In this document: positions 1 through 64,000 of the stretch, in pieces
Numbering within the stretch: the stretch's first letter is position 1
Layout of the letters: the number at the start of each line of letters is the position of its first letter
Made by a program: the position numbers and the translations under genes
Origin: Rhizomucor pusillus
Lineage: Eukaryota; Mucoromycota; Mucoromycetes; Mucorales; Lichtheimiaceae
Direction of reading: 5' to 3'
Assembly (NCBI GenBank): GCA_900175165.2
Contig: FWWN02000668.1
Span: 155,188-219,187 of the forward strand
DNA: 64,000 bases
Notes under the pieces: generated by a model
What the model was told of the DNA's origin: nothing
What the model saw: only the letters and a program-made list of their open reading frames with translations
Database searches by the model: none

Positions 1-706
1 GTACCTTGGCGGATATGCTGCAGCGAGGAAATATTAGAATTGTTTGATATCATGCGAGTTAATGGGGGAAAGCATAAAGCACCTACTTGTAAACAAAGGG
101 GCCGCCTATGCTTGCTATAATTTGACCCAGAAGCACGACCGGATACCGATGCGCAGGGTCTGCAACTATGGAAAGACACCGAATCCAGCAACCGAGGACG
201 TTCATGACTGCCGAAAATATCAACTGCAAAAGAAGAGGACACAATGGTCTGTAAAAACGGCTCTCAGCTGGACTCCGCAGACAGTGAATACTTACGCATG
301 CTTTTATGCCGAACCTCTCGTAAGACCAGACACAAACGATAGAAAATATGCAGTTTGCAATTGCTGAAGTGTTTGATAACCAGTTGACCTGTGTAAGGTT
401 TGCATTCATCCAGTCAGCCGTGGTGATAGCAGCGCTGGATGCCGTCTGCCACATTATCGTGCATGCAGCGTTGTGTAAACTGATGCATACGGTGAAAACC
501 CAGGCGATCCACGTCGTTTTGCCACCAAAATCGATGCTGGGAGCAGTGGCCGCGACCGAGGGCCGCTTCTCGAGTACAACCGCGCTGTCTAGATTATCGA
601 ATTTGCTGCTGCTTTTGTGTGCCACTTTTGTGTCCACAACAGGATTTAATTCGGCACGGTCATGATTGTTTGCCGGGTTGGATATTGACGTATTCACTCC
701 CTCCAT
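1..706 (-). CDS. FLVCR/SLC49-type major facilitator transporter, N-terminal part
   Basis: This is the 5' end of a gene that runs off the left edge. Coding exons are 706-296, 223-87 and 17-1. The introns are 295-224 (GTAAG...CAG) and 86-18 (GTAGGT...CAG), and both splices keep the frame. An acidic/Ser-rich cytosolic N-terminus of about 70 residues precedes a first membrane segment (WIAWVFTVCISLHNA). Then come the WMNANLTQVNWLSN loop, the SYERFGIKAC turn between helices 2 and 3, and NVLGCWIR. Splicing at 87/17 gives FVYNISAKV, matching the conserved Asn-x-x-x-Lys segment of FLVCR/DIRC2-like transporters. Family members move heme, choline or other small solutes; the substrate here cannot be told. 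Twelve helices are expected and only about the first four are inside the window. Confidence 0.8.
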
Positions 707-2621
707 TCTGGCTTTTCAGCTACGGATGGATAAGTATACTGTAAGCGACAAGTTGAAAGAAGCAAGACGTTTGCTTGCAGTGTATGTTCCAAATAAAAGA
801 AAAAGTACTCAAGAAAAAACAGGTCCGTCTGTTATCAATAAATGTATGAAAAAAAAAGAAAAAAGAAAAAAAGAAAGAGAGAAAGAGGAAAGAACGGGAG
901 CGATCATATCCAGGGTGTTTAGGGGTGAAGCTTTTGATATTTAGAGGCGAAGATGATGCTCTTCTTAGGGATCGATTTAAAATGCAGAGCTCTTTTATGC
1001 GTGAACCTATAGCCTTTAATAATCTAGATATACAACAGTCATCAAGAGAGGACACGATGCCGGCAGGAGTTCTAAAAAACAACCTGCACCAGACCTTGCG
1101 GAGCTCTGCTGATACTTTTATGCGTCGATATCTCCGCTTTCCATGCCTGGGCCGTGTATAACCGGAGGTCAGTTCCCATGACCTTTGCTGGTGCCCACAT
1201 CGACAGAGGAGAAGATAATATAGAATGGACGGCTACTAGCAAAGATGAGCAAAATCAGGGTCGTATATGTATTGGCGTACTAACTGGAGATTTATTGTCT
1301 GCTTAATTATCGATGGAACTGCAACTCGTTGAGATGCCGATATTTAGTGCTAGCATTGCAGCGCTGCTACAGAAAAGGAATTATGTATACGCCATATGCC
1401 TCTACCGGTTCTCCGGCACATTCACGCTTTACAGTTTCATCATGTTTAAATAGGGAAAACACTCCTGACAGGCTGTGTAATAAGATTTTGCTCCCGATGC
1501 ACGATACGTATAATATTAGCTTGCGCCGCTGATGGAACGCCGACAGAGACGTCTCGATTTTATAGCGGGGTAGATCTCTGGATGCCCATCTCGGTCTTTA
1601 CGTACCCATTTCTTTCTTCCGAGTTTTAATAACTAATGTGTTTCATTATCTTATTCATTTCAATCGCTTATTCCATTAACAAAATCATATACATTTAGGG
1701 CACTATGAATCCATTTCTCTAACTTCTTCATATACTCTGTATGGTGACGAGTGTGACATAGCAGTAGAGAGTGGTATGTCCGATAATGGACAAAGACAGT
1801 AAATACTGCGAAGCTCCTGTAAGGTTCTATATTAGGTCACCACAGCTTTATATACTTCTATCAGATCGGTAATGACAAAAATCCGTTTCATTCTCTTCTT
1901 TCTCTTTTACAACCTTAGATGCCACACCCTGTATGCAAAAAGAGCTATTTAGAGCAAAGACTCCACTGAATAGCTATCAAAAATACCATAATCTGTATAC
2001 AGAACGAATCCTCTACCTCCTGACGAATCGAATCACGCTAAAATTAGGATAGGATGCGAAGCGTTTTTTTGCGAAACAAATGATCCCGTTGCTGAAGGTT
2101 GTTTGGCAAGCAAAATCGACAATGGGAAGCGGATGTCACTACGTTGGAGGAGGATGATACGGAGGTTGTTTACGCCGCCAATAAAAGTCAAGGTCAATTG
2201 CTTCCGCCGTGCATGTCTGTATTGCTGCACCAAAGAAAATTAACAGCTCGGGAGGCCAGCTTATCAAAATAAAATTGTTAGTCTTTTCAATGCTTACGAT
2301 ACCCACGGTGTATGTTATCATATCATTGGTTTGCTGATGCTATTTATTCTCAAGACCATTTCCACTTGTTTCGTATGTAAAACTAAAAATGACTATAGCC
2401 CCTTTATTAGAAGGTAGCATATTGTACGTTAACAGAAGTATTGATGCATTGTTGAATGAGAATTTGGTTTGTTACTTCGATGTCCGTTAGATAACCTAGT
2501 ATTGTAATTGGCGCAAAGGCGAAATAAATTAAGTCTACTTTTTCATCTCGCTGACTACAATGGTCACTGGTCCAAGAGCAGTATAGCTGATCAGTTTGGG
2601 AGTACCGCATCAATCTGACTG

Positions 2622-2920
2622 CCTCATATACCTATCAGCACCGCCAGCACTAACACGACCCCAATGGCAGCCCGCATTTGGCAAAAGAGCTTTCTCCGTT
2701 TGTCTAGCTTCATGCGATACTCATGGTCTGTTTGTAACACTGAGCTGGCTGAGGAGCAAGGAGCATGAGTGAATAATGTCGCGCATACAGCCGACGATTT
2801 TTTCCTCTTGGTTACCATGCTTTTCATCGTGTAACTGTGAGTTATCAACATCAATTGCACGGTGCATGTCGTTCATCATATGCCACAGCATGGACTCTGT
2901 GCCTGGTTCCATCGAGTCCT
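2622..2920 (-). repeat. Inverted repeat copy A (possible relic of a small gene)
   Basis: On the minus strand this segment aligns through most of its length with 3529-3771 on the plus strand. Both begin near a TCGATGGAAC motif, share CATGCACC/CATGCATC-like blocks and a 29-nt identical core (here 2726-2754), and end in GATAGGTAT/TATAGGTAT. A frame from 3104 to about 2745 looks protein-like (MLWHMMNDMHRAIDVDN). It stops at the identical core, while a second frame continues with a basic stretch and a hydrophobic tail (IGVVLVLAVLIGI). That pattern suggests a frameshifted or otherwise decayed reading frame. The family is not recognised. Confidence 0.6.
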
Positions 2921-3528
2921 TTCGTGACTGTGGCCGTTGTAGCTGGTCGGCAGTGGTGATAGTGGTGCTTGAAGCTCTGTTGTGAGGAACTGCTGCTTCA
3001 AAACTCGGCATTCTTATTCCAGATGGCTTGCCACGTCGCTCTCGACCACGCTTGCTCGGAAAGATAGAAGAAAAGGGTCCTAGCTCCTCACATGCGCAAC
3101 ACACTCAGCATTTAGGACATGTGGTTTTTCCATCCAGCTGCTCTAGCATCTAGGTCTCTTTTAAAATGAAACCAGCAATCGATAGGCAGCAGTAACGCTC
3201 GGAATTTTGCTTCTTCTGATATATGATATTCACTGTAGCATTTCTGCTCCATCCCTGTGTAGGATATTTATTGTTTTCGAGATAAATATATTTTTGCATA
3301 AATCATGTTTACGTTGCTGTGTTGAGTCTTAGATCTCTCAAATGAATTGGCTGTACCTACATAATACAGAGCATTTCAGTGAACTCGACCTTATATAGTA
3401 AATTTGCTTGTTATGTTTTTGGAACTTTAGTTGCTCTGCGATCAAATAGCTTATTATTTCTTCACTGATGCAGCAGATCGAGCCACCAAAGAGTCTACCT
3501 CGTGAAGCCAGTGGTCGCAATCACATAT

Positions 3529-3771
3529 TATTCGATGGAACACAGTATGTAATACATGTTATGGCATACGATAAACTATATGCATCGAATGATCGATGTT
3601 AATTGGCATTGCTGCGATAGTGACCAACAAAAGCGAGCTGCATGCATCTTGGAGGGTTCTCATGGATCACATGCCGCCCTCAGCCAGCTCAGTGTTACAA
3701 ACAGACAAAGGCTGTTTGCCTATAGCACAGGCTGCCATTGGAATATGCATTGGTGCTTATAGGTATGAAGT
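3529..3771 (+). repeat. Inverted repeat copy B, more degenerate
   Basis: This is the plus-strand counterpart of copy A, about 600 bp away and in opposite orientation. The most conserved block is 3678-3706, identical over 29 nt to 2726-2754 in reverse complement. Its predicted peptide (MLWHTINYMHRMIDVN) parallels copy A but is interrupted differently. Internal insertions and deletions make it about 55 nt shorter than copy A. It is best read as a decayed inverted duplicate. Confidence 0.6.
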
Positions 3772-4446
3772 AATGCGTTGTAGCACTCCCAAGCTGGTTC
3801 ACTATTCATCACCGTTTAATAGCTCTCACTGACCATTGTCGTCATTGAGATGAAAAGACAGACTCCATTTATCATCAGTATTAAACTCTATTTCACGCAT
3901 CAAAAAGCCAAATTCTTAAATTGTGACGTTATGGAGAAATAACCGGAAATGACAGCAATATTTGGACTAGTGTATGCAGATCTGCAAACGTATGGATCAA
4001 GTAGATTGGGCTGCTTATACTTCTTGCGCAGCATGTAATAATTACAAGTTGCCTGACTTGGCTGCATGCAGAAAACCCGACAAATGAGGGGAACGCACAA
4101 CTGTTATGTAAGATTATCTTTGTCGATGGATACAGCAACGAGTTGATTAACATTTCGTTGCTGTTGAGGAGTAATAGTGGATATACGTAATCTGAGTCTA
4201 TACAGCAACAACAAGCAGACGATCCAACGAGATAAAATGGAAGGGGGAAGGGGTAGGGTGGAGACCATTATTGTTGCAGACAATTGCGCTCATGATCGGT
4301 GTTGAGTATTTGCGACCGCCAAGCCAAAGGGAAATTAGAGCATGTATATTTTTGGTGTCAAGAACCCTGCATATGGATTGCATCAGCCTCGTACTCCTCT
4401 TCACCTCAGACGTGTGTAGGAGGTGCAGTGTATACGCAATTTTTAT

Positions 4447-4490
4447 GGGGCTAAAAGGGCTAAAGGGGCTAAAGGGGTTCAAGGGGTTCA
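4447..4490 (+). repeat. Short G-rich 9-bp tandem repeat
   Basis: About five units of a GGGCTAAAG / GGGTTCAAG type 9-mer in a row. It reads as Gly-Leu-Lys / Gly-Phe-Lys in one plus-strand frame, but no gene is supported around it. Confidence 0.75.
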
Positions 4491-4718
4491 GTCTGGGAGA
4501 TGCTGCTGAAGAGAACGTGCAGTCTGGAGTTTGCGACATTGAAGGTAGTAGCCACCGAACTCCGTAATATGCTCGTAACTGAACGAGAGTGTATGTGTGA
4601 GAAAGAGAGAGAGAGAGATAAGGCTCTCATTTTATTTATTCTTTTTTTCATTTTAGCAGTAATAATAGTAATATGGATAGTAAGAGGCGGGATGTTGTAA
4701 TTTTTTTGAACAGCAATG

Positions 4719-7360
4719 TCATGATGGAATCCTACGAGCGGTGGTGCTCATCCGACTTGACGGTCTTGTTGCTTGTGAAGTTGGTACAATAGTGCGGCGT
4801 ACTGGTGGTAAGTTATTGCTTGACAATGGAGTGACTGATTTGGAAAGGCGGCTTGAAGACTGGCGGAGCAGCGTGGATGATTTGGGAGGAGGTTGGGGGT
4901 CCTTGGGGTTAGTAGCGGCAGAAGACTTGCCCAGAATTCTGGGCTTGGTCCTTGCAGAACTGGGATGCGCTGCTGCTGTTGATGCTCGTACTTTATTTGA
5001 TGATGATGTGGATTTGGCTCCAGTCGATTGCGATCCAGGATTCTTGTTCCTCTTTAGCGATTCGATTTCCTGCAATGCATCGTCGAGTTTCCGTTGCAAG
5101 GCGATTTTGTATTCCTCTTCCTTCCGGGATGCTGCCTTCTGTGCCTGCTGCATATCCTGTAACTGTGCAACCACGCCGGAAACAATCTTCTCCAGTTCTG
5201 TCCGAGCCTTGATCTCATGCTGTAATCGATCTTCCAGAGGATGGATTATCGACAATGCCTGATCCATTCTGCGTTCATATGTACGACGCATGCTAACTTC
5301 CTGCTCGATACGGTTGTACAAAACTTTCTGCTGTTGATCGATCAGAACGGTCATATCCTCCATAGCTTTTTCGAAAGCTGTTCTCATTGCAGTTTCCTCA
5401 CGCAATCGCTGCTCCAGCTGGGAGATACGCTGTTCCATCTTCTGCATAGTCCGTGACTGAGATTTACTGTATAAATGTGCCAGATCGAATAAAAGTCTTC
5501 GAGAAGGACCGAGATTTCCGGACGAAGCACGCTCCTTTCGAAGCTTGTAGCCTCTCCATGCAGCCTGTATTTTGGTGGCAGCTGCATCGCGGAGCTCTTT
5601 GCGCTCAACTATACATTCTTGTTCCTTTTCTGAGAGTGGCAGAAACACGGATGCAGATTCTATAGGCAGTTCTCCTTCCAGGTCCTCCTCCTCCTCCTCG
5701 TAACCTTCGTCGCTGGTTATATAAGTGAAGCTGGTTGCGCATCGCTGCCGCTGGCTGAGGACCGATGAAGAGTATCTGGAGCGATTGAGTTTGATGAAAA
5801 CAACTCGAGATGCACATGAAGAATCGTTGTCGCTGTCAAAGCTGCATACATCGTCCCCGATGGGTTCCGATTCACTGTAAAAAACTGGTAACTCCCATTC
5901 GTCATCCACCAAAGTTTCCGTTTGCGCCGAATGCATAACATTACGTCGTGGGGTATCTAAAGGCAAAATTTGTTAAGCTTTTTTCTTTTTTTTTTTTTCT
6001 CGGGGCTGAAAAATCTCGGGCAATATATATCCCACGTTACCTTGGTGACAGGCTTTGCGCTTGCCATGCGTAACGGTTGGGCGTACAAGTTGGTGATCGA
6101 CGCCGTTTCCTGTGACACCAACATGTTCATGCCGTTTTTGTGAGCAGCTCCTCAGGAACGAGGACGGGCCAACAGGGTCAGCTGCAGCGTCCAACGGCGT
6201 TCGTCGCCCAGGTCGAATGATAGTGGCAGTGGAATCACAAGACATCTTCCGGGACCTGGGATTGCTATTGTTACCTTTCACTGCCGCAGCAGGATTGGCT
6301 CGGGCGGGCAATTGAAGAGGGGAAAGACCACTGTCATCCACTAGTTGCATGACTTCATCCTGGTACTCGTCATCATCGAAATCGTGGCGCTCAAATCTGG
6401 AGGGCGGTTCCTTGTGATGATTCGAATAGGTTCCGCGCTGGGGCATGTGACCAGATTGGGTATCCATGCGGGTGTCTGCGTAAGACGAGGTTATAGATTC
6501 GATGAATTTATCCAACTGATCATCGCCCGCGAGATCGGTGACTGGATCTGTTATCCATGAACAAGATGAGAATGCAGAGTTTTCGTGCGAGGAGAAATTG
6601 TACATGTTGTGCTCTGAGCCATCCGTCGAGGATGCTTCATTGCCGGATATTGAGTAGGATGTGTTCATTGTGGTTAGCGTTGCAAAGGAGGATTCGTCAA
6701 AGAATGAGTAGGCGTTGTCGTTGTTGCTGTCGAGATATGCAAGCTGTCTCAATCTAGCTTTCGAAGGGAACTCGTATCGATACTGTTCCGGTGCTAGGTT
6801 CTGAGGAACAATGGCAGCCTCTTGGTCAATGTCGTCGTTGTCATTGTCATCATAGAGATGATACGACTGTTGCCGAGAAACGGCGTGGTAGAGCGAAGAT
6901 CGTGTGCCGCGAATGGTGAAAGAGAATTGTTGTTGGAAAAGAAAAGAAAAAAAGAGAGAGAGAAAAAAGAGAAAGGCAAGAAGGCGTATGCAAGGTGTTG
7001 GAGGAAATAAAAAGCAAGTGTCAAAAAAACATAAAACACCGATTAAGAGTGGAGGAGCCCGCCGTTTTTTGTATGCATATGTATGTCAGGACACATTTTC
7101 GAATATAGAAAAGGGAAATAGACAGACGAACATGAGTAATGCTTCCAAATAAGCCCATATAATGGCGAACCAGATTCGTACCACTCACTGCCTCTAATCC
7201 ACGTACCCCCACTTACCCCAACCTGCGATCCCGTTCCGACCACGTTGCTTACCTGATCTGAATGGTAGAAATTTACTAATACTTTGTCATCCGCGACCAG
7301 CGACGATGGATGGCAAAGCATGATTGGTTCAATATTAGAATGACTGTAATCAGTTGGCAT
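4719..7360 (-). CDS. IQ-motif, coiled-coil, low-complexity protein
   Basis: Exon 6866-6041 joins exon 5956-4719 over an 84-nt intron (6040-5957, GTAACG...TTTAG; phase 1 kept, giving ACHQDTPRRN). The middle exon is open upstream without a Met. The best first exon is 7360-7253 (MPTDYSHSNIEP..., donor GTAAGC), joined over a 385-nt intron with a CAG acceptor at 6867. This makes about 723 residues. In the last exon an IQ motif (AATKIQAAWRGYKLRKE) lies just before a long coiled coil (MQKMEQRISQLEQRLREE onward), followed by a Ser/Pro/Lys/Arg-rich tail. IQ motifs bind calmodulin or myosin-type light chains, so a cytoskeletal or scaffold role is plausible but inferred. The first exon is the least certain part. 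No named family is recognised. Confidence 0.65.
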
Positions 7361-8310
7361 TATTGATATAATTTTGGGATGATATTAACGCGTTGATGGA
7401 CAGACAGAGATGCGCAAGCGCTTCGTCCTGATCAGTGATTTTGGAGAAGAAGAAGAGGAAAATAACGAATGGACTGGGCAAAGAATGGGGAAAAAAGAAA
7501 AGAGCAGGAGAAAGAGAGAGGAGAGAGAAGAAATTTGGTGTCAGCCTCTGGATCGTATTTATAAATGTTGCCAGCAACGCTAATAAAACATACTAGAAAG
7601 GGGGTTGCAAATCGCGAAAGCAGAAAAAGGCCGAGAATAATAAGCGCCTTCGATCATGGCGTATGTCTTTTAAATAGTAATCATGTCATTAGGATTGGTT
7701 ACACCAGCAGATCATATATGTTTTTGCTGCTGCTGCGAACAGGTCTGTTATCCTTTTTTTTTCTTCTTCTTCTTCTTCTTACATGTATGGCTACACAAGC
7801 CATGATGACTGAGTGCGTGGAAAAGAAAGGAAATATCGGCGATCGTGCACACAATAACTTTTCCCTTGTTATTGTTAGTTTTAAGGCACAGTCGGATTGT
7901 TGATATTAACGGCCCTTTCTCTGCCACCACACATGGACTCCCCTATGCCTCTAATTACACCCTTCTTCTTCTGTTCCATCCCATTAAATTGTTTGGTGAT
8001 TATATACTCAAAAATGTTGATGCAGCATCCAAATTAACATTATTGTTTTATATAGGCTGGCTGGCGCCCATCGTACAACTGCCGGATGCAACCCGATCGA
8101 TGGGATTTCCATGTATGAGCAAAAATCCCTAGACTTGACAAGTCTGCTGTTGTCGTCGATCGCAAGCAGAGTTTTAACCTCCCAAAGCGTGAGCATAACC
8201 TGCATTTGTGTGACCAAATGGTGGCATATAACTCGCGCGATCTCCTTGTTCACACCGCATGGTATTTGCTTGCAGATCCTCACACACAAAAGCTGCGAGT
8301 GATCTCCTGG

Positions 8311-8331
8311 CAGCAGCAGCAGCAGCAGCAG
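8311..8331 (+). repeat. (CAG)n microsatellite
   Basis: An uninterrupted run of about seven CAG triplets in a non-coding stretch. Confidence 0.8.
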
Positions 8332-8623
8332 ACGCTTACGCTTCTATTCTCCATACAAAAAGGTGCTTGAAAGATTCATTGAATTCATTTCGTTATTGTT
8401 CCCACCGATCTGCCAAGCCGTTTGATCCGTTTTTAGAAGAATGATTGATGAAAAGTATGTTGTGTACACGTCAGGAAGCAAGATCTGATCGCAAGCTACT
8501 TCCAACTTTGTCGCAGCGTCCGAGAACTGCTCAACATTGCCTTACTCCCCGGCCTGGAGGAGCTCCTCCTCCTCCTCCTCCTTTTCTCTCTCATTTAGCG
8601 CAGCAGCAGACATTCCCCTTTAT

Positions 8624-8963
8624 CATGATAAATAGCAGATTTTTCTGTCTTTTCTATCTATTCATCCCTCTGCTAGCAACCTTCAATGTAGACCGATGTA
8701 TGAATCAGCACCCTGGAGTCCGTTATGTAAGTCTGCTCGGAGCATCCACGTTGGATTGGAACAGACGTTGCACAAGGAGTAGTTGTGCAAGCACTTGTAT
8801 ACTCCAACAACCACGGATGCTCGGAGCAACCACCGTGGACGGAACTGTCAGCTGCTGCCTTTCGCAGACACGTCTCCTCCCAGGATCATGTATCAGCACC
8901 TTTTGTATGTATATTACGCCAACTGCTTTCACCAGATGTTCGCGCACAACTGCCGCCTTTGAC
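8624..8963 (+). CDS. Candidate short secreted peptide (tentative)
   Basis: An ATG at 8624 opens a frame with a short N-terminus, a 16-residue hydrophobic core and an AT-rich context, as in a signal peptide. A GTAAGT donor at 8727 and a CTGTCAG acceptor near 8851 would keep the frame. The product would be about 70 residues, with three or four cysteines and ending near 8963. Nothing beyond the signal-like start and the plausible splice pair supports it. It could equally be chance in a spacer. Confidence 0.2.
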
Positions 8964-9372
8964 CTCGTGATGATTGTCATAGCTTGTATAACCTTGCTGC
9001 CCTGTGCACTTGGTCCGAGCAAAACTCTAAAAAAGTTGCAGCTCTGCCTGCCGTGTCACGCTTTGCTCGATTTATCTCAGCAAATGCAAAAAATGGAAGG
9101 ATGATATAGTATCTAAATAGTATTTCCCATTACGTACTTTGGAATGTAAACATTATCGGATAACGATAATCAGAAAGCCAAACATATTTGCTTGGCGCCA
9201 ACTATTATTTACAGATATAGGTTTCCGTAGACCCTTAGCAACGGAACGGCAGGAAAAGACTCAGAAGAATCGATTTGAAAGTGGAAAGATAAATAGACTA
9301 TGCCAAGATCGTCTTTCTTATTTGGTGAACAATGTAGATTTGCGTAATTGATTTTTAATTTTGTACAAATGA

Positions 9373-12300
9373 TTAGCTCGGAGGAGAAGGGGAATGACGC
9401 CGAATATCTACCATTTCGGTCTCCTCTTCTCCCGTTGACGGTGGTGAGGACGATGAGGATGCGTGGCTCAAAAATGGCTGTTGTAAATCAGATGAGGATG
9501 ATGCTAAGCTACTGTAGCCTTCTGCAACTTGCAAATGCTGAATGTGATGATCAGATGGGAGGCGCTGCTGTTGGTGGTGGTTATCTTGTTGATTCTTGTT
9601 GTTGTTATTGTTGGAAGAGATTCGTTGCTTCATAGCCTTCATCATCTTCCACCCAAGACTGGATTTTTTATTGCGTTCTGTCATGCTTCCAGCTTCAGGC
9701 GCTGTCTCGTATCTGCGTAGCCGGAATGCTTCCATTGGCATCCAATCTTCCGGCTCCATGGATTCGCGCTCATGCGCGGTAATTGTTGAAAGTGTCACGA
9801 TAGAGCTGCGGCCTCGAAGTTGTGAGAGGATGTTGTGATGCCGGTACACAGACTGTCTGTAGCGATCGAACACTGACGCATCGTCAGAGGAATAAGCAAA
9901 GCCTGTAAAGGAGGACCGCTTGCCAGAGCCCATGTGCATAATTTCTGTACGACGTGAAGCTACAGTGTCAGAGCGGCCGAGACGGCTATGAGTCTTGGCT
10001 GGAAGAGGCTGTGCCAAATCGAACGCATTTTCTTCGTCGTAATAAGAATCCATTGCAATGTTTTCGGATTTGAATGCGGTAGATGCTTCGCTGTGGGTAC
10101 GTGCGAGTGTGATAGGCATTTCTTCTTCCAAAGGAGTCTTTGTCTTGCGTCTGCTCTTTCTTTTATCCGATGGGCCGCAAAGAACCATTTCGCGGACAAT
10201 GTCGTTATCGAAAGGCTTGCTCATGTGCAGATAGTATTTCGTCGCGTATCGTGGTAGCATGCAAATTGCAAACGTGACAATGAGACATAGCCAAAAGTTG
10301 CCCTCTCTGAACAAGATGTCTTCGCCGTAAAACGTGAATGTCATAAACTTTGCATAGATGGCGGTCCAAATAAAGAACGTTGCTGATGAAAGCACAATAA
10401 CTGCAACCATCACCCAAGTCCAGCTGAAGATCGTGAACCCAACGAGCCCATTTGCAACCACCACAGCAATGCCGGCAATAAACGTACCCAATTCGTACAC
10501 ACCCTCTGTATCGTATCCGTTTGGACTCATTTTGCCTCGGACAAAAAGCATATACGGCACGCCAAAGCAAATGGCAGATTGATAGATCGCATCAAAGACT
10601 GTCAAGTAAAACCGGGACGTGCGGAACTTGTCGTTGCGTATGCCCATCAAGTACAGTTGAGGATACTTGAATGAGTATTTTGCTTTCAAGTCTTGATCGA
10701 GAACGCCTAGCACCCTGGAATGTCAGCCAAACCTCACACTAAATTTGCCGTTCAAGTTAGACCTACCTGCAAAGATACATGGAAGTGAAGTAAAGACAAG
10801 GTTGTACAGAGTAATATACGAGTAATCAAACATCATTGTACCCGAGAACCTGTGCAAAAATTTTTAGTTCATGCGTCCAACCATGCTGCAAGAAAGATCG
10901 AGCTACCCGCAGAAGAGCTGGTACCAAAATAGTACTAGAGTCCACATGATGTTCTTGTAGAAAAAGGTAAAGATCATCTCAGATGTGCGCAAATAAGACC
11001 ATCGGCCATGGACAAGCAACAGCTTGCTTAGATATCTAAACTGAGCGATTGCATAGTCCGATGCCATGACTGCCTGCCTGCCCTCTTGACCAGAGATGCC
11101 CACACCCACGTTCGCCTCTTGAATCATGGAGACGTCGTTGGCTCCGTCCCCAATAGCAAGCGTCATGACTTTTAAGCCTTTCTTGACTAGGTTCACGACT
11201 TTAGCTTTTTGCATAGGACTGACACGGCAGCATATGACAGCCATGCACTGCGTGCCTAGTTTCAGCAGCTCGGGTTTGCATGGAGGTTCGAGAGCGTATT
11301 TTAAAGATTCACCGTCGATAACTAGTGCACATTTCTGGTACGATGATTTGCTTCGTACTTCTTCTTGTGATCGTCGTATCTGCTCGAGTGTATCTTGCTC
11401 ATCGCGGCCATTTACGCTGATCAGCAGCATATCTTTGGTCAGCAGATTGCATGCAAAACCAATGTTGATAGCAGTTTCTATCTTATCGCCAGTCAAGACC
11501 CATATCTTGATGCCTGCTTGTGCGAGGACGCCGATTGTTTCTGGCACACCTTCCTGCAGTTTGTCTTCAATGGCTGTACCGCCAATCAATGTAAGAGACC
11601 GCTCAATCTCATCGCATACAGCTTCGATTTGCTCGTCGCGGTTACTGATACTGTTTGCTGCCTGCTTGTATCGCGCTGCCCACTCTTGATATTCCTGCTC
11701 TGTGAGCATTCGAGTAGCAATGCATAGAGTTCGAAGACCTAGCAAATGAAAACATGGTTGGTGGGCAGCTCAGATGCTTTATAATCAAATCATTTACCTT
11801 CATTCGCGAAAACTCCAAGATGGTTCAGTGTCTCTTCTCGCAACCGTTTCTGGTTTTCTCCAGCTTCATCGTCGCTGAGATTCTCTGACAAACGTTCATA
11901 GATGACAGAGTCTGCACCTTTACACAAAAGGACAATGCTGCCGTCCTGTGGCGACCGTAAAATGACACTCATTCGTTTCCTCGTCGAGTTGAATTCTAGG
12001 ACGTTGAGCAAAGTAAACTGGCGGGACTCTCCAAGAGCATCAATGAAAACAGTATCATGTTCTCTTGCAACAAAGGTAAAGCCAACATCCCGAGCTGCTG
12101 CCACCAAGGCAGCTTCGTCAGGCGACTGTGCTTTGTACACGATATTGTTTGGATTATCGGGATCCGGTACTTCAGGGATAACTGTGTGGCAGAGTGCCAA
12201 TGCAGAGAAAAAATGGATCAAGCTTTGCGACTGAGCATTCTGGGCTGAGAGATCATCGTACACAGCTGGATCCACAAAAGGTGAGCGCGGGTTTGCATAT

Positions 12301-14465
12301 TTGTGATTGAAAAGTTCGCTCTGCTTTAACAGCATTTCTTGACGTGACTTGTCGAGGTCAATAGCATCCGCCACGGTTGTGTCGACTCCGTTCGGATTAT
12401 CGCGTTTCTTGGCGCCTAGAGATGCCTCTGTTTCACCCAGACCGTACACGACACCGTTCACGGTGCAGCGCCTGAACTCCATGATGTTTTGCGTGAGAGT
12501 ACCTGTTTTGTCTGAAAAGATATACTCGATCTGGCCCAGGTCGTCTGATATGTTCCATGTCTTCGGTATGCAAGGTTGGTCCGACTCTTCATTGTACATT
12601 TCCAGGTCGGTGTGGATGAAATATGCCTAGTATTCGCAATGTTAAATCGAGAGTGGACGGTAGCAATATTTTTTCGGTGCAGTCTTACAGCAGCAGTCTT
12701 GACAATTTGTACAGATATATACAAAGAAATGGGTATGATGTTTTGGTAAATGACGAGTGTAGTCCTTTTGTATACATGCGTTACATACAGTTTTTACATA
12801 ACTCTTTCCTATCTGCACTTACCAGAACATGAGGAAACCTTCCATGCTGGCACTTTCCGCGTCAGGAGTTTCAAAGTAAGTGGATGATGTATGGCTTGAA
12901 TATACGATGCTTGCTGCAATGGAGCAAATGAGACAAAGAATGAATAAAAGTACAAAATTGACAATGACCTAGCAGATAAAAAGGCAATGAGTAAGATGTT
13001 GATATGTCTGATTATTTACATTACTCACGTGAGGGTTGGTAGCTTTTTCGATTTTACTACGCTTGCTTGGTGTTTTGCCTGAATTTAGCATGATTTTTGT
13101 CTCGTTGCCAGTGAAAAGCACAAGACCAATGACCCAGCCTGTGTTTCTTAACACGCAGCCGCGCAGCAAAACGCTGCTGCTTGTGATGGCTTCAGTCTTC
13201 TCGTGAGATACTGCGTCTTCATCTTCTTCCTCTTCGTCTTCTTCGGGTATTGTCTGCGAGGGTGATAACGGCACTCCTTTAATTTCCTCTCCTTCTTCAT
13301 TTATGGTATCCATCTCAATCTTCCACTTGAGAACTCCGTTGTACGAGTAAAGATTGGCGTGAGGCGGCTCGCTTTCAATGTAGAATTTTGAGCGCTTGCA
13401 GTCGTCGACAGTGTTGATCTCGTTTGTCGCCTGGAGAGAGCGCATAATTTTTAGATTTGTTTCACCATCCAAGTTTTGCGTTTCTACATAGCAGAGTCCA
13501 TCCGGTTCAGAAGTTGATAATACGACAATGTCAGCCGGCACAGCGTCGTCGTTTCGTAGATAAACAAAGTCGCCGACCCGCAAGTCTTGCCACCGCGTGC
13601 GTTTCCACCGCTTGTCGAGCGGTTGCCTTGCGAGCGAGCTGCGGAGCTTTTCTTTTCGAGGATCTGCTGCTGCTGCTGCCGGCTTTGGTTCCATCATTGA
13701 GCGTCGGAGTACCGAGTGAGGGATTTGACCTGGGCGGTACGGCATTTTTCGTTTTTTCTTGGCAAAGACTCGTTTGAAACTGTTGGTGCTCGAGCGAAAG
13801 GTATCTCGAAGCGGTGAGTGTGTTTTGGGGATCTCGAGTCTATCTGATGGGTGATACTGACTGTATACGGTGGAAACGCGACTGGCGGCATATAAATCGT
13901 CCTGTTCCTGACTGGACCTGAACAGGCTTTTGAACCAGTGCCCAATGGATTTGAGCCATCTTCGCCAGCGCGGCACTTTGTATACAGGCACATTCACGTT
14001 TGTCCAATCCGACAAGGTGTATGTGATTGCTTTGTTGACACTCTCGTCTGTCTTGTGACGTTTGTTGTCTTCGAACGCATCCTTTGCACCTGTGATAATC
14101 AGGATAGCGGCAAGCGGAAGCACGACAAGTACCGGAGATGCCGAGGTGCTAAAGATTGGAAACATTTGTAAAATGACGAGAAACAAAAAGTACAGGTTGG
14201 CGATTCCTCTAAACTGCTCGAACAAGTTCTTTGGCAGGAAGGTGTACCAGGTGTACTTTGCCGTACGAATTTTGTTTGTCGCATAGACTCGTATCGGCTG
14301 GCCATAGTCGTCGAGTTGATCGTCTGGAATCTCTGTGTTGACATAGATCGTCCTCCCCTCGGTAGATGCTGTCGGGAAAGGGTTCTTCTTTTTGGACCTA
14401 AAGTGGTGCGGTGAATCTGGTCTATTAAAGAGCTGAGACAGCTTTGCCCAGGGACCGGCAGTCAT
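9373..14465 (-). CDS. P4-type ATPase, Dnf1/Dnf2-like phospholipid flippase
   Basis: This enzyme flips aminophospholipids or lysophospholipids to the cytosolic leaflet, driven by ATP, at the plasma membrane or trans-Golgi, usually with a Cdc50-family partner. Seven exons (14465-13029, 12968-12823, 12764-12689, 12626-11798, 11738-10907, 10849-10767, 10706-9373) give 1578 residues with all phases consistent. Visible motifs are LDGETNLKIM (actuator), the IIPISLYIS lipid-gate segment in helix 4, the phosphorylation site FSDKTGTLTQN (Asp about residue 592), KGADSVIYERL (nucleotide domain) and GDGANDVSMIQEANVG (hinge). Paired C-terminal membrane segments and a His/Gln/Ser-rich cytosolic tail follow. 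The last junction uses the acceptor TGCTAG at 10707; the nearer CCAG upstream would create a stop. Length and the long N-terminal extension fit the Dnf class better than Drs2. Confidence 0.93.
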
Positions 14466-16094
14466 AACGGTATATATTAAGGAAGGGACCGGGAGAGAGT
14501 GGTATTATGGAACAGAGAGGGGTAGGGGAGACAAGTATGCAGAGAGCAGGGAAGAAAAAGAGAGTATATACACAAGCTTGAGAAGAACAAGAGGAAAGGA
14601 AGAAAATGGGCCACAAAAGGACAAGTTTGTTGAGTAACGAAAATAGGGATGGCAGTAATTGATTGGAAGGCCCTAGTTCATTCCTGCGCCATTAAGGACC
14701 CAATATTCGGTTGATCAGCTACTTCTTTATAAGGAGACTCTGCGTGCCATCTCTGTGAACGGGGTGATTAGGCGAAAATAATAAAGTACAACGTTATCAC
14801 CATGTCAGTATCTCCATTTCGAAAAATTGCAAGCCGCGCTCAATGCCCTCGAGCGGAGTGCTGATGACACTCGGTCGTGCAACCTTATGCACGTGTAGCC
14901 TTACTACCTCTGTGGCGCGTATAACGCTCCATGGCCTCACAGATCTCTTTTTCTCCTTTTACTTATTGTCCCCACTCGTGCTTCCATTGTCCACAGCGTA
15001 CCTTTATCCGGCCGTTGGGTGCAAGTTTAGCCATCTTCTAACCGACAGTATCCGGTCTTCTTTGATCTCAGCAAACAATATCCAAAAGCTATTTACCTTT
15101 AGTGGACTCTGCAGACCGTGCTTGCACCCACTTTTTTAGCAGCAGCGACTAGCGGCGACGCGTTCGACCCAGGCAACACGCCGCTAGAAGGAACGTCATA
15201 CACACTTTAAATGTGCTTTGCAACGTTCTTGTGCAACAAGAACCGGAATACGCTCATCTATCAGACCAAGCTAACACTGACTAGGAAGTAGAGGCACGAA
15301 GGATCGACGGCACTTGAGAGGGTTAACTGCAGCGAGCAGATGTCCACACACATGTATCTACATCTTTGTGGTCTCTTGCTCAGGCCGCCGAGAACATACG
15401 GGCTATAATTAGCAACATCAGTCCCACAGAGGTCGCTTACAGCTTCCTTATCCCAGCATCATCTTCCATGTACATGCACGAGGCATACCTCTGCAGAACT
15501 TTCCTTTTCATGAGCCAAAAGAGTCTCCGCAAAATGAAAATTTTCAACATCCTGCGCCTAAGAAACATATGAATATGATATACAGACGCTATTACATTTT
15601 AGTTTGACGACCAGAGTACTTTGACAGCAGAATGTCAGCACACAGTCACTGCTGTTGGCTTGGAAACTTACAATCCACACACGCATGTGCTAGGTAATAC
15701 CATCCGAAGAACAGTCCACGATTTCTTTAATAAATTAGAAGAACATACGTAGTAGCTTTTTACATAGCAGTGGAGGATAAACGGATACAGTACATAGAAT
15801 CTTGGCAGCTGCGCGTAGGAAAGAAATATATTGCCCTTTTTGTTTACGTTGCATATATTACATATTTTCCGTCCGCTGTCATCGACAAGATAGACAACAG
15901 ACAAGAGAAAAGAAATTGACAACAACTATAATCCTTTGCAATAATGTGAAAATTCGGTTCAAGTGTCCTTGTTGTTTTATTTAAACTGGTTGTTTTCATG
16001 CCGAAAAAATGTAAAGTGTTGTACGAGAGAGAGGAAGTTGCGTGCTGCTATTTTTACAATGTTTATTCTTTGTTTGTCTTTTATTTTTCCCTTT
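14466..16094. other. Spacer upstream of the flippase gene
   Basis: This holds the flippase promoter and leader, which is GA-rich just before the ATG (14470-14600 on the plus strand), and the 3' flank of the Ser/Pro-rich gene. Short frames at 14843-15139 (+) and 15366-15572 (+) have hydrophobic or mixed composition without motifs or good splice partners, and I do not call them. No RNA gene signature was seen. Confidence 0.5.
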
Positions 16095-16679
16095 TCAGAT
16101 CATCAGCGAGCGCTGCAGATCTTTGCGACGAACTTCCCATTCACGTTCAATTTCGCCATCGATGTCTTGGAAAACATTGCCGAGCTGGGCACGGACTGTA
16201 TGTGCAAGATCCAGCTGTTGTCGGGGTGGTATCGGTTTTTCTTCTGGTACGATAATATCAGGAGAAGAAAAAGAAGGAGGAGATCTGCTGTTGGTATTGA
16301 CGGGAGGTGATGGCGGGGGTGATGGTAATTTGGCATCGACTGCTATTTCAGTTTTCTCTTCTTCCTCGAGAACTTGAGGTGGTCTTTCTGGAACGAGTCT
16401 TATCGGGGATGTAGATGAAAAAAAGGAGGAGAGGCGGCGGCGCATGCTGCTGCGTGGAGAAGAAGAGGCGCTGGTAGGTGAAGGAGAAGACGACGATGAC
16501 AGTGAAGTCATGGAAACACCTGCAATGGATAATCGACCTGGCTTATTAGCTCTGTCCTTTTGGGCTGTAGGAGGAGGTGCTCGGCTGGGCATGCCAAACC
16601 ATCGTCGAGCAGAGCCATCTGATGAAGTTAGCATTGATATCGAGGCCCGTTTCTCGGCGGATGTTTTGTAGAACGACAT
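16095..16679 (-). CDS. Small Ser/Pro-rich protein of unknown function
   Basis: A single-exon frame of 194 residues starting at 16679 (MSFYKTSAEKRAS). The frame is open further upstream, but that part encodes only a Ser/Leu run from the (AG)n repeat at 16691-16733, so the internal Met is the better start. The middle is rich in Ser and Pro with many basic residues. The last 40 residues are more ordered and probably helical (ARTV-like HTVRAQLGNVFQDIDGE, then EREWEVRRKDLQRSL). No catalytic motif or membrane segment is visible and no family is recognised. It lies about 900 bp downstream of the THI5 riboswitch on the same strand. I do not think the riboswitch controls it, because a poly(A) signal intervenes. 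Confidence 0.6.
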   Translation of the reverse strand: MSFYKTSAEKRASISMLTSSDGSARRWFGMPSRAPPPTAQKDRANKPGRLSIAGVSMTSLSSSSSPSPTSASSSPRSSMRRRLSSFFSSTSPIRLVPERPPQVLEEEEKTEIAVDAKLPSPPPSPPVNTNSRSPPSFSSPDIIVPEEKPIPPRQQLDLAHTVRAQLGNVFQDIDGEIEREWEVRRKDLQRSLMI

Positions 16680-16690
16680 TGTAAAGGAGC

Positions 16691-16733
16691 AGAGAGAGAG
16701 AGAGAGAGAGAGAGTGAGAGTGAGAGTGAGAGA
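16691..16733. repeat. (AG)n microsatellite in leader
   Basis: An uninterrupted AG run shading into GAGTGA repeats lies within 60 bp upstream of the ATG of the Ser/Pro-rich gene (CT-rich on the coding strand). Pyrimidine-rich leaders of this sort recur upstream of several genes in this window. Confidence 0.8.
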
Positions 16734-17562
16734 GACAAGTAGCGATAAAGAGTGAGAAGAAGAAAGATGAAAAATATAGTCTCTCTTTGTTACAATGGAA
16801 AAGTAACCAAAAAGAAACATGACGTACACACATACGCATACCCACGCTGCGGGTGTGCGACAACGCCCACCTACAGTATTCCCTTTTTTGAACTATTTAA
16901 GCGGGAAGCTGGAAAGTGCTTTCCGGGCCGTCACTTGACCTTACGAAGCATTTGCAGAGCATGTGGATAGATGATACCCATTGTCTACAACAGAGCACTG
17001 CTCTGTTAAGTAAGCAGCCGCTTCAGTAGACAAAAGTCCCTATACTAGCATCTTGTAATTTCCGTTGATTTGTACTGTCTCCTTGCCCAGAAGCCAAGGC
17101 CACACAGTAACACAAGCCGCTTCCTGTGTAGCACCCTGATGCATTGTTCTCTGCACCAAATGGATGTCTTCCTAGATTTCCGTGCTGAGCCCTCTTTGTC
17201 GACATCCCTTTGGTTTCTACATTTGACGCGCCGCATGGCTCGCAAGAAACGGCTATAATTAGTACCTACACTGCTCGATGGTGGTCTCGTTCGATATCTT
17301 GTATGTAAAAAATGATATAATGGAACAAACAAAGCAAGAAATTCTGGGAAATATCCGATCTCGATCCAGATAATCGATGTGTCTTATGATATTCGACTCA
17401 TGATCTCTTTCAACTGATACTTATTACATTTGTGCAGCATCCATCGAATATCTGCAACTGGGCTAATATGGCATTCTATCCCGATACTTGTCGCTGTTAC
17501 ATCGGAGAAGAGCGGTCACCACATCAAACATGATAAGAACAATTCTCAATGGAAAACAAAAA
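16734..17562. other. Spacer between the Ser/Pro-rich gene and the THI5 3' end
   Basis: No supported coding sequence. On the minus strand it lies downstream of the THI5 poly(A) signal. A CAG that could act as a distal 3' splice site for a THI5 3'-UTR intron occurs near 17484-17495. Short frames around 17023-17332 are unsupported. Confidence 0.4.
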
Positions 17563-17563
17563 T

Positions 17564-17569
17564 TTTATT
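17564..17569 (-). terminator. Poly(A) signal AATAAA for THI5
   Basis: AATAAA on the minus strand lies about 260 nt past the THI5 stop and only 30 nt beyond the 3' end of the TPP aptamer. It is the first canonical hexamer after the stop codon. Its position next to the aptamer argues that the aptamer belongs to the THI5 transcript rather than to a downstream leader. Confidence 0.6.
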
Positions 17570-17598
17570 CAAAGCGATGAAAACAAAGCGGTTCATTC

Positions 17599-17680
17599 CC
17601 TTCCCTTCGCAGGAATTACCCTGATCAGGTTATGAGAGTATTTCTCAGCCCAGCACCGAAAGTGTCGAGCACCCCTAGGG
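17599..17680 (-). promoter_or_regulatory. TPP (THI-box) riboswitch aptamer, 3' of THI5
   Basis: Read on the minus strand, all conserved parts of the thiamine pyrophosphate aptamer are present in order. They are GGGGTGC (P2, 17677-17671), a P3 hairpin closed by a TTTCG loop, the pyrimidine-binding CTGAGA (about 17647-17642), and the P4/P5 diphosphate-binding arm: ACCTGATC, GGGTAAT, CCTGCG, then AAGGGAAG. The match to the bacterial/plant/fungal consensus is nearly position for position, so identity is not in doubt. It lies about 150 nt after the THI5 stop and shares its strand. Known fungal examples sit in 5'-UTR introns of NMT1/THI4-type genes; a 3' position is known from plant THIC. An alternative is a leader element of the gene ending at 16095, but its ATG is 920 nt away past a poly(A) signal. 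Confidence 0.95.
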
Positions 17681-17699
17681 ATGACCACTTGCATTTCAC

Positions 17700-17816
17700 C
17701 TAAATGTGGATGAAATAAGGGAAATAAAATGGAATGGGATCGGCAAGATCCCGTCCAACCCGGTTTCTTTGGTTAGCAGACTGCAAACAATGCAACTTGA
17801 TTGAAAATTACATTAC
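17700..17816 (-). other. Candidate 3'-UTR intron of THI5
   Basis: A good 5' splice site (CAAG|GTAATG, GT at 17816-17815) begins 12 nt after the stop codon. A 3' splice site (CACATTTAG, ending at 17700) closes a 117-nt intron just 5' of the aptamer. A nearer TTTGCAG at 17781 would give only 36 nt and is probably too short. A distal acceptor beyond the poly(A) signal near 17490 would instead remove the whole aptamer. Splicing is inferred from sequence alone. Confidence 0.45.
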
Positions 17817-17828
17817 CTTGACACTGGC

Positions 17829-18911
17829 TTAGGCGTGGACAGCGGTAGAGCGGCAGGAGCTGCAGTAACCAGGTACGACACCGGTGTCGACGGTGGTTGG
17901 CTCAATACCGGGAGTAGACTCGGGCAGCATCTCCCAGGTCAAAAACTCGTTGGTCATGTTCTGAACGAAGTCCTGCTTGATAATACCGAGACGTTTGCAG
18001 TAGTTGGTGACCTTGTCCCAGTCGCGCTGAACGTTCTTGAGATCGCGCGAGAAGTAGCGGAAGGAACGCTGGAAGATCTTGCGGTTGACGTCCGATGCCA
18101 TGATAGGCTTCATTTCACAGAATAATTCATATGCCTTGACAGGGTCCTGGAACATGACATCAGCGGCGCGCTTAACGGCCTTCATGAATGCCTTGCATTT
18201 TTCAGGATTCTCGGCCATAAACTGCTCGTTGGCAATCATGAGAATGGAACAGAAGCAGCAGCAGCCAAGCTCGGCCAACTCGTCAATGCGGAGCATGCAT
18301 ACATCGTCGCGGGAACGGCCTTGCTGGACAGACCATTCTTCAAGTTCTACCATCTGCACGTTCTCGAGACCGATACCGGCATCAATCTCGCCGCGGATGA
18401 TAGCGCCAGTAACATTCATTCCCACGCGCACGGCAGTGTAATCCTCGGGTGTCATGCCATAATAACGAGTGAGTTCGTCGAGCTGGACCTTGCCAAACTC
18501 ACCAACGTAGCCAATGCGCTTGCCCCGCAAGCTCTGAAAGTCGTTGGTGATACCGCTGCACGACTTGAGGTAGACTACGCCGGTGAAGGGCTCGTCCAGC
18601 AGCGTACCCATGGACTTGATGGGGAAACCACGCGCCTTGCCGGCAATGGTATGGATCATGGCCTTGCATCCCAAGTCGACCTTGCCCGAGCCAATGATCT
18701 CTGTCACATCGGATGGGTTGTTGGGCTCAAGAATGGCCACCTTGATGCCTTCATCCTCGAAAAACTTGAGCTTCTCAGCCAAAAAGATGGGGAGATGGTA
18801 GGGAGTCGCGTGCCTGCGCGTTGCAAAAGGCAATTAGATCAGTTGCATATCAGGATGTCACGCTAGGCAGTGTTACCAGTTCAAGAGGCAAGTAATCTTA
18901 TCAGTCGACAT
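17829..18911 (-). CDS. THI5: HMP-P synthase (THI5/NMT1 family), thiamine pyrimidine synthesis
   Basis: Makes 4-amino-5-hydroxymethyl-2-methylpyrimidine phosphate from PLP and an active-site histidine, in a single-turnover reaction needing iron, in the cytosol. Exons 18911-18877 and 18813-17829 are separated by a 63-nt intron (GTAACA...GCGCAG) that splits the Trp codon in LLNWHATPYH. The product is 339 residues, matching the family's usual 340 or so. Visible features are the fold of periplasmic-binding-protein type, Lys62 (PLP lysine) and His66 (suicide nitrogen donor) in CKAMIH, the glycine-rich GEFGKVQLDE segment, and the cysteine cluster LGCCCFCS. All key residues are intact. The first 11 codons sit on their own exon, so a start at the internal Met would lose the conserved beginning. 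A TPP aptamer lies 3' of the gene, implying product feedback. Confidence 0.97.
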
Positions 18912-19279
18912 GTTCTTTTGTTTTTTGTTAGAAAGAGATGGAAAAGGAGTGCTTTTTCACAGAAAGGTTCTCTATGCCCTTTATATAGGGTTTGGCGCGT
19001 ACTAGATCATCTTTTTTTTTCTGCTGCTGGTGCGGGAAGATTCGGACACCAAAGGTCCCATGCACTGCAGATTTTTTTTCCGGCAGCGACCTCTTTTGGA
19101 AAAGCGTATTCTTGCAATGAAATGTAATCTGGGTTCTCACTTGGTTCACACTCTGGCTGCCATCCCACAACAGCAGATAGATCATGCATTCTTTCGTTCC
19201 CACTTTCCGAAATTAGATCCACGTCTTAAAGACAAATGATCATCCGTTCTATGCTCTGCATAGTAAAACGAAGGGCATT
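18912..19279. other. THI5 promoter / PDS5 3' flank
   Basis: A 370-bp spacer between two minus-strand genes, so it contains the THI5 promoter and the PDS5 3' end. A T-rich run at 19011-19021 and a second at 19073-19079 are evident. I see no second aptamer here, so the 3' copy is the only TPP element near the gene. Confidence 0.5.
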
Positions 19280-22200
19280 TTACTTTTTTCCTGTCAACAA
19301 TTTCATGAATGTAGGTGGAAGGAAGTTATTCATTAGATTCTATAAGCAAAGAATGACGCGTGAGTCGTTGTCGTCATGAGCAGTGTTACACACTAGTTGG
19401 CGACTTACGCGTTGCTGGATCTCACCAGCCGGTAGCGCCTTGTACAGCTTAGACTGCAAATTTATCCGTTGGGGATAGACGTTCAGCGGCCACGATGATT
19501 CCTCACATTTCTTCTTTATCAAATAGCTCGCCAAATCACATAGAATGTATGAATTCTAAAAAGCAAGTTAACACGGTGGTCTACAACCAACGTTCCATGG
19601 TTTCCGATACTTGCCTGGCTGTGTTCCGGGGAAACCATATCTCGGGACGATTTGATCTTTTGCGCCACGTGATACAAGAAGGAAACATTATCCGGGGTAG
19701 CTATGCAGGATAGATAGAATTCAAAGTAGTGAACAAAGAGCATAAGGTCGTCGTTCGCTACAGTGAAGTCCGGATGATGTGCCAAAATGTGCATAAGCAC
19801 AACGAACGATGTCTCCATGATAGTCGAATGTCCTTTTTCAGCCGCTGCACGCCTCTTGATATAGTTTTTGATTTGCTTGATCAAATCGGACTCTGGTTCA
19901 TGTGCGTATAAAAACAGAAGAGCAAAGTATCTCGGATGGATTTGGTTCAGCTTCAAACCTTTCATGAGGGTCTCAGCAAACATGGCGCGCACATAGTAAC
20001 AACTGTCCTGTACAGTAAGCGCCAGACGCTCGAATTTTGTCACTGTCAGTTCTTGTTCGTAGGGTTCCAGATGCGCTAACTTGATAATAGACTGCGCAGC
20101 GGCCAATCGCAAATGGGATGTTTCCGCAGCGCTGGAGGCTCATTAATATTTGAGATACTTTCAAAATCAGAAGATGGTTTTACCTGGTATTGTTGGTAAC
20201 TGCGACGTCGCAGGATAGATCAAGGCATTCCCACAAGAGCGCAAAAATACGGTCCGCAAGCATGTCAGGATGCTCTTCATCTTTTGTAGCAACAAGATAG
20301 TTCACCAAGACTTGCAAAGCTGCGAGCTTACAAGGGCAATGCGTGTCAAAACCAAATCTTCAAAAAGATTATCAATATTATTCTGCATACCTTTCCTTTT
20401 GAGGAATCAGGTAAAAGGTTATATTCAAGCCATTCTGTGTTTTGATTTTCGTCCTAAAAGTATCGATTAATCATTGTTGTAAATACGTTTTTCTTCAATA
20501 CATACTGGTGGTGTTTTTTGCTCCATCAACGTGCCTTTGATATATTCCAACAAAGGCAAGATTTTGTGCGATAGCTCTGCAGCCTTGTACAATGCAAATT
20601 CAGCGAGGCACGATAGTTTGACAACCAATTTTGGATCATCTACTTTCAAATCTCTACACGCAGTCTACGGGCTTCTGAGTAAGCATTTGCATTTTTAGAA
20701 GATACTTTTCATCCTTCTTTTCGGTATTCACCTCGATGATATCAGCACGCAAATCAGATGCGTCTGTGTTGCTGATTATGATGGCTGCGTGTCGTGCTTG
20801 TTCCACTGTTCCAGTTCGAATAAAGTTACATATTTGATTCAGCATCTCGCCATCGAATAGTTCAAATCGGGCGTTAGTCGTGCTTATGTTTGCAAGCAGC
20901 TCAAGTGATCCATTTACTGGGAAATTGATTAGCAACTGAAGAAGTAAATTGAAAGCCATCTCGCACCTGTATTTGGATCCGTTTCGGCCAGCAGCAATGA
21001 TACAACCTGATGTGCGTAGTTTTGATACATTACTGGGAAAATTGTCGAGATTTCCTGCAAACTCATGTAAATAAACTTTGCTTCCGGATACGTCTCTATA
21101 CATCACATAGATACCTTGAGCAATTCTTGGGCTGATTCAATTTTGCGGGTATCCCTGTGTAATCTTGCGTCTTGAAGAACTTGGAACAGATGGGGAATGT
21201 CGGACTTGTTTAGGATTACAAGGCAAGCTCGATTAAGAATGCCATGGAACGCATCGTGAATACCAGGCATCAAATCTTGAACGGTGCGTTCGAATTGTTT
21301 CTTGGGTGCATCACTAAGTAAATGGATGTCCGGGCTTAAAAGATGTTGCGGACTTACTCTTGCATTTACAATGATGTCGTATTCAGCTTCAGGATCAATG
21401 CATGTCCTGAGTAATTGGATAGTATCTATATTTTGAGCTTCTCGTAGTCGTCTGAGGGCATTGGCAGTCTTTGGCCCATCTGGAAATCGTGCTGTTACGA
21501 CACATAGATGAGCTTTACGTATTATAGTGAGTAGTTGGTACCATTGCAACTCACATGAGACGTGTTTAATAATAGTTTCTGCTTGCTGTTGTGCATTTAA
21601 ATCTGCTTCCATATCCGTCATGTCGTCCTGATCGCAAGATCAGTTGGTATCGGATTTCTAAGGACCACTCGTTTGTTTCCAGCTTACCTCTGTGGAGCAT
21701 GTTTGAATATATTTTGATAAAAGCTGTACGAAGCTGTGGGATAATTTTTTGAGCGCAAATTCATTTCCATCTGCTAGGACTTGTGGTTACCTCTTATGTC
21801 GCCTTAAGTAAGCGGAGAATGCAACTCGCGCTCGCTGCTGGAGAGATGCATGAATCTTTAGCAGTCGCTCAGTCCTGCTTGCATCATCCATGTTTTCCGG
21901 GAAAATAAACGCGTTCAATGTGCTTTCGAGAGCAGACCTGGAGGCACAGTTGTAATATTAGTACGTCATTCTTGTATTATTAGTCACGATAAACCTACAT
22001 CACAGACAAATCATCAAGGTACATGCAGTTGAGTAAAGTATCGGGTATCCACCCAACTTTACTGATAACAATATCATCACCTTCGTATCTTTTGGAACAT
22101 TTAGCAATGTAATAGCTTTCTATGAAGGGCAATCACTCACATTCTCGGGAAAGCTCTGTTGTAGATAGCTCCAAGGGTTGCCATAGCTTCTTTTCGAACA

Positions 22201-23835
22201 GGTTGCTATATAACTTATTAGATTTACGATATACGCAGTTGTCTATTCAATTATTTTACTTTTTTATCTCGGCAACGCATCGATACTTGTTCCAACACGG
22301 TCTTGTCAATGCTGTACAGGATATCGTGCAAATTCATATTTCCAATGACTTGACAAGCCGCTGCTCGAACCTTCTCTTCCGGATCAGACATTTTGTCTTT
22401 GATACAATCTAAGTCGCAGGAACCCGTTCAGTATATTCACTTCCCAAGTAACTCTCCACTACTTTGTTACCATTCAATTCAGGTATGGTTTGACCATGTC
22501 GCTGATAGATAGCACCACACCTTTGAAGCCACTCTACGCGTATTTGGACACTCTTATCATTTCGTCTTGTATGACTTGTCAGTAAACCAGATACACACAA
22601 TGCACCTTGATGTGGTATTTTACCTGCCGAGCCATGTTTTCCAGATACTAGGATATTGACGAAACAATGCAGTACCTTCCTCAGCAAACATTTTGCCAAT
22701 TGTCACTGTCGCTAATAGACGAACATGGAAGTTATCGACCTTCATTTCCTCTTCCAGCTGAGGTATCACATTGAGAAGCAAGTCCGGAATCACTGAGTGT
22801 ACGCGCTGAATAAGTTGATGTACTTTTTTGAGCTCCTCTTCGTCTTCTGTGGATCCTTCGCTTCGACTCATGGATACAAGGACATCGGAAAAGTATTGGC
22901 AAACACGGCGTTGAAGTGCATCTGTGCACGCCCGGCACAGATCAAGTGCCATCATGTAGCATGGATCGTTTTCGTTGGTCTACGTATATAATCAGCACAG
23001 GCGAATATAATATACATCGAGTACAGAAAATATGACTTGCCTTTTCAAACTGCTCGAGCAACAATTCAATCGATTCCTGAGAGATAGGACCAACTTCTTC
23101 TATAATTTGTGCAAGTAATTCCGTCATGCAAACTTGAACGTTTCGTTGTGGTTCGTTGCTACAATCATATCGGTTATTGTTTTGTTTGTTCAATGCATTG
23201 TACAACAACGTTGCAATTTACCTGATAACGTTGAAGCAGCAGGTAAAGTACTCTGTAGCCATTTCTTCTGCATTTTCAAAGTCTGAAATGATGATGATAC
23301 TCTTGACAGTTGACAAGTTTTCAAGCAAATAGAAATGAAATGCAAAGTTTGGATTCTCACGTGATTCCAGTTGTTTCAGTTGTGACAAGAAGAGGTTGAA
23401 TATACTCTACAGCTCCTTATCAGTATACAGCAGATCAGTCGCGTTTACATTATTCACACACTGTGTACCTTGAGTTCTGGCCGCGTGTATGGCGCCTCGG
23501 GAGCATATAGTCGCAGCATATCAGACAGGCAACATGCTGCTAGCGCCTTGACGGCCTTGTTGCTGTGGTTGAGTACCCTCGAATCGACGAGATCCTTAGC
23601 GTACGAAGACAATGAGTCCTTGTCGACGGTTTCCTGATCAAGGCTCTGGAGCTCCTTGGCCAAGATCTATGTTTCCGCAGTCGTGTTACGCTTTGTTCTC
23701 ACTCAAGAAACGCACAGCGACGCTTACTTCAAGACGTCGTTTCAGCTCGTCTACAGGAATGGAGCGAGAACCGCTTCTTGGAACGATTGGCAGATCGAAT
23801 TGGAGCGACTCCGTGGCATCAATGTCCATCGACAT
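19280..23835 (-). CDS. PDS5: Sister-chromatid cohesion protein Pds5
   Basis: HEAT-repeat regulator that binds cohesin's kleisin subunit, controlling loading, release (with Wapl) and Smc3 acetylation in the nucleus. The start is 23835 (MSMDIDATESLQFDLP), with exon 1 ending at 23728 and exon 2 at 23666-23469 (ILAKELQSLDQE...RPELK). The gene has many short introns, and the last exons are 20131-19615, 19555-19409 and 19339-19280 (ending FMKLLTGKK). Characteristic segments are LAACCLSDMLRLYAPEAPY, ELLAQIIEE, the HLRLAAAQSIIKLAH HEAT unit, YFALLFLYAHEPE and FYLSCIATPDNVSFLYHVAQK. I traced about ten junctions in frame; the middle of the gene was followed only by similarity. One intron has a GC donor (19614-19613). 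The tail after the HEAT region is short compared with animal Pds5. Confidence 0.88.
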
Positions 23836-23996
23836 TATGGGTTACGCGAGAAGGACGCGAGATTTAACGAAAAAAGGGGGCAGCGCGCGTCGGTCGTCGG
23901 GCGACATTGACGTCCATGCGCCGCTCGGATTTACAAGCTGTCAATCGAAAACATTCAGGCACAGCACCCACCACACTGTAGTTTACCCAGCCAACA
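23836..23996. promoter_or_regulatory. Bidirectional promoter, PDS5 / mitochondrial TPR gene
   Basis: Only 161 bp separate the two divergent start codons, so both transcripts must start from this segment. It is more GC-rich than other spacers in the window and I see no clear TATA box. Confidence 0.5.
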
Positions 23997-25238
23997 ATGT
24001 TGCGATCAGCTAGCAGGCGCCTATACCCATTACTGCGTGCCGAGCAGCCTCCTAGACCTCAATACAGAACCAACCCTATGAAGCGGCATTTCCAGCAGCT
24101 GCAACGCGATCTTAAAACAATGTTCAAATACACCGGCTACACTGCGCTTGCAATGGCTGTCACGGGCACGATCGCTTTTCAGTCTTACCACCTGTACATT
24201 GAAAAGTACTGCGAACCGACACCACCGGAACTCGATAGTCGAGCACGCCGGATGCTGCACGGTGCCTATTTCCGCGAGACCGTCGCTCCAGACCACGAAG
24301 TAGCCGCGCACTATGTTCGATATGCGCTCGACATTGCACTTTTAGAGCAAAAGTTGCCAGAGGATTCTGAGCTTATGCTCAACTTAAGACTACGTCTGGC
24401 TGAAGACGAGCGCCGGGCAGGCAACGTACTGGATGCGCTCTCCGAGTACGCTCGAGCGTGGAAATATATGCCCAAAGATTCCCCTGTTGCTATCGACACT
24501 GCTAAAAAGATGGGCGATTTGTACATGCGGATAGGCGAGTTTCGAGAAGCCGAAGAATTCCTCGTTTGGGCCTTACACAGCATCAATGAGAAGCGCAGCG
24601 ATGACGATCAACAACAAAACCAGTTACAAGTAACCACAATGTGTTCGCTAGCCAGTGTATATGCTCTCCAAGGAGAATTCAAATTGGCTTTGCCACTGCT
24701 GCTACAAGCTCTCAAACAGGTTCCACAATCAGACATCAGTCCAGGCAACCAGTGGCTGTGCCTGAAAGCTATCATTCAGAACCAATTGTCCGAATGCATG
24801 TATGGTGTTGGCAAGATAGACGAAGCAATGGGCTGGGCTCAAGCCTCGCTGGAATCATCTTCCAAAGGGCTTGAAAGTGATGCAAAACTTGCTGACTGTC
24901 AGGAATGCGGAGCAGTTGTTTCTAATAATCTTGGAAAGCTGCTAGAGGTATTTAAGCGAGAGAGAAGGAGAGAGAAAGAAGATTTGGCTGACTTTGGCTT
25001 TTCAATGCAGCTCAAAGGCGATTTTGACAATGCTGTGAAATACTACAGGCAGGCTGTAACGTATGCAGAAGCCTTTGGCAACGTTACAATTGCAGAGCAT
25101 TATCGAGATAATATTCAACGCTTATCAGAAACTGGCGAATCGGCAACGCAAGCAAAAGACGTAATTGCAAGTGTACAGCAAGAGCAACAGGAAAACAAGC
25201 CATCATTGAGTTCTTGGTTAAATAGTTTGTGGAAATGA
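23997..25238 (+). CDS. Mitochondrial TPR protein, Mgr3-like
   Basis: The N-terminus is basic and free of acids (MLRSASRRLYPLLRAEQ), as in a mitochondrial presequence. One membrane segment follows (YTGYTALAMAVTGTIAFQSY), then tetratricopeptide repeats (NVLDALSEYARAWKYMPKD; EAEEFLVWAL; LASVYALQGEFKLALPLLLQAL; LKGDFDNAVKYYRQAV). This layout matches the yeast i-AAA protease adaptor Mgr3 and related inner-membrane proteins; the assignment is by architecture. A 63-nt intron (24948-25010, GTATTT...TGCAG) breaks the last TPR. Splicing gives LGKLLELKGDFDNA, the canonical repeat. The intron is a multiple of three and stop-free, so 413 codons read through, while the spliced protein has about 392. Divergent neighbour of PDS5. 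Confidence 0.8.
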   Translation: MLRSASRRLYPLLRAEQPPRPQYRTNPMKRHFQQLQRDLKTMFKYTGYTALAMAVTGTIAFQSYHLYIEKYCEPTPPELDSRARRMLHGAYFRETVAPDHEVAAHYVRYALDIALLEQKLPEDSELMLNLRLRLAEDERRAGNVLDALSEYARAWKYMPKDSPVAIDTAKKMGDLYMRIGEFREAEEFLVWALHSINEKRSDDDQQQNQLQVTTMCSLASVYALQGEFKLALPLLLQALKQVPQSDISPGNQWLCLKAIIQNQLSECMYGVGKIDEAMGWAQASLESSSKGLESDAKLADCQECGAVVSNNLGKLLEVFKRERRREKEDLADFGFSMQLKGDFDNAVKYYRQAVTYAEAFGNVTIAEHYRDNIQRLSETGESATQAKDVIASVQQEQQENKPSLSSWLNSLWK

Positions 25239-25492
25239 AGAACAAGTGTATTTAAATAACAACAAATCATACATAGAGCTTTTTGCATTTTCTGCTTTTT
25301 CAGGGCATATACATGTGGAATGATGTTAAACAATGATGATGTTGATGCATAGGGAACTTTTTGTACGACGTTTTGTATGTGCTAAGTGTTTTCGTTTGCT
25401 GTACAGAATGAGTGGAAGCATATAGATAATTAGATGAATCTTGAACTTTGTACTCGAGGGCGATGTCGCGATACTTGAAACTTCTTTTTTTT

Positions 25493-28400
25493 TTACAATG
25501 TGGATCCCTGTCGGCTGTATTCGACAATTTGATTCTTCAAATCACTGGCGCGCCTTTGCCAATAATCACGTTCAGCTTGGGCTTCTTTTAGCCGCTGCAT
25601 CAACTGGGTTTCAGCATCGTTTCCGGCGAGTGCAAAGTAATCCGGTTGAGCAGTAACTTGGGAGCGGCGATGTTGTTGGGTGTTTCTGTAATTATCGAAT
25701 ATGGTTGCAATCTCATCAAGATTCGCATTGAACCGCTGCAAACCAGGGTGTGTCAATGATACTGGTTGCTATTTAAGTTTCCGATCAACTTACATTGTAA
25801 ATGGCATCGTTGTCTATACTTTTTCTTGACATAAAGTCAGGCGAGTTCTATGCGGGATTCACTCGTGAGCAACAATAATAATATAAAAGCGTTGTTGGCT
25901 CACTTACAGCCTGAAGGTGTTCCGTCATTCGAGTTATTTGACTGCCCAGGACACGACACTTGTCGATAAGCTGATTCCACTTTTCTGTGCTGTCATCAGG
26001 AGAGGTGTGCTGCTGCTGGTGGACGGGTGATACAATGAATCCGTTGTCAGGTGCAGCAGGAGGAGGTGGTTGTCGAGCCAACGGTTTCGGCGAAAACTTC
26101 TTCTGAAACGCAAGCAGCTCCTGTACCTTTCGGCTAATCTCGTCGTCATGGTGTTCGGGGGCGATTCCGACACGCGGTGGTGGCGGTGAGTACTTGAGAT
26201 ACTCCAATTCTTCCAAGCTCACAGAGCTGCGGGTACTCTGGCTCGTCATGGACGAGACTGTAAAGTGCCCGCTTGCATGGTGACCAGCATGGTTGCAGTT
26301 GCCGCCGTTGCTGAGAGCAAGGCTAGGGGTTGACGAGCGGGTGCTGCTCCGGCTTGAAGGTCGAGACTCGGGACCAAGCGTTGTTGCTGTTGTTGTTGTA
26401 GGACTCGAGCTCAGCTCATGCTCACGAGATAAGCTGGCATACACAGTTTGGATGTGAGCCTTGAGGGGACTAAGATCGCCGCCGCCGCCGCTGCCGTCGT
26501 CGCGCCGAACACTGCCTGCAAATTGGTCAATGTGATTCGTGCAGATTTTGTTGGGACGAGGTGGCTCGTGCAACAAGACCGAATCGGCACTGGCTTTCCT
26601 GCCTGCCCCCACGCCCTTGTAGGCGGTGGAACCGCGCCTGGAGGATCGCGCAGTGATGCTAGGAGGCGATGAGGAGCTGCTTAGAGTATCTGCAAGTGAG
26701 GAGAGGCTCGTCATGCTGGTTGCACGAGGACGCATGCTGCGGTCCTTAGGAACTGGTTTCCTAACGAGTGTGCTGATCCTCGCCACAGGACTGACTCGTC
26801 CAGTGTTTGTAGACTGGATGGGTGAAGAACGCGAAGAAGTGGGTGTGATGTTGGCATTACTGTCGATTGCGTGCCGAGACGGCGACGTGGATCTGGACCG
26901 ACTGCTGCTGAACAATTTGCCCAATGTTGGGATACTGGCAGAGCGCGGAAGAGACCTTGATCTTGAGCGTGAGCGTCGACGGGAACCGTGGCTCACTTCG
27001 TCCATGCCGGCAAACTCTTGCGAACATCTTAGATTTCTTTCGCATAAGATGACTAAATAAGGGAATCAGATCCGGAGATGTCGTGGAACCACACAAAGAG
27101 AGAGATACTTACTATTGTTCCAGAAGATGCACTCAAAGTCGCTCGTTTTGTGCCCATTCCGAGAATGTGGCACAGTCAGAGGCACCCTGCTGCAAACGCT
27201 AAATCGGAAACCTCTCGAATCGCCTTGAACAAGGGCAACTATCCAGGGCGAGTTGCACGTCTCTCGGAAGAGAGACCGAATATCAAATGTGGCGTCTTCT
27301 TCAATGTACACAACGGCAATGTTATTCTAAGATTACGAATACAATAAAGTTAAAGCGATGAGTAAACTCGGCTTTGCCACCAGAAATAGTAAAAATGGAG
27401 AGTACCTTGTGCCGAGAGCGAGAATAACTCGCCAAACTGTGAATGTTACTATATACATTAACCGAGTCCCACGTGCGGTAGAATGTCTTGTCGTTTTCAT
27501 CTGTAAAAAAATGTACAGATTAGCAACAGATAATGCATCTCTATAGATGTATTTTACACACCGCATTCTTTGGCCAGCGCATGTGCTCTTTGGAACAAAG
27601 AGATGAACTCGATTGCCTTGGTGAAATATTTGGATGGTTGGCCCTCAGACTCGTCATCCGACGGTGGTGCAAATGTGTAGAGACGAGGGCCCTTGTGAAA
27701 GTATTTTTCAAATGATGATACAGTGGATGTGCTGTCCGGAATCTGGGCTTTTGCGCGCAACAAGAAGGAGCTCGGACGATCTGTAATCCACGCAGAGCGA
27801 ATTTAATATGCTGTATATATCGCACATTTCTCTATCCTTACCAGAAGCGCCGTTAAAGAGTTCTACTTGTTCAATGTCGATCCAGCCCTTGAACTTTAAT
27901 TGCTCTCGCTTGATTCCGCGCATTAAAGAGCCAGACGAATCAGGGATGTTTCCGTCAAGACCGCACAGGTCAATTCCTTTGACATTGTGCGAGGGCCTGT
28001 TGGTGACCATGAGCTTGTCGTTGAACAGGAAGATAGTGACAGCTTGTCTTGGCTTGTTTGTATCGCGATGAACTTCGATGGCATCGACGCAGGCGAGCAG
28101 GGATCGATTCTGGTTGACGAGCGAGCACTGAATTATTTTTTTGTTTCAGAATTAAGGTTAGCCAGGGAACGAGTGTCTCTGGAAATTTGGGTGTGCTACA
28201 CGTACGGGCGAGTCTTTGACGGATATGTAGAGATTGTGGCACAATGTGGCTACCTTTGTCGGATCATCGTCAGCCATGGTTGCTATTTCGCTCGATTTAG
28301 CGCACGCCATGGTCAATTGGATAAAGTCACGATGGTCTCTCGGCGTAAACTGTAAAATGTCTAAATTGGTGATGCAGTGAGACAAATGCTTCGGAAAGCA

Positions 28401-29599
28401 TGTGAATGCACACACACACACACTTGTTAATTTTCCATACCTTTTAGTAGCAACACATATCTAGTTATACGTTGCGGCGGCTGGACCAGCAAGTCCTGTA
28501 ACCCGCGCCGTTTGCATCGAGGATCATCTTTGGCCTTGATCAAGAAGCTGCGATATGCCTGATTGGACCTGAATTCCTTGGTATGCAGCTTTTGGGCCTC
28601 TCTGTACTCGTGTAAATATTTGCGATAGCATTCAAAGTTATTCATCTAAATGGTGTAACAATTGGGGGTTCAGCGCAGGGTACCGAAAATATGGATAGAG
28701 TAGGTCTTACATGAGTGGCGCAAATATCACCAAAGCACGCGCCAACGTCGGAACTAGATGCGTTGTACTGCCGAAGATCTTGAATGAATTTCTCGTTTGC
28801 TTCGAGGATCTGTTCAATGTTGAGGAATATTTTGTTGCATTTGAACTGGTTGATGACTGCAAACCGCTCGTGGGAGCTCTTGGCCCGCAGCGGTCGAGCA
28901 ATGACCTCTACAATCGTCCGAAGCGTTTCCACGTACGACTCTTCGCTGCTAATAAACTCCTGGATCGTGTCTTCTCTTCGCTGATCATCCGGCTTGTACT
29001 ATAGGACGTTTGCGGTTTAGTTTCCTCCGGAGCAGAAATTTAAAGTAATTGTATTATTACCGCTCTAGCTGTGACGTCTGTGGGTGACTCGGGTGGGGAC
29101 CGTGCGTCAAAGTCGTTGAAGATGTTTGGCAACTGTCTGGGGCACGGTGCTCCAACGATGTTTAGCAATTGCCGAAACTGATCTAATCGTCGGATGAGCT
29201 GTCAAGTTGCGTGGCATTCTGTATATATGTATTTACTTGGATTACGTGGCTCGGAAGGCACGACCACATCGACATTTTGGCACTATTGCACAATGGTGAG
29301 ACAAGAATGCAAAGCATTGTTCACCGGGCCTTTTTACCAATGGCCGTTTCGTGTTTTGTATTAATCTCGAATAAAAGTCATTGTCGATGTCATTACTATC
29401 CTTGAGATCGGGCAAATCCTTCTCCTTGACGAGCTTCCAACTGTGTGCGAATCCCAGATCGTATAAATCTGACTCAAGTCCCTTTTTTTTATTGTGATTG
29501 CATTTAAGCGTCGAATTTTAATGCCAATATTTTCTTTCTCTCATTCTTTCTTCCCCCCCATTTTCTCAGAATATAATCTACCTTTAGAGAAGAAGGCAT
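25493..29599 (-). CDS. Dbl-homology / PH domain Rho GTPase exchange factor
   Basis: Activates Rho-family GTPases by GDP release, acting in cell polarity or wall signalling. The likely start is 29599 (MPSSLK), joined over an A-rich acceptor at 29482 to GLESDLYDLGFAHSWK. The DH domain spans about 28970-28300 (TIQEFISSEESYVETLRTIVE; FKCNKIFLNIEQILEANE; PPQRITRYVLLLKG). The PH domain covers about 28130-27040 (AVTIFLFNDKLMV; FKGWIDIEQVEL; SFLLRAK; FECIFWNN). A 60-nt intron at 27112-27053 joins the PH end in frame to IILCERNLRCSQEFAGMDEVSHGS. The apparently separate Ser/Arg-rich 385-codon frame below 27005 is therefore the same protein. Two further exons follow (NSPDFMSRKSIDND; RFNANLDEIATIFDN...), ending in a coiled coil. 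N-terminal exon choice is tentative. Confidence 0.85.
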
Positions 29600-32191
29600 A
29601 TCGATGCAAGAGAGGAGGAGGATGGAGGCGGACGGGGATAAGAAGAAAAAGAGAAGAAGAATGGAAACGGAAGAGATGTATTGAGGAAAGAAAGAGAGAG
29701 ATAATAAAAAGAAAAGAAGAAAAGAAGACGATTCCCGCACTTTCTGTAGGGAGGAAAACGGATTCTTATAATGGGATTTCAAAAGTAGAGTCTTGTCTCC
29801 ACCCCCTCCCACCCCCAACCCGCTCCCTGTGGCAAAAGCTGCATGTTGTCTCTGCGAGTGTAACGAGAGAGCAATCGGTGTTAGGCAAGTACCCTTTCTG
29901 ATCGGAGGCGTCTCCGATCACACACGCCTGCTATCCTCCCCCAGCCAGGTCGGCTTCCATTCGCCGAACGGAGACCCCGGACCGATCTGTTTGTTCGTTA
30001 CTTCTTACAATTATGACTTTTATGGCCTAAGCTGTGGCAAACGTACCACTTTAGAAATCATGCGACCCGCAGAGTGCTACCTACCATCATGTCAAAGCGC
30101 AGCACTTTCTCCTCGCGCGTCCGATGACGATACGCGTTTCTGTGCTGCCGCCGGGACGCCCAAAGAACCCTAAAGTCTTTCGATGGAAAACTCTGTGGTA
30201 GCAAACTGTTTTACATCTGTTTACGAGCACTTCCATGGCGTAAATGCACATAACTTTCCCAGCATAAAGGGACAATGCAAAAATGGATGGGCCTTTTTCA
30301 ATGCCCCGGTCGTCCTGTTACTTTCCATGGAAATTACACATTTCTAGGCTATTCTAGCGAGCAAAAGTTTTTGGTCTCGCCGTTTCAATCAATGATAGCT
30401 GCTGGAAATGCTAGATGACAGGGAAAAAATAGAAATGCTTAAAAAAGACTTTAGTTATCTTCGACGGCCTTCGATGGCTCTACATAGTCGTTCCACCAAC
30501 AAGCTTGCTTTTATATACTCATTGCAAGCACGCGTTAAGCATGAAGCATGATCCGCCGTCAATTCAACGACTATTTCCCACCCCTAAATCGAAGTGCAAT
30601 TAGCAAACATGGTCTGGTGATACCTTGTGTTTTATTACAAATGATGAATGTAAAATACAACGACTTAGAGAGAATATATTCCATGATATAAAGCCATAAG
30701 AGAAGAATCAGCTAAAATAAGCACGCACACGCTGACAATGGAGGACCTAAACCTGAATTATTTATTTTCACGCTGCAGGCTCCGCCTTCATCGTGTTCAT
30801 GCATATTGTTGCTTGAAGTGCTACGCCCTGCTAAAGAGCAGCTTGCAGATAGATTATCAGCCTCTTGCATACGCGCTTGCCACGCTATACCTTCTCAGAG
30901 AGAGGCGATCGCTTTGCTCGTCGGGATAGCTTCGTCTACATAGATAAGATGTTGACGTTGGTAAGAGACAGGACGAGTTTCCCCAAGCATGAATCTACCA
31001 GCTCGTGCTGTCCATCTGTCCTCACTTCCACCACCTGAGAAATGTGATCAGAAAATTGCATGGTTGACAGGTTGCTAAGCATTCTCATACGTAATGCAAA
31101 AATGTCACATCGCATGCGCAGAGTAGGAGCTCCGCGGGATGATATCGAGCTTCGTTCCTGCTGCTGTCATCACGATTTGACAATCAATTATTCCCCCGCG
31201 ACCCCCCCCCCGAAACACCGGACGGCAGATGTCAGTCAGGAACTCACCGCCGCCGACGGTTGTCAATTGATGGATGATCACCTGGTTCGCAGCAGCAGAT
31301 GAAGCATCAAAGGAGCAGCAGCGGCAGCCGCAGCCATTGGTCCTCTTTGCTCTGCTCCGCAAATAACCAAATAACAACAAGACGCAGCAGCATGCATGCG
31401 CCGGACCCCATTGCCACGGTAACACTGTAGTACACTCTTTTCAGAAAGCAAATCCCTATCCATTGTTGTTGTGTGTCTGTTCCAACTTGCTCACAGAAGC
31501 TCCTTCGATATAGCTGCTTATAGAATAGAAAAGATCATTGAAAAGAACGGTGGACTCACACATTCCGTTTGCAGGTCCTCGCTGGCCATGAATAAGATTT
31601 TTTTGATCATCGGTTGTTCATTGCCTATGATTGCTGACAGATAGAAATTGTCGATCGACGACTCACCGGACGAGGTATTACTGTTTTCGACCGCGAGATA
31701 TCAGCAGACGTTCTGTCCATTCCCGTTACGATGGATCCCAATGGTTAATCCAAATAAGCTCTGTAACGATAACGTGTCTTTTTTATCGATACATACATTT
31801 CATGATCTAAAACCTTCTTATCACTTCTATAAGTTTCCGGCTGGAACACTCGCAGGGAAACTGAATCTCAATGTTCTGCACCAATTTGCAGGCCCATTTT
31901 TGTTACTTTGCTGCCTCCACAACCATTCGGTAACATCCTGCCTTGTAGGTCAGCTGCAGTCAAGCGCTTCAGAGTGATCTTTTCTGGATATAGCTCGCAG
32001 TTTCAAGTGCTCTTATCAAATCCTCAATTCCCTCTCCATAGAGAATGCAAAAATATGACATCCTTTGCCAAAGCAAATTCACACAAAACTCTTCCCGAAG
32101 AGATATGTGCAATTAATCTAGCTTCGTAAGTGACATAGGAGATGAGATTTCTGCCAGATGTATTATCATGTTGCTATATTTTTTGGTCTAA
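29600..32191. other. 2.6-kb spacer
   Basis: The left part is GA-rich (the RhoGEF leader). A perfect 9-bp hairpin with a 4-nt loop lies at 29899-29920. A 126-codon frame at 29793-30173 (+) has no motif and mixed composition, and minus-strand frames near 31105-31463 are Cys-rich by triplet runs only. A C-run occurs at 31204-31211. I see no supported gene. Confidence 0.45.
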
Positions 32192-34011
32192 TCAACGCCC
32201 TTTGGACATTTTCAATCTGCGAGCTCGATCGCGCTTACCAGCGGCCGATTGAGCAGACAGCATCAAGTCTTCATCCTCTCCTTCGAAACCAAAGGCTGTG
32301 CCGACAGTCTCCTCCTCCAGCTCTTCTCCGCCAGATTCAGATGATTCTTCTTGAGTTCCTGCGAAAACTGCTTGCAGCAATTCATTTTCCTACCAATGTT
32401 TATTATCAGCATAAGAGGAAGCTTACAAAATAAATGACAGCCTATCCTGTAACTTACCTGGAGATGCCTGGCGAGACCAGGACCGAGAAAGTTCCGAAAC
32501 GCAGCCAGCTCAACCTGTTGTGCTAAACGGAACGATATTTTCGGTCGTTAAAGAAAATGCAGAATGATTTATCGCCGCGGGAGAGAAAGAGAGAGAAAGA
32601 ACTCACCCCATCCACGAAAATGTAGCAAAGTACCGCCGATTTTGAGCCTATGTTTCGGCCGATCACCATTTTCTACGCTCCGGTTGATATCACGGAAAGC
32701 TGTCCTCTGCTCCTTTCGATCTTGCTTGTTGACACGTTTGTTGCTGTCAGTTGATAAACGCTGCAGCGCGTCTTTGAGCTCGTCCATCTCGACGTATTCG
32801 GGAGTCGCGCCATTTTCGTCTTCATCCTCAGCCTATCAGTTTTGCTTTTAGCCGGACCAAGTCCGCACAATGATGAAACGGAGTTGCGCTCTTCTACCTC
32901 ATCTTTCAGGGTCTTTACACAATCAAACATTAGCGCCACGTTTTCTCCCGCCGAAATCCGGGTCTGCGTGGCCTTGGATTGCAACAGCTCCAAATGGACA
33001 GGCATCACGCTAGATGATGTAATCAAGTGGTCAATAACACTGCTGACGACATTCTAAACTGATAATTTCACCTTTGAGACTCATCCCACGCATCCTCCCA
33101 TGTCCCTCGTGTGTCTCCATACAGCGATGCATACAAGAGACCATACGCCCGTATGCATGCTTCTATCAGTCGATCAATATCGGCAGATGATAGTCGTTTG
33201 TCCTCCTCGAGTTCCTCCGGCTGCAAATCTTCTCCTTCTGATGCTAATATGTTGTAAAAGTATTCTAGTCCTCCTTTTGTGTCTGCTTGAGAAGCTGCAA
33301 TGAATGTTATGAATGAAAGTGTCTCGATACTCTTTTGTGGTACATAGGGACTAGTTAGTTTTAATTTATGTGATCCAGTTTCATACAAGACAAACCTGGT
33401 ATTTAAGTTCGGAATCTAATGAATGTACAATAGTTGATTTTAGCAACGATAGCACCATGCCGTATAATCCTTCTTGTTCGCTGCTTGATAGTTCAGCCTG
33501 GTTTGCAAACGCTAACGCGATGCCTCTCGCTGCCAGCTGGGCTTCCTTTGCAGACCCTGGTTTCCGAAGTGATCGAGATAGCAATTGAAGCAATGCCTCT
33601 TGGCTTGATGCATTTTCTGCAAAAAAAGTGCCGCAATAATGGTGCGCGAGCAATCTATTCAACTTTGCCAGCGCCGTCTCTCTTACGCTGCATTGAAAGC
33701 AATTGTCAATTTCCTCTGTTCTTATGCGTGCACCAAACTCCGCATTGAGAAAGGCATTGTTGTTGTTAATTGTTGTTGTACACTTGCCTGGCTCGTTTCT
33801 CGCCTAAATCGTCAACACAGCGCCGTACCTCGTCACTAAGGGAGACTTCATCCAACGTTGCTATCGAATCAACCGTTGAAGTATCCGAAGCTGTTTCCCA
33901 GTCCTCCTCAACATCAGATCCTGGGCGACTGCTGACAGGTGTGCCCAATGTGTTAAGCGCGGCGATCCGAGCTTGTTGCTTTGCCGCTTGTTTCTGCAAA
34001 TTTCGCGGCAT
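32192..34011 (-). CDS. Interferon-related developmental regulator (IFRD) family protein
   Basis: An armadillo/HEAT-like IFRD domain followed by the IFRD C-terminal motif. Start 34011 (MPRNLQKQAAKQQAR), then an acidic/Ser linker (DVEEDWETASDTS) and EVRRCVDDLGEKRAR. Later exons include NRLLAHHYCGTFFAENASS with LRKPGSAKEAQLAARGIAL, IETLSFITFIAASQ, and ISAGENVALMFDCVKTLKDE. The intron after this last exon joins it in frame to AEDEDENGATPEYVEMDELKDALQ. The diagnostic C-terminal block is RLSTDSNKRVNKQDRKEQR with TAFRDINRSVENGDRP. A Glu/Gly-rich tail ends KMSKGR. The family is linked to transcription co-regulation and ribosome interaction; the role in fungi is unclear. It is divergent from the gene at 34714. 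Confidence 0.88.
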
Positions 34012-34713
34012 TCTAGGATTGCGTGAGGAATTGGGAGAAAGAGTGAGATCGATCAGATCTTTGCGAGGAGGCGTCGGTTGTCATGGGTGACGTAAGGTTT
34101 CAGCTGACGTCGAGAGCAGAGAGTGAGTACAACTCTGCCGTTCACGTGCCCCAGACCGACGGTGCTGTTAAAAGTGGTCAGAAAAAGGGGCTGATTGAAG
34201 ATACGTGAGCAGAGATAAGAAACTCGTTTAAATTAAGCATGAGAACGTATTCATGCATGGTTTAATTTAATTTGGTCGGTTTACATGAATGACAACAATC
34301 TATGCCGATCAGTACATGAAGTTTGCGATAACTTGTCAGCAAGGGCAATCCCTCTGAATGCATGTAAAAGCATCGGAATCGCACACCCGTTTGACCTGAT
34401 GACTCGTGATTGTTAGGTTGGCGCGGCTATCATCTTCTTTGTGCATCTGTGTGTGTGTGAAGTTCTGCTGCCAGTGAGTGCGGGTGGCCCGTGTTACAGA
34501 TTGTACGGATTCAGAAAATCAGTGGAGGAAAACCGGGCAGCTGCTCTTTCCATGATCACACGACGGAACTGTCCCTGCAAAAAATTGGATGGGTGTTTCT
34601 CTCTCATATTCTCCTTGCTTCTTCTTTTCCACGCCGCCTTCTTGCTCTTTCTTCTTTCTTCCATTCTTTCCGCTACTCTCTAACTTTCTTCACTTGGATA
34701 CTCTGTTGCCTCG
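34012..34713. promoter_or_regulatory. Intergenic region between divergent genes
   Basis: A 700-bp spacer that must hold promoters for the IFRD gene (-) and the orphan at 34714 (+). It carries TTTAATTTAATTT-like AT-rich sequence near 34259-34272 and pyrimidine-rich sequence just before the plus-strand ATG. No other feature is supported. Confidence 0.4.
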
Positions 34714-35412
34714 ATGATGATCGAATCACCCCCGTCCCCGCACTCGCAACGGAAACCATCCGTTACATTCAGTCTACCAGACACGCCCGGAGCGGAGGAA
34801 GAGGAATACGAAGACCAGAAATCATTGCTATCACCCCTCCGATCACCAACAATTGATATCTGTGCACGCGCTGTGCCCAACACTGTCTTGGTTGCCATGC
34901 TGGACAGGCCAGAAGAAATGCGACAGCTCGTTCAACACAACCGTGCATTTTTTGCTGCTCTTCGTTCTCACTTGCACACTGCCTGGCCGCGATTTGAAAA
35001 TACTCTGTACTGCTCGAGAGCGACAATGCCAGACAGGGATTGGCTCGATCGCATCAGTAAAGCGCTGCGAGACGTTCCGCCGCTTCTGCAACAATTTTGC
35101 GATTTGGTAGGCTACACTGATGTGGAGCCAAATCAACAAGACAAACCCTACTATTTTGAGCATGTGGATATTACCCGGATCCGCAACCATCCGGATCGTC
35201 TTAACTCTAAAGCCTATCCTCAGTTCTACGTAAATTGCCGCGAATGCATGAACGCAGACAGTTTTGAAAAGTTTCAGCACACGCTGAAAATACCAAGGCA
35301 CGAAATGCCCGATGATATCTGGGAGATGACCATCTACGACCAGGTGGATAAATGGCCAAACTTGATAGCTCAGCTTAAAGAGATCATAGCTTATGAGACA
35401 GAACAAGAGTAG
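34714..35412 (+). CDS. Uncharacterised 232-residue protein
   Basis: A single-exon frame with Ser/Pro-rich and acidic first 50 residues (VTFSLPDTPGAEEEEYED), then a well-ordered part without low complexity. The latter includes MRQLVQHNRAFFAALRSHL, DRDWLDRISKALRDVPPLLQQFCDL, YYFEHVDITRIRNHP, YPQFYVNCRECM and MPDDIWEMTIYDQVDKWP. The balanced composition with many Trp, Tyr, Asp and Arg residues argues for a real folded domain, probably helical. No signal peptide or membrane span is seen. An alternative start at the second Met is possible. No known family is recognised. It is tandem with and 115 bp upstream of the Spc19 gene. Confidence 0.7.
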   Translation: MMIESPPSPHSQRKPSVTFSLPDTPGAEEEEYEDQKSLLSPLRSPTIDICARAVPNTVLVAMLDRPEEMRQLVQHNRAFFAALRSHLHTAWPRFENTLYCSRATMPDRDWLDRISKALRDVPPLLQQFCDLVGYTDVEPNQQDKPYYFEHVDITRIRNHPDRLNSKAYPQFYVNCRECMNADSFEKFQHTLKIPRHEMPDDIWEMTIYDQVDKWPNLIAQLKEIIAYETEQE

Positions 35413-35526
35413 ACATACAAACACAAAGAAAATGGGAATGGGAACTTTTCCCGCAAATTGGCGCAGGAATTTTTTGAAACTTTCTTTTCCGTCTACTCCT
35501 TCCCGCCCCCTTATTCCATTTTGAAA

Positions 35527-36444
35527 ATGGCTCCTACACGAAAACGTGCGCGGGAATGGCAGAAACCTTACACAGCTGCTGAAAACTTGAAGGGTGCATG
35601 CACCTGTCTAGAATCAACTGTCGGTGCGGTGCGTTTTTTTGTAAATCTGACCTGATTTCCACAACTCGACAACTTAAACATCAAACCAACATTCGCAGCT
35701 CGCCGAATCAGTCCATAGTCTGAAGGACATTACAAAGGACTTTGCACGTCTAGGCAGAGTTACATCTTTTGATAGGGTATAGTCACATGGCCGGTTGCTC
35801 AGCTTTAGCGCGTTTCCACGAGTCCGTTGACGAGAGAATCACGTTGCATGCATAGAAATATGAGATTGTTACCGACGCCGATATCCACCTTGCACAGTCG
35901 GCCATCGCCAGCAAACTTGTACCTGAGATCGATGCCTTGCTAGAGGAAGCTCGAGCGGGTTTGGCACGACTCGCAAAGGAGGAGCAGAATATGGAATTGA
36001 AGGTAAATCAGATCCGTGTCACGTCCTCCTTCGCTGCGAGATAAAGATGCTCAGCTCTGTAAAAAATTACACAGCTCGATTATCAGATGAACAGTATTAA
36101 GAAATTGCAAGCATTGACGGCTTCCACACCTAACCAGCATCGGAAAAGGCCACGACAACAAAGCAGGGTAAACGTGGATGGATTTTACTTCTATTCAATG
36201 CATGCAGCTCAACGCTCGATTGCAACAGAGAGCATCAAATCCATCGCGACGCGATTCTATGGAGGCCAAGCGCGAAGTGTTGCGAAAAGAACTTGAGCAA
36301 CTCAATAAGCAAATTGATCTTGAAGCATCTAAACTCAAATCTGCGCAAGAAGCACGAGAAAAGCTACGGCAACGTGAGCATAATGGTTACTCATCGAGAA
36401 TCGAAGACTTGTGGTATTCATTGCTTTCGTCGTATAGGTCTTGA
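35527..36444 (+). CDS. SPC19: DASH/DAM1 complex subunit Spc19
   Basis: Kinetochore-microtubule coupler of fungi. Exon 1 is 35527 to about 35629 (MAPTRKRAREWQKPY... CTCLESTVGA, donor GTGCGT). The following exons read LAESVHSLKDITKDFARLGR, then KYEIVTDADIHLAQSAIASKL with VPEIDALLEEARAGLARL, then LDYQMNSIKKLQALTAS, then LNARLQQRASNPSRRDS and a coiled coil (EAKREVLRKELEQLNKQID). The order matches the Spc19 core: CVSSLE-like start, the T-x-D-x-x-RL turn, the YE(L/I)V-E/D-x-DI block, then a heptad region. Exon joins keep frame where traced. The last 20 residues after KLRQREHNG may include a further unspotted splice. Assignment rests on this pattern, not on a search. Confidence 0.7.
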
Positions 36445-36806
36445 GAAAAAGAAACAGATACCCAGCCATGCATCGCAATCATCATCATCTCTACCATTAT
36501 CACCCTCGTCGTCATCTACACCATCCTCAGTGCCTCAGGTTAGTTGGTTGCTGCATTGCGATAGTTCTAGAAAGAGTTAACCATAACGGGGTGATAGAAA
36601 ATGCAAGAAGACGATCTTCAATCATTCAAGCATTTGAAAACTTTTTGCAAAATCCTGCTTCCAGCGAACAATATCGGGATCCAGCTCGGACAGCACATGG
36701 AAACATTCATATCAACGCCAACAAATACAGACGCTGCTACAGGATCCAAATGACAAACAGACTTTTTACTTAAAAAATGAAGATACATATACAATTGATG
36801 AATTAA
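36445..36806. other. Convergent 3' flanks of SPC19 and MCM2
   Basis: A 360-bp spacer between convergent genes. A 110-codon frame (36441-36773) has a His/Ser repeat start and no motif, and I take it as chance. Nothing else is seen. Confidence 0.4.
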
Positions 36807-40110
<3,304 letters not shown>

Positions 40111-40217
40111 TGCTCAACAGGGTTGACAAAGTACAGAGGGAGAGCTAAGAACGAAAATTCGCGCCACACGACTGAAAAATTTGAGGGGCTACATTTTGGA
40201 TTTCAGAGTTGGTTAAG

Positions 40218-40934
40218 TCAGTCCTTGGTTGATCTTTTAGGAGAGCGTCGTCGACGCCTATTTCTAGTACATACAGGGCCACTATTACTACTATCACTAC
40301 TTCCTAATGGCCGGATATGCCGGCTGAGAGCATCCTGGCGAGCAAATGACTTGAAGCATACAGGACAGGTAAATGCTTTGACTCCAGTGTGCAGGAGTGT
40401 ATGTCGATTTTGGTCGTGCTGGCGAGCAAAACGTTTCGGGCAGAGAGGGCAAGCAAAGGGTCGTTCGGCAGTGTGTGTTCGTTTGTGGGACTTTAGATTG
40501 TATGGTCGGGTGAACATTTTATTACATCCTTCGACGTCACAGGTGTAGTTGGCAGTTCGAGTCGTTGAACCAGAACGGGGTTTTGTCTGCTTTTTGATCC
40601 GATCATCTTGCAGTTGAAGATTGAGCATATTAGCCGCGTACGGGACTTGCTTCCGTGATCGTTTCTGTGGAATAATGCGAATATCTGAATCTGAAGATGT
40701 TGATAGAGGAGGCGATGGTAAGAAAGACCAGTCATTGCTGTTGTAGACGCAATCTGTTTCAGAAAAGTATGGAGGAGTAACAAGTGGAGAAGATGTCGGG
40801 GAGGGATAGAACATTTGCGTTTGTGGTAGTGGCAGTTGTTGCTGCTGTTGCGGTTGCTGTTGTGTGAAATCAGATATCTCTTTAAGAAGCTCCTCCACGG
40901 ATGCTTCATTCAAAGCTTTGACAAATCCTTCCAT
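40218..40934 (-). CDS. C2H2 zinc-finger transcription factor
   Basis: A 238-residue single-exon protein. The N-terminus is Gln-rich ([14 protein letters not shown]), the middle Pro/Ser-rich. Three C2H2 fingers lie at about residues 129-207: [44 protein letters not shown] and [17 protein letters not shown]. The first two linkers are TAERPF and TGVKAF, close to the TGEKP type. The third finger ends in HIR without the usual second His spacing, so it may be a variant. A basic [11 protein letters not shown] tail may serve as a nuclear signal. The finger pattern resembles Crz1-like and other short fungal regulators; targets are unknown. Only 108 bp lie between its stop and the MCM2 start on the same strand. 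Confidence 0.85.
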
Positions 40935-42221
40935 TATCGAAAGAATTCTGAAGAAAAGAGGAGTAAAGAGAGAAGATATCCCGAATGGGGATTATATACT
41001 CCCACATGAGCTCTTTATTTTTGCTCCTCTTCGTCGCGCGACCCGATCCGGCCAAAGTCTCTAGTTACACAAGTTGTCATAGCAACCTACCTTGTTTCGT
41101 AGTCAGGATGTACGAGGAATAATGCCCCGCTTTTAGTAGCCCGGGCATTCGGCTTTTGTAGAAATGAACTAATCAAGCCATTACACTCATGCTTTCCGAC
41201 TCGGATAAATCTTGAAGCAGTAATCTGATAGAGGTGGGTATCCAACAATGGGCCTCCTCCTTCCCAATCATTTCCATGTGTGTGACAATGAAATTTTAGC
41301 TAAAAGGGAAAGTGGCGCGAACGAAATGCTTAAATAGTAATTGAACTGTTGTGCTACTTCACCTGACTGCAACAGTCATCCACGATAAGGATGTTTGTAA
41401 CAGCGGCGTCGTCAAACTAGCAAGTGGTGACATCGTTTTTTTCTTTTTTACCTTTCTAGCCCATTGCACAAGAGAATTCGCTTATTAGAATACGGGGTTT
41501 GAGTCTTGATCTGCGCGAGTGTCACCTCAATCCGTCACGGTTACTGCTGCGCGCAGACAAACAGCACCACAGTCTAGACAAGGGATCTTCCACGGGTATT
41601 ATTTCCCCACAATTCGGATACGTGCTAGATTTTCACACTCGTCTTCATACTGCCCCTGTCTCTCCTTGCGTGGTACCTTTTCTTTTTTTCTTTTTTCTTT
41701 ACATGCAAACAAAATCTTTGATAATTCTTCCCATGCTTCCGAAAGTTGCTATTTGGAAAAGCGACGGATACCGTGACAATTTACTAAAATTACGACAAGC
41801 AGCAGCAAGTCTTTCGCATGTCGCGAAACTTTGATCTGCTGCTGGGTTTCGAGGGAGGCTCTGCAATTTTTTTTCTTATTTTCTGGATCGACATTCCCTC
41901 GTTGTAATTTTCTGTCCTTCTGCTCACGTGCAACAGAACTCGGCTGAGATTGACAGCAGCTGTGCTACTACCTCCCTTCTTCTTTGAGTGCAGCTTATGT
42001 TCGCCGCCATATCATCACGAGGGGCGCAGCCACAGATGTGGCTAGAGATCATAGATGGACCAGAAAATTCCATGCTGCCGTTGCATATCAAATAATTAGG
42101 ATCTTATTCACGACTCTCTGTATGTCCGAATAACCGATCAGACAGGGGACAATCAATAGTATGGTATGAAGGGAAGAATATATAAGGTGCCTGTATTGTA
42201 AAGGTAGGGAAAATATCACAT
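40935..42221. other. 1.3-kb spacer
   Basis: Promoter region of the zinc-finger gene and 3' flank of VPS1. T-rich runs lie at 41437-41450 and 41681-41699. The 111-codon frame at 41499-41834 has no motif and overlaps another frame of similar size, so I leave it out. Confidence 0.45.
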
Positions 42222-45046
42222 CTAGACTGAAGCGACAATCTCGTCCGCTTTTTGTAAAGCCTGTGATTCCAAATAATTAATACCACTCATTCTCGCTATT
42301 CCTATTATGATATTCTTTTTTAAGTTACCTCGATCATCTTTTTACATTCTTTTCGACGTTGCTGGGTGAATTCGGATTCTTGCAAAAGGTCGTCCAATAC
42401 ATCCGCCTTGTACAGTTCCGTAAGCAGCTCTCTTTGTAGGCCTTCTTTAGCATGTGAAACGAGATTCAGCATGATGGCCTTGGGCACCATGTCGATCATC
42501 GTCCGTTTAACAATGTTGAAGTAGGATTGTATCAAAAGTTCTGGGAAGAAAACGTCAATATTTACAAGCCTTCCATGATCTCATATCTGCACTTACTGAT
42601 AACTTCAGTCTCCATGTATTCGCGCTCAGAAAGGGCACCAGTGGCTTTAAGGGATGCGGGCGGCTACATTTTTTGTTTACTAATGTAATAAAAGCTGCAG
42701 ATAGGCCATATGATCAACTTACTGCTTCCATAAGACCAGCCGTCTTCTTGGTCTTTTTAGGTCCGGAGAAAAAGCTTCCAAAGAAAGAGCCACTGTTGTC
42801 ACCATCCAATTGAGGGGATGAACCACCAGTCTGCAGTGATGCAAGCTGCTGGTGCGATCGTGTGCTCTTTGCCGAATCTGTAGCACCGTGCCCTTGCTGC
42901 TGGTTTTGCTGCTTACTTGAAAGCTGTTCATTAACCATAGCGATTGCCTGATGTCCGTTCAAGAAATCAGGATGAGCTGTGTTAATATAACAAGCTTCCA
43001 TGCTAGAAGCAAAGTCAGTTACCACAGATTCCCTCTACAGCGGCACTGTATTACTTACGCAACCAGGTCCGTGACAAGCTTTTGAGAGGGAATCATTGCC
43101 TTCTTGAAGAAGGCTAAAACGACTTGGTAGAACTTTTCCTTCAAAGCCGGGAATCGTTTAAAGAACTGAAACGACTGGTTAATAACCATATTTTATAAAA
43201 TATAAGCTGTAACAGATGCTTACCTGTTTGTTCAGCAGCTGACCAAGAATGCGCACAAGCTCGTCGTATACCATGTTGATACATTTGATGCTAGGTTCTT
43301 CTAATCGTTTGATTTGTTGCTTAATAATTACTTCGAATGCAGTTGTTGCCACAAAAAGGGCTGGAGATGAACCCTGAAATGCATATTAGCAATGACATTT
43401 ATGCATATGTTCCAAAATTTGCTTACAGAAGAGTTGTATAAGATCGTTCGGATGTCGACGTCTTTGATTTGATCCAAGGGATCGATGGATTTGACGCCAT
43501 TTGCGTACAATTCGTGGAAAACGAAGCTGATACGTGCACCACCAGAAAGCTCGAAGCTGGATAGGTCGTTCGAGTTACCATCGATGATAGTGCGGAATTC
43601 GGTGCAAAACTCAGTGATGATGTTGAGGACCAGATTAGCTTGATGCGAAGAGCTATCGCCCAACGGATCTCCTAACTGAGCGAGCTCCATTTGGTATTTG
43701 GTGAGGGCGGATTGGATCTTGCCCTTGATTTCGGGCAGAGTGTTTCGAATGTGGTGCATCAAGATCTAGCATTTCTATGTTAGGATTCACAGTAAAGGCA
43801 TTTGTTTCAATGAATGATTTACCATATTAAGTTTTCGTGCCAAGAAGGGGGTACCGCAGTACTGAGCTTTGCTTCGGTACGAAGGATGGTTTTCGAAAAA
43901 TTCTTTCTCGGCACTCAATGCTTTGGATATCGATTTCTTTGATTCGATATCCCTCTGACCGCGATTAACTACAGGCACGTAGCCTATGATACAGGATTTG
44001 GTAACTGAGCATGCGTTCGATAAGTCTCATCACTCACCTAAACGTAGTGGAATGACCCTTCCTGCCAGAATATCAATGACATCCGTGCCCTGATCCATAA
44101 GATCGATCTTGGTCAAGACACCGATCGTGCGCAGACCCTCTGGATCGACTTCACGTGCCAGCTTCAAGCCATCCGAGTTGGCAAGATCGCTGTTTGCGGC
44201 AGTGACAGCCAGGATAATTGCGTTGGGTTTCGTGATATACTTGAGGATCATTTCTCGAATCTGCTTTTCAATGTCTTTTGGTTGGTCACCAACAGGGACC
44301 TAGGAGACAAGTTAGTATCATGTATAAATTAACCAATTAATTAGTCCTCTTGCCTTTGTCAGACCGGGAAGATCGATCAATGTCAAGGTCAAGACATTAG
44401 GTGAGAAGATCCGGAGGTTGATCGGCTGAGGCGAAATACCTAGCAAATAGACCCAATGTGAGCTTCAGGCTATACTTTGTATTTGTCCGTCCGTGCACTG
44501 CTTACCCAGATTTTTGCCCGTCTTCAACTCTGTATCTTTGATAATCTCCTCTCGGATCTTGTCAAAGTTGTAGAACTTTTGACCAGGAAGGTGGAGGAAT
44601 TCGCCCCATTCATCAGGATTTTCGTCCGAGTCACTGTTAGTAGTACCGTTCGTTTGCGAAGTAGCAGGTCGATTGATAAGTTGGAGAACCTAGCAGGATT
44701 GTCTCGTGTAAATATTTTCGAGAATCTTCGTAAATGGTCACGTATACTCACAAGAGGTCGTCGAGTGACAATGCCAGTACCGCGAGGAAGGAAATCTCGG
44801 CCAACAATGTTCTCCAAAACAGAGCTTTTACCACTCGACTGGGAGCCGATAACAGTAATCTGCGGCAAGTCGACTGGATTGTGCACTCCAACGGTCAAGA
44901 ATGCATCCTGAAGCTTGTTAACTGAATAGCAACAACGGAGCCAGATTACGCGTGAGTCAGGAACTGCGTGTACCTGGAAGCTTTCTCGCAGCACAGTGGT
45001 GCCAAGCAGGCAGGTGCATACCTGTTTTGATGAGATGTGCGTCCAT
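42222..45046 (-). CDS. VPS1: Dynamin-like GTPase Vps1
   Basis: Membrane-remodelling GTPase for Golgi-to-endosome/vacuole sorting, endocytosis and peroxisome fission. Start 45046 (MDAHLIKT), with a first exon ending ACAG|GTATGC joined to [16 protein letters not shown]. Motifs are P-loop GSQSSGKS (residues 34-41), the switch Thr in [24 protein letters not shown], and [11 protein letters not shown]. The middle domain has [22 protein letters not shown], which is Vps1-specific; Dnm1 differs here. The insert is Gln/Ser-rich (about 42990-42750). The GTPase effector domain is [17 protein letters not shown], and a last tiny exon ends [12 protein letters not shown] at 42222. No PH or proline-rich domain, as expected. 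All parts look intact. Confidence 0.95.
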
Positions 45047-45632
45047 TGCAGGTGGTGCACAAAGCTGCCAAGCAGATCGCGATAAAGGAAAAGAAGAAGA
45101 ATATACGAGGACAAGACAGCTGAGCTCAATGCAAGAAGCGGCCTTGGCGGAGCCAATGTTGGCAACCACTGGCACCAACTTTACCCATATCAACTCAGAG
45201 CACACAGCATGTTGACACAGAGTTCCTGTCGAATTACTGGTTGTTTTCGGCTTCGTTCAGTCTATCTATTGATCCACTTTTGCCTCGAATATAATCAAAT
45301 ATGTTATCTTCAGAACCATAACAAACATGAATTGACAACAGTTGTTGCAACAATACTTGTACAACGGCGTACTGAAGAAAGTTCATCGGAGGTGACAGGT
45401 GCAACATGCCAGGGGTGTGGAATATCTAATACTTTCCAGGCACATTTAGGCGTCATAATTGTCAACATCGAGGCTAGCGATCAAGTGGTCTAAGCAATCC
45501 AAACAGGTAAAAGAGAGCATACATGATCATCTTTAGCTCCTGAGAGTATACAATATAAGCGCGAAAACGAAGCAGCTCAAGACGAGGAAAACAATGTGTA
45601 CTGTGTATACAAGATGTGATTACTATACCAAT
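45047..45632. other. Spacer between VPS1 and the GST gene
   Basis: Both neighbours are on the minus strand, so this is the VPS1 promoter plus the GST 3' flank. Frames at 45209-45493 (+) lack support. Nothing else is seen. Confidence 0.4.
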
Positions 45633-46585
45633 TTACTGAGCATCTTCCAATGCTAAGGGTTGCTCTAAAGTGTATCTTTGCATACGCTTCCACCATTCGT
45701 AAAATCCCTTGGCGTCGGCCAGGATACGCTTTTCAAGTTCGCTTTCACCTTTCAGCTTGCGTAAAAGATGAAGGAACGCAGTTAGCACAGCATCCGACTG
45801 ACCCACTAGAGAGCGGGACGATGTTGTTAGCCATCGATATTTTTAGTAGGTTTCGGTATGGCTGAATGCATACCTTTGGTTCCAGTGATGTATGGGTGCT
45901 TTTCGAGAACCTTCTTGACAGGCAACAAACCTTTACCAATATTGTTCCATGCATCCTCCGGATCGCCAGCCAGTTGCTCCAAAGTGCAATGGAAGTATTT
46001 TTCTCGAGTCTCCCGAAAGTACTTCTTTTCGTCAGGAGTCATAGATCGTATGTCTGGAACAGAACAATCCCTGCAAAGTGCATGACAATAGCATCGAAGG
46101 ATCATGTATAAAAGAGTTCGTGGATGCCAACATTGGTTTCGCCGTGGAACAGGCTAGGTTTATCAGGATACTGTCTATCGAGATAGAGCGCTATCTCCCA
46201 CGAATCTTGGACTACCGCACCGGTGTTCGGATCAACAATTACTGGGACGGTAGGTCGCTCATTATTTTTGCTAAAAGTGATACCAGATCAAGCGCACGTT
46301 AGTCTATAAACACTGAATTGTGAAGATCTTCCTGAAACTCAAAACATTACAGGATCTTTGGAAGTTCTGTCTGGATAGTGAAGAACGTCAACCACTCCAC
46401 TTGATATGGAATTTCCTGCAAGAGCAGCAGGGCTTTTAGCAGAAATGATGGAATGAATTAAGAAGGCTTCAATTCGGTTAGTGTTATACCTTGATGTTCA
46501 GAGAAATACGGGCTTTGCAAGTATTAGGTGAGATCAAGTCTTGCTTGTCTCCTAAGGTCATATCATACAGAATTATGGGTTTCAT
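45633..46585 (-). CDS. Glutathione S-transferase-like protein (possible lesion)
   Basis: The thioredoxin-like N-domain is spread over three exons: MKPIILYDMTLGDKQDLISPNTCKARISL, EIPYQVEWLTFFTIQTELPKIL, and KNNERPTVPVIVDPNTGAVVQDSWEIALYLD. The C-domain has MTPDEKKYFRETREKYFHCT, AWNNIGKGLLPVKKVLEKHPYITG and QSDAVLTAFLHLL. This matches the fungal/bacterial LigE-type GST branch. Between the domains, the expected linker (RQYPDKPSLF... to LFQTYDL) is readable but contains an in-frame TGA (46104-46102) and a change of frame near 46045. A GTATCC donor at 46171 with a TTTGCAG acceptor at 46071 would skip this block and restore an open frame, at the cost of about 40 conserved residues. So it is either a spliced short form, a pseudogene, or a sequence error. 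Confidence 0.75.
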
Positions 46586-46887
46586 GGTGATGGATCTGAG
46601 AGGTTATTACTTTCGAAAAGAGCAATATTTATATGCGTTGCATGCGTGCGGATCCGCAGTTGGGAAAAACTTTCTCTTAGCTGCGGCGGCATGTGTAACT
46701 TTTGAACCCCTGGGCGCAGTAGCAGCACAGCGATCCTAGGGACACCATGTGACATGAGCAAAGGTAGCATCACCGGTACAATGGTAACCTTTCTTCTTTG
46801 CATTTTATTAGGCCTTGCACATCAAAACTGTATTGTAAAAGGAAAGGGTATTAGGTTATGAGGATGAGCGCTGTAAATTTGCCCTTG

Positions 46888-49800
46888 CTAGTTCCGCGGT
46901 CGAGAGTTGGAGCGATTTGCTGCTCCATCTTGTTCATCAGGAATATCCGTGATCAAGACCTGATCCTGGCTTTCATTATCATCTATCAACAGCCGTCGAC
47001 CATCATTGTTCCATCCAGTTGACCAAATGAAGCCATCTTCGTCAAATTCAGCTAAAATAGCCATTCCTTCACCGCCAAACATGCTTAGCAAGACTGGTAA
47101 CAGAACTAAGCCATGCAAAGCTCCAAGGACGACGATGCATAAATCTACGTGCATATATTTTTAGCATACAGTCTGATGTGTGCGATCAATTTCCATACTT
47201 ACACATTCTAAAGTAGTAAACCTCAAAGATCTTTGATCTAGTGAAAGCGAGCACGACAATGCCGGCGAATTTCGTCAATGTGATTCCACAAAAGACCTAT
47301 CAAAATTGATAGCTTCATTGAGAAACTTGTTGTAATCCCTAGATGCCGGCACGAAAACTTACCGAACTTCCAACATCTACCATACTCTTTCCAGATCTTT
47401 CTTCGCGGCTGCCACTTGCAACCATAAATGCACGTGCAATGTGGCAACAAAACTCGACACTGATACCAATGCATGTTACGAGATTCACCAAACTGACTGC
47501 GTTGAGACTGACATTCCATACGGTCATGATGCCCATAACGTCTACCAATATCATGATGACGACTCCCATAACAATTATACCGGTTCTCAAGCTTCCTAGG
47601 AGGGTACTTGTAACGATGAAGATCGACAGGATAGCCAGGCCTAGCAGCTCATATGCCATGCTGACGATGTAAGAGTACTGCTCGAAAAAGATGTAAAATA
47701 GCGAGTACGGATAGATATCAAGGTCTAGCGACTCGCCAAGATCTTTCGCGATGCGGTGAGCTGAAGCGTAAGCAGCGATAAAATCTTGTTGAGTGCGTAG
47801 AGGAATGTGGAAGGTACGGAAATGCGACGTTTCGATCGTGACCCTCGTGTCGTTTGCAACAATTGCGTCCCCGTAAGCTGCCTTGCCTCCCAGAGGACAG
47901 CTATCATCCGGAGACATATTGATCCAGAGATCGAAAAACTTGAAAAATTCCTTGCCCTCAGGAAGGTTTTCCATACTAACAGACCAGTCTGGTACGCAGT
48001 CCTCGCAATCGTCGTCCCAATCGAATTCGTCGCAAAGCTCCAGCTCGTTCCGTCTATAGAGACTTTCTAGTGGACCGAATGCACTTGAAAATGATGGTCG
48101 CTTTTTGAGGCGGCAGCATCCAACGCTCGGGTTCAGCCAGTATAGGTAATCATCCAGCCAGTTGCTCGTGGGCTCTCCAATGTAAGACACTTCAGGCCGT
48201 TTTCGCTCCTGCTCCAATACATTGGCTAGGGACATTTCATTGCATGCTGAGAACCGTCCACAAACTTTCTTCTGCGAGTCCCGATCAGTCAGGTTAGCAT
48301 TCCGTATGACAAAGTATACTGGTGGCCCGATGTTGAGATATTTATCGAGATCGTTGAAGTATGAGACGAGATAGGAGTCGGAAGGAAGAGCAATTCTCTG
48401 ATCCAATCCAAGCGGCAACTCTGGTACCATCGCCAACCCGAGCATAAATAAGCCGAGGAAAACCAGACAAATTACGTAGCGCATCTTGCGGTTGAGGAAA
48501 GCTGGAACATAGTATATTCTGCAAAGCGATTCTAAGAAGCCTTCCTTCTCCGAGACTTCCGGAGCCCGAATTCGAACGCAAGGCACACAATCAATGCGTC
48601 CAGACTAATATCATTGCATGTTGGTATATCACTATATGCATTTTATCTAATCCACCTTACCTCTGTACGATGAGCATCAAGAGTCATGAACGACACAAAA
48701 CAAGTGACTTGCAGTATAAAGTCCACAAAAATGGCAATGGACGCAACGGTCGCAAAGCTGCTAACTGCAGGCATCGTAACCAGGGTGCCTAGTCCAAACG
48801 CAATGGTTTCGCTAAGACTACTTAGCAGTATACTGGGACCCATTTTTCCGAGAGTTTTGGCCACGCGTTCCTCTATGGATTCGTCAGGATCGAATTCTTG
48901 GCGCCTAGAATACTCGTGAGAGAGTATAAAAATGTTGTCTACACCGACTGCCAAGACAAGGAATGGTATCACTTCGGCGATAATAAGAGTGATCTTCTTG
49001 CCCGTCATTGAAAACAAGCCGACAGCCGAGGACACAGAGAAGATGACGATCAATATTCCACTGATACCCAAGCCAAACTTGGAGTCAATGACCATACGGC
49101 GAGGATTCAAAGATTGGAATCGTCCGAGGGCAATGGACGCGTAGACGAACATGACCAGATAGCTTATTGCTACGGTCAATGCGTCTGTGTTAGATGACTT
49201 GTTCAGCTCCGTTTCAAGAGAGCTCTACAGTCTCTTTGTAAGTAATTTGCTCCTATCAGCAGATAATCCAGAGAAACTCACCTCTGTAGAGTAGCTAATG
49301 CGTACTCCTTCCCATTCAGGACGCTCGTTTACAGTTGATAATATCTTGTGAAGCAGCGACTTCTCCCACTCTTCTGCCTTGAGAATTTCCGACTCATCCA
49401 GCGAGTTTTTCAGCACAAAGGTGACGACAAATGCTCTTGCAGACAGATAATCATTGTCTTTGTATCCTCCCAAAATCATTTGTGGTTTTAGAGGCTGTTG
49501 GAATTCTGGCAGGCACGTAGCAGGCTCTTCTGTGCAACCGAGGAGATACGATTTCCATGTTTCAGGGTCGAAGTTGTCAATATCGCTCTCCCAATACCCA
49601 GTGACTGATTGTACTATGCAGGCATCGCCATTCGGGTGGAAACATACATCTTGCAGCCGGTATTCATGCGTATCGGTCTTCATGGATCGTATCTCGTCCT
49701 CGAGCTTAAATAAGCTTTGCAGTCGTTCCATTGATGCAATCGGTTCTGACTGCTCGCTGACGAGGAAGAGCTGCGTTGTACGATAAAACGGCGAGAAATT

Positions 49801-51021
49801 CGCGTCAAAGTGGTTCTTCTCAGCTAACGCACGCGAAGATGGTGATACCCAAAGATTGATTGGATCTCTTTCAATGGAGAATCGATACCAGCCTGACGAA
49901 CAGAGCGTTACGAAGAGCAGTCCTAAAATAATGACAGACCACGGATGGCGAGCACAAATGAGTCCCTGGCGATAGAACCAACTCTGTATCTTGGAATTTA
50001 ACCAATATCGGCGTGGGGTGTGGTCAGGATCTAGCAAATGGTCGTCGAGAGCTTCGTCCTGATCGTCCGTGAGCGCAACACGTTCATACAGTCCGCGTGA
50101 TTCCTCTGGTTCGATATCCAGTTCAGTATACTTTTGGACCCAATGGATAAGATGCCGACTGCGCAGTAACACCAAACCAAGAACAAATACGAGCACCAAG
50201 CCATACGTCATGATCATTGCAAAAGTCCAGCACTTGAGCTTGCCGACGTAGCAGTCAGGTTCTTGCTCGCGAGTTGGTGGCAACGTTGGACACACAGCCT
50301 CGCAATCGACGCAGGAGCATCGATACGCAGGATCAGAATCATTGCATGATTTCCCGACAGCGTTGTAACGTTCCAATGCATCACCTAGCTCGAGTGGCGG
50401 GAAGTCGATTTGAAAAGGACTACCGAGTCCTGGTCGTTCTTTACCCATATAAGTGAGCATATCATGCCAGTTATCTGCTCCGCCGCCGATGAAATCCATA
50501 GCATATCCGTTGCTGGATCCAAACTTGATATCTTTGCAGCTGTCGTAGAATTGCGACCCAAATTTGTCACCGACCCAAAAATCTGTCGAGTCAACAACCA
50601 TTGTACCGCTGCTATTATACAAGCTGGTAACGTTGACAAACGCAGACTGATTGGGTGAACAGGTGAACGAGCACCAGAACTGCATAAAGTTCGCCCAGCA
50701 TGCAGGACACGACGCGATAATCGGTTCTGCTTTTTGCACTTGATCGACAAGTTGTGTAAGTTGTTCTTCCTCGCAACAGACAGGTCCAGAAGCATATTCA
50801 GGACCACAGGTGTCGACTAGCAGCTTTCGAAAGGAAGCAGTCTCAGGTTCCACGGCCGGTTCGTTGTACGGACAGTTGAGGGGAATAAATCCGCGCGAGC
50901 CACATTGACCACGCATTGCGCAATAGCCCTCTTTGTGAATCTTTGTAATTGGGTCTGACAGAGCTTGCGATGCACATAGCACCAGTGTGTAAAGTAACAG
51001 ACGATATATGTTGGGAGGCAT
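46888..51021 (-). CDS. NPC1-type intracellular sterol transporter
   Basis: Polytopic membrane protein of the vacuole/lysosome that takes sterol from the lumen (with NPC2) into the limiting membrane; yeast homologue Ncr1. A signal peptide ([22 protein letters not shown]) precedes the Cys-rich sterol-binding N-domain ([42 protein letters not shown]). A first membrane span follows ([20 protein letters not shown]), then a large luminal loop. The sterol-sensing domain is around 49140-48680 ([38 protein letters not shown]). The second luminal loop and a patched-like helix bundle come next ([30 protein letters not shown]). The acidic tail ends near 46888. Several introns interrupt it and I did not trace every junction. 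The length, above 1200 residues, is normal for the family. Confidence 0.95.
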
Positions 51022-52113
51022 GAACGTCAGGTAGAAAGGCGCTGCTGCAACGCCTCTTCTCCGTCATCCGATTAATGCAACGACGTTCCAAATCTGGAAA
51101 TGCAGTAAAGCGGAAGAATGATCACACCTTGCTTGGTTGTTACATTGGAGGTTTAATCTCTACCTCTCATATGATATTAAAGCTTTTCTTTAACGCATAC
51201 CACTGTATATTGCGGACATGTAGTCCAAGTACCAAGAGAGGAGCAATTGAACGCTCGCTGTGACGTGAGAATCAATAATTATCATCAGTGGCAACAGTAG
51301 ATCTAATCTCATGCACTCCACACAAGTTAAATAATACCGTGGTTCTGGAAGAGAAAGACACGTTTTGAAAAAAAATGGATGTTTGTCAGTTTAAAATATT
51401 TTATTCACAACATTGATGTACCGCTATCTGCGAACCCATCGGTGCAGCTCTAAAATGTTTTTGCTGAAGCTGTGCTACATAGCGTTTGGCAAGAGCTGCG
51501 AGATTGGACGCTGTCGCTACATCGATAAGCCATAGGTATCTATCCAGAGGATGTGCCATAGCAGAAAACTTGGACTGATCCTGTTACTGTTTTCATGTAC
51601 ATCGATCGACCATGTTCCCCTAGGCTGCAGCATGCCGATACAGGCCAATTATAGCTACGATACAAACGCAGCACTGATCTCCAAGAATGAATGTGACGTA
51701 TGTAGATATTCAATACTAACTGTAAATAGCCACATGGGAAAGGGATTACACGTTAAATTTGTTCCCAGTGCTGCTATGCAAATTGGTAGTCATGTCGTAT
51801 GCGTACCTGCATGATTTGATCAGAGCGTCCTCCTGTGAAGCACAAAGGCGCCAAAACCAAAATGACGTACAGTCTGCTCCTTAGAAGTGAGCGCACGTCT
51901 TCTCCTGAATGGAACGTCGTGTATACAGGTACGAAGGCGCTCATCGCTGTATTCTCCAGCAGACGGTAGAAAGATGATACAAGTTGATACTTTTTGAAAT
52001 ATACGCGAACAAATCATTTATGTAAATTGAAATAAAGGGTATCAAATGTTTCTAAGTTGTACATGAAAAGAAAGAGGAAAAGAGGTAGATATGCAAAAGA
52101 TAGTGTAGTGATA
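51022..52113. other. 1.1-kb spacer
   Basis: Upstream of the NPC1 gene and downstream of the orphan at 52114, both on the minus strand. An 87-codon plus-strand frame (51551-51814) begins with a hydrophobic stretch but has no other support. No repeats or RNA gene were recognised. Confidence 0.4.
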
Positions 52114-53709
52114 TTATAATGAGGATGGAGCTGCGGATGATGTAGACTGTAATAAAGTGGGCACGGTGTCTTTTTCTTCAGGAGATTGTTGCTCAACTAC
52201 TGAAGATTGCTGTGCAGTTCTTGACGCCAGCAGTTGCTGCGGGGGTTGGATGGCGGCCAACTGCTGCAAGACAGCTAATGCGCGCTCACCCATGGATCTC
52301 AATTGTTCAAGCTGCAGACACGCATGAATGTGCACGAGGTCCTGTCCGATCCCCTGCAGGATTTGGCTATCCTGGCGATAGCGTAGCCGAGCATTGTTAG
52401 CGACGTTCTCGTAGAATTGATAGCCTACGCGGCAAAGATGCATACACAGTTGCATTACGGAGACGGTTGTGAACGGTGCATTCTGGAATTGAGCTGACCC
52501 GCACTCAGTAAAAGTAGACAAAGCTGGCTCGACTTGCTGGTTCGCAACTTCCAAATCGTTATATCTTGCAAGATCAGCTGACCTATTGACTGGTCCCTGC
52601 TGGCTTTGCAGCGTCACGAAATTCCTTTTGGACTTGCTCAGAGTGCGACGCTTTTTAATAAGTCCAAATAACAGTGGCTGAAACGGCCATCGAGGCTTTA
52701 AAAGGTCGGTCCATTGCCATGGTGCTGGCGTGAAGCTCGGAAATGGTAGGTCGATGATAGGGATTGACGTGTTTGCATTGTCCGTTGGGTAGCTTATAAA
52801 GCGAGGAGGAGGTACTGAGTTACTTGTTGCCTGGTGAGCTTCGAGCCTGTACATGGCCCTGCTATCAATCACTTGTTGCTGCTCTTCATGGTCGCCGTCG
52901 TCTCCGCTGCTCTCGCTGTCGATTCGAGGAACAATCTCATTATCGCTTAGACTTCCGTCTGTTTTTGCCGCAAACAGCTGCTCTTGCACCCGTTCCAACC
53001 TACGAGCTAAACCCGTTGCTCGTGCTAACCGCGCCTGCGCCTCGATTTGTGATAAATTGTGGTGAGCATTCTGCATGAATAATGCGGCAAAGCGCTGGCA
53101 AATCTGGGTAACGGCGTCTATTTGACGACTATGGTTAAACTTGCTGCATTCAAACACGATCTGTCGTGAATGAAGGGATTTGAGGCCGAGTCCTAACTGA
53201 GCATAGTTCTGACGATCAACCGTAACGACGTACATTCCATCCAGAACTTCTCCTGATGCAAGCACAGATGTCACGATGCTCTCGACAGGATCAAGTTTCT
53301 TCCAGGCTTTCCGAAGAGAAGTGACATCCTCGACGAGTTGAGCGACTGCGACGTTTTCTTTGACTTTATCGTCGTAAATTTGGGTTGCCTTATTCCAGTC
53401 GCTTAGCAACTGCTGCGTTGCTGAATCAGTTAAGGGGCGAATATGCCGTTGCCGACAAGCTGCACCCAAGAGTTCCTCGAACTCGTATACGGTGTCGTAA
53501 AATGTTTGTCGTAAGCGATCGCTGTTAGGTCCACCGACGAGGCCGACTATGGGAGCAAACCGCTGTGCCTGCTGCACCGTTTGCCTTATTCGTTGCAGCT
53601 GTGGCGTGGTGGCGATGTGATGATCCACACAGAATTTTTGCTGAGCAGCCGAACAGAGAATATCGAGTATACCATTTAGTTCCTGGCACAGTTCGTCTAC
53701 CGTTTCCAT
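52114..53709 (-). CDS. Uncharacterised 531-residue helical protein
   Basis: A long uninterrupted frame in a genome where most genes are intron-rich. Residues 1-270 look all-helical with regular hydrophobic spacing (TVDELCQELNGILDILCSAA; LRQTFYDTVYEFEELLGAA; LVEDVTSLRKAWKKLDP). An acidic Ser/Asp/Glu linker follows (DSESSGDDGDHEEQQQ), then a Trp/Pro-rich stretch (APWQWTDLLKPRWPF) and a second helical block (VGYQFYENVANNARLRYRQD; DLVHIHACLQLEQLRSMGERAL). It ends in a Gln/Ser-rich tail. No signal peptide, membrane span or catalytic motif is visible. The start at 53709 is the first Met in a good context. The gene is not recognised. Confidence 0.75.
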   Translation of the reverse strand: METVDELCQELNGILDILCSAAQQKFCVDHHIATTPQLQRIRQTVQQAQRFAPIVGLVGGPNSDRLRQTFYDTVYEFEELLGAACRQRHIRPLTDSATQQLLSDWNKATQIYDDKVKENVAVAQLVEDVTSLRKAWKKLDPVESIVTSVLASGEVLDGMYVVTVDRQNYAQLGLGLKSLHSRQIVFECSKFNHSRQIDAVTQICQRFAALFMQNAHHNLSQIEAQARLARATGLARRLERVQEQLFAAKTDGSLSDNEIVPRIDSESSGDDGDHEEQQQVIDSRAMYRLEAHQATSNSVPPPRFISYPTDNANTSIPIIDLPFPSFTPAPWQWTDLLKPRWPFQPLLFGLIKKRRTLSKSKRNFVTLQSQQGPVNRSADLARYNDLEVANQQVEPALSTFTECGSAQFQNAPFTTVSVMQLCMHLCRVGYQFYENVANNARLRYRQDSQILQGIGQDLVHIHACLQLEQLRSMGERALAVLQQLAAIQPPQQLLASRTAQQSSVVEQQSPEEKDTVPTLLQSTSSAAPSSL

Positions 53710-54950
53710 CTGGTAAGCGATCTCTCTTTTGACTGACTCCGAGAAACTAAACTAGATGCCCTGCACACAGATGGGGATGCTGTCGGATGATATAGCAACA
53801 CTGGAGTATCGGAGGGTACTTTGGTGACAAGTAAGGTGAAGGACCGTGTTGGTTTTCGAGATACTGGAAGGAGAAAGGAGAAGAGAAGGGGGGATTTGTG
53901 CGAAACGTCTGAAAAGAAAACGGGCTTTTTTGTATCTACAAAAAGAATCTTGTCTACTGCACAATGCCCCAAAAAGGGTTGCTGGAACCTTTGAACTACC
54001 TTTTCAATCAGGGAATACAACTTAAAACAAACATCAACATAAATAAGGCAAGTTGTTTGGCCTGTTTACAATATACTTTATATTTGAGCCTTTTGTTGAA
54101 ATAGACAAAAAAGAAGGCTTGTCGAATGGCGCAATCTCCTACGCGCCCAAATGTTGTATGTGGCGTTCTGCAGCCTTGTCTCGATTGCCTCAGAACAATG
54201 GTTCATGTTACACAAAAGTTAGCAAGCACATGCAGCTATTGAAGCTGTGCATCTACATCCTTTCCAATCAGCCAATCGCCGACAGTTAAAAGTTACCATG
54301 CAAACTGAAGGAAATGATATAGTTATCCGCATGAAATAAGACTTTATAGAGGAAAATTAACGCGTTGATATGGCTCACAGCAAAATATCACCTTGTTGGA
54401 ACTGTTTCATCTAGCGCAGACTTCACCTGCGGTCATACTCGTACAACAGATAGACTAAGCAATATAAAGCGGTATCCCCGTAGCAGCCTGGAGGAACCCA
54501 AGAAGAATGGCCACCATGTACCTGTTTTGCTCTACGAGGAGCATAAAAAAGATGTTTAAACGTATATTGAAGTGAAGAGACCTTTGGGAGAATGACAATG
54601 AATATAGCAGCAACATAGGCTTCGGCCTATGACCTCAGACAAGTACAACCATCATTTACGCGTCGTTGCAGCATGCCTTCCAGCAACGACACCGAAAAGT
54701 TGCGGTATGCAGACACTTATGCAAGTTTTCAGAGCCGCATTGCTTACGACGAGACATTGTTATAAATGGCATAAAAATTCACATTGCAACTTTTGATTGA
54801 CACTTATAAGTCAACGTTGCGTTCTGCATAGGAGATAATGTGAGCAAAATTCTTGATTATAGTGCTCGAAAGTAGAACAACGAAAATGAAAACCAAGTCT
54901 GGATCCCCGCGCTTTTGGCGGCAATTCCCCCGTCTTTCTTCGACTCTGCC
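53710..54950. other. Divergent spacer with structured-RNA-like hairpins
   Basis: Contains the promoters of the 52114-53709 gene (-) and of the acid phosphatase (+). A 107-codon minus-strand frame at 53697-54020 abuts the orphan gene's start and is probably leader. Two strong neighbouring hairpins at 54614-54690 are listed separately. No other gene is supported. Confidence 0.45.
54605..54712. ncRNA. Candidate structured RNA element (two hairpins)
   Basis: Hairpin 1: CATAGGC (54614-54620), a TTCG tetraloop, GCCTATG (54625-54631); a perfect 7-bp stem with the extra-stable C(UUCG)G closure. Hairpin 2: GTCGTTGC (54662-54669), a 13-nt loop, GCAACGAC (54683-54690); a perfect 8-bp stem. A 30-nt A/C-rich linker separates them. 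The strand cannot be settled because perfect stems read on both strands, although UUCG is the stable form on the plus strand. No snoRNA C/D or H/ACA pair was clear. It may be an RNA gene or part of a leader. Confidence 0.3.
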
Positions 54951-56767
54951 ATGGCGCCATTGCCACCCAAAGATTCTGGAGCATACCCAGAAGATCTCGA
55001 ACTCACGCAAGTATATAGCTACCCTCTGTACTCTGCGACGTTTTCTAACTAGTCAAATAAAGTCTGTTGCAAATTGTGCATCGCCATGGTACGATATTTC
55101 TCGTGCTGCCAGCTCGCGTGCAGCAGAGAGAGAACTGAATGGATATTTTAGGCGAGCGAACACCCGTCCGCAAAAGACTGGAGAAGCTTTTCCCAGCTGT
55201 ATGGAATATGTGCGATGCCAACGCCCAAATGGTTGCAACCATCGTAACGCAGCAGCAAACAATGGACTTTGTACCGCTGCAGCGACTCGTCGATGGAGAA
55301 GAGGCTCCAAACAAGAAACAAGTGACTTTTGAGCCAGGCGCTTGGTAATATTAATGTCTGCTTCTTTATTTGATGATATATTTACAGAATATTTACATTG
55401 AATAGCTACTATGGCCAGCTTACTACCTTGGGTCGCAAAAGTCTAGCTGCGCTAGGTGCACGCCTACGTGAAATTTATGTTGATAGGTCAGTGCTCTCAT
55501 GCTTATGTAAACATCATCCTAAAAATTGATCAAACCCCCTAGATTGAAATTTTTGCCTGAAATCTTTGATGACAAGACTGTTTACATCCGTAGCACCGAT
55601 TATACGTGCGTAAGAAGCTAAATGATACACGTCAACGCAGTACTGATTTATACATGACTTTCAGACGTACCATGGAGTCCGTTCAGCAACTCATTGCTGG
55701 TGGATTGTATCCGCAAGGCAAACGTGGAGACGACTTTACCCTCAAAATTAGAACCAGGTAAGGTCTGCTCTCTACGCCAAAATTCGACATTCACACACTG
55801 AAGGCATCAACTGAAGAGATCATCGAGTGGAAAATCTATTCCCCAATCCAAACTGCTATCGTTTGCGCCAGTTAGCAAAGGAATCCCGCCAGGAAGTTGC
55901 AGAACTTTGCAAGGATAAATTTGCATCATTGAGCGAACGCTTGAAGAATTACGTAGACAGTGTTTCCTTGGACAGTCATCCGTCCGCTAACGGCATTTTA
56001 GGCAAGTACAATTAATTTAATAGCTGCGATGAATTGGATTCAATTAATCATACTGCTTTCACTCCTTTTAGACACTTTGGTAGCCGCTGAAGCACATGGT
56101 TTCAAACTGCCTGCCGATATCGATGATCAGGTGCTCCGAGATCTGGAAGATACCGTCGTGCTGGAATGGTTCCACGGAGCCATGACAAACCACGAACAGC
56201 GACGACTAACAATGGGGAGTCTTGCGGGCGATATCCGAAACAGGATGGTAGAGCGCGCTGACGGTACTGACTCCAAGACTGGCGGTAACGAACGAAAACT
56301 GTATATCTACTCAGGCCACGATACGTAAGAAAATTGGAATCAATGAGAGTGCGTGAGAATTCTGTCCTAAAATATCATTGATAGAACGGTTGCACCAATG
56401 TTGATTATCTTGGGAGCTTACGACAAGAGGTTAGCAGGATTTGCGTATTGTAGAACTCCTGGAAATTGGTACTTACGGCAGCGTGCTTCGTAGATGGCCG
56501 CCGTTTGGAAGCGCAATCATCTTTGAGCTGTTTAAGCAAAAGAAGAACGAGAACAAGTCATTTTGGGCGAGTCTCTTTGGAAGTGAAAAGACCGAACACT
56601 ATGTACGAGTGCGATATAATGACAAGATTCTGGAGCTGCCAGGATGTGCCGCCCAGGGTGATCACCACGTCAACGGAGACAAGACTTTGTGTACCTTGGA
56701 AGCATTTAAGAAGATTGTTAAAGACGTTGTACCAGATAATTGGGCCGAAGAATGCCGTGCCAAATAA
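54951..56767 (+). CDS. Histidine acid phosphatase family protein
   Basis: Branch-2 histidine phosphatase, hydrolysing phosphomonoesters through a phosphohistidine. Exon 1 is 54951-55006 (MAPLPPKDSGAYPEDLELT). A 55-nt intron with a GC donor follows, then a 26-nt micro-exon 55063-55088 (LLQIVHRHG) and exon 3 from 55152 (GERTPVRKRLEKLFPAVWN). The junctions rebuild the catalytic RHGERTPVR. Later exons give CYYGQLTTLGRKSLAALGARLREIY, TVYIRSTDYTRTMESVQQLIAGG, FKLPADIDDQVLRDLE, and the second catalytic motif LYIYSGHDTTVAPMLIILGAY. The end is DNWAEECRAK. No signal peptide precedes the motif, so it is probably intracellular, unlike secreted fungal phytases; an unseen upstream exon could change that. 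About 400 residues, normal for the family. Confidence 0.9.
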
Positions 56768-57088
56768 ATTAGCTTTGTATACATGTTCGCTAAGACTAAC
56801 CCACAATCGAGGTTAATTTTGCATAATTCTGGTAGTCATTCCTCAGTTTATTCATATAGAAACTCAAGAATAATTGATAGTAGTGTTTGGTAGATGTGAT
56901 CTTTGCGTGTGTGTATGCGGAAAATCCGAAGTTGCACAAGATGCGCAAACCGATTTCCTCGTGAAAATGAAACGGGGCGGAGCAACATTGAAAGTGTGTG
57001 CACATGGATGTGGAGGAGCCGCCTGCAAGCTTCTCGTTCCCTTTCCCCGCTTTTTGCTTTTGTCTTCCCGCCCTCTGTTGGTGTCTCA
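56768..57088. other. Spacer before the bHLH gene
   Basis: A 320-bp stretch between two plus-strand genes. It contains the phosphatase 3' flank (AT-rich to about 56880) and a CT-rich leader before the bHLH ATG (57020-57085). Nothing else is seen. Confidence 0.4.
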
Positions 57089-58766
57089 ATGAACTTTACA
57101 CAGCAGCATCACCGGGATGCAGCGGCTGCGTCGTCATCGACCGTAAACCCTGTGCCTTCGTACTCTGCTACCGACTGGTCGTTTTCCAACCTTGAGAACT
57201 CTTCCAGTTACACCCGCGATGCGCCACTGCAGGAACCTGTACCTTTCGAAGGTAAATGACTGCTTGTCATTGCTGCTCATTGGCACGCCGTAGCAAACTA
57301 ATTGCTCGAAAGATTTCCAGTTTAGCTTTGGTTTAGACCCAAACTTTGCGATACCTGTCCCGCTTGACGTACCGCCGATGCCTGTACCTGACAATACACT
57401 GTTTGATCCGTCTATCCTACAAAATCTTGATATCCCGGCCAACTCGGTACCAACAACGGGCAGCGCTCTCTTGAATGAAGATGATCAAAAAGCTTTTTCC
57501 CAATTTCTGGATACTCTGATTACGGACCAGGATATGTCTCTTGATCAACTTCCTACTCAGTTTTCAAGCTTATACGAGAGTCAGCCGCCGCCGCCCATGC
57601 AGACTGCATATAACGTGGATGAAGATGATGAAGAGCGACGGCGAAACTCGATTTTGCGCTCGCTCGATGAGCAAAAACGTATGCATCAGAGATTCAACAA
57701 TACGTACACCGGCGATCTTCGCTACTCACAGCCGCCCAAAACACCTTACCCACCTTCACAATACCCTTCTTCCGATCAATGGATCTCGTCCTCATCCGCA
57801 AATACTCCAATCCCGTCATCTACGTACAATTCCGGTGTAATTTATTTGCAGAAAAGCGATGCTGTCACGCCGGCATACTTGAATCATCATGGCACCACCA
57901 CTAGCAACAGCGACAGCAGTAACCACAAGAAACGGCCATATGACCGCGAAGATATTTCTCAACCGCGACCACCAGCGCGGAAAAGCCAGAAGGTCGAAAA
58001 AGCAACGACGATGCGTCGCAAACCTCACCGAGAATTATTGACAGAAGAAGAGAAACGAGCAAACCACATTGCATCAGAGCAGAAACGACGAAGCACCATT
58101 CGATCTGGTTTCAAAGAATTGACGGATATCATACCGACGCTCAAAAATATCAACAATAGCAAAAGCACAGTCCTTTTCAAAGCTGTTGAATTTATCAAGT
58201 ATCTGGAAAAGCGTAACAAAACATTGCGGGAGAAAGTCAAATCGTTGGAGGTACGGGTCCAAGTGGAAGGCAGAATTCGCAGTATGCAGCGATTGGACGT
58301 GGACCGAATCACGAGGAATGGCGGTGGCAGCAGCAGCGGCAGCAGCGGCGGTAGCAGCAACAGCAACAGCATCGATGCCGGAGAGAATGCAGCGCCGTCC
58401 AAAGACTCTGGCAACGCCGACAAGAGTATGGCAGCTGCACTGATGATGCATCGCGCCAACGAAGAAGCAATGCAGCGTATCAGAGAGGAATTACAATTGA
58501 AGAGCGAATTCTATGCACAGCAGCCTGCGACACCCACACCGCGAGCTGCCCGAGGGTTCCGACCGTTACATGAAGAAAGCGATGCACGGGCAGGCGGCTA
58601 CGGTCCACTACCAATGTACAGTAGCAAGAGCAGAAGCAGCAGTCCGAGTCGTCAAAGTTACCAGCACGATAGTAAACGCCAAGGTACCAAAAAACCATCA
58701 TCATCATCAGTGGATGTGGAAGTGGGGGGAGGAGAAGAACCGCTCAAGGCAACGATATCTGCATAA
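57089..58766 (+). CDS. bHLH transcription factor
   Basis: Exons 57089-57251 and 57313-58766 (61-nt intron, GTAAAT...CGAAAG; phase kept, giving PFEDFQFSFGLDPNF) encode 538 residues. A nearer-looking CCAG acceptor would create a stop at once, so CGAAAG is chosen. The N-terminal half is low-complexity with acidic patches, suggesting activation. The bHLH lies at about residues 299-358: basic region EEKRANHIASEQKRRSTIR (His-x-x-x-Glu-Gln-Lys-Arg-Arg, the E-box reading set), helix 1 FKELTDIIPTL, loop with Lys-Ser-Thr, helix 2 VLFKAVEFIKYLEKRN. A leucine-zipper-like extension follows (LREKVKSLEVRVQVE). The tail has Gly/Ser/Asn repeats from a GGCAGC-type run. The target genes are not known; the class resembles Ino4/USF-type E-box binders. 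Confidence 0.93.
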
Positions 58767-58854
58767 ACAAAAAATAGGAATTTTTTTACGTAAATTTCAA
58801 TTGTGTCTAAAATATGCCCACATTCACTTCCTGTTTTCCATTTCTTTCTTGTCC

Positions 58855-59214
58855 ATGTTTCTGCTCTATTTTCTGTACTCCTTTATATTTCTCAACAACA
58901 TTGTGGCAGCAAAGCTTTCGGAGCACGGTCTTGAATTATGCAGAAAGAGCTCTCACATTGGTGTCGGATACGAAATGTGTAAAGATTACGGCGTTGCTGG
59001 TAGCAACTTGGCGTGTGTGTGTCAGGAGAACCTGCCTGTCTGCTTTTCAAGTGACTGGAAGGATCCGGAGCAAGTCCAAGTATGCGACCGAGAAACGTAC
59101 CAAGCATGCACAACCGTCTGTGGATCATCTGTGATCGCTGTAAAGTGCGATGGTAGACACATTGATAGCTGCATAGCTTTCAGACGCTCACGTCGCAGAG
59201 GAACTCCTGTGTAA
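58855..59214 (+). CDS. Small secreted cysteine-rich protein
   Basis: 119 residues, intronless. The start is placed at MFLLYFLYSFIFLNNIVAA because this gives a compact signal peptide with likely cleavage after VAA; the frame is open further upstream through the bHLH 3' end but without a sensible start. The mature part of about 100 residues has ten cysteines (ELCRK, EMCKD, LACVCQ, PVCFS, QVCDRE, QACTTVCG, VKCDG, DSCIAF), an even number consistent with five disulfides. It ends in a basic RRSRRRGTPV tail. No known domain is recognised. It could be a cell-wall or effector-like extracellular protein, or a lipid-binding fold. The ATG is only 88 bp after the bHLH stop. Confidence 0.7.
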   Translation: MFLLYFLYSFIFLNNIVAAKLSEHGLELCRKSSHIGVGYEMCKDYGVAGSNLACVCQENLPVCFSSDWKDPEQVQVCDRETYQACTTVCGSSVIAVKCDGRHIDSCIAFRRSRRRGTPV

Positions 59215-59732
59215 ATTTGCGCCTGTATTTGAAAAAGAATATTGTTTGCTAAATGATTTATGTATTTCCTTGCCTTGTATTTTCTTTCCATGATTTACAC
59301 AATTTGTTGCTATTATCAATACACGAGAATATATCCGTCTGCACTTTCAAAATGAAACTAAAATGGAAATATTGCATTCGTAAACTACATATGATCTAGT
59401 ATTTTTATCGTAAGCGTATAAACTGGTCATCGGCCTGAGATCGTGTTTGGAAAATGGCTGCCTTGGCTTCTTATTCCAATTTGTATATACAGTCATTTTT
59501 CCAAGAACAGTAACTACAGCAATTCCGGTTTAGAAAGTAAAGAATCAACAATCTTTCCACGAGTAATTTCTTTCCATTGATATAAACATAATTACTTTAT
59601 GCTATGTATGACTCCATATACTTGTAATAATGATAAACAGCAGCCTCGAGCAACAAATGCATGCTTCCAGAAATGGCAATTTTTAAGATTTTCACTGCAA
59701 TGTATTGTACAGTTTTAATTGATAATTTACAT
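59215..59732. other. Convergent spacer
   Basis: A 520-bp AT-rich stretch between the convergent secreted-protein gene and ATP12. No open frame or repeat of note. Confidence 0.5.
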
Positions 59733-60827
59733 TTAATGCTTGTCCATGACTGCAGCGGCTACGGATCCAAGAGTCTGACGAATGTATTCACGTTCCACAT
59801 CGTGACCTGGGAACCATGCATAAGTATATCCGAGCTACAAGAAATTTGAAACAATCTTCATTGCGTATACTTACTATCTTCGACCTCGCCCCATCGATCG
59901 ATTTGGGAGTTCATTTCTACATGTGCGGCCTGCGCAGCTTGTTCTACGGTCACTGCACCCTTGACGAGCGCCAATCCGATCAAAAAACTCTTTGAACTCA
60001 TAACGGCTTTTTCAAGCGCTGCAAGCTGCATGGGATCCATTTCCTGCACGATCGATCGAAGCTTATCTCTAGTCTCCTTGGGTTGGCGCACAGCAAAGAT
60101 GCCGTTGGTTGTGTTAATTTGGACATTGTAGGTCTTACTCGCCCAGTCAATTAACGGCTTCCAATGCGCATCCTGAAGTTTCGTCAAGGTCTCCGGGTAA
60201 TCTTCGTGGTAGCACGTAGCATCGGTATCGAAATATGTCATGAGCTTGTCGATCACTTGCTCCCGCACACTGGCATCCTCTGCTGTTTTCAGGTCTAAGG
60301 CATCGTATGCTCTTGCAATAATTGAAGTCTGCATATTTGTATAAGATCTTGGTCCTTTTTATACATCAGGTACAGCGGCTTCTATTGCTTACCAAAGGCA
60401 GCGAGTGCGCTTTCAATGTTTCTGTTTGTTGTTCCCACTCTGCTGCAGTCAAGTATGCCAGGGGTCGCTGCGATGCAGGGAAGCGAACAATGTGGCGACC
60501 ACCGGGTGTTCTCAAGTTGCGCTTGTCGAGCATAACAGTGCAACCGTCTACCGTGACTCTCAGTAAAAACTCTACAGCATAGCGATGGTATATATGCATA
60601 CCCTGATCTTCCTTGACCCACGCTTGCTTCCAGAATCGTTTCATTGTCCTTTCAGCACCTACGATCCAACGTGAGTGACTGAAGATCTGTCAGTGTGTGA
60701 ACAACATACGTTTGGCAGCAGCTTCGGCCTTTGCGTCATCAAGTGCTTCGTTGCGTATGGCAACCGAGGTACTGAAGGTACGGGAAGTCCGTGGAAACAG
60801 GAATCGAGCTAGTGATCTCGTTGTCAT
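59733..60827 (-). CDS. ATP12: Mitochondrial F1-ATPase assembly factor Atp12
   Basis: Chaperone that binds the F1 alpha subunit before hexamer assembly in the matrix. Start 60827 (MTTRSLARFLFPRTSRTFSTS), an Arg/Ser-rich presequence. Exons follow with MKRFWKQAWVKEDQGMHIYH (family TMKRFWK block), VTVDGCTVMLDKRNLRTPGG, PLAYLTAAEWEQQTETLKAHSLPL, TSIIARAYDALDL, YFDTDATCYHEDYPETLTKLQ, IFAVRQPKETRDKLRSIVQEM, SSKSFLIGLALVKGAVTVEQA and EVEDS. The last exon ends HDVEREYIRQTLGSVAAAVMDKH at 59735-59733. Junctions fit the frame where checked. The order and length, about 320 residues, match the ATP12/ATPAF2 family. A longer start at 60899 would bury the presequence and is unlikely. Confidence 0.93.
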
Positions 60828-61297
60828 TATTATGTTGACAGGTGCACCTGGTGGAGGACGAACAAATTTCGGATACAAGTCCGGTAGCGTAGCACTCACT
60901 CAGCCCTACCAAATCAAATGTCTGTCTCCACAGTCGACTGGTTTCTGACTAAAAACCCAATTCAAAGAATATATAAAGCTAAACCGCCAATACACTAAGA
61001 TATGAATAGTAATAATATATCCGCAATATTGCTGATTGATTGACATAATATTTAATACTTGTATGCTCGAGCGTCTGCCAGATACTCGATGACTTGATTT
61101 TGATACTGGAACATCGCTTTCTGGGAGCGAACGCAGCTATTGCATTGCATGAAAGAAGATGGGATGAGTGCGCGCAGAACCAGTCAGGGCGCAACCCTTG
61201 GGAATTTCAAATGCATGAACTGGCGCCTCTGAGAGGAAAACTCGGTTGCTAGGGGTGATTTCCGTCATTTTTGTAACTTGGATACAGCCACTGCACC
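60828..61297. promoter_or_regulatory. Divergent promoter region, ATP12 / orphan
   Basis: A 470-bp spacer between ATP12 (-) and the orphan at 61298 (+). A poly-AT stretch lies at about 60990-61055. No gene or RNA is supported. Confidence 0.4.
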
Positions 61298-63184
61298 ATG
61301 TCGAAAGCTACATTTATTAAAAGTCATTGCCTCAACGACTTCTGCATTGCACATTACTATCATACATTCGGACTTGAGGACAGAGCTACAGCAGAGAGCG
61401 AATTACGCGATCTCATTCAAAAACTCTGCACAAACAAAAAGAAAGCAGTCAGAAAGTGGGCGAAGCGTATCCATGACAGCGGTTACCTGGTAAATATCTG
61501 AAAGCGGAGGAATTATCCATTTCACTTATACGATCCCATAGATTTTTACGGCTGCTTCTGCGGAAATCTATTGGAATAGCATCGCCAACCAAAAGGCAGC
61601 CTTATCCGTACAGTCTGGTGTGCTGTTGACCTTGCCTGCCGTAATTGCCAATACAGGTAAGCAACTTAACTACTGCTATGTTATGATGGCTCTCTAAAAG
61701 CATGGTTATCAGGCGATGGTAAAAAGAAAAGAGTTTCAGAAGGCGTTGAGAGCGAGGTCCCCAAACGCCAGAAAAAGGATAACGACGCCAGGTCCGGAAA
61801 TGAAGAATGTGACGTTGGAGACGAAGAGGATATCTGGGCAGAATGGACCACATACATGGCCGATGGTCAAGCTGATGGAAGCTTCCACAAACATAGGTTG
61901 TTATGCACAGAATTTGCTTTACCAGAATTAGTTGTTCATTTTTCCAGTAGTCCTGAGCAACATGGCGTGATTTGGTGCGGTAGAAAAATCAAGCAAAGAC
62001 CGCAAAGCCCAAAATTGCCACCATACAAAACATTCGAGACAAACGCCATTGAGTTCCATCCACAAGACGAGGACACGATTCTTAAAGCGGTACGTCCCTA
62101 TCTAATGTTACTTCCCGTATTACTTCGTGGAGGTATATAAATTGCTTTTCCAGCCAACTTTGAAAAGTATGCGCTCAGCACTGGCTAAAATGAACCCAGA
62201 AGATAATCCCGAACTAGAAATGTTCAAGGATATATCTGAGCATATGTAGGTAATTACAATCCTGGGCTGTTCATGAGACTAATCCATAGTATAGTGCAAA
62301 ATTCATATATAGCAATGTTGGTGACCTCTTACATTCAGAGATCACATACAACTACTACTGCATCTGGCCATGCCTTCAGAAATGTGCAGAGCTCGTGTCA
62401 GAAACTGCAAATATCTGCACGATGTTCTCCCCCGGCGAGGAAGTGCTAGAAGCCATGCAGCGAAAGAATTGCAAGAAATATGCCAAGTATATGGCGGACG
62501 GCGTAATTAGATTACGCGATATTGGGAACCTCGAAGTTGTCTTGCTGGAAACTTCGCAGGCTTACTCTATGGCAACCGAAACAAAAAAAAGTTTCGATCT
62601 GCACAAAGCAACGTTTGGACTGCTTGCCATGCTGCGTGCAATTGCCGTCTTGTTCCCAAAAGGAACCTTCAATACTTTCCGGCAATTGAGACTCTTCTTC
62701 GTACATCCCGCGCGTAAGATTCGTTCCAGCATACTAATAATTATTGCCTGAATTCAACTTAACTCTACTTCCTTCTGATTAGAAACTTCCGTCCGCCTGT
62801 GGAGTATCAGCTGTCCGTCCAAAAACACATTCCTGATGGTGTGTGAAGAAAGAGCAGCTGTTCCGGTGGTTTTCAGGTACAAGGAGAAGCAGCTTAAACA
62901 GTTCGTAAGCCTTTGGATCCACCTTTCCGTAAGTTATAATATTTCTTTTCACGAAATCTTACTCACCATACCTTCAGCGCGGACTACTAGACACCTGCAG
63001 CATTTTGCAGAGGTTACGAAGCGAGCACAGTACGGGTGCAAGTGAGATCAAGCTGACGGATATCGTCAAGCCAAGAATTACGAAAATAAGTGAGCATGCG
63101 CATGCTGGCGCACTGAAAGATGATGGCGCCGAAAGCCAAGACTCATCTCCCAATGCATCGCCAGAGCATCCTTCGAATTTATAA
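61298..63184 (+). CDS. Uncharacterised multi-exon protein
   Basis: Start 61298 (MSKATFIKSHCLNDFCIAHYYHTF). Exon pieces that splice plausibly are RDLIQKLCTNKKKAVRKWAKRI..., IFTAASAEIYWNSIANQKAAL..., and GDGKKKRVSEGVESEVPKRQKK leading into an acidic stretch (EECDVGDEEDIWAEW). These are followed by LLCTEFALPELVVHFSSSPEQ, PTLKSMRSALAKMNPEDNPEL, VSETANICTMFSPGEEVLEAM, SFDLHKATFGLLAMLRAIAV, and ETSVRLWSISCPSKNTFLMV. The last exon is RGLLDTCSILQRLRSEHSTG to EHPSNL at 63184. A basic bipartite-like segment (KKKR...KRQKK) suggests the nucleus. I recognise no domain. Exons are individually convincing by codon pattern and GT/AG borders, but the full join is not verified. Confidence 0.6.
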
Positions 63185-63668
63185 TTCATAAACATATAAT
63201 ATCAGTTTACATTTCACAATAAGAGTCTCAAACTCGAGAAAATTACGAGAGCAGCAATGCCTCGCAGTTCTTGCAAATTGGTGGGTCCTCAAATCATTAT
63301 ATGCACCCTTTGCCATCTGTATTGACTGAGATTTCCGATTAAAAATTGTTGCTTCTGCTATTATTTCTAAGACTGAGCACCTTCTTGGTCATATACGATC
63401 CATGTTATGTGATTAACTGCTGTATATATTCTTGAGCGCTGTATACTAGGCGATTGAGGCAGATAGACCTAGTATGTAACGACGCTATTTCATACATGCA
63501 GCGTTATGAAGATTGTAAAGGCTAACGCGTAATGTTTCTGTGGAAAAAGACAGAGTCTGGTGGATGGTGGTTGAATTTGGGTTCGCGGTGTCTGGGGAAG
63601 TTCCAGACTATATAAGATTTCAATCCCACGCAACTCGCTTTCTTATGCTGTTTCTCACCGTTGAAAGC
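63185..63668. other. Spacer
   Basis: AT-rich, no open frame over 60 codons with support. Contains the 3' flank of the orphan gene and presumably of the partial gene at the right edge. Confidence 0.4.
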
Positions 63669-63799
63669 TCAGGAAGTAAGTTTATATTTGCTTTTAGCTA
63701 AAGGGATCGCTTGCATACTTACCCTATGAAATCTACGACTATACTTCAGTCTGCTGAACATTGGTTCCTCATTGTAGGCAAAATTTCCCCGATCACTGC

Positions 63800-63929
63800 A
63801 TATGCATCTTACGCTTGTTTGGTTATCATTCCCAGTTGCATCTATGATGTCTACCACGAACTGTATGGTCATCAGCAAGGTCCAGGCTTCTTCAAGGTGG
63901 TGGTGTCTGTCCTGTCTCTTCCCTTGAGG
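63800..63929 (-). CDS. Possible internal exon of a gene cut by the right edge (tentative)
   Basis: On the minus strand, a frame through 63929-63820 reads HHHLEEAWTLLMTIQFVVDIIDATGNDNQTS and ends at a good donor (AGC|GTAAGATG). A second donor-like GTAAGT follows near 63720. The hydrophobic WTLLMTIQFVVDII part might be a membrane segment. The 71-bp duplication just upstream is not a multiple of three and shifts this frame, so either the exon starts inside the duplication or the gene is broken. No family is recognised. Confidence 0.25.
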
Positions 63930-64000
63930 AACTGTATGGTCATCAGCAAGGTCCAGGCTTCTTCAAGGTGGTGGTGTCTGTCCTGTCTCTTCCCTTGAGG
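63859..64000. repeat. Exact 71-bp tandem duplication at window end
   Basis: Unit 63859-63929 (AACTGTATGG...CCCTTGAGG) is followed with no gap by an identical unit 63930-64000. I found no mismatch between them. The second copy ends exactly at the last base of the window, so more copies may follow. Confidence 0.95.

Follow-up and report, generated by a model that had tools for sequence, protein, structure and literature searches.

TPP riboswitch aptamers 3' of THI5 and of two sugar-type transporter genes in the fungus Rhizomucor pusillus

The fungal TPP riboswitches that have been characterised by experiment act, in the papers cited here, by 5' or internal alternative splicing. Mukherjee 2018 (PMC5882874) sorts the fungal elements, including those of Neurospora NMT1, THI4 and NCU01977, into types I-IV, and places all four in the 5' UTR, in a 5'-UTR intron or in an internal intron; the survey includes a Mucor NMT1 case, and its conclusions mention 3'-UTR cases generally, and the passages cited here name one, eIF5B of Postia placenta. 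That case is alike in lying in a fungal 3' UTR, but its gene is not a thiamin gene, and energy minimisation failed to validate its aptamers. For the Mucoromycota, Vargas-Junior 2024 (PMC11683625) describes a group of aptamers attached to sugar transporters, TPPsw-SUGAR, as "consistently" located in the 5' UTR; none of its six mentions of a UTR concerns a 3' UTR. (Related papers are Donovan 2018, PMC5997356, and a survey of fungal structured RNAs, PMC8216456.)

Aptamers beyond the stop codon belong, in the main, to another literature. The THIC aptamer of plants, when free, hides a 3'-UTR splice donor that becomes available once TPP is bound (PMC10226581); in plants and green algae an acceptor AG lies within P2, as AGGG (PMC9544697). 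McRose 2014 (PMC4260697) reports 3'-UTR TPP aptamers on SSUA/THI5-like genes of Micromonas and Aureococcus; these, however, are algae, and their SSUA/THI5-like proteins are only distantly related to THI5. The 3'-UTR aptamers of diatom THIC and SSSP are well conserved, yet thiamine had no effect on the one that was tested (PMC9544697). The 3' design itself is already known, then, from plants, algae and one fungal report, that on eIF5B. Its placement on fungal THI5 and transporter genes appears new: the Mucor NMT1 case aside, no fungal THI5 or transporter gene with a 3' aptamer came to light in the literature searched, which took in few subscription papers.

The THI5 gene and its aptamer

The window is the whole stretch of 64,000 nucleotides that was analysed, and positions without a locus name refer to it. 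Its relevant features are:

17829..18911, minus strand: THI5/NMT1 (HMP-P synthase) gene, identified by its PF09084 match and by homologue identity
18911-18877, minus strand: THI5 exon 1
18876-18814, minus strand: THI5 intron (63 nt)
18813-17829, minus strand: THI5 exon 2, including the stop codon
18981..18987, minus strand: TATATAA box, 70-76 bp upstream of the THI5 start codon
17585..17686, minus strand: TPP riboswitch aptamer in the THI5 3' flank, identified by Rfam RF00059 and by P4/P5 covariation
17564..17569, minus strand: AATAAA, candidate poly(A) signal; a scan of 432 nt beginning at the THI5 stop codon showed no second AATAAA and no ATTAAA

The THI5 product matches the Pfam NMT1 family at E = 3.5e-67, the only PF09084 match in the genome, and is closest, among named sources, to proteins of Apophysomyces (83% identity), Syncephalastrum (82%) and Circinella (81%). 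A sequence-only reading had placed a TPP aptamer on the THI5 strand, 3' of the gene, and that placement is confirmed: the aptamer is real and lies 3' of a complete THI5 frame. With cmscan it matches RF00059 over the full length of the model (1-105) at 67.2 bits (E = 5e-11; the gathering score is 54.3), and it is the sole Rfam match in the window at gathering thresholds. Its P1 starts 144 nt past the stop codon and its core ends about 24 nt before the AATAAA. The span first proposed, 17680-17599, was in the right location and slightly short of the Rfam span. Taken alone, the THI5 aptamer is not clearly more stable than its shuffles (30/300 as stable).

Might the aptamer instead occupy an internal intron, with a last coding exon hidden beyond it? 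This was rejected because THI5 ends like its homologues: in an alignment of 14 rows its C-terminus lies at a distance past the last conserved block similar to that in 13 fungal homologues, in a tail that is itself variable. At the other end of the gene the position of the TATATAA box leaves no space for an aptamer-bearing 5' intron; the THI5 leader is some tens of nucleotides long and without an aptamer.

Two transporter aptamers and conservation at the 3' position

The search of the genome (24.45 Mb in 353 contigs) with Rfam yielded three TPP aptamers, a lower bound, since 49 of 725 first-look candidates were scored. The other two are:

L002 (contig C177) 1501-1596, minus strand: transporter aptamer, RF00059 at 55.3 bits, above the 54.3-bit cut-off
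L003 (contig C55) about 1401-1594, plus strand: transporter aptamer, RF00059 at 33.5 bits, below that cut-off

By genomic position each of the three aptamers found follows a complete gene: THI5 in one case and paralogous transporters of the sugar type in the other two. Both transporters match Sugar_tr (PF00083), and they share 70-72% identity, against 37% for the match that scores next; for the transporter, the nearest named sources are Fennellomyces, Phascolomyces and Circinella minor (76%). The aptamers start 21 nt (L002) and about 191 nt (L003) past the stop codons. A hidden 3' coding exon was rejected here too, 40 of 47 inspected homologues (of 120 listed) ending within three residues of the same place. 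CTGAGA is absent from the coding strand for 1 kb before the start codons of THI5 and the L002 transporter and for 0.5 kb before that of the L003 transporter, and an overlooked 5' aptamer was rejected accordingly for all three genes.

The low score of the L003 aptamer, the 5' half of which the standard Rfam model misses, is apparently due to a long P3: the full element of 192 nt folds at -71.0 kcal/mol, a stability reached by 0/300 shuffles. The L002 aptamer fold is matched by 1/300, and the two share an extended P1 of 10 bp. Scanning the genome for the P4/P5 core pattern without mismatch picks out precisely the same three places; with two or three mismatches there are 40 places (19 in a reversed control), and the 17 of these 40 that were scanned with Rfam gave no match at E up to 1.

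Set beside the described fungal systems, these elements share with types I-IV the aptamer class and NMT1/THI5 as a target, and with the TPPsw-SUGAR group the sugar-type transporter as a partner and, in one of the two copies, the long P3. They differ from both in position: 5' or internal in the published accounts (PMC5882874; PMC11683625), whereas here complete frames end before the aptamers, both transporter copies included, and the 5' flanks scanned are without CTGAGA on the coding strand.

The two transporter loci offer a comparison of their own. When their 3' flanks (1197 and 877 nt) are compared by blastn, nothing matches outside the aptamer, which is returned in two halves (26 nt at 96% and 68 nt at 93%); their 5' flanks (1000 and 500 nt) have only two 10-mers in common. 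The aptamer is thus the sole blastn-conserved stretch in the transporter 3' flanks, which argues for selection acting on it at the 3' position. The THI5 3' flank matches both transporter 3' flanks in the aptamer core (43-44 nt); its other match (24 nt with L002, E 0.16) and the 5'-flank matches to THI5 (17 nt at E 0.12, 11 nt at E 0.21) are at chance level.

Covariation was assessed on 15 aptamers, the three from this genome and 12 bacterial, in P4/P5 alone. There 96.7% of cells are paired, six of eight pairs change on both sides and the covariation score is reached by 0/500 shuffles; further pair types are no more numerous than in shuffles (365/500). (A technical note: the control is lenient, in that it uses related sequences from which the structure itself had been derived; two bacterial rows are misaligned in CTGAGA, which is outside the counted helices.) The pocket motifs CUGAGA (pyrimidine) and GCG (pyrophosphate) and the helices are present in the aligned aptamers. 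The P4 of L002 and L003 has been rewritten by compensating pairs (AGCGG...TCGC for ACCTG...AAGG), unlike that of the other 13.

Is the 3' place a property of the THI5 family? Among GTDB contigs 13 THI5-like loci were found (L067-L079), all bacterial (Legionella, Chlamydiales, Rickettsiella, a Myxococcota MAG and others); a search of viral contigs for relatives gave none. In 12 of the 13 a TPP aptamer lies upstream of the gene (about 2.4 kb upstream in L075), while L073 has no TPP aptamer at the cut-off. What is alike is the THI5 family with an aptamer on the same strand; what is unlike is that the bacterial aptamers lie 5' of the gene, so that the 3' place is not general to the family. THI4, a common fungal TPP riboswitch target (PMC5882874), has one convincing locus in this genome (L016, C14:119500-125500), weaker matches to its profile occurring at five other places (22.7-26.9 bits); no TPP aptamer was found in its 6 kb (159 of 6001 bases being N) with Rfam at E up to 10 or with model R1 at E up to 5. 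The run of 159 N lies upstream of THI4 (L016 4354-4512), adjoining poly-A/T stretches.

Splice sites, folding and 3'-end signals

Three further elements of the THI5 3' flank bear on how an aptamer in this position might be read out:

17815..17819, minus strand: candidate 5' splice donor AAG/GTAATG (GT at 17816-17815), 12 nt past the THI5 stop codon
17675..17680, minus strand: CCCTAG, with a candidate acceptor AG where P1 and P2 of the aptamer meet (CCCTAG/GGG)
17570..17609, minus strand: possible alternative hairpin in the MFE fold, in which sequence immediately upstream of the AATAAA pairs with the P4 and P1 3' strands

The candidate THI5 donor scores 4.5 (in the top 6.75% of GTs in the window) and its L002 counterpart, AAG/GTAACG at 16 nt past the stop codon, scores 6.4; these are moderate values on a scale where ten training donors scored 2.1-8.9 when left out. 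The L003 3' flank has no matching AAG/GTAAYG. The longer string TCAAGGTAAYG is common to the THI5 and L002 3' flanks, within 25 nt of the stop codon in each, and occurs 42 times in the genome (27 for a reversed control); sharing of this degree (10/11 positions between two 27-nt windows) is reached by 57 of 20,000 random pairs, a count that is uncorrected for three comparisons. On the acceptor side, the P2 AG of L002 lies too near the donor, at a distance of only about 20 nt, to act as an acceptor. (An acceptor model from self-trained introns was left unused: 105 unambiguous candidates gave acceptor columns that were nearly flat.)

Masking of the donor by the aptamer did not rise above chance, in accessibility or in pairing, and was rejected. 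The predicted accessibility of the donor is unchanged between free and aptamer-constrained folds, going from 0.24 to 0.22 in THI5 and from 0.57 to 0.57 in L002, and 164/500 (THI5) and 93/500 (L002) shuffled aptamers pair with the donor as well as the real ones do. GTs inside or touching the THI5 aptamer do become less accessible when it forms (0.17 to 0.05 and 0.41 to 0.22), as expected. Forming the aptamer is predicted to cost 6.1 kcal/mol in THI5 and 1.7-1.8 kcal/mol in the other two.

The 3'-end signals are variously placed. Against the THI5 AATAAA beyond the aptamer stand that of L002, which overlaps the stop codon just 5' of the aptamer, and that of L003, at +96/97 between stop codon and aptamer. 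In the ligand-free fold predicted for THI5, P1 is broken and the hairpin ends just before the AATAAA. This is a hint of 3'-end control; the hairpin, at -11.2 kcal/mol, is weakly better than chance (20/500 shuffles as stable), and the predicted accessibility of the AATAAA motifs is unchanged on aptamer formation (0.35 to 0.34, 0.94 to 0.94, 0.93 to 0.93).

The sequence-only reading had raised the prospect of an independent arrival at the plant THIC design. The likeness is one of layout: the aptamer comes after the stop codon and on the coding strand (3/3 aptamers), a donor-like site stands just past the THI5 stop codon and there is an AG at P2. The differences are that the enzyme family is THI5 and not THIC, that there is no significant complementarity between donor and aptamer, and that the THI5 AATAAA is past the aptamer instead of in an intron before it (L002 and L003 do have AATAAA before the aptamer). 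With donor-aptamer pairing at chance and the THI5 AATAAA past the aptamer, a THIC-type switch in THI5 is not established by these models.

A proposed mechanism, its rivals and its bearing

The reading that we prefer, and consider probable, is that the aptamer is part of a cis-acting TPP riboswitch in the 3' UTR of the THI5 mRNA, which brings about feedback repression through 3'-UTR splicing, 3'-end formation or both. THI5, as the presumed maker of the pyrimidine half of thiamin, would be a target for feedback. In the nascent THI5 transcript plentiful TPP would bind the 3' aptamer and lock P1; 3'-UTR splicing and/or 3'-end formation would be altered, and the altered 3' processing should leave a less stable mRNA. 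The part that is switched may be, at a guess, an intron starting at AAG/GTAAYG just past the stop codon. The observed basis of this proposal consists of the aptamer, its strand, its place, its recurrence and its selective conservation in two transporter 3' flanks. We infer that the aptamer is present in the mature THI5 transcript, that it binds TPP, and in which direction it acts. Counted against the proposal are the donors that do not move in the folds, pairing at chance level, the L003 flank without a donor, a THI5 aptamer whose stability is near that of its shuffles, and the diatom precedent already cited (PMC9544697).

An aptamer that acts without splicing, its TPP-stabilised P1 blocking or moving cleavage at a nearby poly(A) signal or affecting mRNA stability, is an explanation that we think rather unlikely. 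Each of the three genes has an AATAAA at or past its stop codon, that of THI5 some 24 nt past the core and with the possible alternative hairpin ending directly before it; on the other side of the ledger are the constant predicted accessibility of AATAAA, the side of the aptamer on which AATAAA lies, which differs among the three genes, and the weak showing of the hairpin against shuffles. That the aptamers are relics, decaying or kept for some reason other than regulation, seems improbable. Phaeodactylum THIC provides a precedent (PMC9544697), and the standard model scores L003 below the Rfam cut-off. However, that low score seemingly comes from the long P3 of a very stable element, the aptamer core is the one stretch that blastn finds conserved in the paralogous transporter 3' flanks, and P4 has changed by compensating pairs.

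To whom, finally, does the THI5 aptamer belong? It lies between THI5 and a Ser-rich frame (ATG 16679, ending at 16095), all on the same strand, and a leader of that downstream gene had been named as the alternative. Assignment to that gene, or to a separate RNA, strikes us as very improbable indeed: the ATG is about 900 nt from the aptamer, and a Pfam search with the Ser-rich frame found no match. Upstream stand a thiamin gene and two transporters, whose type has already been tied to TPP aptamers in Mucoromycota (PMC11683625). The downstream neighbours differ, moreover, among the three loci, being the Ser-rich frame, a frame on the opposite strand (L002), and a frame 3' of L003 that reads like cytochrome c from its sequence. 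At L002 a leader is disfavoured as well by the orientation of that next frame, which faces the aptamer. (Pfam searches with the L002 neighbour, and with two pieces of the L003 one, gave no match.)

Returning to the preferred riboswitch reading, what would it mean for fungi? The alternative to convergence on the plant design, an under-described fungal class, is the suggestion that has gained, being favoured by the 3' layout in 3/3 of the TPP aptamers found; there is, in one fungus, a real set of 3'-placed TPP aptamers that is apparently kept by selection. Extending this, one can entertain, tentatively and with some doubt, that Mucorales-type fungi have 3'-UTR TPP riboswitches as the rule for THI5 and the transporter family, forming a class of their own, separate from plant THIC, that works through a choice of intron or poly(A) site past the stop codon. 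If so, the placing of the sugar-transporter group in the 5' UTR would have to be corrected in the literature; the present finding bears, at any rate, on the location given for that group in print (PMC11683625). A fungus in which all the TPP aptamers found come after the stop codons would demonstrate that the 3' design either arose or persisted beyond plants and algae, and it could serve as a small eukaryote in which to study 3'-UTR riboswitch control of mRNA fate.

Two minor observations may be added. L002 has a second donor-like site, AAG/GTGAGG, 131 nt from the stop codon and about 10 nt past the aptamer, with a score of 7.5 (in the top 1.2% of GTs), which gives the aptamer a donor-like site on either side; speculatively, the choice between them could set the distance from junction to stop codon and thereby expose the mRNA to nonsense-mediated decay, a candidate route of control. 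The other concerns a 14-mer, TGTCCGAATCTTCC, present three times in the genome (window 19045, minus strand; L005 4847, plus strand; L080 1965, minus strand). Its standing as a regulatory motif is not clear, the third copy lying within a coding frame that matches ATP-grasp_2; the remaining copies lie before THI5 and in the P3 arm of the L003 aptamer. A random 14-mer is expected, by our estimate, about 0.2 times, and the reversed control occurs 0 times.
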